In this document: in pieces, positions 1 to 64,000 of the stretch
Layout of the letters: every line of letters starts with the position of its first letter
How positions within the stretch are numbered: position 1 is the stretch's first letter
DNA from: Anniella stebbinsi
Lineage: Eukaryota; Chordata; Lepidosauria; Squamata; Anniellidae
Length of the DNA stretch: 64,000 bases
Direction of reading: 5' to 3'
NCBI GenBank assembly: GCA_029215795.1
Contig: JARDYH010000004.1
Span: 218,234,017-218,298,016, forward strand
Notes under the pieces: generated by a model
Databases searched by the model: none
What the model was told of the DNA's origin: nothing
What the model saw: only the letters and a program-made list of their open reading frames with translations
Made by a program: the position numbers and the translations under genes

Positions 1-313
1 AGCCCCTTTTCGCTGGCACACCGAGCCTTTCATTAACCTTTCCACATGGGTGGTAGGATTTATCTTAATTATCAGAACCACTTTTCTATTCTGCCCTATC
101 TGTAGGAGAGAGATATGTGCCTTCCTGCAAATTCTCACAGATGTATTTTATTCAGGCAAAACAACAGAGGGCAATCCAAGCCAGTTAGCTTGGGACCTAC
201 CACAGAGAATTGTAACATCTTTTGGCTTATTCATGTCTAGCAGTTTGGACTTTAAAAATTTAAAGAAAATTACAGCAGTAGACTTTGGAAGATAGGAAGC
301 TGCCTTATTTTGA
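1..313. other. Unclassified non-coding flank
   Basis: No repeat family or coding signal was recognised. An 81-codon open frame lies here, but its composition and lack of any motif give no reason to treat it as a gene. It ends where the first MITE begins. Confidence 0.4.
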
Positions 314-849
314 GGCTCTTTCCACACCGGCCTTTTTATGTGGGATCATCCCTGGGTGCTCCCTGTGCATCCAAATGATGCATAGGGACTCCCGGGGGTA
401 GGGGGGATGGGGATGGGTTTTCTCAGGGATAAAGAATCCCTGGGAAAGCCTAATTCTTCCAGTGGTCCTGGGAACGTCCCGAGACTGAGGGTGGTGTAGG
501 CGCCCATCCCGCCTGGTGCCCGCTTACTCATGAGTAAGTGTGGCACCAGAAACAGACAAGGAACCATATGGCACGGCTCCGTGCCCATCGGGGAGCAGGG
601 CAGCAATTTTGCCACCCCAGGGATGGCAGGGAGGGGGTTTGGGGCCCAATTTTGTGTTTTTCTATAAAAAACCAAACACTTACATTTTTTACCGGAGCGC
701 AATTTTTAAAAATGGCAGGCGCAATGTCCCTGTTTCCTTCTGGAACGTTGAATTCCATGTGTGCACGCTGGGGGAGGATCTCCCAATCAGGATATCATGA
801 GAGCCTCCCCCCTCCCCCCCCCGGAATGCAAGGAGGTGTAGAAAGGGCC
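314..849 (-). mobile_element. Harbinger-like MITE, family A, copy 1
   Basis: The left end GGCTCTTTCCACACC pairs with the right end GGTGTAGAAAGGGCC as imperfect terminal inverted repeats. The interior has the 'tcatccctgggt' and 'ccctgtgcatcc' motifs also found in the copies at 10292, 48729, 49765 and 51141, here in the opposite orientation to 10292. The three bases flanking each side (tga and tag) do not match, so the target-site duplication (TSD) is not preserved, unlike in other copies. No transposase is encoded. The PIF/Harbinger assignment is inferred from the GGCC-type ends and the 3-bp TSDs of the sister copies. Confidence 0.65.
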
Positions 850-852
850 TAG

Positions 853-1018
853 GTCAGACAATGGGTCCATCTAGCCCAGTATTGATGACCCCAACTGGCA
901 ACAGCTCTACAGAGTTTCAGGCAGGATTCTTTCTTTACCCTACATGGAGAAGTTGGGGCTTGAACCTGGGACCTTCTGTATGCAAAGCATGTGTTCTACC
1001 ACTGAGCTACGGCTGCAG
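853..1018 (-). mobile_element. tRNA-derived SINE, minus strand
   Basis: Read on the minus strand, positions 1012-962 give a tRNA-like head with an A-box-like 'tagctcagtggtagaac' and a B-box-like 'ggtcccaggttcaa'. The body follows and ends in the 'gtccatctagcccagtattg' module. The same family recurs at 3290, 17950 and 23655. It is a SINE rather than a tRNA gene because no acceptor stem closes and the homology runs about 100 bp past the tRNA part. Confidence 0.75.
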
Positions 1019-1922
1019 CAGATAGGGGGGAAAGCTAATGACCAGCTTAATGTGCTGCAGGTTTATGTGTGGCTTTGATTCTGAGATTCTCTGGTCCTAG
1101 TTTAATACTCTACCCACTACACCACATTGGTGCTTGGCAAATGGGGCCATTTCCTCTGAGATCTGCCATAATCCAGAGATTCATCCTTGCAAGCCACGGA
1201 GACTGTGGCTCCATCGGATTTTGCGCAGAAGTCCAGGGGCCCACTCAGAAAATTGAGTAGGAGGGCCCAAAACCCAGCAGGGCTGGCTCACCACATTTTG
1301 AAGTAAGTAAAATAATACACATTTCCATAAACACAGGGATAGGGACGTAAGAAGAATAAGTTCAGGGTCTAAAATTACCTAACTGCACTATTGCAGGGAG
1401 AATGATCCTGTGCTGCAGATGACAGCTTAGGTGGATGGAGGAGGGTGTTAGGGGGTTGAATTCAGATTAGTCTGGAAATAAGCAGAGTTGTTTTAGGGGA
1501 GAGAGCTCTACTTATCTCCAAGAGGTCTGAGATGGGAAAGAAACTAAGGAGCAGGAAATATGACCTGGGTAGACACATCAATCTGCTGCTTTATTACTGT
1601 TTTGCATCAACACCACTCCACCACCATCATATGTAGTTTCCTCCTAAAGAGCTGCCTGAGCTTCTTTCCTGCTAGAGTTGGTTCCAGCGTAATTAGTAAT
1701 CAGGAGGCTTCTCCATGGAATTATCAAATAAAGCAGTGTGTCCTTTGACAGGCGCTTCTGGCTGGAAGGATTTGAACAGCTGTATGGATAATTAATACAA
1801 ATGAGGAACTGTGTATGAAGATCACAAACCAGCAATGTCTGCTGGAACTCCTCCGGAAGATAGTAAGGAACTTTTTGTTTCAATTATTTTGGGGTGGGAG
1901 AGCTGTTCTTTCCTGTGAAAGC
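1019..1922. other. Mostly unique sequence with a SINE head remnant
   Basis: Positions 1091-1135, read on the minus strand, resemble the head of a Sauria-type SINE ('gtgtagtgggtagagtatt'). The rest, including 1540-1900, shows no recognised repeat and no convincing coding frame. Confidence 0.35.
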
Positions 1923-2235
1923 TAGGGATGAACAAACCTGCCAACGTTAGTTTCTCTACGTTTCTCATTTTCAATCCTTAGTTTGCTCCATCCCATATCT
2001 GCATCAGTTTGCAACTCTTATTTTAAAAGAGCAACTCAGAGTGTTTGAGAAATTTGGGATGGACTAAAATGAGCTCCAATTTCTAAGACTCTGCCCTGTG
2101 GAATCCACTGAGGACTAGCCTCCTCAGGCTGCGTGGAGTCTGTGGACTTGCAGATTTTTTAAAAAAAATCCTGAAATTTACACAAATTTATTCACAGGAT
2201 AATATGCACGTTTCTTCTGAGACCCATGCCATACC
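1923..2235. mobile_element. Possible hAT-like relic
   Basis: The segment begins 'tagggatgaacaaacc', resembling the TAGGG ends of hAT-like elements elsewhere in the window, and contains short self-complementary stretches around the 'gatggactaaaatgagctcc' region. No clear right end or TSD was found, so this is a weak call. Confidence 0.2.
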
Positions 2236-3289
2236 GGAAAAGATGTGTGGGGAAAAATTGAATGGCATTTCTACATTAGGCTTTTATCCTGCAACTTGCG
2301 TGGGGCTTCTGCTTCTGGATTCTTTGCAGGATTAAGATCAGCTCTTTTACATATGCTCTTTCCAGGAGAGTTTCTTTCTCTGCTGTTCTATATGTTTCAT
2401 TATACAGCCTGTAGATGGCACTGTGGGTATTGTGAAATTGCACAATGGTGTGTTTCATAGGTATATTCATTCCAGATATACCAGATTTTCCTTGATCTTT
2501 ATGATCTATTTTTCATATAAATGAATGGCTGCCATGGAGTCCTATGGGGAAAAGTGAAGCGCTGCAGCTGGCAGGTGTTTTCCCAACAGGGTCTGGCCCT
2601 CTTTCCACTGGCAGGAACCCCACCGGCGACAATGTGCTCACAAAGACATTTTCCAACCCATCTTGCGATATACAGGTCCTACACACACACCCCTCTCATT
2701 TTTACTAGTAGGAAAAGAAGATTGCTAGATATCTAAGCTTATGCTCAATTTTTGTTTCTTCCACCCTGTTATTCTGTGACTTAGCACTGTGACACTGTTA
2801 TCAAGCATAGCTGCCCCTACCTGGCCATCAGCCAGGGATACTTTTAAACTGTATCCCAGGAAAGAGTCTTTCATTGCAGAATCCACTGACATTTAAATGG
2901 CATCGTCTATGCGATGGCCTGTAAAACAAAATGCAAAGCAAGCTCACAATTGCATAACAACAGGCAGGTATCTGCTTCTACCAAAAGGCCTGCATTCAAA
3001 GGCTAGGCTGGAAATAGCCAGTTCTTTACATTCTAGGCAGTGCTTTGCATAATCTCCCTATGGAACTGTTTACAAAGGAGTCCTTTAATACCTGTAGCTC
3101 CTATTTTAGGTTTTGGGTGGCCCAGTCTAACTTCCATTGGCTTCCAATTTGATTCCCAGGATGGTCCCTGATTTTAAGTCTTCTGTTTCCCTCCTCAAGC
3201 TGAGGTATAAGCAAAGGGCGCCTGAACACCACTCGGCAGTATGACAGGCAACCATTGCACCTCTTTCTTCAGCTTCCTGTGTTGTTCAC
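2236..3289. other. Unclassified non-coding sequence
   Basis: No repeat family, RNA gene or coding signal was recognised. The open frames here are short and show no protein motif. Confidence 0.35.
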
Positions 3290-3700
3290 CCCTTCCAAGT
3301 GAAGGGTCATAGCTCAGCAGTACAGCACCTGCTCCAGGTAAGGCTACGGTAGGCTCCTGTTTCAACCCAGAAGAGCTTGTGCCAGTCAAAGGGAAAAAGC
3401 AACCCTGATCTCTGAGAGGGGGAAAGTTAAAGCTTCTCTCCTCCCTCAGCAAATCATGTATGTGTGTTTGTGTATGTATTTCTGGTGTGTGAGAATGGAG
3501 AGTGTCTGTGGTGTGTGAGGGAATAGGTGTGAGTTGTTGCTCCACCCATCATCTCTGCTCACTTCCAGGCCCCTGAAGGCTTCCATGGGGGGGTTAATGT
3601 GGCTCTCCAACCCCAAACGTTTGCCTAGCCCTGGATAGCCAATACTGAGCTAGATGTATCAATTCCCTGACTTGATATAAGGCTGCTTCCTATGTTTCTG
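3290..3700 (+). mobile_element. tRNA-derived SINE, plus strand, interrupted
   Basis: At 3308-3370 there is a degenerate tRNA-like head ('tagctcagcagtacagc' then 'ggctcctgtttcaaccc'), followed by the body piece 'agcttgtgccagtcaaagg'. The SINE tail 'atactgagctagatg' and 'ataaggctgcttcctatg' resumes at 3640-3693. About 230 bp of unrelated TG-rich sequence separates the two parts, so this is either one SINE with an insertion or two adjacent fragments. It belongs to the family seen at 853, 17950 and 23655. Confidence 0.55.
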
Positions 3701-4989
3701 TGGATGAGGAGATCAGCTATGTTTCTGTGGATGAGGTGTTTCTGTGAAATAGAGGTGATCAGCTGAGGTGCATCAGGAAATTATCAACACCTTTGTTGCT
3801 GTTTATATAGAGGTAGAGGGAGTTAAAGAGACCTTTGGACGTGAATCAGTGTGTGGGGGCCAACATTCCTGGCTCTTTAGCCCTTGCTCAATTCAGAATA
3901 TGACCGTCTATTAACAATGAGGTGTCGACAAGAGCCCATTTTATGGCTTTGTCAACTGAACCATCTAAAGATGACTCTGGAATGGAATGGGCTAAAAATC
4001 CAATATGTTGAAAGTTTAATGTATTTGTAAAGGGATGAGTAAACTTGAGTGAACATCTTCTGGGATGACAAATCCCCAATTTTGTAATAACATGAGGCTG
4101 TCATTTTGAATAATCACAGGTTTTACAGCCCCTTCCAGCAGTGTTCCCATTGCCTGATACGTCATTGTTCAACTTTGTGATGGGACAAACAAAAGGCCTT
4201 TAAGCTGCTTGCCCACCATTTTGAAGATCTCTGTACACAGTTGTGCATCTCAGAGTCCACGATATACAGTGTGCAAAGGAAGGCCAGAGCTGGGGTTGTG
4301 TATTTACTGAAAACCCAAGCACACGAGCAATTCTTAGTTCCCCAAGTAAAAGAAGAGGAAATATATTTTTTATCCAATCTTAAATATGAACACATTTTAT
4401 TAATGTTTCCCACAGCCAAATGCAATGACTCTGGCAGCATTCTCAGTGTCCCCAAAATAGTCAGTTCCTACTAGGGTTATTCTCCAGCAAAGCAAGGATC
4501 ATGTTTTGTAGTCTTTGACAGTTACAGCCTAGGAAACCAGCTGGTATAAATGCACCATATATACATGCAATTTCATTTATGTACATCACCCCTTTATTAC
4601 CTTTGACTCTCCCAAGTTTCTCCTTCCTCTGGTGGTTCCCCCCTATCGAATATTAGATTGGAATCACCTTGGGGCAGGGACCTGTCTACTTTTCTTTATG
4701 TTACCCTGTAACAGCCTTGTATTTTACAACTCACCTGGTAGCCAAGAATTCCATGCAGGTGAATGGGTGGACTAATGGAGGAGGGATGTATCTCTCCATC
4801 TCTCTTCTGCCAGTTTGCTTGGCTCTATTCTGGCAAATGAAGGAGGGAAATGCATTCCTCAGATCCATCTCTCCTTTGTCACCTAGGTCTGACATTACTG
4901 TTTAGCATCCTCTGGCAGCTGTTGTATTCTCAGTACCCTGACAAGTCCTATGGCCAACACCTGCCTTTGGGCCCCTTTTAATCCCCCCC
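3701..4989. other. Mostly unique sequence with an old LINE-tail-like patch
   Basis: Positions 3693-3745 contain two copies of 'atgtttctgtggatgagg', a short local duplication. Around 4655-4690 the phrase 'accttggggcagggacctgt' resembles a motif I associate with old L2-type 3' untranslated regions, which is a weak call. No coding or RNA gene was recognised. Confidence 0.3.
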
Positions 4990-5405
4990 ACTCCAGCAGA
5001 TCAACATCCAAAGGAAGTGAGACAGGTGGTTACTAGGAGGAGGGCCTTCTCTGCTGTGGCACCCCAGCTATGGAATGAGCTCCCCAGAGAGGTTCGCCTG
5101 GCATCTACATTATACTCCTTTAGATGCCAGGTGAAGAACTTTTTATTTTCACAGTGTTTTAACAGTTCTTCAGTTTGATTTTTAACCTTGCTGTTTAAAT
5201 TTGTATTTTAAATCCCTATCAATTTCTGCATGGTTGCTCAGTATTTTATCCTGGTTGTGCTTTTATACTGTATTTTGAATTATGTTTTTATTCTGTCGCT
5301 GTTTTATATTTTTAATGGTTTTTAATGGTTTAAATTTTTGTAAACTGCCCAGAGAGCTTCGGCTATTGGGCGGTATAGAAATGCAGCAAATAAATCAAAC
5401 AATAA
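4990..5405 (+). mobile_element. L2-like LINE, 3' end, plus strand
   Basis: The segment at 5034-5150 encodes a decayed version of the LINE C-terminal motif 'GRAFSAVAPQLWNELPREV', as at 13729 and 21750. A 3' untranslated region follows, closing with 'aactgcccagagagcttc' and 'gggcggtatagaaatg' before an A-rich tail. It is truncated at the 5' side and cannot be autonomous. The same terminal motif appears at 46945-46990. Confidence 0.7.
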
Positions 5406-6929
5406 ATCAATTATGTGTTGATCAGCCACCATTTTTACATTTCCTGCAATGCCCCACTTGGTAGAAATGATTTCTTTTTACTAGCTTCCCCTTTTCCATA
5501 ACCAGCATAGAAACACAAGGTACTAGCTTCTTAATAGGCTAGTAAAAATAATAAAAAATAAATTGCAGGCCAGTAACTTTTGTGGATTTATTTATTTATT
5601 TATTTATAAAGCTGCTGTTATGAAAAGATGTAAGAGCTGAGAAATACAATAACTGCCTTGGGAAAGCCCTAGCTTGATGATAGCCCTTCCTTTTGAGGAG
5701 AGCCATTAGCCAGACTGGGTTGGCTGAGTCCCTCCAGAACTTGCCCGTGACAGGTACTGTCATGTAGTTCTGATGGCCCACCACAGAGGGCAGCAGTGTG
5801 CAGGAGCTGTGAGTTCCTCCTGCTTCCAGCACCAAAAACTCCCGACATCTGCTATGTACTGTTAATGATTATTGGTAATAACATTGTTCATAATAACAAA
5901 ATGAGAAACATAATAAATGAGAAATAAATGTTTCATTAAAAAAAAAGGTTATATGGTAAAGCCCTAGTTGTTGCCATCATAACATTCATTTAATCTTGCA
6001 GATAATTAGTTAAAAGCAAGCTATTTTCTCACATAGCTGAAAAAATTATCTATGAGTAATGGCCTCTTTGTTTTCTGTAAGGCACTTTTTCTTTGCAGCA
6101 ATATATGTAAAATGGGGGAAATTATTAGTTTAAGTATTTTATTATTGCCATTTCTTGGAAACAATGTTGTATAATCACTTAGTAGAAAATCAGATAACAT
6201 TGTTACAAACTGTAATACCTATTTGGGCATTTTGCAGATTACGACTATATATATATATATTTTATATCTGAGCTGTACTTCCCGGAGGGCTTAGCTTTAC
6301 CAGCTAAACATGTTAAAAAATTAATGCTGTCTCATTGTCATTAAGCTTTTACACAGTTAACACACAGGTTAATGTTTCATCTTTTATTCTAAGCAAAAAC
6401 TATGAGCAATTATTTATTCTTCTAAGACAGTGTCACTCCAGAGAGATTGCAGACTAGTTTTCAAATGGTAGGAAGGTGTTCCACACCCAGTGGTTTTAAT
6501 ACAAGGGGAGCATATTTACATGCAACCGCCACCTGGAGTTTCAAATGGTAGAGTCCTGGCTGTTCATGTGAAGGACCTATGTCTGGCTTCACCATGTAAC
6601 AACTTCTGGCAGCTGTTGTGTTGACTTGTTGGGGATGCTGGGAGTCAGAGCATGTCCAAGACATTTTGCTGCTTGAGATGAAGAAGCAGCTGACACACCC
6701 TCCAATTCCATCTACAAAAGCTAGCTGGATTGGCAGTTGAATCTTCCTGGCAATGGGACAATGTCTTCCTTTGGTTATTGGGTGAAAATTGGTTATTGGG
6801 TGCATTAGAAATGTAAGAAATACATAAATATGCCTGAAAGCAACAGGCTAGCTTAGGGGGCACACAGCAGCCTGCACAACTTCAATATTTGCTGCCACCT
6901 CTCAATATCTGCCACCTGAGGTGATTGCC
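5406..6929. other. AT-rich unique sequence
   Basis: It contains an (ATTT)n run at 5588-5607 and a (TA)n run at 6246-6261. Positions 5870-6450 are strongly AT-rich with many TAAT and ATTA cores, as in some vertebrate conserved non-coding elements, but conservation cannot be judged here. No coding gene was recognised. Confidence 0.35.
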
Positions 6930-7005
6930 TCACTCTGCCTAATGGCAGGGCCTGTCCTGCTGGGAGTGTAGTCCAACACATGAAGAGGGCACTCAGTTGG
7001 GGAAA
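6930..7005. repeat. Fragment of the palindromic 'actacaactccc' repeat, family E
   Basis: The phrase 'tgctgggagtgtagtccaac' followed by 'ggcactcagttggggaa' matches one arm of the family E hairpin repeat seen at 17490, 28717, 34490, 61746 and 62946. Only one arm is preserved. Confidence 0.45.
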
Positions 7006-7157
7006 ACCGATGCAGTCCTTTTATTGATACCGTTTGTCACCACTGTTTCCTCTGATAGACTTCTATGAATCATTTAGCAAACACCGTGATGTCACAATGC
7101 TATGTCAACATCACTGGATGTCAGTATGTAAACAGCAAATAAGGACGTTTTAAACAA

Positions 7158-7232
7158 ATAAGGCTGCAACCCTATACCCCTTTACCTGGGTATGAGCCCC
7201 ATAGAACCCGTGTTCTGAGTCGACATGTATAG
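7158..7232 (-). repeat. 75-bp dispersed repeat, minus strand
   Basis: It runs from 'ggctgcaaccctata' to 'acatgtataggatgg'. Read on the minus strand it matches the dispersed unit built from 'tcagaagtaagtcccactga' and 'cttactcccaggtaagtg'. Other copies lie at 41285, 54709, 54790, 55728, 59340 and 62565. Confidence 0.5.
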
Positions 7233-7289
7233 GATGGTCCTGTAAACAAACCCTTTTGCGAGGAGAAAAGATTTTGACCCAGTCATAGT

Positions 7290-7486
7290 GGCCCTGTTCA
7301 GATAACACGCTTAACCATGATGGTTTAGCATTTTCAGCTAACCATGATGGCCCAATGTGTCGTGTGATTGGCATTTTTCCTAACCATGGTGGCTACATAA
7401 CCACATTTTAACCATATTCACTAACCACTTGCAGCAAAGGGGTTAGCAGCCCTAAATACGGCTTAGTGTGTTGTCTGAACAGGCCC
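7290..7486. mobile_element. Harbinger-like MITE, family B, copy 1
   Basis: The left end GGCCCTGTTCAGATAACACG pairs with the right end, whose complement is GGGCCTGTTCAGACAACAC. The interior is built from repeated 'taaccatggtgg' and 'ttaaccatgatgg' modules on both sides, giving an imperfect palindrome. A sister copy lies at 10047. The flanking 3-mers (agt and att, or similar) do not match exactly. It is non-autonomous with no coding capacity. Confidence 0.65.
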
Positions 7487-7614
7487 ATTTAGTAGCGTTG
7501 TCTGAAACCTATATTTAAACCATCTGCACATGGTGGCTGTTTCTTCTGCCCTGGCCCTATATTGGGGAGATTTTCTCCATGTCACTATTGGTACTGATAT
7601 CGCTGCACATCAAC

Positions 7615-7945
7615 AATGAAATATTAAATATCATTTTATGCCAGCTATTACTGACAGCCAAATATTAAATTATAGATGGCGATTGTTTTTTTTAAATGTA
7701 ATTGCATGTCAATGATCAAACACTGGAAAATCTTAAATGCCCTTGCATACCAGCTATCAAATATATCATATTGAAATAGCATATCATTAGATATCAGATG
7801 TAGATGTCAAATTCCAGCAATTCTTAAAACATCCAGCAAAAATTCGGCATCACCAGACAGAAGAAAACATCAGCATCAATAGTTGTAGAAGAGGATTTTG
7901 AGGGGAATGTGTGGGAGCAAATTTAGCTGAAGCATGCTTAACTTA
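7615..7945. repeat. Degenerate internally repetitive element, family C, copy 1
   Basis: It has several loose copies of a roughly 40-bp theme: 'gcatgtcagc' or 'gcataccagctatcaaat', followed by 'atattaaat'-like phrases. It ends with 'attttgaggggaatg' and 'gggagcaaatttagctg'. The copy at 32062-32365 has the same theme and the same ending, so this is a dispersed element and not a local satellite. No TIR or coding capacity was recognised. Confidence 0.45.
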
Positions 7946-7952
7946 ATTCAAT

Positions 7953-8179
7953 GGCTCAATTCGGACAACACAATAAACAACTGGTGTGGGGGAAACAATC
8001 GTCAGTTGTTTTGACTATTGTGTCATCCGAATGCTGTCATAGTCAACTCAGCGCTGATCCTCATCCACACCACAGTTGATTATTTATTACCATGTTGTGT
8101 GGGGAGTGCCCCCTAGGGTTAGCGTGAGGGTTAGGGTTAGTCAACCCACCATTGACTATCGTGTCGTCCGAATTGAGCC
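7953..8179. mobile_element. Harbinger-like MITE with AAT target-site duplication
   Basis: The left end GGCTCAATTCGGACAACACA and the right end, whose complement is GGCTCAATTCGGACGACACG, are long matching TIRs. The flanks are AAT at 7950-7952 and AAT at 8180-8182, an exact 3-bp duplication. The interior includes 'agggttagggttag' at 8126-8140, a telomere-like motif by coincidence or capture. The end type matches the element at 54089. It is non-autonomous. Confidence 0.75.
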
Positions 8180-10046
8180 AATGACTAACTATGTTGGACC
8201 TATATTGGATCTTACCTCATAACTGGAGGCATTTGGCACAAAACCTGAGGTCTTGCATGTTCAAACTATGAATCAAACCTAATGATGGATGCATCGGTCT
8301 ATTTCCGGTCTTTGTCAATCTCACATGAGACTACTCACAAAACCATCCCATTCTGTTTCTGCATCATTTTTAAACTAAATACATAAATAAATCAGCATGA
8401 AAATTAAATTAAATAGATTGTTTTCTTTACAAAATATGCATTGTTGCATGTCCCCCCCCCCCCCCAGGTAAAATGAGTGCCTCTCTATGCATGTTGGTAG
8501 AGTATTTGAGCTGAGGAAAAGCATCACAAATTTTGAGGAAATGTGAAAACCAAACAATAACTTTGTCAGGGAATTGAGAGCCAGGTCGGCTCAGTTAAAA
8601 ATGGAAATGGAATGAAATCCTCAAGAGTCCCAATTCAAATCGCAGCCAGAAATGTTTAGCTCTTCAAACACATTTCATGCGTTGACCAGAAGGGGGTTGA
8701 GAACTATCATGAAGATCTGAGAACCCACACCAAGAAGAAGAAGATCTAAGCGGAGCAGATGAAAACAGAGAGGCATCCGGCACGCTTTGTTGTCCCAGAA
8801 TGATGGCTGGCAGGTGGGCAATGATCCCACATTTCCTCCGCTTGCGCTGGCTTTGCCAGAAGGTTTGTGCGGTACCCACTGCAGTAATGAATCCTGACAG
8901 CACCAGCTGCCAGTCAGGAATTGAGATTTCCCAGTGCTTCGGTGCCTGCCACTTTCATCTCTTGCATCAAAGAATGAGACAAACACCAGATGATGGAAAG
9001 GGAGCCCTGACTGACAGCGAGGAAGCAGCCATGCTAGCAATATATTTGGACAACTCGATCCTCACCCCCTGTTTTTAGGGGGCGGTGGGGATACCTTTCT
9101 TTGATTGCGTGGAGCAATTAGCAGACTGTTCATCAACTTGGGGTGAATGCCTTAGAGGGACACCAGGGAGACAGCAGGCAGCAGCTTTAAGTAGCAGAGA
9201 CCTCTTACCATGCTCATGCAAAAGCGCCTGTGAAGAGATGGTCTTCCTGCTGCTTGTCCTGACCACCAGAATCCCCACCAGCTAAGACATGCAATTGCAG
9301 TGATCTTTTATGGCAATCACCAAGGATGCCATTTCAGGTTTCAGTATGGAGTGAGGGTATTTGGGCGCGGGGGAGGAAGAATCATACCAGGGTAGAAAGC
9401 TGTATGCAAAATTGGTTGAAAGCGAAATTAAATTGCCAAAAGAGAACGAAGAAGTGCTAGGTTGGTTAAGAGTGTTTTTTTTTCCCATATGTACCTCATA
9501 AAAGCTTCTGAAGCAATTCCAAAATTGTCCTAGGGCCACAAGAGAGAACTGCAGCCACCTGAAATCCATCCATCCATTCATTCATAAATGTATGACTCAT
9601 CAAATATCACCCCACTGCCCCCAGGGACTTACAATTAAAAAACAATCAAAAGTACTTACCCAGAAAAGATGCTCTCAGCTTCTCCTCTGCATGATTATCT
9701 GTTCTTATCAGTCTCCATAAAGGGGCCATTTACACAAGTGCACAAGCGTAAATGGTCCATTTACGCCTGTAATTCTGCAGAAATGGTGGCTTTATGGCCG
9801 CCATTTGCTAAATGAGCCTTTACAGAAAAGGCCAAGCTGCCATTTTTATAGAAAATGTGGTTCGATGAGGGATTAGGTGGCTTGCCAGGCACCCATGAGA
9901 CCATGTGGCAAGCAGGGTCAGGCAGCCAGTGGGGGTCTGGCAAGTGTGGTGACTAGGGTGAGTTCACCCATTCCTAAGCCAGGGTCACATGCCAGCATTG
10001 GACAAGGCCACAGTTGACATTTGGAGGGCCAGAGTCAGCCCACACT
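8180..10046. other. Mostly unique sequence
   Basis: It contains a poly-C run at 8452-8465. Positions 9723-9850 include 'ggggccatttacac' and 'aatggtggctttatggccgc', which resemble one end of a GGCC-type MITE, but no partner end was found. Several open frames up to about 120 codons occur on both strands at 8660-9580, with no recognisable protein motif. No gene is called. Confidence 0.3.
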
Positions 10047-10237
10047 GGGCCTGTTCAGACAACACACTAAGCCATGGTTAGGCCACTAACCCTTTTGCAG
10101 CAAATGGTTCGTGAGTGTGTTTAAACCATGGTTATGTAGCCACCATGGTTAGGAATGGTTCACATGACATGCTAAGCCATATTGTTTAGCTCAAAATGTT
10201 TAACCACCGTGGCTTAGCATGTGGTCTGAACAGGGTC
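10047..10237. mobile_element. Harbinger-like MITE, family B, copy 2
   Basis: The left end GGGCCTGTTCAGACAACACA pairs with the right end, whose complement is GACCCTGTTCAGACCACATG. The interior has inverted 'taagccatggttag' and 'taaccaccgtggctta' modules. It is the sister of 7290-7486. The flanks (act and att) do not make an exact TSD. Confidence 0.65.
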
Positions 10238-10291
10238 ATTCACTCTCTCTGTTCCTTGATTAAGATGAATACCACCTCACACTGTGTCTTT

Positions 10292-10704
10292 GGGCCTTTC
10301 TAGACCTATGGATGTAGAGGGAGGGAAGGGGGATGATGCCGGACTTAACAGCTTCCGGGATCGTCCCCCTCCTTCTAAACCGGAAGTGCAACTCCCAGGA
10401 TGAAAGGGATGTCGTGCCTGCCATTTTGTTGCATTTAAAGCAACAGGAGCCCTCACACAGTGGAGAAGGTAAGGGGAAACCTCTCATGCCCCCCACCCCT
10501 GCCATCCTGGGGGTGGCAGAATTGCTCCCCCCCATGGGCATGGGACCAACCCACAGGATATCCACAATTTCCACCATCCCGGGGTTTCCCCGGGGTCATC
10601 CCTGGGTTGTCCCTGGTTGCCCATTATATCCCCTGTGCACCATGTAGATGCACAGGGATGACCCAGGGATGACCCCGGGGAAAATCGCTGGTGTAGAAAG
10701 GGCC
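10292..10704 (+). mobile_element. Harbinger-like MITE, family A, copy 2
   Basis: The left end GGGCCTTTCTAGACC and the right end GGTGTAGAAAGGGCC are terminal inverted repeats. Flanks ttt at 10289-10291 and ttt at 10705-10707 make an exact 3-bp duplication. The interior has 'gggtggcagaattgctcc' and paired 'tcatccctgggt' and 'acccagggatga' modules forming a hairpin near the right end. It has no coding capacity and is oriented opposite to the copy at 314. Confidence 0.72.
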
Positions 10705-11056
10705 TTTCTCTTTTTCACTCGTAAGAATCGCAGGACAGAAAGGGAGCAAGAGAACAGTGATAATCTTATGAGAGAAAAGAAGGGAGAAAGGGAGGTGGTG
10801 GTGGTGATGATGAGCTTAACTGCCCCCCCCACAACACTCCTTGGTACCTGCATGAAATTTATTCACTTCACACTTACCCGATTTTGTACTTTTGAACAAC
10901 TGTGCAATTCCAAACTCAGTTATTCTCTGAAATTTGCACTTTTCCAAATTTTGCAATGGAGTCCTTCATTTAAAAAATGCATACAATGATGTGTATATAT
11001 GAGAAAATGATGTTCAAATATGCGTTTCATTAAGAAAAATGATTACAGACATGTGC
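10705..11056. other. Unclassified sequence between two DNA transposons
   Basis: A purine-rich stretch at 10735-10800 is followed by AT-rich sequence. No repeat or gene was recognised. Confidence 0.3.
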
Positions 11057-11064
11057 ATATTAGG

Positions 11065-11600
11065 TAGGGCTGTGCACAGACCCCCCCCCCCCGATCTGAT
11101 CCGGATCCTGATCTGTCAGGTCTGGTTCGGGCTCGATCTGACTCGGATCGGATCAGATCGGGCCTGATCTTGATCCGTGTACAGCACTCCCTCCTGCTCT
11201 CCCCACTCTCCCCCTCCCTCCCCCACTCTCCCCGCTTACCTGCTGCCTCCTCCGCATTGTCCTTCCGTGGTCCTCTCTCCTCGCTGTATGTCGCCGCATT
11301 TCCCTCTAGCAGCAGATGATGACATAACCCGCCGTGAGCGGGAAATGTGGCGGCACACAGCGAGGTGAGAGGATGACGGGGGACAATGTGAAGGAGGCAG
11401 CAGATAAGCAGGGACAGTGGGAGAGAGCGGGAGAGCAGAAAGGAGTGCTATGATCGTATCCGAATCGGATCCTGATCGCGAATCTGATCCAGCCCGATCT
11501 GGGCCTGATCTGATCTGGTTTGGATCCAGATCCGGGAGGCCCAGATCAGCCCGATCCACTCCGGATTCGGGATCTGGATCCAGATCATTGCACAGCCCTA
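11065..11600. mobile_element. Palindromic hAT-like element with GATC-rich ends
   Basis: The left end TAGGGCTGTGCA and the right end TGCACAGCCCTA are perfect 12-bp inverted repeats. They are flanked by atattagg at 11057-11064 and atattagg at 11601-11608, an exact 8-bp duplication that fits the hAT superfamily. Inside each end are about 80-100 bp rich in GATCTGATCC and GATCCAGATC-like repeats. The core (about 11180-11440) is an imperfect palindrome centred near 11313, in which 'cactctccccgcttacctgc' on the left mirrors purine-rich sequence on the right. No transposase is present, so it needs an enzyme supplied elsewhere. Confidence 0.85.
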
Positions 11601-11875
11601 ATATTAGGTAACAATTAATACAAAAATGCATGCATTCAGAGGAATGTGTACAAAAATGTGTACAATATTTTGTGTATACTTTAAAAAGTTCTCAAAGTTT
11701 GAAGGAACCAAATTTAATGCTGTAAAAATTCTTGAAGCTTGGGATGAACCTAACTTAAGACCAGAAAAATTAGAAACTGAGAGTAACCTAAATTGATATA
11801 CTTGTCCGTCCTTAGAAATTAAGTTGAAATCTGCATTGTCTACCCCTGCTGTAGTATACATACACATTTGGGGCG

Positions 11876-11957
11876 CAATCCTATGCATGTTTGGACAAAA
11901 CAAGTCCTGCAGTGGGAGTTATAGGACTTTTTCTGTCTCAACATGCATAGGATTGTA
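11876..11957. repeat. Small hairpin repeat, 'gcaatcctatgcatg' type
   Basis: Ends 'gcaatcctatgcatgttt' and 'acatgcataggattgtacc' are inverted repeats around an inner inverted pair 'aagtcct' and 'aggactt'. A related copy lies at 40577-40675 and a degenerate one at 42028-42098. It could be a very short MITE. Confidence 0.55.
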
Positions 11958-13139
11958 CCTTTAATTTATTCCTAACAATAAACAACCAGAAGTGAATGTC
12001 TGACCCTGAGCGTGAACTCTGCTGTGATCGTCTGTCTCTCCTTCTTTCTAATATCTGTACAGTATTGCAACTAAGCCCTTCTTCTTACCAGGATCTTCCT
12101 GTTTTTAGCTCTTGTAATTCCCACTGAGCCAAATCCAAGCCTTATTATACTGTACACTGGCAACTGTTCCACAAAGATTTATGCTGAGTCTGTGGAGGCT
12201 GCAGGGGGCTCTTACTATAGGAATTTCTTGTTGATTCCACTTCTTTTTTTAAAAATGGCCTGCTGCATCTTTAATAGCATGTGCTGGATTTGGTGGGAAG
12301 CAGCATCCAGGAAGAGACTGGTTCATCCCTTATGATTGCTGTCGAAGGACAAATAAAAAGGCTGTTTTGGAAAATAATATTGATTTCTGCAAATCTTGCC
12401 TCAAAGTCCTGCTCAGATGACACCAATGATCCAACATGGAGTGAAAAAATGCACCAGAATTTCACGGAGAATGGGCTTCATTGTCTTCTTTAAGGGAGGA
12501 ACCTGTGCATTACAAAGTCTTCCTTCCATCTCTGGGAAGGACGGCAGTCTTTCACCCAAGATGGACACTTACTGGATGGTTCTCAATGACCCGTGATTCT
12601 TAATTACACTGTCTCTTACGCAGAGACCATCTCGAACACCTTTTTTTCCCCAGGCACTGAAAGAGATAAGTTGGTCTGCTCAAGTGTGAAACACGGTGTG
12701 AATGGAAGAACAGCCGCTTATGATTAGCACCCTGTCAGAAATAATCACCATGAAAAATTCCAGCTTAGGCACCAGCCATGGAAAATACTGGTTGGGGAGG
12801 GGGGGGAGGAAAAATGAAGCATTGTAGGGAATGTCCTATGTTATGCAAGACTCATTCACTCATTCATTCATTCATTCATTCACAAATGTCCATGTGGAAG
12901 GGCGTTGCCTGCTGACCCTATCTATTGTCATGCACTTAAGTGTACCATTTATGAGGAGCCAACACACATGAACATGCATGTGCTCTCGTGTGCCATTCTA
13001 ATAAGTTCTTGCAGAAACAGATGGAAGCAAAGCTATTCCATCAGCTCTACTGAAAGACTAGCTCTATCGAGCCCTCTTCTCTCCAAAGTGTTCCAGTTCT
13101 TCATTATAAGAACTACTATTAAACTTGGGTTTGCTTCCC
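11958..13139. other. Mostly unique sequence with a tetranucleotide repeat
   Basis: A (CATT)n run lies at about 12848-12882. The rest, including 12240-12500, has open frames of 60-70 codons on both strands but no recognisable protein motif. Nothing else was supported. Confidence 0.35.
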
Positions 13140-13149
13140 CCCCCTTTCG

Positions 13150-13302
13150 TCCTACCCACCTTTCCTTTTGTGAGATGTATTTTTGGTTGTAAGCCTGCAG
13201 AGAGAGGCTGCTTTGTTTTTATTGAGCATATGTAAGCTGCTCTGGGAGCCTTTTTGGCTGAAGAACTGGGTAACAATCTTTAAATAAAAATAAACAAATG
13301 AT
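13150..13302 (+). mobile_element. L2-like LINE 3' tail, plus strand
   Basis: The phrases 'gtaagctgctctgggagcc' and 'ttggctgaagaactgggta', followed by an A-rich 'aaataaaaataaac' end, resemble the terminal 3' untranslated region of the squamate LINEs at 5340 and 46945. Only about 150 bp of tail remains. Confidence 0.5.
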
Positions 13303-13488
13303 AGGAAACCTCTGTGACACCTGCCTCTGTGGCTTCTAATTAAACCTCTCCTTCGCTGCCACCACCCTATTCTTTATCTCTCAAAGAATGAGGGAACAGT
13401 ACACCTTCTTTTAAGTACTTATTTGTGTGTGAGTGAACTGTGTATTTACTAACTGGTGTAACGTAAATAACTGAGCAGACGTGGTTGA

Positions 13489-13489
13489 A

Positions 13490-13533
<44 letters not shown>

Positions 13534-13535
13534 CT
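13489..13535. repeat. (ATT)n microsatellite at a LINE tail
   Basis: About 15 uninterrupted ATT units. They sit exactly at the 3' end of the minus-strand L2-like copy, so this is the LINE tail repeat and not an independent satellite. Confidence 0.9.
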
Positions 13536-14215
13536 TTATATCCCGCCTTTTGCCCAATGCTGGGCCTCAAGGTGGCTTTACAAAATTAAAACATATACAG
13601 TTAAAAGATATAAATTAGAGAAATACAAAAGTTTAAAATATAACTAAATAGGTTTCAATATTAAAACATTTAAATGTTTAAAATACTTATTAAAATTAAA
13701 AATCTTAAAATATAGATGGGGGTCCACATTATTCTCCAAAGGCCTGCCAGAATAAGTATGTTTTTGTCTGCTTCTGAAAACATATCAAGGAGGGAGCCAG
13801 TCTTGCCTCCCTGGGAAGGGAGTTCCAGAGCACTGGAGCCACCACAGAGAAGGCCCTCTCCTGCATTCTCAGCAGGCATGCCTGTGATGGTGGTGGGGCT
13901 GAGAAAAGGGCCTCTCCTGAAGATCTCAAAGCACAGGCAGGCTTGTAAGGCAGAATATGGTCTTTCAGATAACCTGGACCCAAGCCGTATAGGGCTTTAT
14001 AGGTCATAACCAGCGCTTTGAATTGTGCCCGGAAACAGACCGGAAGCCAGTGGAGCTGTTTTAAAAGAGGAATTGTATGCTCCCTGTAACCAGCTCCGGT
14101 CAGCAATCTGGCTGCAGCTCTTTGAACCAGCTGAAGTTTCCAAACACTCTTTAAAGGCAGCCCCACGTAGAGTGCATTACAGTAATCCAATCGGGATGTA
14201 TGGCCAGGTCAGACC
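13536..14215 (-). pseudogene. 5'-truncated L2-like LINE, C-terminus of ORF2
   Basis: The minus-strand frame at 14190-13729 encodes about 150 residues without a stop. The order of motifs is DYCNALYVGLP, LQLVQRAAARLLTG, LKQLHWLPV, YKALYGLGPGYL, and ERAFSVVAPVLWNSLPRE. This is the region after the catalytic core in Jockey-superfamily LINEs of the L2/CR1 type. The RT active site and the endonuclease are missing through 5' truncation, so the copy is dead. Its 3' untranslated region with 'ccttgaggcccagcattgg' runs to the (ATT)n tail. It is homologous to 21137-22045 and 28050-29250. Confidence 0.85.
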
Positions 14216-15199
14216 TCTCCAGGAATGGAGATAACAAAATAAGAATGACGTTTATCCATAAGTAAAAGATTTTAAAAGACACGTTAAGTTTGTTCTAAAT
14301 TGTACACATATATCCACCTCCCTCAACCTCCCAGGGAATACTAACCTCCTCCAAATCTGATAGCCCCACTTTCCTAATCCTATCCTGATACAAGCCTCTA
14401 ATAAACCTCACTCACTCCAACTCTCTGTACTCCTAACCCTCCTTTTTTAAAAAACGAGGGACAGAACCGAGTTCTGTGCCGAATGTCTTTTTCCTTCTTT
14501 TCTTTTCTTTTCTTTTCTTTGAGTCCAGAGGAAATGATTGTTATGATTTATAGTCCTGTTGCAACAGTAGCAATTAGTCCATTGTCCATATGTACTGCAA
14601 AATCCTCCACTTACAGAGAACTTCTTGTTGAGAAGGCGGGAAAACCTGAAAACACACACACAACAGCAACAACAAACAACAACCCTCCCCATTCCTGGAG
14701 TTCGCTTGTGGATGCAACTTGAGTCCACACTGTTCAAATGTCCTTACATCAGGTATTGTGTTCAGCCGCCCTTCCAATACCTAATGAGTCCTGACAGAAA
14801 GTCTTTCATGCGACGGCAGGATTTGCAGCCCCTCTCCTTGACAAATCATCTGCAATCAGGTTGTGTACAGGAGCCTACATGTAGAGTGCTCATGTGTCCC
14901 AAGTCACCAGGTTGGGGAAAGCTGATGTAGAGTACAAATGTGTGGTCTTGTGATTGAGATGATTGACTGGATGGGATTTGTAGGCAACAGTTGGAGGGTG
15001 TAAGAGAATCTGTGTAGGAGGCATAAGCGCCCCATTGGATTCTGCCCATAATGACAACTTGCAGTTTGTTTAATCAATGAAGCCCATGCTTCCAAACTCT
15101 TCTTTGTAGCCACATCAGAGGAGGAGAGGAGAGAAGAGACCATGTAACCCTGAGTCTCAAGTAGTTTTGTTCCCATAATGCCCACCTAGGATTTAGCAC
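14216..15199. other. Mostly unique sequence
   Basis: A (TTTTC)n run occurs at 14498-14520 and a CA/CAA-rich patch at 14650-14690. Positions 14905-14930 ('ccaggttggggaaagctga') resemble the outer edge of the family E hairpin repeat. No gene was recognised. Confidence 0.3.
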
Positions 15200-15545
15200 T
15201 AGGGAGGTATGGATTTTGTAAAAATCCACTCTGTCTGCGTTTCACGGATTGTCACATGCCTTTCGTTCCATCATCTGCTCATTGACGGAATCAGATTTCT
15301 CTTCCTCACTGTCTTGCATCTGCAGCATGAAGACAATAGTGCTTGAGATGATGACTGAGTTAATGTACATGAAGTACTTCAAAGAGTCAGATGGCGGCCC
15401 CTTACAAACGCTACTATTTTTGTAAAGTAGTATGCATTTCTCCCTATCCATACTGGTTTGTGGTCTTTTGTTACATTGTTTTGTATCGCTAGGATTCCCT
15501 GCCACCTTTGTCTATTTAGGATCTGTTATATGTGGGCACTACACC
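15200..15545. mobile_element. Possible TIR element fragment, family G, copy 1
   Basis: The start 'tagggaggtatggatt' plus 'ttgtaaaaatcca' and 'ggattgtca' matches the start of the segment at 29261 ('tagtgatgtatggatt', 'ttgtaaaaacca', 'agattgtca'). This indicates a shared dispersed element. The homology fades after about 60-100 bp and no right end was identified. Confidence 0.3.
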
Positions 15546-15554
15546 TCATAATTT

Positions 15555-16110
15555 TACGAGTGTGCATTGAAACTCTGGACAGCGGGGGGAGGGGGGGAGC
15601 TTACCTGGCAGGGTTGTTTGCTTCCATTGGCAGCTGCCAGCGGGCACCCACCGATGGAAACGGACAGCGGGGGCTTACCTGGCGGGGCGTACTCCTACTT
15701 CCATTGCCGGCTCTAAACTACTGCAAACTAGGCCGCGAGGCCTAGTTTGCAGTAGTTTAGAGCTAGCAACAGAAGGAGGACACCCCGCCAGGTAAGGAGC
15801 GGGGGGTGCTTACCTGCTGGGGCTGTCCGCAATGGATGGCCCCGCCAGGTAAGAAGCGTGAGGGGGGAGTTAGGCCCCCCACTCACCCACCCACTGCTAT
15901 GTTTTCCCCATAGACTTGCATAGACTTTCCCCCAATGCAAGTCTATAGCGAAAACAAAAATGGCGGCTGATCCAAAAATTGGACGTCTGATTTTTGGATC
16001 GGGATTGGTCCCGATCCGGGGGGACTCCGATTTTGTCCGATCCAATCTGGGACAAAATTGGAGGTCCTGATCGGGTCCCGATCTGGGGGGGGGGGCCCTG
16101 CACATCCCTA
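15555..16110. mobile_element. Palindromic hAT-like element, degraded left end
   Basis: The right end TGCACATCCCTA at 16099-16110 matches the end of the 3-kb element at 56304-59295. Just inside are GATCGGG and GATCCGG-rich repeats (about 15995-16085). The left end is poor ('tacgagtgtgca' at 15555) and the flanks do not match, so that end is decayed or lost. At the centre, 15711-15734 pairs perfectly with 15739-15762 around a 4-base loop. Wider inverted homology includes 'gcttacctggcggggcg' and 'ccccgccaggtaag'. There is no coding capacity, and the region is GC-rich only because of this element. Confidence 0.6.
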
Positions 16111-16660
16111 GTTTTTTCCCCCTGCAAGAAGAATGTACTGGAGAAATACGTGGGTGTTTTTGACTTTTTGTAACATCTCTTTATTTGCAATGATCACGTG
16201 AAAAGAATTCCCTCAGCACAGAACACTGGAAAGCCACTTAGAGCTGTTGCCCTAGTTGTGTGAGGTGGGTTTCACCTGTGAGGTGAAGGACAAGCAAAAA
16301 CAGATCAGGAAAGTAGCGCGCATGTAAAGCAAACAGCTCAAGAGGAAAGACATTTCTGAAGGCCTTTCACAGGTGAGGGAAAGACTGCCCAAGCCTTTCC
16401 TTGAACTGTTTCTTGAAACCCCTCTTCATTTGTCAGCATTGTTTTGTTCTCCCTCCCTCCCTCCTCCCATTCTTCCTCTGCCATCTTGGGTTCCTCATTG
16501 GGTTGAGCTGAAATGGCCACCCCAATTCACCACTCTGTTTGCAGATGGTAAATTGGAGGTGGCCATTTTGTTTTTGCATGTCAAGATTCTAACTCTGCCA
16601 TGGATTTTCTACAGCTGCTGTTAGTCACAGGAGATAGCTGTGGGCTCAATGAAGCAAAGG
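16111..16660. other. Unclassified sequence
   Basis: Pyrimidine-rich around 16440-16500. Short open frames overlap on both strands with no motif. Nothing was recognised. Confidence 0.3.
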
Positions 16661-16666
16661 TCTAAC

Positions 16667-16813
16667 CAGTGGAGGCTGGTGGCTCTGATGTTGGTGAATC
16701 TGCTCTGGGTTTCAGTTAAAACCAGTCCAAACTCTAAAGGAGCTATTCAAGGTGCTTCACACCTTGGATAGCTTCTTTAGAGTTCTGACTGAAACCCAGA
16801 GTGGATTCCACTG
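16667..16813. mobile_element. Palindromic hAT-like repeat, family D, copy 1
   Basis: It begins CAGTGGAGGCTGG and ends TCCACTG. The core pairs 'ctctgggtttcagtt' and 'actctaaaggagctat' with their complements at 16765-16805 around the loop near 16757. The 8-bp flanks share only about five of eight positions, so any TSD is decayed. A second copy starts at 20561. Confidence 0.55.
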
Positions 16814-16829
16814 GATCTGATCCAGCATA

Positions 16830-17489
16830 AGACAACTTTGTATGCTTGAAACTTTGTATGTTGTGAACATAGACGCTGTGGCTGAGCCCTTGTTCCAAGT
16901 AAGGCCCTGGGAGGTAGGGGGTAAGCAACAGAGCTATGTTGGAGAAAGGAAAAGCAAAAATTTCATTTCTGGAGCTCAAACCATTATTAAGAACGCTGAC
17001 AATGCGAGATAGCTTTCTGGGAACTCTGCTCTTGGTACATGAGCATTATCCAAGATGTGCATTAAATATATTAATGACCACTGGGTTGATCTTTGTTACA
17101 CCCCAGGAAAGAAAAAAAAGCCCTGCTGTTTCATTTCCTATTACGGGTGACCTTTGGCTGCTACTAATTACAGCTGCAATTTCATATCCCAAACCCTGTT
17201 AGAAGCTTTGAGCTGATTAATTATCCCCCTAGACTAGCAGGGAGAATCTGCAGACCCAGAAAATGAAATGGGAAAAATGAGGATTGCCATATACAGGGAG
17301 GAGGCAAATTTTTCAAGGGAAAGAGAGAAGGCTCTCCTGATCCTTTGTGTAATTCCTGAAAGAGAGAAGCTAGTTTTTCTATCCCCATGGCTTTAATTGA
17401 GAGGGCATGGACCCAGTGGCTGATCAGCTGACCACAGGAAGTCCACAAGCAGGATATGAGTGCAATAGCACCCACCCTGTATGCAGGGA
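16830..17489. other. Unique sequence, possible regulatory DNA
   Basis: Positions 17000-17230 lack repeats and carry several homeodomain-type TAAT or ATTA cores and a GATTAATTA string. This composition is typical of vertebrate conserved non-coding elements, but conservation cannot be tested here. No coding gene was recognised. Confidence 0.25.
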
Positions 17490-17625
17490 GAACTGGGTAA
17501 CTTATGGCCTCTCCAGATGTTTCGGCCTACAACTCCCATCAGCCCTGGAAGTCTAATAATGAGTCCTGATGGGAGTTGTAGGCCAAAAGATCTGGAGGGC
17601 CACAAGTTACCCAGCCCTGGAATAT
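17490..17625. repeat. Family E hairpin repeat
   Basis: An inverted repeat of about 50-bp arms: 'ctacaactcccatcagcc' at 17528-17545 pairs with 'tgatgggagttgtaggcc' at 17567-17584. The outer parts 'gggtaacttatggcctc' and 'ggccacaagttaccc' also pair. It is related to 28717-28857, 34490-34600, 61746-61857 and 62946-63068. Confidence 0.7.
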
Positions 17626-17949
17626 AGTGTGTGCCCAGCATTGTCTTGAAGGTAATGCAAAGAAGATGGCCAGCTGTCCAAACATGGAGTCAGTTCAATC
17701 TTTTCCAGTCTTTGTGTGGTGGCGGAATAAGTGCCCCCCTCTTCCACCATTCAGGTCATGTTATTATGTGATGCAGGCAGGGATGGAGTTAAGTCCATTT
17801 CTGACCCATATCAGTTTTATATTTGTTCATTCAGAAATCTATTCCATCCCATTTCTGATCAATCTGCATGCAATTGGTGGTGGTTGTTTTTTAAGTCCAC
17901 ATGAAATTTGTATTTGATCACATAGTTTTTGAGTACATTTTCTCTCAAA

Positions 17950-18077
17950 ATACACTGACCGGCAGCAGCTCTCTAGGGTTTCAGGAAAGATTCCTTCCTA
18001 GCCATATCTAGAGATGCTGGTGGTTGAACCTGGGACCTTCTGGATGCAAAGCTGGTGCTCTCCCACTGAGCTCCCTA
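17950..18077 (-). mobile_element. tRNA-derived SINE, minus strand
   Basis: The right part 'gggaccttctggatgcaaag' through 'cccactgagctccct' is the complement of a tRNA-like head. The body 'cggcagcagctctctaggg' is the same as at 853. The promoter boxes are mutated and the tail is missing. Confidence 0.7.
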
Positions 18078-18334
18078 ATTATCCAGAGGATAATTATGTT
18101 CCGATCTGAACATTACCTCAGGAGGTGTGGATAAGACCAGTTTGCATCAGAATTTGTATGGCTGACTTTTTTCAGAAATCTTCAAATGCAGGTAGGGATG
18201 TTGGAGGAATCCAGTTGGGGAGGCGGCGCTTGATAAGCTTTCATTGACTTGGCCCCCTGAACATTCTGCTAGCTGGTCCAATCTGGTCGGCAACAAGTCA
18301 GGCCAGACAGCAGATTTTCCGTAATTTTTTTTAA

Positions 18335-18440
18335 AATTGCAGAAATAGACATTTGTGCAAATTTCAGCCACGATTTGGGTAATTGGCACCAATTTTGACC
18401 ATGATTTCCACAATTTCCACAAATGTCTATTTCTGTAAAT
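18335..18440. repeat. Imperfect hairpin
   Basis: 'cagaaatagacatttgtg' at 18341-18358 pairs with 'cacaaatgtctatttctg' near 18418-18436, with further pairing around 'gcaaatttc'. This may be a small fold-back transposon, but no family was recognised. Confidence 0.45.
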
Positions 18441-20560
18441 AAGAAAAAAAATGAAAAAAGTTCCCAGATTTTTTTTTGGGGGGGGGGGGAATCCAGCAAA
18501 ATCATACCGCCACCAATCAGAGGTGCCCTACTAGGATTCAGCGGGTTTTGGATCAGACCTCCAATACATCACCATATTTGTAGCACTAACTGTGCCCGTT
18601 TGTTTGTTGCTTGAGAGCAGAACCTGGGCAATTTCAATGGGACCATTAATTAGTTCATGCTGGAACTTTTCTTTGAAAATGTACTAGACGTTTATTAATG
18701 GCTGCGCAGAAAATGCTTCCCTGGGAATGGAAAATGGGACTCTGGGCTCATAAGAGCATGACGGCTCGCACTTATTGTTTCAATGATTGTATTGATTTTT
18801 AAACCACTTAAGACAACATGAATGGCCGGCCCATTTAGAGCAGGAGGCTCCCAGCTGAGCTTCTGTGCAGCTGTGAAAATGGTCAGTTGCAGTTAATCCT
18901 ACCCAAGTGAACAGACAAGGAGCTTCACAAATGTTTATTCTTTCCAACTACAAAGAACCAACATAGGCATGCACAGGCAGGCTGACTAGTGACTTTTGCT
19001 AGCTTCTTTGCCAGATGGAATGCCCAAGGTGCTCTTCTGAATGCCCTAAGCATGTAAACAACCTTTAACACCGGTTCCCGTTGTTCCCATTTTACAGTTG
19101 GGAAAGTGAAGGCTGATTCTACACAGCTTAGGGTAGTGTAAGGTACTTTGGCTCTGCTGGAACAGAGCGGGGCCAAAAGAAATAGCTATGAGCTGGGGAG
19201 ATTTCAGTTCAAAACGAGCCTCAGCCACAGCCAGACTGGGGGAAATTAGATGTAGTGATGATTCAGGAAGTTTGTGGTTAGTTCTAACTTTTTAATAAAA
19301 TTATTCCAAAAGAACCCTGGGACTCAAATTTTGATCTGAGCAGTTGCAATAGCAGAGGGGTGTGTGTGTGTGTGTGTGCGCGTGTGTTAGCCTTCCCCTA
19401 TCTAAACCACACACAAATCCTGGAGCAACTATTAGCCAGCTAGGGGAAAATATACAGGCGTGATACAATTCCCAATATTTTTCCCTAGTGGGACTAATAG
19501 CAGCTTTGCAGGGCATTTAAATGGAGGAAGCAGCAGTTAATCTCACTCAGCCACCTCCATCCTGCCGCTCCATCCAAACCAGAGATCCACACAGCTGCTT
19601 TTATACATTGTTTGAAACAAACGCACATTGAGTGACCCAAGCACAGATCTTCCACATCACGTGTACTTTGGGCCTTAGGCAAACACCTATCTCCCCATCT
19701 TAGTCCCGTGTTTACCATGTGGACAACAATAGTGGCCTATTGTAGAGGGTTGTTGTGTGGATCACTGAGATGAGGTCTATCAAGCTCTTTGGATGCTCAA
19801 AAGCATGATGGAAACGCTGACGCGCCTTATTCTTTGTAACCAAGTAGCGACACGGCAATCAAGGCAGCAGTAAAGAGACGGTTGCCTAGGCAAGAAAGGA
19901 AAAGGGAAGAGGATTTCCTTCTCCTGTCCCTTTTCAGCGCCATCAGCAAAACAAAAGAGGCAGGCCAAAGAGCGCTGCTTTGCACCTGCGGGATGAAGCG
20001 GCGCATTCTGCTAGAAGGCCTTTTGTTTGCTTTTGCAGATGCTGTTGCCTGTTCTACATACAACACCACCCTCCCTGCGGTTCCCAGCCTTTCCTGGCAT
20101 CCAAAGCTTTCTGAGCTGGCTGCAAGACAAACACAGGGGAAGAGCGGGCTACATATTGTTGATGTGGTGGACCGATGTGTGCGGTTGGTGGGCTGTCAGC
20201 ATCCATTGGGTCGGGTTGCAAGTTATAAAAGCTTGTTTTAGGAGAAAGCTGAAGTCTTGCAGGGGGGAATAAATAATGTCTGTTTCGCAAGAATGACTTA
20301 CAAATTGTTGAATGGGCTCTACCGGCTTCGCCGCCTTCCAGAGAAGACAAATGAGTTCCCAGGTTGGAAGGAAACCATGACTTGATCACTTTCCTTCCTT
20401 TCTTCAGGGAACCTGATTAACAGCTGTTTTTTTGGGGGGGCATGCAGACTGAGAGATTGTCGTAATGGTATAAATGCATTTTGGACCTGCCCCCCTGGTG
20501 TTTATATTGCTTCTTGCATGGTATCCGTTTAGCTTCAGTAGGGTTCCTTGTGGACGTACG
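18441..20560. other. Mostly unique sequence
   Basis: A (TG)n run lies at 19359-19388. Positions 18620-18830 are repeat-free with TAAT and ATTA cores. At 19882-20241 there is an open frame of 119 codons with no recognised motif. It is preceded by a pyrimidine-rich AG that could mimic a splice acceptor at 20024-20038, but neither supports a gene. Confidence 0.3.
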
Positions 20561-20675
20561 CAGTGGAGGCTGGCGACTCTGATTTCGGTGGCTGTGAATC
20601 CGTTCTGGGTTTCAGTCAGAGCCGGTCAGAACTCTAAAGGAGTTATCCATGATGCTGAACTCTCCCACCACCCAA
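20561..20675. mobile_element. Palindromic hAT-like repeat, family D, copy 2 (partial)
   Basis: Begins CAGTGGAGGCTGG and continues with 'gttctgggtttcagtcag' and 'aactctaaaggagttatcc', matching 16667-16750. The right arm is missing or replaced. Confidence 0.55.
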
Positions 20676-21136
20676 AAAAAATTTGGTTCAGTACCTTGGA
20701 TATTCCAATGCAAATAATTATGTGCCTTCTGAGATGTACTGCCCTGAAAAACTAAGGAACAGCGGGGAGTGTAAGAGATGGAGGAATGAGCAGTTCCCGG
20801 ATTTCGTTACCTTGTGCTTAGGATGTCTTTGTCATATTTGTTTTATGGACAGATATGCAAGCAGAACATGGTGGAAGCCAATCAACACTCCTACAGGAGT
20901 AAGAAATGCTGCTAGTCTTGCAACAGAACCCCTTCCGTCAACTCTCTGCTTTCTGTGCCTCCTGACCGCTTAGCCTACAATTAGCCTGCAAACTGGCTCC
21001 AAACAGTTTTTCTGTCCCCTCCGCTTAGTTGGAGAACGTCACATTCCCTGAGGTTTGATAGGTCTTCCATTCCCAAAACTGGAGTGTGATTCCCAGCCAT
21101 CAAAAGGCACTTATATTCTTTTATTAAATCTCTAGC
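20676..21136. other. Unclassified sequence
   Basis: No repeat or gene was recognised before the L2-like LINE begins. Confidence 0.3.
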
Positions 21137-22045
21137 CCACAACAGGAGACACAACTGAAGCTGAATCCAGACAAGACGGAGGTGCTTGCTGTCAAAGGCC
21201 GCAACCTGGGTTTGGAGGTGTGTCAACCGGTTCTGGATGGGGTTACACTCCCCCTGAAAGACTGTGTTCGCAGCTTGGGGGTGCTCCTGGATCCGTCGCT
21301 CCAAATGACAGCCCAGATAGATGCGACGGCCAGGAGTGCCTACTATCAGCTTCGGCTGATACGCCAGCTGCGCCCCTTCCTAGAGTTGGAAGACCTAAAG
21401 ATGGTAGTGCACGCACTGGTAACTTCGAAGCTCGACTTCTGCAATGCGCTGTACATAGGGCTACCTCTATGCCTAGTCCGGAAACTTCAACTAGTTCAAA
21501 ATATGGCAGCCAGGTTGGTCACCGGTACATCTAGGGGTGACCATATTACGCCAGCTTTAAAATCACTCCACTGGCTGCCAATTAGTTTCCGGGTGAAGTA
21601 TAAAGTGTTGGTTATTACCTTTAAAGCCCTACATGGTTTGGGTCCAGGTTACCTGCGGGATCGCCTTCTCCCATACAATCCGCCCCGCATGCTCAGGTCC
21701 TCTGGGAAAAACTTACTGCAGTCGGCGAAGACTAGGCTGACAACCGTTACCCAGAGGACCTTCTCTTCTGCCGCTCCCAGACTGTGGAATGACCTGCCGG
21801 AGGAGACTCGTCAACTTAACAGTCTTTTAGAATTTAAGAAAGCTATAAAGACTGTTCTCTTCCGGCAGGCATATCCAGTGGAATTTTAGAATGTTTTAAG
21901 GATGTTTTTAGGATGTTTTAGGATTTTTAGGATGTTTTATGCAGTTTTAATAATATGTGTCATGTTTTAATCAGTTTTATGTATTTTATCATGTTGTTGT
22001 TCCCCGCCTCGATCCAGACGGAGAGGCAGGTAAGAAATAAATTGT
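21137..22045 (+). pseudogene. 5'-truncated L2-like LINE, C-terminal RT region
   Basis: The frame is open from about 21137 to the stop at 21889, about 250 codons. It begins with QLKLNPDKTEV, the segment that follows the catalytic YADD-type box in this LINE class. Then come LGVLLDPSLQM, LDFCNALYIGLP, LQLVQNMAARLVTG, LKSLHWLPISFRVKYK, FKALHGLGPGYLRDRL, and RTFSSAAPRLWNDLPEETR. The catalytic residues and the endonuclease are missing because the copy starts too far downstream, so it could not transpose. The frame is intact across the whole remaining length, which suggests a fairly recent insertion. The 3' region (21890-22045) ends 'ggagaggcaggtaagaaata' before a TTG/TTA tail. Confidence 0.9.
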
Positions 22046-22047
22046 TG

Positions 22048-22085
<38 letters not shown>
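22043..22085. repeat. (TTG)n(TTA)n LINE tail microsatellite
   Basis: A short TTG run leads into about 12 TTA units directly after the L2-like 3' end, so it is part of the LINE tail. Confidence 0.9.
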
Positions 22086-22117
22086 TTAGACAAAATTGAA
22101 CTCCCAGCAACAATAAT

Positions 22118-22122
22118 GTAAG

Positions 22123-22161
<39 letters not shown>

Positions 22162-22170
22162 CACACACAC
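22118..22170. repeat. (CA)n microsatellite
   Basis: About 25 CA units with one interruption near 22160. Confidence 0.95.
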
Positions 22171-22191
22171 ATTTTTTCAGAGAGAGAAAAA

Positions 22192-22225
22192 TCCTACAAC
22201 TCCCGTGCATGCTGGGAGTTGTAAA
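22192..22225. promoter_or_regulatory. Palindrome containing a ZNF143-like site
   Basis: 'cctacaactcccgtgcatg' and 'catgctgggagttgtaa' form a short palindrome. Read on the minus strand, 'tacaactcccagcatgca' closely resembles the SBS/ZNF143 consensus (ACTACAATTCCCAGCATGC, from memory). It may simply be the core of a short repeat, since similar 'ctacaactcc' hairpins recur in the window. Binding is inference. Confidence 0.35.
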
Positions 22226-23654
22226 CGTGCAGAGGTTTTCATTTTAAGTGACTCGAAGAAAGTAGGGTTCTTATTAAAAATGGACTGCCAATCACCACCT
22301 GTAGGTTTACTGTCTAAGAAAAGGATTGACATAGATGGAAATGCAGGAAGCAGTTGCTAACAGGGGAGAAGGGGGTTCTCACATGGAATTGGACTCGGGA
22401 GGGGTGAAAATTGGGCATATTAGTTTTGGAGCAAAGAAATGCTACAAATCTGAAACTCGAGAAGTTGCTTCGCTTTTTCCAGTGCAGAAAAGTACTACAT
22501 TGCTCCAACTATGGGCCAGCTTTGCACTTTGCAAGGCAGACACATTTTCTGCATGTATACCAATATTATACCGGTATTTGCTACAATAAACCCATTCAGT
22601 GAGGGTGATGAACACATCTGTACAAGCAGTTTTGAACAAGCGCATGCTCATACCGAGTGGTCATAGATCGATCAAGATTTCCTGTTGCGTCTGCATGGGG
22701 CCTATATGCAATCGATGCTTTAGGAAATATCAGTGCAACACCGAGGTATTTGCAACAAACACAGCTGTCATGTAATGTGTGGAACGGCCCTTAATCTACT
22801 GAATCGTACAACATCAATTTTCATCACTACCTACGCCAGTCAGTGTTGTGTACCAAATTTTGTTAGAGTAGGCAAGAAATGGTGCCTGTCTGGTAATATT
22901 CACATGATAGCATGTGAATAAGATAATTTCAGCCATGGCCTTCTTCAAACTTTTAGCACATTCTACATGTTCCTTTTGTACACACCGTTTGTATAACTGA
23001 AATACAGGAAATGCTTTAACAGGCATTTTGCTTTTCATTGTAATAGCAATATGGCTCCCCCAGCATAGTGTTGGGAGTATTAAGGATGACAGTGTGCCTG
23101 GCTTATTAAAAAGAGGAAATAAGATTACCCCATATATAATAAGCTTTATTGGGAGAAAGTATTGGATTGTTATTGAGCAGAGGAGGCTGCCAAGAAGACA
23201 AAATAGCTAGAAACTGATACTACTGGGTACATATTCAAATGAGGGAAGCTGGAGATTATTTTAACCAGGTGGATGATTTAGCCACTGCACAGGTTCTGTG
23301 ATGAATAATCCAGCTCAATGAGCCAGACAGCTGAGGATGGGCTTATGGTTTTGACAGACAGCTGGGTTTAGGAGTGAATTCCAAGAGTCAGTGCAATTGG
23401 TACTGGATGAAGGATTCACTGTTATGAGAATCTCAGCTTTCAGCTAAAAAAATCTTGGCTATGAGAATTAATTTGGGGGAAAGTGCATGGGTTCTCTCGG
23501 CTTTAGTGTTCAACATCTGTGAAATGGGAATATTAACAATGAGCCTCAACAAGGTTGTTGGGAGGTTTGATGTGATCATTATTCTTCAGGTCTTTATATA
23601 CTATAGAAACCTACTGAAATGACTGATCCTAAACCAAAGATACTTCAATAGCAG
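22226..23654. other. Mostly unique sequence
   Basis: No repeat family or gene was recognised. Open frames of 60-84 codons on both strands at 22335-23210 carry no motif. Confidence 0.3.
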
Positions 23655-23800
23655 CCTTCAGAAAGTCCCACGTCCAATTCCTGGCACCTCTAGTTTGAAG
23701 GCTCAGTATCAGAGGAAGACCTCTGCCTGAGACCCCAAAGAGCTGCTCAAAGTCAAGTCTGATTCAGTATAAGCTAGCCTCATATATTCCTGTCTACAGT
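23655..23800 (+). mobile_element. tRNA-derived SINE body, plus strand
   Basis: The order 'cacctctagtttgaaggctc', 'gaagacctctgcctgagacc', 'agagctgctcaaagtc', 'tctgattcagtataagc' matches the body and tail of the SINE family at 853 in the forward direction. The tRNA-like head is reduced to a remnant ('gtccaattcctgg'). Confidence 0.65.
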
Positions 23801-24499
23801 TTTGGTCTTCGTGCTAGTGAGCTTTTGAAAAGCCTTGATGTCCTTTTGGGATGCCCTTCTGAAGTCTTGTGGGACCCAAGAGAGGTTGTAGTGCTAGATA
23901 TGGTGATTTGACATCAGTTAGGAACAAAACTGATTGTCATTTTGCTTGAAGTTCTAAATTATTATTAACAATAGGGGCAGGAAGACCTTTCTTTTGCCCA
24001 AATGGGGCTTTGTGATGTATCTTGCCCTGAGAGGGCAACTAGTCTACTGGACTCCTTCATCCCTTTGACCTAGCATTATGCCAGAACTCAAGCGTGGGCA
24101 GCAGCTGGAGAGAGCCAGAAGCCAGGATCAAGGAGCAATCAGGATTGGAGGCCAAATGAGAAAGCAGGACCAGAGTAAACACTGAAGAGCCATAAGGACC
24201 AGAGGGCAAGCCAGGAGTCAGGCCTGAAGGGCAAGGCTGGGGAATACCTTGTTGCTCAAGCAAAGCTCAACAGGAAAAGAAAGTCCTTTATACACCTTCC
24301 TGCTTGGAAAGATCCAATGGAGAGCCTAGGTGGGCGGAGTCAGTCCAGAAGGCCCTTCAGTGGGAAGACTGTCACCTGCTGCAAGTCAGCAGTGTTCCAT
24401 TCAGGGCAGCCACACAAAGATTCCTCCAGCTCCTGAAACATTACTGCCCACATGCACTTTATTTTCTCTCCTATTCATGCTTATCAATCAGCCTTCTCC
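23801..24499. other. Unclassified sequence
   Basis: Positions 24060-24300 have several 'caggatcaag' and 'caggaccagag' phrases resembling those in the unclassified insertion at 25972-26372, so both could be fragments of one dispersed element. No gene was recognised. Confidence 0.25.
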
Positions 24500-24560
24500 A
24501 GCCTGATGTTTTCCATGGTGGCTGGGTGATGGAAGCTGTAGTCTAACACATATGAGGGTG
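24500..24560. repeat. Family E hairpin repeat, remnant
   Basis: The phrases 'ccttctccagcctgatgttt' and 'ggaagctgtagtctaacac' match the two arms of the family E hairpin, which is shortened here. Confidence 0.45.
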
Positions 24561-24790
24561 GCCAATTGTCACCTTTTATAGAAGACAGTCCTCTGTTGAA
24601 AGAGCTGCTGGAGGACTAGCCTCTGTTTGAAAGCATCCTCTGTCTTAAGAGTCGACCTGTCCAATTCAGGTTTAAGATAAAGAACCCCCCCCCAAAGTCT
24701 GTCCATCAATGATTACCACCTGGACAGCTGACTGAATAGCCAAACACACAGGTCACCTGGCAACTATGGTGAGATAGACTGTATGTCTAT
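24561..24790. mobile_element. hAT-like element remnant, family F, copy 1
   Basis: It begins 'agggtggccaattgtcacc'. The body has 'gtcctctgttgaaagagctg', 'cctctgtttgaaagc' and 'caggtttaagataaagaac', and ends with 'caggtcacctggcaac'. The segment at 30283-30491 has the same order of phrases. The start resembles the TAGGGTGACC ends of family H, so an hAT origin is likely. No TSD was identified. Confidence 0.5.
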
Positions 24791-25511
24791 GTAAATTATA
24801 ATAATTTATAGTTTATAAATTATCAGACAAGCTTGGGGGTTTGCGGACTAACGTGCAGGGCAGGGGGCTATTGGGTGGATATCTACTAGACTCCACCCCC
24901 ACAATACCTGCAACATCCCTAGATGTATTTCCTCTTTCTTGGCAATTTATAAGTGACCAACTAAACATACCTGGAAGACACTGAGTAGGGTACTATAGAT
25001 ACACACATTGTTTTTCCATTGACTGGCAGGTTAGGATAAGGATAGCATGTATGAGGAAGACTCAGAAACCTTTCAGCCAGTGGGAGGCCTAGAAAACTTC
25101 TCCTACTAATCATTGTGGCGCCGGGCTGTATGTCTACATAGTTACATCTTGTGTCTGCATCCCTAAGAGGACCTTGTTTTAGAACAGAGCTTCATGTCTG
25201 TCATTTTGATATCCCGCTAGACTGAAAATCAACCCACGGCTTGCTAAACAGGGGTGTGACTTTGTTTTTAATAGCTGCATTTAAAATGGCTTCAACTTTA
25301 CAACATTTTAAAGTCAGCCAATAAAAAGAATAAAATATAAATGCCTAAAGCTACCCTCATATAACTTTCAAGGTTTCAGTCAAGGCTTGAAGGCTTTCTG
25401 GTAACTTTTGTGAAATTCTAGGTTGATGTAGAGCAGGATTTTCTTTTTAATTTAGCATCCTCCATGCATGCCCTGCAGTGTTCCCTTGCAGTTAAAAACA
25501 TTGTAAAATGT

Positions 25512-25561
<50 letters not shown>

Positions 25562-25714
25562 AGATGAAATTATATCTACAATAATTCTTACTTCTGGCAA
25601 GAGATAAAGATTTCCCCCTATTCCACATCTGTCCTTAAAACTATGTTCTTACGTTAGTTAAGCATGCATACAAATAAACAAGAGCAAACATTCTGAAAAG
25701 GAGTCTCCAGTAGG
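24791..25714. other. Mostly unique sequence with microsatellites
   Basis: Near 24795-24822 'ataatttatagtttataaat' gives a short AT hairpin. A compound (TG)n(AG)n microsatellite lies at 25508-25561. No gene was recognised. Confidence 0.35.
25508..25561. repeat. Compound (TG)n(AG)n microsatellite
   Basis: About 14 TG units pass directly into about 12 AG units. Confidence 0.95.
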
Positions 25715-26700
25715 GTACAGATAGTGGCACGAAAGGTCTTGGAAATGAAGCACTATTCTTCTCTAGTCAGACCTCACCTGGAGTCCTGTGTCCATTTCTG
25801 GGATTTTGCAGTTTAAGAAGAACATCAACAAGCTGGAGCATGTCCAGAGGAGAGCAATGAAATTAGTGAGAGGGGCCTACAGACCAAGTCCTATGAGAAA
25901 AAATTGAAGGAGTTGGGTATGTTCAGATGATTAAGTAGCGATATGAGAGCCTTCTTCAAATATTTGCAGCTGTCGTAAATCAGCAGCATTAAACTCAATA
26001 AGCAGGAGGGAAGAGTCAATAAACAGTCCGTGGTCAAAAGCCAAAGTATCCATCAGAATCCAAGTCAAATAATACTGGGTTCAGGAAAGCACCAATGAGT
26101 AGCCAGAGTCCGGTCCAAGGTCAGGATACGTCCAGGCAAGACCAAGAAGTTGGTATGTAAGCAACAAAGCACCATGAACAATAGTTGCTTCCAGCATTGC
26201 TTCTGGGTTCTGGCATGTCTTTTATGGGGATGGTGGTGATTGGGAATTGCTGTCAGCTGCATTGGCCTTCAGCTGGCTTCTGCCTGTTACATGAAGGGCC
26301 ACTCCCCAAACACTGCCAGGCTCAGCTGTTCCTCCTTTCTGCTTAATCCCTCAAACTGAAGCACAACAAAAGGGTTATCATATAGATGGTGGAGCAAATT
26401 TGTTTTCTGCTGCCCCAGAGAGCAAAACCTGAACCAACAGGTTCAAGCCACAAAAAAAAGAGGTGTTTGACTAAGCCTTAAGGCGAACTTCCTGATGGCA
26501 CAAGATGTTTGACAGTGGAAAAGACCACCTCAGAAGGTGCTGGATTCTCCTTCATTAGAGGTTTTTAAGCAGAGGCTTAAAACAGGGATGGATGGTCACC
26601 TAGCTGGGATTTTGGAAAGATTTCCTTCATCAGCATGGAATTAGATAGATGACCTTTGAAGTCCTTCCCAACTCTATTATTCTAAATCATGGCTGGGTGT
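25715..26700 (+). mobile_element. CR1-like LINE 3' region, plus strand, split by an insertion
   Basis: The first part (25715-25971) carries decayed ORF2 C-terminal coding text with 'ctggagcatgtccagaggag' (LEHVQRR). It breaks off after 'ttcttcaaatatttg'. The CR1 text resumes at about 26373 ('agggttatcatatagatgg') and runs to the 3' end with 'gatgacctttgaagtccttc' and 'caactctattattct'. The 400 bp between (25972-26372) is foreign. The copy is dead, with frameshifts and stops. Confidence 0.75.
25972..26372. mobile_element. Unclassified insertion inside the CR1 copy
   Basis: About 400 bp that interrupts CR1 homology. It contains 'ccagagtccggtccaagg' and 'caggatacgtccaggcaag', and its edges read 'tgcagctg' and 'cacaaca', allowing a TG...CA LTR-like reading. 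No matching flanking duplication was found, so the class stays open. Confidence 0.35.
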
Positions 26701-28049
26701 GTGGTGTACATTGCAGAACGAAGAAGCATTTTTCATCCTTATTAGATCAAGGAAGGGAGGTTGTTAAGAGCAACTGGAAATCTTCAGAACTGAACTCCGC
26801 TGCCCCCCATTTTGTTTTTAACAAATCCCTGTTCCAAAGTGATATCATGCAAGGGCAGGGATACCTGGTGGGTGGGGAGGCAAAGCATACCCTCACTCCC
26901 CACCATGCATTAGGGAGAGATCTGGATAAGTATCATCTGATCTGGCCCAGAATGGAAAGAGTTGGGAGGATGTGGAGCATGTTTACATGACCTAAGCAGG
27001 GTTGGAAATCGTACAAAATACTGGGGGTGGCAAGGATGAGAAAACTGAATGACGCTAAAATCCATAATACCATGGTATGTTCTCCCAAGAGAGTAGGTGG
27101 AAACTTCATTGCTCAAGTCCCTTGAATTTGTAGAAATGGCCTTGCCCTGGCAGAGAGATGGGCTGGCTCATTCCATATTCCATTGCCGCAGTTTTCTGGC
27201 AAGTTGGATTGAACTGTGGATTTAACAGAATAGAAGGCATGCTGGTGTCAGAATGGAGGAAAGGAAAGAAATATAATATTCTTTTGTCACGAAGAGGATG
27301 GAATGGAGGCTGAAACTGGGGGAACCGACAATAACAGGATTAATATTAAGACCTTTCTGAGACATGGATAGTAAAGATGCTACAAAGATTAGTGATTTCA
27401 GATTCCGTGATCATTCTGGATTTGCTGAGACAAGGCAAAAGCTGGAAAGCACTGGCTCGGAAGAGTCATCCTAAAGGAGTAAAGCCTTAACTGTATCCAC
27501 ACTGTAGTGCAAGCAGAGGCTGCAAGCATCGTTGCACGGGTGATGGGGGGGAATCGCATGTCCTTACCATCGCTTCTCCGCTTCCGCATTTGTCCCTCAT
27601 TACTTCCTCATTCTGCCCTGAGGGGAAAGAGGAAGTAAACAAAGACCACGGGTCCCATTCAGGGGCCGTTTGTATCACGATGGTTTTACCTGCACACAGC
27701 AGGAGATCATTGCACATTCTGTTTTTAAAAAAGGGGTCTATTTTGCGATGGAAAAACAAGCGGAAGGAGCGGGAGGCGTGTGGGAAGCGGATGTCGTCGT
27801 CTAAAGGATGTGCGCACATCTGTAAGTGGGCAGTAGCGAGCATGTGATAAAATGCTCGTCCGATGAACCTCTGCAGCAGTAAAATTGCCAACTATGGCAA
27901 GGCAGGCATGGAAGAGCTGGACAACAATGGCCTACTTGTCACTAAATTCAGATTTAAATGCATAGCTGAACCTATCCCAATGGCATAAGGGTGGGCAGCA
28001 AAAACATGGCAAATATTTCCAGCACAAGAGAATAATGTTCCATTACATT
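26701..28049. other. Mostly unique sequence with a GC-richer block
   Basis: Positions 27480-27880 are GC-richer and contain partly inverted phrases ('cttctccgcttccgcatttg' against 'aagcggaaggagcg' and 'gggaagcgg'). This may be an unrecognised fold-back element. A 134-codon minus-strand frame overlaps it without a motif. No gene is called. Confidence 0.3.
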
Positions 28050-28718
28050 CAGAGAGCATTATTTGTGTACCACTTTTATTTATTACATTTCTATCCTATC
28101 TTTCCACTACAAATAGCGCTCAGGGTGGCTAACAACACTAAAACATAAGATAAAATGCAAAATTATAATTAAGACATTTTAAAAAATCAGGCAAAAACAC
28201 ATCAGTAAAAAAAGAATTAAACACTAGTACACAGCAGTTGAAAACCTATTTCAGCAGACAGCTTAAAAGCCAAAACTCCTGCCTGAATAGAAATGTCTTT
28301 GCCTGCTGGCAGAAGGACAATTGGGATGGAGCTGGCCTTGCTTCGCTTGTCAGAGAGATCCAGAACCAGAGGGGAGCAGCCACTGGTAAGGCCCTCTCTC
28401 ACATTCCTTCCAAATGTGCCTCTGACAGAGAGAAGGACCTCTCCCGAGTATCTTAAAACCTAGGCAGGCTCACCTGGGAGAACACAGTCTTTCAAATAGC
28501 ATAGATCCATGTCATGTAGGGCTTTGTAGGCTATAACCAGCACTTTGAGTTGTGCCTGGAAATGGACTGTTAGCCAAGAAGCTGTTGTAACATTGCAGTC
28601 ACATCCGTCCTATAACCAGCAATGGTCAATAGTTTGGCTGCAGTATTCTGGTTCAACTGAAGTTTCCAAACACTTTTCACAGGCAGCATCCCCAAACAGC
28701 ATGTTACAGTAGCCCAGG
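28050..28718 (-). pseudogene. L2-like LINE C-terminus and 3' UTR, minus strand
   Basis: Read on the minus strand it has the same order as 14215-13536: 'ctactgtaacatgctg' (decayed YCNAL), 'ggaaacttcagttgaacc', 'tataaccagcac' region, and the 3' untranslated region 'agccaccctgagcgctatt'. It has stops and frameshifts, so it is older than 21137-22045. Its upstream continuation lies at 29050-29250, separated by a hairpin repeat and other sequence. Confidence 0.7.
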
Positions 28719-28857
28719 GTTAGCACCTGGTGCCCTAAAGATGTTTTGGGGGATGTTACAACTCCCATAAGCCCTGAGCATTGGCCATGCTGGCTGGGGT
28801 TTATGGGAGCTGTAGTCTAAAACACCTGAAGGGCACCAGACTGCCTACCTCTGTAGG
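28719..28857. repeat. Family E hairpin repeat inserted in an L2-like LINE
   Basis: 'acaactcccataagccc' near 28760 pairs with 'gggtttatgggagctgta' near 28797-28815. The outer arms 'cacctggtgccct' and 'agggcaccaga' also pair. LINE homology stops at its left edge. Confidence 0.7.
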
Positions 28858-29049
28858 AGTCCAAACCGAAGAAATGCAAACAACAACAACAAAACTTGTA
28901 CTCAAGAGGTAACTGATCCCACTCATTTTGAGGAACCTTTTTAAAAAAGAAGGTCCTATAGTCATTTTTTTCATTTCCTGCTTCCATGCCTTTTCTGGGA
29001 AAAAGACTCAAAATCTTCCTTTGTAAGGAATATGCTGCTGATAGTGTTG
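28858..29049. other. Unclassified sequence within the split L2-like LINE
   Basis: It contains 'caacaacaacaaaac'. It is not clearly LINE-derived, so it is either a second insertion or a diverged part. Confidence 0.25.
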
Positions 29050-29250
29050 TATCTCTGCAGCAGAGCAAGAACCAAACTGGATATAACCAAGGTGTTTGTC
29101 ACCATGGCCAGGTCTGACATCTCCAGGAATGAGCGCAGCGGACACATTTGCCTTAGCTATGCAAGTGCACTCCTGGCCTCCCGGGCATTCAAGTTCAGAA
29201 TCCAGGAGTACACCCAACCTGCAAACCCGAGTCTTCAAGAGAAGTGTAAC
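29050..29250 (-). pseudogene. L2-like LINE fragment, upstream part, minus strand
   Basis: The minus-strand translation has LGVLLDSELE, matching LGVLLDPSLQM in the plus-strand copy at 21270. The phrase 'tggccaggtctgacatctcc' matches the same place next to the minus-strand LINE at 14200. This is the upstream part of the 28050-28718 copy. Confidence 0.65.
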
Positions 29251-29260
29251 CCCATGCAAA

Positions 29261-29712
29261 TAGTGATGTATGGATTTTGTAAAAACCATTCCATCTGGAT
29301 TTTGCAGATTGTCAGGTGGCTTTTGTGCTGTTGTCCACTTGGGTTTTCCCAATTGTCCCAAATTTGAACGAATTCGCATTACGCAAATTTGGACTTGCAC
29401 AAATTCAACTTGCAATAATGCACAGATCCCTCCAAAATGCACAGTTCCCTCCAAACTGTGTAAATCCCTCCAAAATGTGCATTTTCATACTTTAGCCTAT
29501 GGGGGAAATCCACATTTTCAGCTGGTGTGGTTATTTAGGGGTTTTACCATATTTTTGTACAACTAAATTTGTGTAAAATTCCAGAAAGTTTTTTTTAAAA
29601 AAAAACCAATCTACAATTCCGTGGAATCCATGCAACTCAGTAAAAGCTGGTCTGCTGTGGAATCCGTGGGTCAGATTCCTAGAAATCTGAAATCATTCGA
29701 TTCCATAGGGGA
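29261..29712. mobile_element. Possible TIR element, family G, copy 2
   Basis: It begins 'tagtgatgtatggatttt' like the segment at 15200. It contains three spaced copies of 'atccctccaaaatg' or 'ttccctccaaactg' (29425-29480) and an A/T-rich right part. The right end is unclear. It may be an old hAT-like element. Confidence 0.35.
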
Positions 29713-30282
29713 TTTCTCCAAGATCCCTATATCCAATAGATGTTGAATCAGTACTGCCTGATCTGCCTTTCAGCTGAGCAGGAGCACCTCTGTCTTATCT
29801 TGATTAAGCTTCAGTTCGCTCACTCTAATCCAGGCCATTTCTGAGATCAGACACACTGATTTAGAACTTGAACAGCTTTCGCCCTGCAAAGACCTCTGGT
29901 GCAATGCTCATGTGCTACTGAATCCTTTTGTCCAGTACCCAGGCCACAGTGCCAAGAGCAGCTGTTGTTTCGATGCAAGGGAGCCGCTCTAAATGAAACA
30001 AGTTTTATTATATCCTCAGTACTAACCTTATATTGGACAAAAATGGTTTGGCTTCACCACGTTCAAGTAAAAGTGGATCCTATTGCAAATACAAATCATG
30101 TCATTGTAAGATTAGCTTTAGCGTTTGAAAGCAGAATTAACATTCAGATGGAAAGTTTGGGTAAAGCAATTTCATTTTGATGACACGGCCTTGGATTTTA
30201 TTGTGTGCCCTGTTTACTGTCTTTCAATCCAGTGCCTTTCAGTGTTTTATTGTTTATCACTTGAACAGTTGTAAAAACATCT
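29713..30282. other. Unclassified sequence
   Basis: A 93-codon open frame on the plus strand (29899-30180) has no recognised motif. Nothing else was supported. Confidence 0.3.
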
Positions 30283-30491
30283 CTGTAAGGTGAGCAAGTG
30301 TCATTTTTTTTTTTACAGAGGACAGTTCTCTCTTTGAAGGGCTGCCACAGGACTGTCCTCTCTTTGAAAGCGTCCTTTATTTGAAGACCTCTCTCGCCCA
30401 ATTCCAGTTTAAAGATAAAGAGTTGCCCATCACCAGTGTGCACCTGGGCAGCAGGCTGGACAGGAAGGCAAACAGGTCACCTGGTCACAGT
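30283..30491. mobile_element. hAT-like element remnant, family F, copy 2
   Basis: It has 'gaggacagttctctctttga', 'gactgtcctctctttgaaag', 'ccagtttaaagataaagag' and 'caggtcacctggtcac' in the same order as 24561-24790. The ends are decayed. Confidence 0.5.
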
Positions 30492-30495
30492 CTTT

Positions 30496-30498
30496 CAT

Positions 30499-30538
<40 letters not shown>
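30496..30538. repeat. (ATC)n microsatellite
   Basis: About 14 ATC units at the edge of the family F element. Confidence 0.95.
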
Positions 30539-31456
30539 TCTTAGCATTGCACACACTTCAAATCTCTCGCTGCAAAAAGGAAATGTGCCTCCACAACCAG
30601 AAGTTTGAAAAACATACACCACAGGTTTAAATAAATGCCAGTTTCCTTAGAGAAGAACTTCCTCCATTCTGTATGGAAGCTTTGAGTGCATTAGCTCCAT
30701 ATCCTCAGACCAGATGCAACGAGGAGGAGGCATCAAAGTCATCCAGAGGCCATCGGTGTATTTTATTCCAATTACAATGCATAGGAAGAGGCCGGTAAGA
30801 AAATGTGACTCAGTGCGGGAAGCTGAACCCTGAGGTGCCTGGAAGGGTCACAGGGAGAAAACACACCCACATCTGCTCTCCTGGCCCTGTCTTTTGACCG
30901 CTCCACCACGTGCCTTAGAATAGCGATGGAATCTTTTGCAGAAAATGAGCAGTGAAGTAGACGCTTAAAGTCCCACACAACTAGGTTGCCATCTGCGCTA
31001 ATAAAACGTTATTACATTTCCTGTTCTCAGATAAAAAAATATTGGTTATCTCCTTAGAATTATGCAGATGTTCAATCAAGAAACGCACATAGGAGAGGGG
31101 GAATATGTCATCCCCCCTCGCCAACATCTGTACTTTCATTTCAGCATCTGAAGAGAGCCGGTTTGCATGCCCAAGCTTCTGGCAGGGCAGAATGCTGTTC
31201 CTCCCCCGCCCCCATTCATTTGTTCTACCCACAATGTACATCTGTAAAGGGTTTTGTTAAAGGCACATATAATAAGAATATGTTGCTGTTTTTTTTAAAA
31301 AAAATATCTAGGGCTGACCCCAAATGACTCCCTGAATTCCATCCCCCTCCCCATTCGTAGTGGTGAATTGAGAAGGTCATTTTGGTGTTTTTCAAGTTCA
31401 GTGGGTAAAACAGTTTGGAGTGCAAAATGTGGTGCTTGCCATGGATGCAGGCCGCC
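30539..31456. other. Unclassified sequence
   Basis: No repeat family or coding gene was recognised. Open frames of 60-86 codons occur without motif. Confidence 0.3.
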
Positions 31457-31774
31457 TAGGGTGACCCTATGGAAAAGAAGACTCCTGTATCTTTAAGAGT
31501 TTCATAGAAAAGGGGGATTTCAGCAGGTGTCATTTATATGCATGCAGCACCTGGTGAAATTCCCTTTTCATCACAACAGTTAAAGCTGCAGGAGCCCTGC
31601 CTAGTGTTGACCACATGCAAAAGAAGGCAGGGCTCCTGCAGTTTTAACTGTTGTGGTGAAGAGGAAATTCCACCAAGTGCTGCATGCATACCAATGACAC
31701 CTGCTGAAATTCCCTTTTCTATACAACTGTTAAAGATACAGGAGCCCTGTCCTCCTTTCCTTAGGGTCACTCTA
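31457..31774. mobile_element. hAT-like inverted-dimer element, family H, copy 1
   Basis: The ends TAGGGTGACCCTATGG and TTAGGGTCACTCTA are imperfect TIRs. Two roughly 140-bp arms face each other: 'aaattcccttttcatcacaa' on the left mirrors 'gttgtggtgaagaggaaatt' on the right, and 'gctgcaggagccctgcc' mirrors 'ggcagggctcctgc'. The sequence tgcaggcc occurs three bases left of the left end (31447-31454) and immediately right of the right end (31775-31782), a likely 8-bp TSD with a small left-side change. The spacer reads 'gttgaccacatgcaaaag', the opposite orientation to copies at 35719 and 36323. Confidence 0.75.
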
Positions 31775-32061
31775 TGCAGGCCAGTGTCTTCTCTCCCCCA
31801 TCCCGCCTTTTTTTAAAAAAGTACTTCTGAAAATCTTGCTACTGATGCTGTAGTGGCAGTAACTCTGATTTTTTGTTTTTTTGTTTTTTTTTGTTACATT
31901 GTTCAGAAGTTAAAATGTTGCTGTCACCATCACAGGAAGACTGTCTGTCATGTTAGCCGTTGGGGTTTAACTTTTAAACTGTTTTGCAATTTTTTAAAAA
32001 AAAGCTGCTGCCAAGGCAGCAAGCACCATTTTAAGGATTACTAAAAAGGAAACAAAAGGAT
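31775..32061. other. Unclassified sequence
   Basis: T-rich runs near 31867-31896. Nothing else was recognised. Confidence 0.3.
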
Positions 32062-32365
32062 ATCATTACATGCCATCTATCAAGTGCTGTCAGATATTAA
32101 ATACCATTTACATACCCTCTTTAAAGTACTACCATATAGTAATTGCAATTGTGTGTCCGATGGCAGATATTAATTACTATCAAATATGTCAGCTATGAAA
32201 TATGAAACCATTGCATGTCAGCCACCAACTACTGTCAAATATTGAAGCCAGATATTGGGTGTTAAATATTTAGTAATAATTCAAACATTCAGAGAATGTT
32301 TGGTGAAAAGTTGATAAGAACATTCACTGAGAATTTTGGGGAGCAAATACATTTCAGCTGTAAGT
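32062..32365. repeat. Degenerate internally repetitive element, family C, copy 2
   Basis: The repeating theme 'cattgcatgtcagcc', 'ctatcaaatatg', 'gtcagatattaaata' is found in several loose copies. It ends 'gaattttggggagcaaat' with 'tttcagctg', like the end of 7615-7945. No ends or coding capacity were recognised. Confidence 0.45.
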
Positions 32366-33018
32366 GATACTGTATTTGCAGTATGCACTAGATATAATTG
32401 TTGTGAATAATGCTGTTCATGAAGTGAGGCACTAGACATTAAGGAATATATTGGCTGTTCATAGCACCTGGAATGAAAATCGCATTCACCAATTCTGGCT
32501 AGCAAAGTGTGTGTGAGTCAAACCTGAACTTGTGGTTTGGGATATAGCTGGGAAGGAGCTGGTTTACTATTTTAAGGTGCTGGCATCCTTTGGTACAAAC
32601 ACTGCTTACCTGTGTACTTGCTCCTGTGCTCACAATATGACGTCTGCGCGACCAACTACAAATAAACAAACAAAGCCACTGCTAGTCTCCATGGCTGCCT
32701 GCTCCCAAAAAAAACCCTTATTCTGAAAAAGCTGGTCTGATCTTCCCACTGCTTGGGGGAAAGGAGAACATGGAACACAATGTTACAGATAAATATAGAA
32801 ACAAACAACCCTGCACTTTCAAATTTCCAAACAGGCACTCTTTAAGAACCATGTGCATTTTGAGCATGCCTGGCATAATTTAAACATTACAGCTTGTATC
32901 AGTCCATAGGGAGAAATATATTTGGAAATATTTCTACCTAGCCTCAGTTTTTATTTATAGATGAAGTATATCCTGGATTGTAAAACCTTTTAAAGGGCAG
33001 CCACCTCCTAGACACTGG
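32366..33018. other. Unclassified sequence
   Basis: Short open frames only, with no repeat family recognised. Confidence 0.3.
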
Positions 33019-33650
33019 GGCCTCATCTTCACGATGCCGGGAGCACTGCGCCATGGCGGCTCCCCAGCGTCGTGCAGCGCATTGACGCCCCTTACGCCAG
33101 TCCAGCCATAAGGGGCGTGACGGCACCTTTTCTTGTGGAGCCGCCTACGTGGCCACGCATTTGGTGGTGCAGCTGGAGGTGGGGACTGGGAGCTTTGGCT
33201 CCTGTAATCTCAGTTAAGGAGTTTTGTTGTTGTTTTTTACAAAATGGGGGTGGGGTGGGGAAGGACAGCAAAGGTGAGTAGGTAAAGTTTTTTATTTTAA
33301 AACTGAAAATGGAGGGGAGGACTGCTGAGGCGCGGAGATGGTGCACCGAGCTTACGGCTTGCTGGACCACCCCTTTCCCTGTCCAGCCCATGGCAACCAA
33401 TCAGTGGTTGCCATAGACTGGGCAGGCCTCCCCAAAAGTGGCGGAGAAAAAGCAACAGACGGCAAAAGCCGTCATCGCTTCGCCCCAAACTAAAAAAGTC
33501 GCGCTAAATGGCTGACTTTTTTAGTTCGCAGCAAAGCTCCTTTGCCCCTAGATGGCTTCGGATTGGCGGCTGCATCATGTAACGCAAGTGCTGCCATTCT
33601 GAATCCACCACGACAGATACTGTCCGTCTAAAGGCACCCTGGGAAGTTTC
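33019..33650. mobile_element. Possible GC-rich MITE
   Basis: The left edge GGGGCCTCATCTTCACG resembles the GGCCTCATCTACACC ends of the MITEs at 48729 and 50269. The interior is GC-rich and contains a perfect 12-bp stem, 33489-33500 with 33514-33525 ('actaaaaaagtc' and its complement), plus 'gccccttac' and 'ataaggggc' pairing near 33088-33117. The right end and TSD were not found, so the extent is uncertain. Confidence 0.4.
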
Positions 33651-33782
33651 ATTTGTACAACTTCACATCTAGGATCAGGGTATTTTCACTTCCTGTTGTT
33701 ATCCTTATATATTCCACTGTGTTTTGACTGGTGTTACTTCACAGAACTGTTCTATACTGTTGAAAGACCTTGTGTGGAGGAA

Positions 33783-33802
33783 TTCTTCTTCTTCTTCTTC
33801 TT

Positions 33803-33833
<31 letters not shown>

Positions 33834-33858
33834 TTATTATTATTATTATTATTATTAT
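33783..33858. repeat. Compound (TTC)n(TTA)n microsatellite
   Basis: About 16 TTC units pass directly into about 9 TTA units at the tail of the minus-strand Sauria-type SINE. Confidence 0.95.
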
Positions 33859-34075
33859 ACATTTTGCTCTGCCCTTTCCCCCAAGGAACTCAAGGCATTG
33901 TACATGGTCCTCCTCCTCTCCATTTTATCTTCACAACAATCCTGTGAGGTAGGATAGGCTGAGAGTCTGTGACTGGCCCAAAGTCACCCAGTTAACTTCC
34001 TGGTTGAATGGGCACCAGAACCCATGTATCCCCAGTCCAAGACCAAAACTCTAACCGCTACAACACTCTGTAGAG
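33859..34075 (-). mobile_element. Sauria-type SINE, minus strand
   Basis: Reading right to left: the tRNA-like head ('gtagcggttagagttttgg'), the middle 'gggtgactttgggccagtca', 'cctacctcacaggattgttg', and the 3' end 'ttccttgggggaaagggc'. The head contains recognisable A- and B-box remnants. Related copies: 41432, 46612 and fragments at 42552, 59635 and 60090. It is non-autonomous. Confidence 0.8.
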
Positions 34076-34489
34076 AGTAGTCTTGTTCTGTATAGGACAG
34101 GGCTGAGCATGCTGGCACTGCCCCCAAACGTTCGGTCCCTGATCTCACAGAGGGTTCTGCTCAGGAGAACGCAAGCAGAATGTCCCCACAGAGCTTGCTG
34201 ACTGGGTGATGCTATGGATGTCTGTCGTTGGGAAATCCACTTCTTTTTTGTTCTGTGTTGTGTACAGCTCAATTTGCATTTGCATTTGTGAGCCAAGCAA
34301 CAGACTCCGGAAATTTCTTTTTGCACGTTTTCTTTTTTGCTGGTTCTGCAATTTGCACCAGTTTCTGAGCAATTTGTGCAAATGCATGCACAAATTGCAT
34401 GCATTTGCACACTGTGATTGGCCAGTGGACATCATGGCTGTGTGGGGATTTGAATCCTAGGTCAGCACTCTAATCGGGCCTCTGTCTTG
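34076..34489. other. Unclassified sequence
   Basis: Positions 34270-34420 contain repeated 'atttgcatttgca' and 'caaattgcatgcatttgcac' phrases. The octamer-like ATTTGCAT (34271-34278 and nearby) occurs more than once. No gene was recognised. Confidence 0.3.
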
Positions 34490-34602
34490 GAGCCTTCCAG
34501 AGGTGTTGAATTCCAACTCCCCTTCAGCATGGCCAATGATCATGCTGGCTGGGAATGGTGGCACTTGAAATCCAACACATCTGGAGGGAACTGGGTTGGG
34601 GG
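34490..34602. repeat. Family E hairpin repeat
   Basis: 'ccagaggtgttgaattcc' pairs with 'gaaatccaacacatctgg'. The inner part 'catggccaatgatcatg' is also self-complementary. Confidence 0.65.
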
Positions 34603-35431
34603 AGGCTGCTCAAACCCCTATATTAAAGTTGGCTGAATTGGAAAAACAACAACAACAGAAAGCCTTGCAGTTTGTTCTTGGAAAGCAACTAGGCACCAAG
34701 GCCTGGGGGGGGGAGGCTTTGGGCTTGTGACCCACAAGTAACGAATGGCTGGACTGAGTCTATTTGTTTTCCCTGCTGCGGAGCTACTGTTTTTCTAGAC
34801 AGCTAAATTGCTGCCTAGCCCTGAAGGATAAATAGCCTTCCTCCTCTTCATGTGTGGTTTGGCAGTGATGCACAATTTGCCGTAGAGTTCAAGCACTTGT
34901 TTCTTTCTCAGGCTCGTGTTTCTGGTTGTTTTTCTGTTTTGTTCTCTCTGCATACTCTTTTTAAAAAATAACCAGAGAGGGAAGCTTTAATCCTATAAAC
35001 AGACTACGCTGGGATAACAATCCAATAGACGGTAGTTTACGGCTAGATGCAGAATGTTCTAAACCAAACCAGCATCATGTTGGTGTCCCTTCTTCTAATC
35101 CAGCCTTCCCCAAATGGCGCCTTCTTGATGTGATGGACTACAGCTCTCAGCATTCCCAGCCAACCAAGACAACAGGAGCAGCAGTCAGGATGGGACTTTA
35201 GCCTTCACCTCTGCCCTCATGCCCCATAGAAGAAGCTAGAGCAGAAGAAGGTTCAAAGTAGCCCCCACCAAAGGTCTTGTCATCTGGCTTTTCATTTGTT
35301 TTCTCCGCACCCCACCTGTGTAGTCTGGAAATATACATGGGAAAGCTCGCAGTAGTAAGGCATCTTGCATGGGCCTACGTTGTACCACAGGGACTCCATT
35401 GCTACTCCAGCTTGACAAATGCACCCCAGAC
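34603..35431. other. Mostly unique sequence with a family E half-repeat
   Basis: Positions 35095-35165 carry one arm of the family E repeat ('gatggactacagctctcag', 'cattcccagcca'). The rest shows no recognised repeat and no supported gene. Confidence 0.35.
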
Positions 35432-35620
35432 CAGTGGTCTTCAACAGGTGGAGTTGGGACCCAGGGGTAGGTTGTGGTGGTGCTGCCACCACCATTTTGT
35501 TTCAGAAGGATAGGCTTCACCCCTTTACTACTGGGTTCCACCCCAGGGTGTATGGACTCTTGAAAATCAATCCTGTCTTGCAAGTTGGGGTTCCATGTGG
35601 GTTCCAGCTCTTGACCACGG
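35432..35620. mobile_element. Possible hAT-like element with CAGTGG ends
   Basis: The left end CAGTGGTCTTCAACAGGTGG resembles the complement of the right end, CCGTGGTCAAGAGCTGG. The flanks do not show an 8-bp match. Weakly supported. Confidence 0.35.
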
Positions 35621-35718
35621 GATGACATTTTACATCTACCATAAATAGGACCAGCGCTGGAAGGTGACTATCTCATGTGGCAGATGCTAGAAAGTAGAGT
35701 GGGCAAAGGAGACGACAC
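35621..35718. other. Short unclassified spacer
   Basis: No feature was recognised between the two hAT-like elements. Confidence 0.3.
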
Positions 35719-36038
35719 TAGGGTGACCATATGGAAAGGAGGACCAGGCTCCTGTATCATTAACAATTGCATAGAAAGGGGAATTGCAGCTGGTGTCATT
35801 TGTATGCATGCAGCACCTGCTGAAATTCCCTTTTCATTACAACAGTTAAAGCTGCAGGAGCCCTGCCCTCTTTTGTAACTGGTCAAGAGGGCAGAGCTCC
35901 TGCAGCTTTAATTGTTGTGATGAAGAGGGAATTTCACCAGGTGCTGCCTGCATACAAATGACACCTGCTGAAATTCCCTTTTCTATGCAACTGTTAAAGA
36001 TATAGGAGCCCTGTCCTCCTTTCCATATGGTCACCATA
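35719..36038. mobile_element. hAT-like inverted-dimer element, family H, copy 2
   Basis: Ends TAGGGTGACCATATGG and CCATATGGTCACCATA are near-perfect TIRs. Flanks gacgacac (35711-35718) and gacaacac (36039-36046) are an 8-bp duplication with one change. The two arms are inverted copies around 'ttttgtaactggtcaag'. It has no coding capacity. Confidence 0.85.
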
Positions 36039-36322
36039 GACAACACCCGTAGTCATTTCTCCTGAGCCCCCTGGCCATCCCTCTCTGTTGGAGGACAGAA
36101 GTGTACATGATACACAGAATGCCCTGGCTTCTTAAGTTAGCTCACTGCCCTCAGGTTCAGTAGAGGATGCTGTGTTGAACTGAGATTGAATTACCACTCT
36201 GGTTGGCTTCTGCACATCGATTTGGGTGACCTTCGCCTAAGGCTTCCCCAGCCCTAAGCAAAAACCATGGTCTGCCCATGGCCCAGGAGATGGTTCATTT
36301 TTGTCCGCATGCACCTTTTGAC
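36039..36322. other. Unclassified spacer
   Basis: Nothing was recognised between family H copies 2 and 3. Confidence 0.3.
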
Positions 36323-36642
36323 TAGGGTGACCAGATAAAATCCAGGTCAGGGCTCATGTAACTTTAACAGTTGTAGAGAAAAGGGAATTTCAGCCAGTGT
36401 CATTTGTATGCAATTAGTTCCTGGTGAAATTCCCTCTTCATCACAACAGTTAAAGTTGCAGGGGCCCTGCCTTCTTTTGTATATGGTCACTCTAGTATAG
36501 TCCCTGCAACTTTAACTGTTGTGATGAAGAGGGAATTTCACCAGGAATTAATTGCATACAAATGACACTGGCTGAAATTCCCTTTTCTCTACAACTGTTA
36601 AAGTTACATGAGCCCTGACCTGGATTTTATCTGGTCAGCCTA
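36323..36642. mobile_element. hAT-like inverted-dimer element, family H, copy 3
   Basis: Left end TAGGGTGACCAGATAAAATC, right end complement TAGGCTGACCAGATAAAATC. Flanks cttttgac at 36315-36322 and at 36643-36650 make an exact 8-bp duplication. The arms (about 140 bp each) differ at only a few positions. An internal end TGGTCACTCTA near 36484-36494 shows that the left arm is a full shorter monomer and the right arm is an inverted partial copy. It is nearly identical to copy 4 but with the central spacer in the opposite orientation. Confidence 0.92.
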
Positions 36643-37354
36643 CTTTTGACTAAAGCCTGTTTGGGCATGTTTTAGAAATGTGTGGGCTTTCCCTCGCACA
36701 TTTTGTTTTGTTTCGAGAAATGCTTCTCAAACCCAGAAATGTACGGAATCCCGATCGCAAATTGTGTCTGGGTCTGCCATGAAAATGCGAACGCAATAAA
36801 TCTCCTCGCTCATCCCTGAATCAGACCAGACATTTGTTTGCTTCATTCATGTGCCGTTCTTCTTCCCACACCGAAGCTGCTGCAGTAGCTTCCTCTCAGC
36901 AGGAGCCAGGCCCTCCCAGGACACGCATCATCTGCTGTAATTCAGCCTCTGCCATTACTTTTGACCCCAACACATGGCCCTCATCCTATCCCTTCCTCTT
37001 GTGGCTTCCCCCTGTCATTCACTCTTGACCCAGAACAAGCCCCATTCCCGTTACCCCAGCTCTAGGCCTAAGCAAAGCCTCCTGCCCTTTCCTTCCTGCA
37101 GTAGCTGAATACAGCCATCCTTCCTGATTCCATACATTGGCTGCTTTCCCTTCCTTTGAGCTTTGCCCTCCTCTGTTTTCTGGATTGGTTTTTACATGGA
37201 ACTGGACCACTCCCTAGATGAGAGATCTCTAATTTAGGCCTGGATTTAGGCCTGGACTCCGTTTTATCCAGCTTTTCCTAGACCACAAGCCCCACCTCTG
37301 ACAATGTTCAGAGGCAGGATGCTTCCAGATACTTTATTACCTGTGCCTTAAACT
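36643..37354. other. Unclassified sequence
   Basis: Pyrimidine-rich with several short open frames. No repeat or gene was recognised. Confidence 0.3.
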
Positions 37355-37934
37355 GGGACATCATCTACTCCAAGCAGGATATTAAATTAGGGTGACCAGA
37401 TAAAATCCAGGTCAGGGCTCATGTAACTTTAACAGTTGTAGAGAAAAGGGAATTTCAGCCAGTGTCATTTGTATGTAATTAGTTCCTGGTGAAATTCCCT
37501 CTTCCTCACAACTGTTAAAGGTGCATGCACTATACTAGAGTGACCAGATACAAAAGAAGGCAGGGCCCCTGCAACTTTAACTGTTGTGATGAAGAGGGAA
37601 TTTCACCAGGAACTAATTGCATACAAATGACACTGGCTGAAATTCCCTTTTCTCTACAACTGTTAAAGTTACATGAGCCCTGACCTGGATTTTATCTGGT
37701 CAGCCTAGGATATTGCACTTTGAAAGTGGTATGAAAATGGTATATAAAAGGCAGAAGCCACACCAAGCAGGCTATAGCAGTGTAAAAGCGGTATATGTGG
37801 TATGTGTCAATGGGCCCCAACAGTTGTCAGTGCACTTCAATACTGCTATAAAGCAGTAGTGTGGCTCCTGCCTTTTATATACCGCTTTCATACCACTTTC
37901 ATAGGGCAATATCCTGTTTGGTGTAGATGAGGCC
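37355..37934. mobile_element. MITE family I, interrupted by a family H element
   Basis: The right end GGTGTAGATGAGGCC and the left start GGGACATCATCTACTCC are inverted repeats. Both sides contain 'caggatatt', and the body has paired 'aagtggtatgaaaatgg' and 'accgctttcataccactttc' as well as paired 'ggcagaagccacacc' and 'gtggctcctgcc'. Removing the family H element at 37388-37707 restores a continuous hairpin, so that element landed inside this one. The flanks show no exact 3-bp TSD. Related fragments lie at 43393 and 50325. Confidence 0.65.
37388..37707. mobile_element. hAT-like inverted-dimer element, family H, copy 4
   Basis: Its ends are the same as copy 3, including the shared CAGCCTA variant at the right end. 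The right flank is ggatattg (37708-37715) and the left flank contains ggatatta three bases from the end, a slightly altered 8-bp duplication. The arms are near-identical to copy 3. The internal end 'tagagtgaccagatac' (about 37535) lies on the other side of the centre from copy 3. Confidence 0.85.
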
Positions 37935-37939
37935 TGGAC

Positions 37940-38400
37940 CAATTTTTCAAGCCCAACTCAAGGTGCAGGTAAATGCCTTGAAAGCCCTGCATGGCTTGGG
38001 GCTCAAATACTGGAAAGAGTGTCGCTTCCCGTGGAAGTCTACCTGTGTCTTTTGACAGAGGCCCTTCTCTGGGTACCTTCTTTAGGGAAAGTATGCTATG
38101 TAGCTACAAAGGAGAGGGCCTTTTCTGTGGTGGCACCACAACTTTGGAACACCCTGCCCAAAGGAAGTATGCCTGGCATTGACATGAGAATCTTTTAATC
38201 GCCAGGTTAAGACTTTATTATTTGTCAAGGCATTTTCAGTATTAAATTTGCAGCTGTGGATTTTATCATTTCATGTGCCACTTATTTGTTCTAATGGTTA
38301 CGGGGTTTTTTTCCCCTTTGTATCATATTTGCATTGGTTTGATTAATGTTATTCATCCATTCCTTTTGAGATGCTATTCCTGCATCTTATATGCGAGAAT
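37940..38400 (+). pseudogene. L2-like LINE 3' end, plus strand
   Basis: At 37970-38000 'gccttgaaagccctgcatgg' resembles the KALHGLG box, and 38105-38165 resembles EGLFCGGTTTLEHP, a decayed form of 'RAFSVVAPxLWN'. A T-rich 3' untranslated region follows. It has frameshifts and no catalytic core. Confidence 0.6.
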
Positions 38401-38630
38401 ATTGTGAGTAAAACTATTTGCACTTTTCTTCACCAAAGAGGGTGATCTCCTTTTATTCCAAGATAGCCTTGTGTGCATGTGAGACTGGTAAATGCTCATT
38501 CTGCTTTGCCTTTTTGTTTTTCTCTGCTAAATTGCCTTCCTGCCAAGAGGCATCATGACTAAATAATCCCATCCCTGTATAGGGTAGGCCATGCGTTGTG
38601 GGAAGTGCTTAGCCCACAGTCTCCCAGTAG

Positions 38631-39994
38631 TAGGGTGACCAGACGCCCGGATTTGTCCGGACATGCCCGGGAAATGGGGTGCAAATCCGCATCCGGGCGG
38701 AAAAACCATTTTGGGGGGCCAAATCCGGAAATTTAGCCCCCCAAAACGGTGACCAGATGGCCCTGGGGCGAGCCGGGCCAACTGGGGGGCGGCGGGGGCA
38801 AACCGGGGCGGCGGGGGGTCACGCGGCGGTGGCGGGAGGCTGGCGGCGCGAGGCACCTACCGGCTGGGGCGTCCGTTTCCCTCCGGTGCTCGGAATCTAC
38901 TGAAGAACAGGCTTCGCGGCCTGTCCCTCAGTAGCGCGCCGGGTGATGACGTCATCACTCGGCGCGCTGAGAGGCAGGCCAGGAAGCCTGTTTCTCAGTA
39001 GATTCCAAGCACGGAGGGAAACGGACGCCCCAGCAGCAGCAGGTAAGGAGCGCGGGGCGGGTGGGGGGGTGGGGGGTGCGGCGCGGGTGCTCGCGGCGGG
39101 TGGGGGGGCGGCGCGGGGGCGCGGGGCACTTACCTGCTGGGTCTTCCCACCGTTGCTTGGAATCTACTGAGAAACAGGCTTCGCGGCCTGTCCCTCAGTA
39201 GCGCGCTGGGTGATGATGTCATCACCCGGCGCACTGCTGAGAGACAGGCCAGGAAGCCTGTTTCTCAGTAGATTCCAAGCACGGAGGGAAACGGACGTCC
39301 CAGCAGCAGCAGGTAAGGAGCGGGGGGGGGCGGGGTGTGTGTGCACGGGGGGTGGGGGGCGGGGGTGCGCGGGGCACTTACCTGCTGGTCCTAACGGGGA
39401 AAACTGGGGCAATCCGGGCCGACAGGGGGGTGGCAGGGGCTAACCGGGGAAAGGATCAGCTCTCCTCCCGCCCTAAAATGCCCGCGCTTCTCCCCGGCCT
39501 CCGCAAGAAAGAAGAGCTCAGCGTTAGGGAGCGTCAACAAATTCCTTGTCTGGTGGCTAACTGCTTTAGCCACCAGACAAGGAATTTGTTGACGCTCCCT
39601 AACCCTGAGTACTTGTTTCCTGCGGAGGCCGGAGCAGCGCCGGCATTTTAAAGCAGTCTCTTCCTCCTCCTTTGCCTGCTGCTGCTGTTGCTGTTCCTCA
39701 GATACCTCCAGGGAGCCCAGGAGCAGGGCAAGAAGTGTGAGGGGACTGCAGGGGTCACGCGGCAGTGGAGGAGATCGGCGGTGGCAGGACCAGGTAGGTC
39801 TGGGCTGGGTTTTTGGAGGTGTGTGACTTGGGGGGGGGGTTTGTTTCGGGTGGGGGGGTGGCGGGGGTGTCTGCTTGTTAGCCATATGGCGGGCAGCTTT
39901 TTTAATTTTTTTATTTTATGTTGAGGGGGGAGGCTGCTTTGGTGGGGTGGTCGTTTTGGACAGGGATTTTGCTTTCCAAAATCTGGTCACCCTA
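38631..39994. mobile_element. GC-rich hAT-like element with tandem palindromes
   Basis: Ends TAGGGTGACCAGA and TCTGGTCACCCTA are perfect 13-bp TIRs of the family H type. The 8-bp flanks do not match. The interior is extremely GC-rich. It holds two tandem copies of a roughly 290-bp unit, each with a hairpin centred on 'gatgacgtcatc' (38945-38956) or its variant near 39212, flanked by 'gaatctactga' and 'tcagtagattc'. A third hairpin has a perfect 38-bp stem, 39523-39560 with 39566-39603. There is no transposase. Open frames on both strands are composition artefacts. Confidence 0.75.
38947..38954. promoter_or_regulatory. Consensus CRE motif at a palindrome centre
   Basis: TGACGTCA, the consensus CREB/ATF site, lies at the exact centre of the first hairpin. 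The tandem copy has the changed form TGATGTCA near 39211-39218. A self-complementary motif is expected at a palindrome centre, so function is inference only. Confidence 0.35.
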
Positions 39995-40400
39995 GCTGGG
40001 GGGGGGGGGGTGTCAGCCAGATGCACGTTTGGGCCTCCGGAACTGTGCAGATCACTGCCGCCATTAGCCTGGCTGGCTGGGAAATATCTGTGCATTTGCA
40101 GTTGTTCTCCAGCCACGCCAATGGCAGCAGCAATCTGCAGTTTCCAGTGGCCTTAGAAATGTGTGCTCGGCTCGCCCCATCCCCCAGCCAATTGATGCCT
40201 AAAGGATCTCTTAATGCAAGCGTTAAGAGACCCTTCAGGCATCAATTGGCTGGGGGGGAAGGCGAGCCGAGCACACATTTGCCGGGCCTCCTGTGCAGAT
40301 CCCGCCCTCTCTGTCCTGGAAATCTCAAGTCTCACAGGGCTTTCATCAAGTGAGACTTGAGACTTCTGGAAGAGGTGGAGCGTGCATATGCGCGCCAAAC
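39995..40400. repeat. Two further hairpins beside the GC-rich element
   Basis: The first spans 40161-40277: 'gtgtgctcggctcgcc' and 'ccagccaattgatgcct' pair with 'aggcatcaattggctgg' and 'ggcgagccgagcacac' around about 40219. The second spans 40322-40370: 'aatctcaagtctcac' pairs with 'gtgagacttgagactt'. The first could be a separate fold-back transposon. No ends or TSD were found. Confidence 0.6.
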
Positions 40401-40576
40401 AAGAAAAAGCAGAAGGCAGCAGCAGCACGATCCCAGGGCACAAGAGGCAGGTGAGGCAGGTGAGGTGTGACACGAGAGACGGGCGAGAGGCGAGGCAGGA
40501 GCGACCCAACAACAGGAACACAAACAGAATGCAAGCTCCATGCCCAAAAAATAAAAATTACTCTTAAACAAAAAAA
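40401..40576. other. Short unclassified sequence
   Basis: It has 'gaggcaggtgaggcaggtga' near 40445, a very short local repeat. Nothing else was recognised. Confidence 0.3.
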
Positions 40577-40677
40577 GATCCTATGCATGTTTAGACAGAA
40601 AAAAAAATCCTACAACTCCTAGAATCCCTTAGCCAGCATGGCTAAACATGACTAAACATGCATAGGGTTGCACCTTA
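40577..40677. repeat. Small hairpin repeat, 'gatcctatgcatg' type
   Basis: The left 'gatcctatgcatgtttagac' is complementary to the right 'actaaacatgcatagggttg'. The inner part is 'cctacaactcctagaatccc'. Same family as 11876-11957. Confidence 0.55.
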
Positions 40678-40718
40678 AGTGAGTTTAAAATGTGAAACTC
40701 CTCACATGTGTGGAATCG

Positions 40719-40719
<1 letters not shown>

Positions 40720-40753
<34 letters not shown>
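40720..40753. repeat. (AT)n microsatellite
   Basis: About 16 AT units. Confidence 0.95.
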
Positions 40754-40754
<1 letters not shown>

Positions 40755-41431
40755 CTCTAGTATCAGAAATGTAGCAGTTGTCATTGTGGAAGATATACCT
40801 GCCATTTGAAGTGAAGCAATGCATTTTTAGCTATAAAGGGGGCTATAAGACTATGACACTCAGCATCTAAAATTGCTTAACTACACCATTGTAAGCTAGT
40901 ACCTGATTATGCAGAGAGAGCTGCTCAGCCAATTATGACCAGTAGATTGACTGTTGACATATTCATTGGAGTGCCAGAGACCTTTACCTGTTGCTTCTTC
41001 CAAGCTGCTCAGGCAAGGTGACAGAAGTGGTACTGCAGCAAAAAGGGATGTGAGCAGCCATGTTTGGACTAGTGGCAAGGTAATATGTGGGTATGTAGTG
41101 TGGTTTGGCTTGAATTGCTTGTGTCTGGATCTCCTTGGCTCTGAAAGCATCTTTCTAGACTGTATCTGCTGGTTACATGATCCATGAGGCCAGGTTATGG
41201 TGGGTGTATAGTCCTCCTTGACATGAGGGGTTTGTACTTGCTAGAGAAAGGTGAACAAATGTGAAGAGAAGCATAGGGAGCTCTTCTTTTGTGTTCAGTA
41301 AACTCAATTGAATTTACTTCTGAGTAGGATTATGCTCTGCTGTCTAGGCATTCATACAAAGTTAACCAGAATTAACCTGAACTTCACATTGACTATCCAT
41401 TTAATATTGCTAGTATATTAAATGTCTGAGT
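40754..41431. other. Mostly unique sequence
   Basis: Positions 41285-41345 carry a fragment of the 75-bp dispersed repeat ('attgaatttacttctgagta'). No gene was recognised. Confidence 0.35.
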
Positions 41432-41672
41432 TGTGGATTGTGGTGTAGTGGCTAAAGTGTTGGACAGAGATTTGGGAGATCTGGATTCTAGTTCCCACTC
41501 AGCTATGGAAGCTCACTGGGTGACTTTGGGCCAGTCACAGACTCTCAGTCCAGCCTACCTCACAGGGTTGTTGTTGTGAGGATAAAATGGAGAAGAGGGG
41601 GATTATGTACACTGCTTTAGGTTCCTTGGAGGAAAAATAGCAGGATATAAATGGAATAAATAAAATGTAAAC
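41432..41672 (+). mobile_element. Sauria-type SINE, plus strand
   Basis: The tRNA-like head is 'gtggtgtagtggctaaagtg' with 'ggattctagttcccactc', followed by 'actgggtgactttgggccag', 'cctacctcacagggttgttg', and 'ggttccttggaggaaaaata', then an 'aaatggaataaataaa' tail. It is nearly full length at about 240 bp, with decayed Pol III boxes. Confidence 0.88.
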
Positions 41673-42399
41673 TCTGTAATCTTTTAACTTGTAGTTAGAT
41701 ATTTTGATAGAGGTATAGTTAATATGAGTTTCTACTAAACCCTAACTGAGGCCATACTGTGGATGCTTATCACCAGTTCTCCCAATAGTGTACACATAAA
41801 ATCTGCAAAAGGCTATTTCTGGAGCAAAACCTTTAGTTTATATTACATCTCAAGTGTTACAATGTTTTAAAGAGAGACGCTCTTCCTTTCTTAATATTAA
41901 TGAAATCACACTAAAAGGCTGAGAAAAGATTGCTACAGTGGCTCAATCATTCTTTCTCTCTTCTTTCTCCACCTTTACCTGGGAATAAGTTCTATTAAAC
42001 TCAGTGAGCTTGCTTCTGGTTAGGCCACAATCCTATACATGTTGGCTGTGGAATGCTGGGAGTTATAGGATTTGTTTTCTGGCTAGAGGATTGCACCTGT
42101 TGTGTACCTTTCTAATCTTTCCTTACCACATATTTCCCATTTTCTGTTTAGTCTAGCACTGGTGTACCCCTTCCTAACCACAGTGTTCTTTAGCTATTTT
42201 TTTCTAATCTAGGACCTGTTTTCTTTAGAAAAATGGAAAATAATAGATTTTATTTTCTGTTGATGTACAGCAACTAAAAATACATGTTAATTTCAGATAC
42301 ATTGGATATTTCACTTGTTCTTTATTTCAGTGATTCTAACTTTAACATATTATTTAGAACAGGTTTGTCATAATTATGAGCTGTAGAATCAGACGTGAC
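41673..42399. other. Mostly unique sequence with dispersed repeat pieces
   Basis: Positions 41975-42020 (minus strand) resemble the 75-bp dispersed repeat, and 42028-42098 the small 'gcaatcctat' hairpin. The rest is AT-rich with no gene recognised. Confidence 0.4.
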
Positions 42400-42407
42400 C
42401 AAGGCCA

Positions 42408-42549
42408 TGTTCAGGTGGGCACACCCCCTTGGGGGCTGAGCATGTTGATAGGCACACCCCCTTGGGGGCTGGGCATGTTGGTGGGCACGCCCCCTCAAGG
42501 GCGGCCATGTTGTCCTCCTTTTTGGTTTTCAAATTATGGTCACCCTACC
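42408..42549. mobile_element. Right end of a TAGGGTGACC element with a short minisatellite
   Basis: The right end TATGGTCACCCTA (42537-42549) matches family H-type ends. Just inside are three tandem copies of a roughly 35-40 bp GC-rich unit ('gggcacacccccttgggggc' then 'tgagcatgttg' or a variant) at about 42416-42512. The left end was not recognised with confidence. Confidence 0.5.
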
Positions 42550-42551
42550 CA

Positions 42552-42626
42552 GTAGACTTCCCAGTTGAGTGAGGACTTCAGTCCAGGTCTCTCCATTTTA
42601 AGTTCAGCATGCTAACTACTACACCA
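42552..42626 (-). mobile_element. Sauria-type SINE head fragment, minus strand
   Basis: Read on the minus strand it gives 'ttggtgtagtagttagcatg' then 'gagacctggactgaag', the degenerate tRNA-like head of the SINE at 41432. Confidence 0.55.
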
Positions 42627-43392
42627 AGGAGGAAAGCCAGAGGAGGGGTGAGAGAAGAACAAACAGCAGGAGACACCAGTCACTCCATGCCCTCCTTGTG
42701 TGTTTGCAAGGGATCTTGATGGCTGCCTGCTGCTGCTGGAAACAGAATGCCCAACGATGTGGACCATGGTTTGCTAGAGTCCTCAATGCTCTTTCTTTAC
42801 CTGCTGAGTCCAAGGAGGAGGAACAAAGCAGCTTTGATACCTCCTATGCAGGCCTCTGACGGCCCCTCTAGAAGACAGGTGTTTGTTGATGTATGTCCTT
42901 CCTCTGGTATTTCTCTCCCATCCTGAGGGCAGGTTGGTTTAGGAGCAGTCCTGGCTTGTCCTGGAATCCTCCTCCCGTCTCTATGATTCATGCCTTTTTG
43001 GCTGTTCTCTGATCGCCTCTCTGATTATCTTCCCTTTGGCCAGCTGCTTGTTTCCTACTGTTCCGCTCTGAGTTTTGTGGGTTATGTGCCTCCAGCATCT
43101 CAGCCTCCTGGTGGGCTGGAGGAGAGTCGGACAAAGAGGTGCATATAGCAAAAGGCCGAATTGACAAAGGAAGCCAGACAGAAGTTTTCCCTTTCTTGCA
43201 TAATCTGGGCAAGGGAAGCGGGAGAGACCTGTTTTCTCATAGTGCCGTCAGGAACCACAAAACTATCCATCTTGCTTGCTCCTGCCAAGGAAAACGTGGA
43301 AATAGTGATGTGTGCATCAGCCAAACCAGAGCTTATCCAGGTTCTCCAAAACCCCACTTCAATGCTGGTTCCGACTCATGTCTCTGGCTAGG
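42627..43392. other. Unclassified sequence
   Basis: Open frames up to 133 codons overlap on both strands around 43100-43540, with no motif. No gene or repeat was recognised. Confidence 0.3.
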
Positions 43393-43500
43393 GCTAGATC
43401 TACACCGCTGCTTTATAGCGGTATTGAAGTGCACTGATAACTGTTGGGGCACAATTCACAGTCCATATACCACTTTCACAGGTCAGATCTACACCTTGTG
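43393..43500. mobile_element. MITE family I fragment
   Basis: 'gggctagatctacaccgctg', 'ctttatagcggtattgaag' and 'tgcactgataactgttgggg' match the right half of 37355-37934. 'caggtcagatctacacc' near 43480 may be the opposite end. Confidence 0.55.
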
Positions 43501-43533
43501 TCAAATCATTATGAATGGATTAATGGTCTGCAT

Positions 43534-43920
43534 TTCATAGAATTGTCGAATAGTAGAGTTGGAAGGGGCCTTTAAGGCCATCGAGTCCAACCCCCTGCTC
43601 AATGCAGGAATCCACCTTAAAGCATGCCTGACAGCTAGTTGTCCAGCTGCCTCATGAATGCCTCTAGTATGGGAGAGCCCACGACCTCCCTAGGTCATTG
43701 GTTCCATTGTTGTACTTCTGTAACAGTCAGGAGGTTTTTCCTGATGTCCAGCCGGAATCCTGCTTCCTGTAACTTGAGCCCATTATTCCATGTCCTACAC
43801 TCTGGGATGATCGAGAAGAGATCCTGGCCCTCTTCTGTGTGACAACCTCTCAAGTACTTGAACAGTGCTATCATGTCTCCCCTCAGTCTTCTCTTTTTAA
43901 GCCTGTGGTTGCTAATGCCC
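43534..43920 (-). mobile_element. CR1-like LINE 3' region, minus strand
   Basis: The left edge 'catagaattgtcgaatagta' is the CR1 3' terminus. Then come 'gttggaaggggcctttaagg', 'gagtccaaccccctgctc', 'cctgatgtccagccgga' and 'gcccattattccatgtcc', and 'catgtctcccctcagtcttc' marks the ORF2 C-terminus. It is 5'-truncated at about 43920. Confidence 0.9.
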
Positions 43921-44879
43921 ACTGTAGAGTTATAGAATGTTTAATCTTTTATTTTTGGCTTCTATGGACATTTTAAGGTTACGTCCTAAGGTACATAATT
44001 GTGACCCAGCCCTGTTTATACATTTACTTGCTTTAAAATTGTTAACCAGTTGGAGACTTTAGTAAATAGATAGCTGAGCATTTTCCGGTCTGCCCACATA
44101 GAAATTACAAACAGACACGCTTAAGCTACTGAAATCAGTGTGGGGGTTACCTAGAATATATTGATGTTCATGTTACAGGGTATTAAATGGGTATTTAAAT
44201 AATTCCTGCTGACTGAACTATGCATATAATTGATGGCATGTTGTGTTTCATAATAAGCCGTGATATCTGGACTTATTCTGGGCACAACGGCTAACCCATG
44301 TGCTCAGTCTGGGGGCCTTTGTCATCTCTGATTATTTCACAATGTGCCCTGCAATGCTCTGTTGGATTTTTTGTTGGCGTTGAAACCAGCTCAGGGCAGC
44401 AGGGAAAAGAAACCAGAACTCCTATAAAATCTATATTGCTCCCAGTGCGATTAGCCCTTCCACGTCCAACACAGTCTCCTTGTCTTTACGTTGAAAGCTC
44501 CCCATGGGATTGTCCCCACCTTAGTCTTTCTGTTCTTATTTCACATTCACTCCTCTAATGCATAGCAGCAGCACGAGGAAATTTGTCATCCATTATTCCA
44601 CTTCAGCCAGCAAGGTGGGGAGATTCCATTTATGACTATTCTCCCATGTAAACAACTCCCTCTAAGCAGAACTCTAGTACATCAAGGAGAACGCTTTGAG
44701 CTCATCCCTGCTGAGCTAGATTTCTACTTGCAGGGCATTTTTTAAAATGTTTTATCTAGGCAAGTATTCAGAAATATGACCCCCACCTGCAGTCTGAAGA
44801 TTTATAGTTCTACCACCTCATTCTGTTTCATGAGTGGATCCAGCCTCTCTTATTGATCTAATTTGAAATGCAACTTAAA
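43921..44879. other. Unique sequence, possible regulatory DNA
   Basis: No repeat was recognised. Positions 44200-44640 contain ATTATT, GATTA and TTATTTCACA-like strings and could be a conserved element, but nothing in this single sequence proves it. Confidence 0.25.
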
Positions 44880-45287
44880 TAGGGTGATTTCCCCGGATTT
44901 GTCCTGGTTTTTGTTCTATTCTGGATGTCGGGGGATTTTCTGTGATTTTCTATATTGTCCTGGAAAGACACACTTTCCCCTTTAAGGCCACCATTAGCAT
45001 TTTGGGAGGGAATTATGCGCTTTCTGGAGGCGCATCATTTCCCTTCCACTGCTCCAATCAGGACCTTAAATGGGAAAGTGTGTAATTCCCGGAGATTATA
45101 GAAAAGGCCCTGATTGGAGTAGTGGGGGGGGGGGCAGAAATGACACACTTTCCCCTCCTCCACTCCAATTGGGGCCTTTAAGGTGGCGGGGTGGGGGATG
45201 ACGCTTTTTCCAGAGGCCCTGAAAAGTCACTTTCCTGCCCTGCCCACAGGTTGTCCTCTTTTTTGGTTTCCCAAATATGGTCACCCT
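44880..45287. mobile_element. hAT-like element with TAGGGTGA ends
   Basis: The left end TAGGGTGATTTCC and the right end TATGGTCACCCT are TIRs. Flanks aacttaaa at 44872-44879 and aacttaaa at 45288-45295 make an exact 8-bp duplication (the terminal A of the right end overlaps it). The interior has partly inverted 'acacactttcccctttaagg' and 'ccttaaatgggaaagtgtg' and a related third arm near 45140-45182. It is non-autonomous. Confidence 0.8.
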
Positions 45288-45295
45288 AACTTAAA

Positions 45296-46611
45296 CTTAC
45301 ACATTAAACAGTCATGTTATTATAAAATGCATTTGGTGATAGAACAGGAGTTCCCCCTGAAGTCATCTTTAGATTTTTCAGAAATTACTGAAGGTTCATT
45401 AAAGCTTATTGCAGCATCAGCAGAATAGTGTGGAATTACAGCACACACTCTCATTATCATATTGTGAGTGTACTGGGACAGCCAAAAAGGAAAAAAGGGA
45501 GAAAAAAAGAAAGCAATCTTGAGATTAAAAGCTCAGTCCATCACCTTTTATAGTAGGCACCAGGCTTCAATTTTTATTTTGAAATGTCCAATTAACTTCT
45601 TATACACTTGTAAAAACAGAAGATTTCTCCAGGGAGATATTGGTGGAGGGATTGGATCTTTATGCAGTGGCTTTGATGCTGATGAGTTTTTCATTTTTAT
45701 CATCTGGACCAGGTGTGTGTGTGTGTGTGTTATGAGTGTGCCCCACTGAGAAGGAGGCCCACCGACCGAGCTTCCCCACATTCCCCATATTTAAGAGCTG
45801 GCCTTTTTGCCCCAAGAAAGTATGATTAGGATCATGAGGTGAAGCAGAGCCCTAATATATTAATGGAAAAACTCATTTCCCCCAGCAACTATGAGGATTA
45901 CAGCTAAACTCACAAGAAATTGCGAGGTGGTGGCAGATGATGTTAGCATCCCTGCTAATCAAAAAGTGTTGGGGTTGTGTCCCTTTGAGCCCTGACTCAC
46001 TACACCACTAGTTACCAAGATCTCAGATAAAGTCTGACTCTTATTCTTGTTCCTTTTCTCTCCCTTTTAAGCACTTGTGTCTGTAATGGAGCCAGCCCAC
46101 ACCTACACACTTTTCATCTGAGCAAAATAGCAGCTGTTGTGATCTTTGGGCTGCTGAAGGCCAGCCCACCAGGGATTTTATGAAGCATGAAAATTGCTTT
46201 TCAAGTCAACAGCACTCTGTGCAGTTGAGAAATAAAAGGAAAACATGCCAGAAAAGTTTGACTTTATTTGAGCTTGAATAATCCATTCTTCAACAACATG
46301 TAAATTGCCCTTTCTTGTGCAGAATGTCAGCGTGAGTCTCTGCAATGACATGTGATGCAATTGTGCCATAACTGCCTTTGTTGCTAATTTCCTGAGGACA
46401 TTCTCACACCTTCCTTTTATTTTGTTTTATTTGACGAGAAGTGTATTGGGACGAGGAGAAAGGAGGAATTGTACATACAATACCAGCTGAGGGCAAATAG
46501 AACCAGAGGCTTAACATACATGGTTACCATACTTGTTCTGTATATTTATTACTAGTGAAAGCCTGGATTTCTGCTGAATGACGAGACTCGGATAGTGCCT
46601 GAAATAGCTCT
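45296..46611. other. Mostly unique sequence
   Basis: A short (GT)n run lies at 45712-45730. Open frames of up to 93 codons have no motif. Nothing else was recognised. Confidence 0.3.
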
Positions 46612-46834
46612 TTTTGGCAGTGTAGTGTAGTGGTTAGAGTACTGGACTAGAATTAGGAAGACCGAGGTTCAAATCCCCACTCACCCATGAAATTCACTGG
46701 ATAATTTTGAGCCAGTCACACTCACTCAGCATAGCGTACTTTACAGGGTTGTTGTGAGGAAAAAAGGGGGAGAATTATATAACTGAGGGAAAGGTTTGAA
46801 TTTAATCAATAATAATAATAATAATAATAATAAT
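46612..46834 (+). mobile_element. Sauria-type SINE with (AAT)n tail, plus strand
   Basis: The head 'gtgtagtgtagtggttagag' with 'ggttcaaatccccactc' has well preserved A and B boxes. The middle 'gagccagtcacactcactc' and 'cagggttgttgtgagga' follow. The tail is about 9 AAT units (46807-46832). Confidence 0.85.
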
Positions 46835-46859
46835 TTGGTACAAAAGGAAGCACTGACCA

Positions 46860-46990
46860 ATATATACCTACCATATTTGTATGTTGTCTGTTTTTATGCT
46901 TTTAAATTTTGTATATCGATTTTTAATGTTTAATGTTTTAATCTTCATAAACTGCCCAGAGAGTTTTGGCTATGGGGCGTTATAGAAATG

Positions 46991-46995
<5 letters not shown>
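46860..46995 (+). mobile_element. L2-like LINE 3' tail, plus strand
   Basis: It has 'gtatatcgatttttaatgtt', 'aaactgcccagagagttttg' and 'gttatagaaatgtaatta', the same terminal order as 5240-5405. Confidence 0.7.

Positions 46996-47061
<66 letters not shown>
46993..47061. repeat. Compound (TA)n(TG)n microsatellite
   Basis: About 16 TA units pass into about 17 TG units with one interruption, directly after the LINE tail. Confidence 0.95.
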
Positions 47062-47063
<2 letters not shown>

Positions 47064-48062
47064 TTAAAATATTTCTGAAACGGCCTTCCACTCAATGAAT
47101 GCTCAAGGTGCTATACAATAAAAACTTCCTAATAAAAACCTTTTAATTATGAAAATCTTTTAATGAAGCCTTTGTTAATAGCCTGGGTTTAAATAAAAAA
47201 TAGTTCAGATTTGGAAATGTCACCTCCTCTGCTGATCTTCTATAATGAGAAAGTTGATGACAATTTGGGGACAGTAAGTTTTTGAAGGGTTGTGGTATAG
47301 TTTTTTTTTCCTTTGAGGAACATAGAGATGTTTCAGGATATGGAAACGTGTGGCACAGTGAGATGGCATAAGCCTCATTTACCTTCAAATAAGGCAATCC
47401 TGTTTGAACATTATAAAACCAGTGAGGTAAATAAGAATTAAAAACAAAAGTTTTGATGTAACTTTTGTGTATTCACGCCTATTACTTTCCTCTTTCCCTC
47501 TTCTCTCCCTCACCCCCCTCTTCAAAACACTCTGGGAATAAAAGCCAAATTGCTGAAGGAATGCTGTGAAGCTACACCGATATGCTTCAGGGCCTCCCTG
47601 TGTGCTTTGACCTGAGGAGATGCCGACTCAGATCACCTCCTACTGCCTCACCAGCTGACAGAGAGCCTTGTGTTGACAGGAAGAGAAAATATTCCTTCTA
47701 AGCAACGTCTTTCAAACCATGGCAAGAAGCTGCCCCGTAAGCCAGCACTGAGCTGACAGCTTTTGTGTCCCTAAAGACAGTGGCAAGTTTTTAAAATGAG
47801 ACAGTGGCAAGTTTTTAAAATCACACTTGATTGGAAGTCAGGACATGGTCTTGAAGGCTTCTCTGTGAACCAAAGGCTATAGGCCACATCAGAAGATGTG
47901 AAATTTTTATTGCCCGTTCAAACTTCTGTTTTATATCTGACATGATAGCTGTATGCAGATGTCCCCCTGCTACGCTTACACTGAACATGTGGTGGGGAGC
48001 GTGTGATAGGAAGCGTGTCTGCTGGCCAAGTCTCCCAATTGTCTAAGGTTACCAGTTATGAA
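47062..48062. other. Mostly unique sequence
   Basis: Positions 47085-47140 ('gctcaaggtgctatacaata') look like a minus-strand LINE tail scrap. At about 47775-47822 a 24-bp unit 'agacagtggcaagttttt' plus 'aaaatg' is present twice in tandem. No gene was recognised. Confidence 0.35.
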
Positions 48063-48668
48063 GAACATATAAGAACATAAGAAGAGCCCTGCTGGATCAG
48101 GCCAAGGGTCCATCTAGTCCAGCACTCGGTTCACACAGTGGACAACCAGCTGTCAACCAGGGACCTACAAGCAGGACATGGGTGCAACAGCATTCTCTCA
48201 CCCAAGTTCCCCAGCAACTGGTATATACAGGCTTACGACTTCTGATACTGGAGATAGCACATAGCCATCAGAACTAGTAGTCACTGATAGCCGTCTCCTC
48301 CAGGAATTTATTCACCCCTCTTTTAAAGCTATCCAAATTGGTGGCCTTCACCACATGTTGTGGTAGTGGATTCCATAGTTTGACTATGCGCTATATGAAG
48401 CAGTCCTTCCTTTTATCTGTCCTGAATCTCCCACCAATCAGTTTCATGGGATGACCCCAGGTACTAGTATTGAGAGCGAGGGAGAAAAATGCCTCCCTAT
48501 CCACATTCTCCGCACCATGCATCATTTTGTACACCTCTATCAGGTCTCCCCTTAGCCTCCTTTTTTTCAAGGCTAAACAGTCCTAGCTGTTGTAACCTTC
48601 CTTCACAGGGAAGATGCTCCAGTCCCTTGATCATTTTAGTTGCCCTTTTCTGCACTTTTTCCAGGTCT

Positions 48669-48699
<31 letters not shown>

Positions 48700-48728
48700 G
48701 GTGACCAAAACTGTGCACAGTATTCTAA
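48063..48728 (-). mobile_element. CR1-like LINE 3' region, minus strand, part 1
   Basis: The left edge 'aagaacataagaagagccct' is the 3' end of a CR1 subfamily. Next are 'gatcaggccaagggtccatc', 'cagctgtcaaccagggacc', 'ggattccatagtttgacta', 'aggtctccccttagcctcc' and 'ccctttccagg'-type coding remnants. An (AT)n run lies inside at 48671-48699. It breaks off at 'cagtattctaa', where a MITE is inserted, and resumes at 49226. Confidence 0.9.
48671..48700. repeat. (AT)n microsatellite inside CR1
   Basis: About 15 AT units, in the CR1 region next to 'ccaggtctac'. Confidence 0.95.
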
Positions 48729-49222
48729 GGGCTCATCCACACCTAAGGGTGTAGAACGAGGGAGGGGGAAGGATCGCGGACTTACCTGTTTCCGTGATTC
48801 TCCCCCAGCATTTAGACAACTGTGTGACGTCCTAGAAAAGAAGAGGGACATTGCGGTTGCATTTTTTTATTTTTTTAAAAAAGCGGAGCCACATGGCCCC
48901 AATCCAGGTAAAAGGTAAGTTTTTTTAAAAAAAACAAACCCACACCCAACCCTCCCACCATCCCAGGGATGGCAAAATTGCTGTCCCCACCCCACCCCCA
49001 TGGGCATGGAGCCACACCGTGCAGATCCTTGCCCGTTTTAGGATCCGGGATGCCACGCCACACCAGGCGCGGTCGTCAGGATTGTCCTGGGACCATGGAA
49101 AAATTGGGATACCCCAGGCTTCCGCTATCCCAGGGTCATCATCAATTGATCCCGGGATCCCCTGCGCATCACATGGATGCACAGGGACGACCTAGGGATA
49201 AATGGCTGGTGTAGACATGGCC
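48729..49222 (+). mobile_element. Harbinger-like MITE, family A, inserted in CR1
   Basis: The left end GGGCTCATCCACACC and the right end GGTGTAGACATGGCC are TIRs. Flanks TAA at 48726-48728 and TAA at 49223-49225 make an exact 3-bp duplication. CR1 text is continuous when the element and one TAA are removed, so both boundaries are proven internally. TAA suits PIF/Harbinger (TWA targets). No coding capacity. Confidence 0.88.
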
Positions 49223-49225
49223 TAA

Positions 49226-49285
49226 GTATGGTCGCACCATATATTTGTATAAAGAAGAACCTTACAAGCATATACCTGTGTGCGC
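49226..49285 (-). mobile_element. CR1-like LINE, minus strand, part 2
   Basis: 'gtatggtcgcaccatatatt' and 'tgtataaagaagaaccttac' continue the CR1 copy that stops at 48728. Confidence 0.8.
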
Positions 49286-49761
49286 ATAGGTCCCTTCTTC
49301 ATTAACACTGTATGCGTAGCTGGCGGAGGGGTGGGGCTAATGCATATGGACCCACGCCCCAACGTATATTACACCGAACATCTCCCTTAAAACCTGAGAT
49401 ATCTGGTGGGCCTGTGAGCTTAAAACATTGGGATAAAAATATTTAAATAAATAAAAACGTCAGGATGAAATTTGGTACATCCATTTATCTCTGTGTTTCA
49501 AGTTTAAATGTCAGCTTTATCCCAATCCCAACTTTCAAATGGAAGGGAGAGTCAATATTGTGATATGATATCGGTCTTGAAGATTGAAATATCAGAGGTT
49601 GTGTGCAAGGTCAGAATGCAGTTTTCCTTTAAGAATTCAAGCCCCCTCCCCCCATTTCACGCCCCAGACCTGGGCCACATCTACACCTTGCGTCAAATCA
49701 TTACAATCTCATCACGGTAACACGATATCCCTCTTGTGCATTTATACCTCTTAGGATACAC
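49286..49761. other. Unclassified sequence
   Basis: At 49680-49712 'acatctacaccttgcgtcaa' resembles family I MITE ends (compare 43483). The rest, including 49380-49620, is not recognised. Confidence 0.3.
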
Positions 49762-49764
49762 AAT

Positions 49765-50269
49765 GGCCATATCTACATGATGGATTTTTCCCTGGGTCAT
49801 CCCTGGGTTGTCCCTGTGCATCCAAATGACATACAGGACATCCCGGGGGCAGGCAGGGATCCTCCATTTTCCTGGGATAACCGGTTCCCCATCTATCCCG
49901 GTTTCCCCTGCGGTCCCGGGACCATCCCAAGACCCGCAGGAGATGTGCTGCGCACTCCCAGGGCCTAAAACAGGCAAAGAGCCGCACGGGGTGGCTCCGT
50001 GCCCATGGGGCTGGGGGGGGTGTAGCACCGTCGCCATCCCCAGGATGGTGGGAGGGGGGTTGGGGCACGTGTTGTTGCTGTATTTTTTAACCTTTTGTTG
50101 GATTGGGGCCGGGCGGCTCCTCTTCTGTAAAAACAAATGGTGGCTGCAAGGTCCCTTTTCCCTTCCAGGATGTCGCGCTGCCATCTAGACTCTGGGGGAG
50201 GATCACGGAAGCAGGTAAGTCTGCGATCCTCCCCCTCCCTCCCTCTGCACCCTTAGGTGTAGATGAGGC
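49765..50269 (-). mobile_element. Harbinger-like MITE, family A, opposite orientation
   Basis: The left end GGCCATATCTACATG and right end GGTGTAGATGAGGCC are TIRs. Flanks AAT at 49762-49764 and AAT at 50270-50272 make an exact 3-bp duplication. Its right end, read backwards, matches the left end of 48729-49222 for at least 50 bp, so the two MITEs face each other across about 540 bp. Confidence 0.87.
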
Positions 50270-50324
50270 CAATGACAATTGTTGCAGTATTTTGGATAGT
50301 GTGGAATAAAAAGCAGGAAATAAC

Positions 50325-50403
50325 ACTATGGAAGGTGTCATGTGCCCCAACAATTATCAGTGCACTTCAATACCAGTATAAAGCAGTGGTGTAAGTCTAG
50401 CCC
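50325..50403. mobile_element. MITE family I fragment
   Basis: 'gccccaacaattatcagtgc' and 'aataccagtataaagcagtg', ending 'gtgtaagtctagccc', match the family I half-element at 43393 in reverse. Confidence 0.55.
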
Positions 50404-50915
50404 AGTTTTCAACAATACCAAGAAAGATGTAATACCCACTGTTCTGTGATGATTTCCCTTGAATACTGAGAAGTTGCAGTGAAACTTGACTGGTAACATT
50501 TGGAAACACTTAATGGACCTCAGCAGCTGTTTTATTGTGAACCTGTGAAGCATGGGCCCTGAAAAATGTACTCTGCCCATCTATTTATATGTCTTTGTTT
50601 TTCAATTGATATACTGCCTTTCTCACCCTATCAGGGTTCCTAAGGAAATGACAAACATAAAATAAATACAATATAAAACAAACTGCACAATACGGAAAGC
50701 AGCAAACGCGATGAAAAATAGCCGTGTCAAAAGCGCTGACACTTCTTAACCATGTCTACGTGCCCTGTGAAATAAAAAGCTGTTTATTGCCCTTTTAGAA
50801 ACCTGAAGGGAGCAAGGGATCCCCTATGGAAGGCCGCCCATAGATTGCACACGATAACTGAACAATGCCTGCTCCTTGTAACAACCAACTTAGCTTCGGA
50901 AGGCACAGGCTTGAT
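50404..50915. other. Mostly unique sequence with a LINE tail
   Basis: Positions 50600-50680 ('atactgcctttctcacccta' then A-rich sequence) resemble a minus-strand L2-like LINE tail. Nothing else was recognised. Confidence 0.35.
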
Positions 50916-51140
50916 CAGGGGTGGCCAACCTGTTTTCTGTCTAGGGTCGTGTTCCCTTACACATGCCAGTGGTGGGAGGGGATGAAGCTAGCAGTGAGCA
51001 GGGCCAAAGGCAAAAGTAGGCAGGTCACTCCTTTTATCTTTCCCTTTCTGCCAGCTCCTTTGTTCTCTCTCTCACCCCCTTTTCTCGCAATCCCTCTTCT
51101 TTCCCACCCAGTGGGCTGCCAGAGAAGGGGAAGATCACTG

Positions 51141-51599
51141 GGCTCATCTATATCTATGAGCCTTCCAAGAGGGAGGGGGGAGGATGCCAGGCTTTCCCGC
51201 TTCTGAGATCGTCCCCCAGTATCCAAACGCCAGCGCGATGTCCTGAAAGGAAAGAGGGACGTCTGTCGAGGTGTTGGTTTTTTTGAAGGAGACTTTGAGC
51301 AGCAACGCGGGTGCGATCCTGCACCAAAAAGTAAGTCTTAAAAAGAAAACAAGTGAGAGCCATCACTTCAATGGCAAAACAACTCACCCCTCACCCCTCG
51401 ATGGGCACAGAGCCCCCTCGCAGAGCTCCGTGTCTGGTAGCAGAGCCCCACTACTTGTGGGGAAGAAGGGACGACCCCAGGAGTGGGTGCCACACTGCCC
51501 ATGGTCCTTGGGGCTGTCCTGGGAGAGGTGAGAGGTCGTCCCCATTTGACCCCAGGATCTCCTATGTGTCATTTGGCCATTGTGTGTGTAGACATGGCC
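51141..51599 (+). mobile_element. Harbinger-like MITE, family A, nested
   Basis: Left end GGGCTCATCTATATC, right end GTGTAGACATGGCC. The interior includes 'gatgggcacagagccccctc' and 'gggaggatgcc' modules as in the copy at 48729. Flanking 3-mers do not match. Confidence 0.6.
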
Positions 51600-51620
51600 A
51601 TCGTTGTCAGAGGTCTAAAC

Positions 51621-52180
51621 TAGTGATGGATGAACTCACCCGGGTCTGATGCGGTGGATGCTTGCCCTGCTGCAGTCCCCATTCACCCCCACTCACAGCG
51701 CCTCAGGAGCTTTTTGGCGGCTTGGCAAGCGTCCCACGACATCGTGACCCCATATACCCTCGTCCAGAGCTTCTGTTGTGCACAACGTTGGAGGCTCCGG
51801 AAATTACGTCATTTCCCCTGTTGCATAAATGGTGGCCCTAAAAGCCCTATTTATGCGAGAGTAACAGGGGAAATGCACACAATGGAAGCTCCAGAAATTA
51901 TGTAATTTCTCCCGTTGCATCAATAGTGGCCATAAAGGCTCCATTGATGCAACGGGGGAAATTATGTACTTTCTGGATCCTCCATTGTTACACACAATGG
52001 AGGCTCTGGATGAGGGTGGATGGCTACCGAGTGCTCATCAAGCCGCGCAGACACTCGACCCATGGGTCCACGAACATACCACGGGGTCCTACTGGGTCGA
52101 GGGGGTGGACGCAGGGGAGTCCGTTGGACTCCCGGACCTGGTTGGATGCCTGCGACATCCCGAGTCTGAACTAATTGCAT
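51621..52180. mobile_element. Palindromic element with tandem hairpins
   Basis: It begins 'tagtgatggatgaactcacc'. Two successive hairpins occupy 51803-51877 and 51890-51975. Each has a 'ttgcat' or 'gttgcatcaat' arm facing its complement around 'gtggccctaaaagccc' or 'gtggccataaaggctcc'. Outer phrases 'acccgggtctgatgcggtgg' and 'cccatgggtccacgaacat' suggest wider symmetry. No TSD was assigned. Confidence 0.5.
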
Positions 52181-52592
52181 GCAGAGGTCTTTTGAAAATA
52201 GGCTGAGGGCTGCATGAAATTTGGCTGAGGGCCGCATGTGATGCAATGCTCACAGGTTGCCCCCCACTGGTTCATGAGTGAGTAGATTGGGGAGTACATA
52301 CCAAAGGAGGCTCAGGTTTTCAAAATTCCTATTAAAATTTTAAAAAAGCATCCATGAGGGAAGGGAAAATAAGGATTGGCACATGGGGAGGTAGCGTAAC
52401 CCTTTCCCTATGCTGTAGTTCTGATTAAAAATGCCCCCAAGTTTCACCCTGGGAGGGAGGTTTCCATTGGTACCAATGGCAGTTTCCCTGCTGGGATGAA
52501 TAGCAGCTTTATGGGATGTATGAAGAGGTTGATTCTGACCATATAAGAGAATTCAAAAATTTCACAGTTGCTGTGGGAAGAATAAGTAGTTC

Positions 52593-52637
<45 letters not shown>
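52593..52637. repeat. (CA)n microsatellite
   Basis: About 22 CA units, uninterrupted. Confidence 0.95.
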
Positions 52638-52639
<2 letters not shown>

Positions 52640-53077
52640 ATAAAATCAGATAATATCACTATTCAATGATAATAAACAAAATAATACATGACTTAGTATT
52701 TTCATTCAAAATGTCCACTGACTTTTTATCCGATAGTGTCTGAATAGGAATTCCCTTTTAAGGCCTAGTTTACATAACCACAAGAATTAAGTAGTAAAGC
52801 TTTCCCCACATTTCAATCTTCAGGTATGTTTGGGGGGTGGATGCATGTTTAATTCCTGGCCCAGGACAAAAAGTCTGTGTACAGAAAACTGGTAGATTAC
52901 ACAAAAGACTTTGTTCCCAACCATGCTTTGTCATTGGCCTTGCTACTCATCTTTGATCATCATTGATAAATCCATTTAACATGGGTTTTGGGGGGGAGGG
53001 TTGTTTTGAAAGGTGTGCTTCAAAAACCTTCACAACCTTTCTGACTAGCACCAATAGTTAGTAGTAGAACAAAAGAA

Positions 53078-53114
53078 GTGTGTGTGTGCGTGCGTTTGTG
53101 TGTGTGTGTGTGTT
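53078..53114. repeat. (TG)n microsatellite
   Basis: TG run with CG and TT interruptions. Confidence 0.9.
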
Positions 53115-53596
53115 TGCACACTCTGGAAAATTATAACCATTTCTTACCATGCCATCTTTAACTCTCTAAAAATAATAATTTCCAGCCTGCTATCTCTGCT
53201 CCTTCCCAGTGGCCCCTTCCTTCAGAGATGGAACATGTCTAGACCTCTTGTTCCATAAATCTTCCCAGACGCCACCCCTCTTTCTGCCCGCTCTGGTTTA
53301 CAAGGACTTGACCTCTTTCTTCCAGGGCCCCCAGATGAACAGGAAGGCAAGTCTGGGCTGCAGACTTAGGAAAACAAAGCAACTCCTCCTTTCTCATCTC
53401 ATTACAAGGGAGGTTCCAAGTGAACTCCCTCAATTTACCTCCCTTCGCCTGGTTCAGTTCATGGAGCCATATGTCTGCCTCCCCATAAACCAGGGTAGAA
53501 GCTAAATATTTTTTTCCTTATTTATTCTAAAGGTGTCCACCCCCACACCCCTGCAACCAAAGACTGCAGCAGCAAAAGTTGTGCAGGGAACAGAAA

Positions 53597-53597
<1 letters not shown>

Positions 53598-53627
<30 letters not shown>

Positions 53628-53650
53628 CTTCTTCTTCTTCTTCTTCTTCA
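53598..53650. repeat. (TTC)n microsatellite
   Basis: About 17 TTC units. The complementary strand is GAA repeats, a triplex-prone polypurine run. Confidence 0.95.
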
Positions 53651-54088
53651 CCACCTACCCCTTACAGATGACTCATCCTTCCCACCCCACACTCGCTTTC
53701 ATTTGAAGAAGTGTCATGTCAATTATAGCATAAATTAGCCAGCAGGGCGATTGAGCAGATTAAGTGCAGAGAACACCGCCTGTCCTTAAAAGCACTGCGT
53801 GAGAGATGGGAACCGAGCCAGACTCTCAGTCTGCAAGCAAAGCCTGCCAGTTCAGATCTTTAAAATGCCCCAAATAAGGGATATTCCAACCATGTATATG
53901 TTTATTGCAGCACGGTTTCATAGGCAACAGCCTACTTCCTCAGATACCAGTGCTTAGGAAAACTCTTGTCGCAATAAACTAGCAAGGCCCTCTGGAAGTT
54001 GACACTTTTTAGCAGGGCTGTGCGCAGCCGCCACCACCCACACGCTTCAGAGGCTGTTTTGAAGAATCCAAAACAGCCCTGACTCAAT

Positions 54089-54546
54089 GGCTGGGTTTGG
54101 ACAACACGATAAGCAATGTGGGTGTGGGTGTGTTAAAAAGTCAATCGTCTGTTGCACTGCTTAACGTGTTGTGGGGGTGGGGGACACAAACAACTCACGG
54201 TATGCTATTTTTTTCCATTTAATCCACGAAGAAAAACAACGGGCTGCTCCGTTGCTTATCTGGAGACCCGTTGATTAAAATGTCGTGTGGCGGGCTCTGT
54301 TGTGTGTTGCGTGCGTTTTTTCCGTTGGCCATAGAGTTCTCTGGCAGGAATAGCCGAAAGTGCTCTGGCCACTCCTGTACAGCTGTCAGAACATGCAATG
54401 CATGATGGGATAGGGCTGGGAGGACTGAGGGAGGAGCACCAGCTGCCTGGAAGGATGACAGGACTTTCAGCTGCAACAGGGGGTGGAACAACATGTCATG
54501 TGGGGAGTACTGGCAACATAACCTAATATGTTGTCCGAACTCAGCC
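54089..54546. mobile_element. Harbinger-like MITE with AAT target-site duplication
   Basis: The left end GGCTGGGTTTGGACAACACG pairs with the right end, whose complement is GGCTGAGTTCGGACAACATA. Flanks AAT at 54086-54088 and AAT at 54547-54549 make an exact 3-bp duplication. The end type matches 7953-8179. The interior has no coding capacity, although a 109-codon minus-strand frame spans part of it. Confidence 0.8.
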
Positions 54547-54708
54547 AATTTGTGGTGCTTTGGGGCTGAGCCAACTCACTTGGGAACCGAATATGAAGCA
54601 AGGCTCATCCCCCCCCCCCAAAGCGGGTCAACCCTTGTGGGTTCCAGAATGACCACCACAAAGGTGACCAAAGGCACTACTCACCTGGGACACTATTTAT
54701 CCTAAGGC

Positions 54709-54885
54709 TGGCCCTACTTGGAAGTCAGTCCCACTATGCATAGTGGAGCTTACTCTTAGGTAAGTGTATGTACAGGATTGCAGCCTAACAGCACAATCCC
54801 ATGAATGACTGCTCAGTAATAAGTCTCACTGAATTCAATGGAGTTTATCTCTGGATAAATGTGCATAAGATTGCTGCCCCGATTA
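54709..54885 (+). repeat. Two tandem copies of the 75-bp dispersed repeat
   Basis: Copy 1 has 'gaagtcagtcccacta', 'ttactcttaggtaagtg' and 'ggattgcagcc'. Copy 2 has 'cagtaataagtctcactga', 'tatctctggataaatg' and 'agattgctgcc'. They are diverged from each other. Confidence 0.6.
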
Positions 54886-55727
54886 ATTGAAAAGATGCCC
54901 TGATTAATCAAGTAGCGATTTTAAAACTTTGATTTTTAATGCAAGGTCTTACCTTCGCTGCAGATGTCAAGCCCCAGCTTAAAAGAGGAATGTCCCTTCC
55001 TCACACACAGAGGAGTAATGCTGCCTCTCCTTTTTCCCTTTTTTCTTTAATTAGGAGGCATGCCTCTTCTAAGAAGAGGCTTGCTATGACACACATGCGC
55101 ATCATCTAAAAACAACATGTAGTATGCTTCGCGCTTCAAGAATACTGTTTTGTCCATATGCAAATGTATGCGAATTAAGGGAGGCACGGTAGTGCCTCCC
55201 TTGTTAAGGGCGGTCAGTAAAAAACACGTTCCACCATGTTAAAGTGATAATTGGGGAGGGGTCATTCTAACAGCCATAAAATCGAAAATATTTCACCAAT
55301 CTCTCTGAAATTTACAGGTGCCAGAAAGAAATGTTTGTTTTACATTACCTGAAAATTTCAAGAAGATTGGTGAAAGACTGAGGGAAGGAGAGCAGTTTAA
55401 AGTAAAAAGATTAAAGAATCCCTGAAAACCGAAACTGAAAATTGAACTCAGGGCTTGCGACCATTTTTGCACAGCTGTCCTTACCTTCAGGGAGCCTTTT
55501 TCATTAATCCAATGGCACGGTCTACTTCCTCCCGTTCTAGTGTAGGTGGAACTGCTTTTCTTTTTTTAAAAATCGCTTAAGTGGATTTTATTAAATTAAA
55601 GCTGTGCCTCTTTTAAGAAATCCGGTGGCCATTTTGATTATGGCACACGCTCAGTAGAGTCTCCCCCCTCCCTCCTGCGTCAGCTACAATGGCTGCTTCC
55701 TCTAGCAAAGACAGTGCTGTAGTCTCT
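54886..55727. other. Unclassified sequence with short hairpins
   Basis: A perfect 11-bp stem with 4-base loop lies at 55177-55202 ('aagggaggcac' with 'gtgcctccctt'). A smaller one at 55060-55085 uses 'gcctctt' with 'aagaggc'. 'aaatttacaggtgccag' and 'gaaaatttcaagaagattgg' near 55310-55370 resemble the repeat unit inside the 3-kb palindrome. No gene was recognised. Confidence 0.4.
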
Positions 55728-55802
55728 TCTCAGAAGTAAGTTCCATTGACTGAACGCAATGGTCTTACTCCCAGGTAAGTGTGTAGACGATTGTAGCCTT
55801 TA
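55728..55802 (+). repeat. 75-bp dispersed repeat
   Basis: 'tctcagaagtaagttccatt', 'gtcttactcccaggtaagtg' and 'acgattgtagcct' give a good match to the consensus of the other copies. Confidence 0.65.
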
Positions 55803-56295
55803 TTTTAAAAAAACAGTCTGGAACCTTAGAAGGCGGAGAGGGAGAGATGTGAGTGAGAATTCCCTCTCCTTTACAGCACTATAACTGTCGTGACTCTAGC
55901 TAACTCTCTAAAGTTCTGCTCACGACTTTAGGCACACTGACACACAACATTAACAGTGAGATTTCGTTTATTGTAATCACACGGAATTCAAAGCATATGG
56001 TTTTATTTCTGCAAACACACACTTGAAGCTGAAGACGGACCAGACAGCTTTCAGGTAGAACAGCTTAATGCAAACAGCACACACTCAGGGAATGACATTT
56101 CATTCTCACAGAAAGTCAAGGCCTTCGGCCTACAGTTTGAGATAAGCACAGAATAGAGACATTTTCTCATGACAAATTGCCAAGTCTTCAGTCTACAATT
56201 CACAGGGCCAGCCCTGTGAATTGTCTACGAAGCACCTGACACCCAACAATAACTCTACAATTAACAACTTGCTTGCATGCTTTGCATGTGTGTAT
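55803..56295. other. Unclassified sequence
   Basis: No repeat or gene was recognised upstream of the 3-kb palindrome. Confidence 0.3.
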
Positions 56296-56491
56296 GTTCA
56301 TTTTAGGGGTGTGCATCGGATCGGATCCGATCCACGATCCGAATCCGATCCGACCCAAAATCGGGAAAATCCGATCCGATCCGATCCGATCCGGACAACC
56401 TCCGATCCGATCCGATCCGATGAGGTCCGATCCGGATCGGACGCCATTTTGAATGCTTTTTCCCATAGCCAAGTATTGTTTTACAAAAATG

Positions 56492-57545
56492 CCTATAACT
56501 TTTTTATTTTTAAAGATAGAAGGATGAAACTTGGGCACATTGTAGACTTGTTAGGGGTAGTTATCTGTGAGAAATTTCAGAAAGATTGGTGCATGCATTT
56601 TGTGGCAATTAATTTTTTAATAAATACCCAGGAATGCCTATAACTTTGTCATTTTTAAAGTTACACACATGAAACTTTGCCACATTGTAGGGGGTACCTT
56701 GGGACCTATGTGTGTGAAATTTCAGAAACGTAGGTGCTTGTCTTGTGTGGCAATTAATTTTTAGAAAAATGGGTAGTAGTGGGGTAAATACAGTTACGCC
56801 TCCCATTTTTTTATTTTTGAAGATACAAACAGGAAACTTGGGCACATTACAGGTACCACTTGCCTTGATATGTGTGTGAAATTTCAGAAACATTGGAGAT
56901 TTCCTTGTGTGGCAATTAATTTTTGAAACAATGAGGAAAGAAACACCTATAACTTTGTCATTTTTAAAGTTACACACATGAAACTTTGCCACATTGTAGG
57001 TGGTACCTTGGGACCTATGTGTGTGAAATTTCAGAAACATAGGTGCTTGCCTTGTGTGGCAATTAATTTTTTAATAAATACCCAGGAATGCCTATAACTT
57101 TGTCATTTTTAAAGTTACACACATGAAACTTTGCCACATTGTAGGCGGTACCTTGGGACCTATGTGTGTGAAATTTCGGAAACGTAGGTGCTTGCCTTGT
57201 GTGGCAATTAATTTTAGAAAAATGGGTAGTGGTGGGGTAAATACAGTTACGCCTCCCACTTTTTTATTTTTGAAGATACAAACAGGAAACATGGGCACAT
57301 TACAGGTACCACTTGGCTTGATATGTGTGTAAAATTTCAGACAGCTGGGTCCAGGCATGTGGTGGCAAGGTATTTTTGAAACAATGAGGAAAGAAACGCC
57401 TATAACTTTTTTATTTTAAAAGTTAGAAGTCTGAACATTGCTCACTTTGTAGATGGGTTAGGGGTAGATATGTGTCAGAAATTTCAGAATTATAGGTCCA
57501 GGCATTTGATGGCTATGGAATTTTTAAATTACATGTTTCAAAAAA
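56492..57545 (+). repeat. Seven tandem 145-162 bp units, left arm
   Basis: Units start with 'cctataacttt' or the 'cctcccatttttttattt' variant at 56492, 56637, 56799, 56946, 57091, 57252 and 57399. A unit has 'ttttttatttttaaagat' or 'gtcatttttaaagttac', 'gaaacttgggcacatt', 'gtgtgaaatttcagaaa' and 'gtggcaattaattttt'. Spacings alternate 145, 162, 147, 145, 161, 147, so three consecutive units form a higher-order block that is itself repeated. Confidence 0.85.
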
Positions 57546-57610
57546 ATTTCTACAGAGGCCAGGTCTTCCCCTCCCGCTTCCCGCGAAGAAAAGGAAACAC
57601 TCTCTCGTCT

Positions 57611-57794
57611 CGATCCCTTTGATCCTTGCTAGTAGTATCCATTACAGGGCTCGTGTTTCCTTTCCTACTTTCACTTTTCAAGCAGAACGGCTGAGCCTAG
57701 CTGAGTTTTGCAGCCATGCGTGCAAGGAAGGATCACTCTGGTCTCGATCCCTTTGATCCTTGCTAGTAGTATCCATTACAGGGCTCGTGTCTGC
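57611..57794. repeat. Direct repeat near the palindrome centre
   Basis: 'gtctcgatccctttgatcc' then 'ttgctagtagtatccattac' and 'agggctcgtgt' occur at about 57607-57655 and again at about 57740-57790, and so appear as a mirrored pair in the right arm. The intervening sequence includes 'agcagaacggctgagcctag'. Confidence 0.75.
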
Positions 57795-58059
57795 TTTCAC
57801 TTTGTACTCAAGCAGACACGAGCCCTGTAATGGATACTACTAGCAAGGATCAAAGGGATCGAGACCAGAGTGATCCTTCCTTGCACGCATGGCTGCAAAA
57901 CTCAGCTAGGCTCAGCCGTTCTGCTTGAAAAGTGAAAGTAGGAAAGGAAACACGAGCCCTGTAATGGATACTACTAGCAAGGATCAAAGGGATCGAGACG
58001 AGAGAGTGTTTCCTTTTCTTCGCGGGAAGCGGGAGGGGAAGACCTGGCCTCTGTAGAAA

Positions 58060-59115
58060 TTTTTTTGAAACATGTAATTTAAAAATTCCATAGCCATCAA
58101 ATGCCTGGACCTATAATTCTGAAATTTCTGACACATATCTACCCCTAACCCATCTACAAAGTGAGCAATGTTCAGACTTCTAACTTTTAAAATAAAAAAG
58201 TTATAGGCGTTTCTTTCCTCATTGTTTCAAAAATACCTTGCCACCACATGCCTGGACCCAGCTGTCTGAAATTTTACACACATATCAAGCCAAGTGGTAC
58301 CTGTAATGTGCCCATGTTTCCTGTTTGTATCTTCAAAAATAAAAAAGTGGGAGGCGTAACTGTATTTACCCCACCACTACCCATTTTTCTAAAATTAATT
58401 GCCACACAAGGCAAGCACCTACGTTTCCGAAATTTCACACACATAGGTCCCAAGGTACCGCCTACAATGTGGCAAAGTTTCATGTGTGTAACTTTAAAAA
58501 TGACAAAGTTATAGGCATTCCTGGGTATTTATTAAAAAATTAATTGCCACACAAGGCAAGCACCTATGTTTCTGAAATTTCACACACATAGGTCCCAAGG
58601 TACCACCTACAATGTGGCAAAGTTTCATGTGTGTAACTTTAAAAATGACAAAGTTATAGGTGTTTCTTTCCTCATTGTTTCAAAAATTAATTGCCACACA
58701 AGGAAAGCTCCAATGTTTCTGAAATTTCACACACATATCAAGGCAAGTGGTACCTGTAATGTGCCCAAGTTTCCTGTTTGTATATTCAAAAATAAAAAAA
58801 TGGGAGGCGTAACTGTATTTACCCCACTACTACCCATTTTTCTAAAAATTAATTGCCACACAAGACAAGCACCTACGTTTCTGAAATTTCACACACATAG
58901 GTCCCAAGGTACCCCCTACAACGTGGCAAAGTTTCATGTGTGTAACTTTAAAAATGACAAAGTTATAGGCATTCCTGGGTATTTATTAAAAAATTAATTG
59001 CCACAAAATGCATGCACCAATCTTTCTGAAATTTCTCACAGATAACTACCCCTAACCAGTCTACAATGTGCCCAAGTTTCATCCTTCTATCTTTAAAAAT
59101 GAAAAAGTTATAGGC
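58060..59115 (-). repeat. Seven tandem 145-162 bp units, right arm
   Basis: The mirror image of the left-arm array, with the same unit order. A 120-bp comparison around 58677 against the left arm showed two differences. The minus-strand reading of this arm equals the plus-strand reading of the left arm. Confidence 0.85.
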
Positions 59116-59339
59116 GTTTTTGTAAAACAATACTTGGCTATGGGAAAAAGCATTCAAAATGGCGTCCGATCCGGATCGGACATCTGGTCCGATCCGATCC
59201 GACCAGCCTCCGATCCGATCCGATCCGATCCGACCCCCCAGGTCCGATTCCGATCCGCTATCCGATCCGATCCGGGGGGTCAGTGCACATCCCTAGTTCA
59301 TTTGATTATGGCTGCTGATCATTAATTTTCATATCAATT

Positions 59340-59400
59340 CAATCCAAGGCATGTCTACTCAGAAGTTAGTTCCACTGAGTGCAATGAGTCTCATTCCCAT
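59340..59400 (+). repeat. 75-bp dispersed repeat fragment
   Basis: 'ctactcagaagttagttcc' and 'actgagtgcaatgagtctca' match the left half of the dispersed unit. Confidence 0.55.
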
Positions 59401-60899
59401 TCCACTAGCTTGAAGGGATGTGTGGATTTGGCTGTACTTCTCTTTGAGAGCTCTGTGTATTTAGGGACCAAGGCTTTTTGTAAGAGAAGAGGTTAAGCTC
59501 CCCCCTCTTTTTCTTTTTTTTTTAAAAAATTCCATGTATTTGATTTTTAAAGAATTTTTATTCCTTCATTATTATTATAATTAATAATAATAATTAGTAG
59601 AAGTAGTAATACGTTTATTAATGTTACATTTATATCCTGCCTTTTTTTCCTCTTGCAAGGAACCTAAGGTGGCTTACATAATCCTCCTCCATTTTATCAG
59701 CACAACAACCCTGTAGGGTAGAAGAGTCAGTGACATTCTGAATTCTCTTAGCTTTTCTAATATTTTTTGATCAGGTTGAACAAAACTATTGTGTATTGTT
59801 ATCTCCAGTACCAACATCTTTGACAGGCTTAATATAGGATTCATTGACCACAGGCTATTTTTAGAGCAAAAAAATAAAAATAAAAATCCAAACTTGGATA
59901 GATTAAAATTAAATTGAGCAATATTTCTAAACACCCATTTAGCTATTCTTGGTACTGGGTCAGATGTAGTGATAAAAGAGGATGTTCAGACTCCATTTAG
60001 TTGATGAGTTGCAAAGAAGCTTCTCTAGTAAGGAGGAAGGGGAAAGCCCTAGACTGATCATTCTTTCAAGTGCCATATCTCCCCCACAGAAACCCATGAG
60101 GTAGGTTAGACTAAGAGTCTATGACTGGCTCAAAACCATCTAGTGAGTTTCTTCTGCTGCTCACTTTCACAGAAATGTAAAACAAATGTTTGGTAATGTT
60201 TGGGTGTATGGCATGTGCTACTTTTACCCTCACACCAAACCTGTAAAATAGATTAGGCTGGAAATTTAGGCCTGGCCCACTATCTATGTCTGTGTGCCTG
60301 TCTCTTTCATATATACACACAGAAAGGCATCCTTAGGTTTGTTCTTTACTTACTACATACCATAAACTATGTATGAATAGAGCTGTCACAAATGATGCAA
60401 TACACTCACTTTTTGCACTTCCTAATACATTTGTTTCCCAACTAACTTACTGCTAATACAGTCATGAATCTAAAACTAAAATATGTTATTTTTACTATAG
60501 TAAGATTAAAGAATCCACATACATCAAGTGCAAATCAGAGAACCTACTATTTTTCATATTAGTCTTCAAGAATTAGGATTCTTTTCCTAATTACGCCTAA
60601 CATGGAGGTTGCCTTTTTCACAGCGGCCGGATCCTGAAAAAAAATTCTACTGGACTAAAAACTCCCCAATTTATTCTGAAAGCACACAAGATGATACAGG
60701 AAAATATCCTAAATTAGAATAGGTTACAGTTTACTATATTAATTATTTTAGCTCATTTTATGCTACATGCTTTTTCCTGTGTGCATCTTAAAGTAGCAGA
60801 TTGTGATCATAATTGATCAGCAGCAAATTTGGCCATCTCACTGCTCGCTCCTATATGCATGTTGTGAAGAAAGTGGATAGGGAGGCAGTTTCTCCCTTT
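59401..60899. other. AT-rich sequence with SINE fragments
   Basis: Positions 59635-59725 are a minus-strand Sauria-type SINE tail ('caaggaacctaaggtggctt', 'cctcctccattttatcag'). Positions 60090-60165 are a minus-strand middle fragment ('gaggtaggttagactaagag', 'tgactggctcaaaacc'). 'tcacaccaaacctgt' near 60231 is a further scrap. The rest, including 60350-60900, is AT-rich and unrecognised. Confidence 0.45.
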
Positions 60900-61092
60900 C
60901 TCATAATATTAGAATGAAGGTGGAAGTGAGCAGTGATGTAGCCACATTTGGTGATGATACCAAATTATTTAGTCTTGCTAAAACAATGGAGGATTGTGAG
61001 GAGCTCCATCTCTGCATACCGAGAGAATAGCCAGGAAAAGGGCAAATGCTGTTCAATGTAAGCAAGTGTAAAGTGATGCACATTGGGGGATC
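60900..61092 (+). pseudogene. CR1-like LINE RT fragment, plus strand
   Basis: Translation across 60928-61085 gives a decayed 'ATFGDDTKLFSLAKTMEDCEELH' and then a 'KCKVLHLG'-like end. The first part matches the RT catalytic box (FADDTKL in intact CR1) and the following region. It has stops and frameshifts. The first catalytic position is altered here (G for A), though aspartates are visible. Confidence 0.65.
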
Positions 61093-61478
61093 ACAATTTC
61101 ACATCTACACTAACAGGATCTGAGCTAATTAGCGGTGACTGACCAAGAAAGAGTTTGGAGCAGGGGAGGTGGACAGCTTGATGAAAATGTTGTTCTCTCC
61201 AAATACAGACACAAAACATGAAATGCTTCTTTTCATGAGTCAGTCATAGAAAGCTTTTATTTCTGGACATTGGCTATTGAAAAATTCAAATGAGACCCCT
61301 CAGATTTCAAGTGAGAGAGCATAACTTCTGGGGTTCATTTATTATTTTGAAAAGTGGGTGCAACACATATTACTAGCTTTGATTTTATATTGGATGTCAA
61401 AATGGTGTAACATCCTAGCTGATGCTGGCTGCTTGTCAACTGTATAATATCCAGTCATCCATTACACAAAACCATGAA
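61093..61478. other. Unclassified sequence
   Basis: AT-rich, with no repeat or gene recognised. Confidence 0.3.
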
Positions 61479-61860
61479 ATTCATTAAACAAAAAACCTAC
61501 GGTTAACAAAAACAATGTTAAGGCTCCAGTTTCCAACCACCAAAAAGCAGGGAAATTGGGAGTTAAGGCTCCCAAGCCTTACGCCACATCCTCCCTAAGG
61601 AGGCAGAAAGTGCAAGTGAAATTCTCATTCTCCCAAAGCAGATAAACCATGAGGACAGGATGGAGAATATGATATGCAGAGGTGACTGTGGGGTTGTGGA
61701 AAACTGATAACGAACAACTTAGGGCCACCTACTTCTCTTTTTTTGTTTAGAGCAGCCCTTCCCCAACCTGGTGCCCTCCAAAGGTGTTGGACTACAACTC
61801 CCATCATTGCAAGTCAATATGTCCCATGGTCAGGAATGCTGGGACTTGTCATCTCAAAAA
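61479..61860. repeat. Left arm of an inverted duplication
   Basis: It runs from 'attcattaaacaaaaaacct' to 'acttgtcatctcaaa' and is the inverted copy of 62962-63350, about 95% alike by eye, over about 385 bp. It includes an embedded family E hairpin arm (61746-61857). The other arm differs by small indels such as 'ccagtttcc' against 'ccacagtttcc'. Confidence 0.85.
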
Positions 61861-61864
61861 TCTA

Positions 61865-62015
61865 GATATGCAATTTGATCTGCAGAGGTGACTGTGGGGT
61901 TGTGGGAAATGATGATGAACAACTTAGGACCAGCTACTTCTCATTTCTTAGAGCATCTCGTTATGTTGAGAGTTGCAACCCAACACATCTGACAGGCACC
62001 AGGTTGGCAAATGTT
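61865..62015. repeat. Direct partial copy of the left arm
   Basis: 'tgcagaggtgactgtggggt' and 'tgatgaacaacttaggac' repeat the text at 61675-61725 in the same direction, followed by 'caggcaccaggttgg' of the family E edge. So the locus has three related copies. Confidence 0.7.
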
Positions 62016-62961
62016 GTTCAAGAAGAAGGGAAGGCAGAATGTAGATCTCCAGATGTTTTAGAATTCAACTTGTAAAAGCCCCTATCAGCATGGGCAGTTG
62101 TCAGGGATGCCGCGAGTTGATGTCCAAAACATCAGGATAGATCTATTTTCTGCCCACATCTGTACTAAAGTATGATGTTTTCCAGCATTGTAATCAATCA
62201 AGGAACTACAAAAGAGCTGCATCATTTTAAATAATAAACTGCATAAACCAAATGAAACAACAATGAATGGATCTTGAATACATACGGTAATCCGGATAGC
62301 CCTTCAGACGTTAACATTAGTTTTCAACACATGGCATAGGATGTCTGTTTCTTGAATATCAGATAAAGGATTTATCTTACTTGTTCAGCAGTGTGAGATC
62401 AAAGGCAGAGCTACCACCTAATACTTTCATGCATCAGTATTATTTTAAAATTAAGTATGAAATTATTTTTGTCTTCCCCATAACACATAACGTGAGAGTT
62501 AAAGTGCAACACATCTGGAGAGCACCAAGCTAGAGAAGGTTGACTCCTATATTTGTCTTCTCAGAAGCCAGTGCCACTGAATTCACTAGGGCTTACTCCC
62601 AAGAGGTATAGGATTGCAAACTAATCTCATCTGAAAGGTGTTCAAGACAGCCAAACTAAACCTCTTCTGCTCCTCTGTCGCTTTGATGAGATGATGTATT
62701 GTGGAGGGATTGTGGGGAATGAACAGTATATTTTGTTTAAATATATTTTTAAGAAAAAAAAACATTGGTTCTTTGAAGGGCAGGATATTGATTAAAAGTT
62801 GGAAGTGCCTGGCACATGCTCTGGTTCTAGATCTGTAATGAATAGTGCCCCTTTTGTATCAAGCATGCTGCTATATGCGAGATGTGTTTAAGAGATGTGT
62901 TTGAGACCCTGTATTTGGTAAGGGTATGGAACAGCATTCCCCATCTTGTTGCCCTCCAGGT
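62016..62961. other. Spacer of the inverted duplication
   Basis: It contains a family E scrap at 62500-62545 ('caacacatctggagagcacc'), a 75-bp dispersed repeat at 62565-62625 ('gcttactcccaagaggtata'), and otherwise unrecognised AT-rich DNA. Confidence 0.4.
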
Positions 62962-63350
62962 GTTTGAGATGACAAGTCCCAGCATTCTTGACCATGGGAC
63001 ATACTGACTTGCAATGATGGAAGTTGTAGTCCAACACCTTTGGAGGGCACCAGGTTGGGGAAGGGCTGCTCTAAACAAAAAAAGAGAAGTAGGTGGCCCT
63101 AAGTTGTTCGTGATCAGTTTTCCACAACCCCACAGTCACCTCTGCATATCATATTCTCCATCCTGTCCTCATGGTTTATCTGCTTTGGGAGAATGAGAAT
63201 TTCACTTGCACTTTCTGCCTCCTTAGGGAGGATGTGGCGTTAAGGCTTGGGAGCCTTAACTCCCAATTTCCCTGCTTTTTGGTGGTTGGTTGGAAACTGT
63301 GGAGCCTTAACATTGTTTTTGTAAACCGTAGGTTTTTTGTTTAATGAATA
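62962..63350. repeat. Right arm of an inverted duplication
   Basis: The inverted copy of 61479-61860. Both ends of the homology are sharp: 'gatgacaagtcccagc' inside and 'tttgtttaatgaat' outside. No TIR-type end or flanking direct repeat was seen. Confidence 0.85.
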
Positions 63351-63664
63351 TAGCCAATAGATTAATCAACTGGGGGTGCTCCTAGATGAGGCTTTTATTG
63401 TGTAATCGCCTTGCCTCCTTCATGACATTTTACAGGGTGGCAGCTTCCATTTGTAACCCTCTCATGTTTCCCCAGCACTTCCTCCGCCATTAAGGAGGAA
63501 AAGAAGGAATAGCTTGCACAGTGCCCTTTTTGACTGGTACTGCTAAAAACCCTCTTGCTGGGTGCATCGCAAAACTCATACACGTATGAATTAAAATGTC
63601 TTTAATTGGATTATAAGAACATAAGAATTCCCTGGTCTGATTAGAATGGAAGTCTTTGCACAAG
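63351..63664. other. Unclassified sequence with a CR1 stub
   Basis: 'ataagaacataagaattccc' at about 63613 resembles the extreme 3' end of a minus-strand CR1 copy. Nothing else was recognised. Confidence 0.35.
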
Positions 63665-63863
63665 AGTCTTCCTAGAAATGCTTTAATATGCCTCTGGGTA
63701 CCAGTTTCTGGGGAACAGAAACAGGAAGGTGCTACTGTGCTCATGTCCTGCTTGTGGGATTCATGTTGGGGCATGTGGTTGGTCACTATGGGAACAGAAT
63801 GCTGTGGATTAGATAGGCCTTTGGTCTCATCCAGCACAGGTCCTCTTACGTTCTTATGTTCTA
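63665..63863 (+). mobile_element. CR1-like LINE 3' end, plus strand
   Basis: 'gtgctactgtgctcatgtcc', 'tgcttgtgggattcatg', 'ggttggtcactatgggaaca', 'gaatgctgtggattagat' and the terminus 'cttacgttcttatgttct' are in the order of a CR1 3' untranslated region. It is the forward equivalent of 48063-48200. 5'-truncated. Confidence 0.85.
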
Positions 63864-64000
63864 GACAAGCATTGTTTCTAAACGCACCCAAAGAAAACAA
63901 TCCAAATTTGCAATAGAAGACTGGTTTCATTTCATAAAAAACAAAACACTATTCAAGTTTCCCACGTTTTTCAAGGGGGTTCTCTTTTGCACCCCTTTGC
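63864..64000. other. Unclassified end of the window
   Basis: No feature was recognised. Confidence 0.3.

Follow-up and report, generated by a model that had tools for sequence, protein, structure and literature searches.

A 3-kb near-perfect palindrome from Anniella stebbinsi is probably a non-autonomous foldback hAT element mobilized by an 11-kb relative

Architecture of the palindromic element

The window analysed here is a stretch of 64,000 nucleotides from the genome of Anniella stebbinsi (GenBank assembly GCA_029215795.1, contig JARDYH010000004.1, positions 218,234,017 to 218,298,016). It contains an element of 2992 bp (56304-59295) that is bounded by the 12-bp termini TAGGGRTGTGCA and is composed, for 2744 of its 2992 bp, of two long inverted arms. 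The features of this element are listed here, with coordinates given as positions in the window.

56296..56303, no strand: target-site duplication, left copy GTTCATTT, an exact match to 59296-59303
56304..56315, + strand: left terminal inverted repeat TAGGGGTGTGCA; the first 49 bp of the element equal the end of an 11-kb relative
56316..56424, + strand: left subterminal CCGATCC repeats, without a mirror counterpart in the right end
56425..57796, + strand: left palindrome arm, 1372 bp, the outer ~1.1 kb made of degenerate ~145-bp tandem units with a 454-bp higher-order period
57560..57796, + strand: inner module of the left arm, which includes 2 copies of a ~61-bp unit
57797..57809, no strand: 13-nt loop TCACTTTGTACTC, the palindrome centre
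57810..59181, - strand: right palindrome arm, 1372 bp, 6 substitutions relative to the left arm
59182..59283, - strand: right subterminal CGGAT repeats; the first 85 bp of the right end equal the 11-kb relative
59284..59295, - strand: right terminal inverted repeat TAGGGATGTGCA
59296..59303, no strand: target-site duplication, right copy GTTCATTT, exact

An earlier reading of these letters, made without database searches (the sequence-only reading), had described matched ends, an exact 8-bp duplication on both sides and near-perfect arms of about 1.37 kb. Our measurements agree: the termini are TAGGGGTGTGCA and TAGGGATGTGCA, GTTCATTT is present without mismatch on each side, and alignment of the two 1372-bp arms reveals 6 substitutions and no indels. 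The left-arm sites of these substitutions are 56490, 56505, 56549, 56684, 56822 and 56899, and all six therefore fall within the outer ~475 bp of the arm. The loop, which had been given as 15 bases at 57796-57810, is 13 nt long and occupies 57797-57809. The description of the whole 3 kb as a near-perfect palindrome is correct for the arms but not for the outermost ~110-120 bp at each end. These are the subterminal CCGATCC and CGGAT repeats, and because they are not mirror images of one another the near-perfect palindrome ends before the 12-bp termini are reached. Within each arm the inner 237 bp include the ~61-bp unit in two copies, and the greater part of the arm is a degenerate tandem array, with periods of ~145 and 454 bp. 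Used as a query against the genome, the inner module (57560-57796) gave no match, its own position in the window included. Two mirrored 143-aa open frames are located in the arms, where they sit inside the tandem units.

When the central 999 nt were folded as RNA, a single unbroken hairpin was predicted around the 13-nt loop, with an energy of -976 kcal/mol. Shuffled versions of this sequence gave a mean of -266 kcal/mol (n=20), and nothing comparable to the hairpin is expected by chance. If it were transcribed, the element would yield long double-stranded RNA. Inspection of the terminal 12-mer is less informative. With up to 2 mismatches allowed it occurs 10 times in the window, compared with a shuffle mean of 11.4, and since the 12-mer alone is not enriched the case rests on the exact pair of ends, the duplication and the copies elsewhere. 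No match was found in Rfam at gathering scores within the window, and neither the window nor 20 loci that carry copies of the family exhibit similarity to the transposase of the 11-kb relative at E 0.01.

The palindrome family and its target sites

The genome, comprising 1.89 Gb in 91 contigs, was searched with a query of 1101 bp taken from the arm. This search gave 46 rows, from the best 40 of 73 candidates scored, and among these were at least 12 full-length arm matches at 99-100% identity, distributed over 6 contigs and including the window. We then read 20 loci, which are the best-scoring ones and not a random sample. An exact 8-bp duplication surrounds a family member in 18 of the 20, and all 18 duplications differ. 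The two exceptions are L031, which retains one arm only, and L039, the second end of which is outside the stretch read at that locus. Together with the window, the 11-kb relative and three small relatives, the 18 copies provide a set of 23 duplications and, when these are read on both strands, 46 readings. T is present at position 2 in 37 of the 46 and A at position 7 likewise in 37, a pattern that corresponds to nTnnnnAn, the target preference of hAT elements.

For one copy, at L028, a related empty site could be identified. When its flanks are joined across the element, they can be aligned with a diverged copy of a repeat in L027, with 189 of 254 columns identical (74%) and 12 gap columns, none of them at the junction. 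The 8-bp target of L028 is present once in this empty repeat, with 5 of the 8 bases matching. Among the sequences fetched, a related empty site was found for no other copy. The sequence-only reading had proposed that a very long hairpin was mobilized as a unit, had recommended a search of the source genome for further copies and had considered that the lack of any other copy and of any empty site would weaken this idea. Copies were found, as was one related empty site, and the distinct exact duplications and the base preference within them likewise speak in its favour. These sequence comparisons support transposition of the palindrome as a unit.

Two arrangements at these loci may be recorded separately. 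At L028, two members of the palindromic family (1-1081 and 1272-4231) are separated by 190 bp. At L034, the element at 1633-4747 possesses both ends and an exact duplication and has almost no inverted arms, the arm units being present as direct repeats.

State of the palindrome centre

The 12 best palindromic copies were classified according to the state of their centres. Five are intact, five have one-sided deletions of the centre, one has lost an arm and one has a rearranged arm. The intact copies, each with a 13-nt loop, are those of the window, L021, L025, L026 and L028, and in L024 an intact loop is accompanied by a rearranged right arm. The one-sided centre losses of L022 and L030 differ from each other. 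L023, L027 and L029 have one deletion in common, in which two TTTCACTTT repeats have been joined and ~116 bp of the left arm lost; L027 additionally lacks part of its right arm. Judging from the shared junction, this deletion may be a single inherited event, and on that account there would be about four independent centre events, L031 included. At L031 one arm and the loop remain, with just 2 nt of the second arm before other DNA begins. Instability of the hairpin had been anticipated in the sequence-only reading, and the one-sided deletions seen in five of these 12 copies, plus an arm lost from the loop, are in keeping with that expectation. Breaks that start at the tip of the hairpin would be expected to leave such a pattern, and the centre looks like the weak point of the palindrome.

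The loop sequence is identical in four of the five intact copies and in the fifth, L025, the same loop is inverted. In two more diverged members, L033 and L040, the same stem encloses a longer loop. These observations bear on two alternative accounts of the palindrome. According to the first, it is an artefact of sequencing or assembly, in which a doubled-back read was assembled as a palindrome. Long-read libraries are known to yield fold-back chimeric reads, and their occurrence gives this account some a priori force. It would nevertheless have to explain why the near-perfect mirror stops in unequal subterminal repeats instead of running into the flanks, why the arms differ at 6 sites, why the same palindrome recurs at other loci, each with its own duplication, and why one loop sequence is held in common by four of five intact copies and is inverted in the fifth. 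We regard an artefact as extremely improbable. In the second account the palindromes were formed in place, by inverted duplication of a resident one-armed element, and the flanking duplication is left from an older insertion. L031, which is one-armed and broken at the loop, might be seen as such a resident, but the loop and the 2 nt of the other arm that it retains are more readily explained by loss from a palindrome than by a precursor state. Moreover, four of the five intact copies share both the loop and its orientation, and the remaining copy has the same loop inverted. Independent formation is disfavoured because the same 13-nt centre would not recur, and we consider formation in place to be highly improbable.

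The inverted sequences TCTGCTT and AAGCAGA, with 13 nt between them, are located at the very centre of the palindrome. This short inverted repeat supports, but does not show, an origin by fold-back, which we infer from the shape of the centre and not from an observed one-armed ancestor; the non-palindromic L034 cannot be placed before or after the palindrome. A template-switching model has been put forward for the acquisition of sequence by animal DNA transposons (PMC8277862), and was weighed as an explanation for the origin. As far as the available text of that paper goes, the model does not itself predict a palindrome.

An 11-kb relative with an open transposase frame

The genome was also searched with the profile of the hAT dimerisation domain (PF05699), and 150 matches were scored out of 1498 candidates. 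Among 149 of these best 150, at least 103 belong to open frames of 840 aa or more. Among the matches listed, most of these long frames are on contig C1 and most have an equal domain score; the number in the whole genome is likely to be higher. One copy was read whole (C1:104376807-104387940). It is 11,134 bp in length, is flanked by the duplication GTGAAAAG and contains an open frame of 867 codons, with the first methionine at residue 25 and hence a product of 843 aa. In this frame both zf-BED (PF02892) and Dimer_Tnp_hAT (PF05699) score above cut-off. The element also has inverted arms of ~1.1 kb, built of 147- and 162-bp units, that are 98.5-99.2% alike depending on how gaps are scored. Over 2043 bp of the frame, six other copies were compared with this one; the identity is 99.8-99.95% for five of them and 98.2% for the sixth. 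When the ends were sought in three further 11-kb copies, both were present in the stretch read for one of them and a single end for the other two. The second relative with two ends measures 10,705 bp, has the duplication ATAAATAG and has arms that are 98.9% alike over 1131 bp. In the diverged hAT copies L041 and L044, a single TAGGGATGTGCA end is present in each, along with repeat units of the same type. An autonomous 11-kb hAT has likely undergone a very recent burst, and from these identities it appears likely that this family, which shares its ends with the palindrome and has open transposase frames, was amplified very recently. The presence of long transposase frames at high copy number likewise makes it likely that this hAT was recently, or is still, active.

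At E 0.01 the only PDB entries matched by the transposase of the relative are 2bw3, 4d1q, 6dww and 8edg, which we take to be Hermes-type hAT transposases, although 2bw3 and 4d1q are titled simply 'transposase'. The matches, at ~1e-12, are confined to residues 789-851, and the rest of the 867-residue frame is without alignment. BED domains bind the left end of Hermes, according to the available part of the report (PMC10368747), and by analogy the tandem arms might be arrays of transposase-binding sites.

The termini of the window element are identical to those of the 11,134-bp relative over 49 bp on the left and 85 bp on the right. Since the two have these ends in common, we infer that the 11-kb transposase would recognise them and move the palindrome, and the 11-kb relative is likely to be the autonomous partner of the palindrome family. 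A different hAT subfamily, one that was not sampled here, might instead have moved the palindrome, with the 11-kb family sharing its ends by descent only. Several observations are compatible with this alternative. Many other hAT copies are present in the genome, and beyond the ends the resemblance between the palindrome and the 11-kb relative is just ~78-90%. The outer ~600 bp are 88.6-90% alike (88.6% for 56304-56888) and looser scoring gives 77.7% over 956 bp. The inner module (57560-57796) was not found in the one full 11-kb copy read. In addition, the right end of most older copies departs from that of the 11-kb family. In a group of eight copies that are older or rearranged, 7 match the relative exactly over the left 49 bp, although only 2 do so over the right 84 bp, where five others have 2-3 mismatches and one has 23. 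In contrast, among 11 young two-ended copies the left 49 bp match the relative exactly in 10 and the right 84 bp in 9, and long open frames in many copies are a feature of the 11-kb family. Because the end matches are weaker in the older copies, the argument for this helper is strongest for the young ones. On balance we regard a different helper as rather unlikely, and we consider it likely that the window element is a non-autonomous foldback hAT that was inserted as a single 2992-bp palindrome and mobilized by the transposase of the high-copy 11-kb relative.

Why the arms are alike

A priori, the high identity of the two arms might reflect either recent origin or conversion of one arm by the other, and the sequence-only reading had left the choice between these open. 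Recency accounts for most of the identity and conversion for a minor part of it. In the five intact copies the arms of a single copy differ on average by 0.54%, and the arms of different copies by 0.58% when they are on the same side or 0.60% when on opposite sides. If each copy were correcting its own arms, the true pairing of arms should stand out among all the ways in which the ten arms can be paired. For the inner half of the arms, all 945 pairings give 7 differences. For the outer half the true pairing gives 30 differences, compared with a mean of 33, and is equalled or undercut by 20% of the pairings. Recency therefore explains most of the arm identity, because the difference within copies is close to that between copies and there is no pairing signal in the inner half.

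Arm-to-arm exchange was surveyed in an alignment of 15 elements. In L029 a private A at 57607 and a nearby T insertion are present in both arms, and L032 and L037 have, respectively, two and three private sites of this kind. Another, at 57491 in L024, is inside the rearranged arm and was given no weight. A CTA insertion near the centre is found in both arms of the window copy and only in the left arm of L025 and L037. The variant at 56549 is in the left arm of five copies, in the right arm of three and in neither arm of three. These markers, together with the inverted loop of L025, are what would be predicted if the arms were kept alike mainly by ongoing gene conversion within each copy, as in the palindromes of sex chromosomes, and not by recency. 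Such a mechanism is difficult to reconcile with the near equality of the within-copy and between-copy differences, with the failure of the 945 pairings to distinguish the true one in the inner half, and with the state of the more diverged L037, the arms of which are only 91.7-94.6% alike. Conversion as the main cause is thus unlikely. These comparisons suggest that the high arm identity is mostly due to recency and that exchange between the arms occurs as a minor contribution; some of the exchanges may predate insertion and have taken place in source copies.

The absence of arm differences near the centre of the window element might have been attributed to conversion that begins at the hairpin tip. 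This idea was rejected, since the inner half is equally uniform between different intact copies.

Proposed history of the family and comparison with known systems

We propose the following sequence of events. In an ancestor, a broken or stalled strand would have folded back on the central inverted repeat CTGCTT...AAGCAG and would have copied one arm to produce the palindrome, the two arms then spreading together as a unit. The transposase of the 11-kb relative would cut and paste the palindrome by way of the common ends. One-sided centre deletions would convert intact palindromes to asymmetric ones, and fresh transposition of intact copies is likely to keep the palindromic form alive. Exchange between the arms has swapped markers, flipped the loop in some copies and left occasional conversion tracts. 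A more ambitious reading, which we advance tentatively and would not yet favour, is that this hAT lineage has the long hairpin as a lasting form. Full-length elements with an open transposase frame and reduced palindromes would both keep kilobase inverted arms, while in the palindromes centres would break in the germ line, interiors would swap or flip between the arms and transposition would outrun decay. If this were true, one genome would contain a graded series of palindrome birth, isomerisation and collapse.

Several features used to define hAT elements are found here: an 8-bp duplication, the nTnnnnAn preference, short terminal inverted repeats accompanied by subterminal repeats (12-bp ends and CCGATCC arrays) and, in the 11-kb candidate helper, a BED zinc finger and a dimerisation region. 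Those that define foldback elements, namely a body composed mostly of long inverted arms with tandem repeats and dispersed copies, are found as well. MITEs are short, usually under about 0.6 kb, and the window element at 2992 bp exceeds that length. Long inverted arms are also characteristic of the Foldback (FB) elements of Drosophila and of SoFT in tomato.

Three published systems invite comparison, each according to the available text of its report. In Atlantic cod, gadMor-hAT-1784 and gadMor-hAT-8043 are likewise hAT-derived, lack transposase and have two long inverted arms (PMC12368964). The cod arms are made of 167-169-bp tandem units, and the consensus is described as palindromic. Those arms extend for ~600 bp, whereas the arms here are 1372 bp long, differ at 6 sites and enclose a loop of 13 nt. 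The present family is further distinguished by exact 8-bp duplications and by a same-ended relative with a long transposase frame, and its likeness to the cod elements is one of structure. Galileo, in Drosophila (see also PMC3688188), has long inverted arms that in some copies are extended by internal tandem repeats (PMC4168063). As here, near-complete elements coexist with arm-only derivatives, but the transposase places Galileo in the P superfamily and not in hAT (PMC4168063). Tetris, in Drosophila virilis, is a foldback with ~220-bp tandem repeats within its arms, is apparently non-autonomous and has ends in common with a smaller element (PMC4079207). That report, from another host, describes no autonomous partner in its available text, and this likeness is again structural. 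Among the literature matches listed, judged by title and the start of the abstract, there was no foldback hAT of a reptile or other amniote. Relative to the literature searched, three things appear to be new: how large and how perfect the palindrome is, the same-ended relative whose transposase frame is open, and the range of centre states among the copies.

Instability is expected of long near-perfect palindromes, and since most of them are one of a kind their fate in a normal germ line is difficult to follow. Here one young family provides many near-identical insertions with intact, partly deleted or one-armed centres, so that natural copies can reveal breakpoints and, once relatives are compared, the rates at which palindromes decay.

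Other elements with similar ends

The window contains an older foldback of 536 bp at 11065-11600, with TAGGGCTGTGCA ends and the exact 8-bp duplication ATATTAGG, in which 85% of the length is in inverted arms that are ~70% alike. This element, the likely autonomous partner and the tandem make-up of the arms are absent from the sequence-only reading. Elsewhere, among elements that combine this type of end with other interiors, L033 (281-2331) is a foldback with 92% of its length in inverted pairs, and L031 (5049-6279) is a foldback with 77% in inverted pairs and a duplication with one mismatch. Elements with this end type that are weakly foldback were found at 15555-16110 of the window (38%), in L034 (23%) and in L039 at 6087-6598 (13%). 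The foldback build is common, and not universal, in the clade with such ends.

Some smaller repeats in the window are also worth recording. The element-like stretch at 15555-16110 is bounded by TACGAGTGTGCA and TAGGGATGTGCA, contains a small palindrome at its centre (15674-15796) and lacks a clear duplication. Three palindromic elements of ~325 bp with TAGGGTGACCAGAT-type ends are present at 35718-36039, 36322-36646 and 37384-37708; by eye, the 8-bp duplication has one mismatch for the first and is exact for the second. Part of this ~325-bp repeat is also found inside the 11-kb relative, at 91%. An inverted pair of ~387 bp, 97% alike and with 1.1 kb between its members, occupies 61479-61858 and 62963-63349. 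Finally, frames at 13729-14190 (- strand) and 21182-21889 (+ strand), for which there was no Pfam match, resemble by eye the end of a LINE reverse transcriptase.
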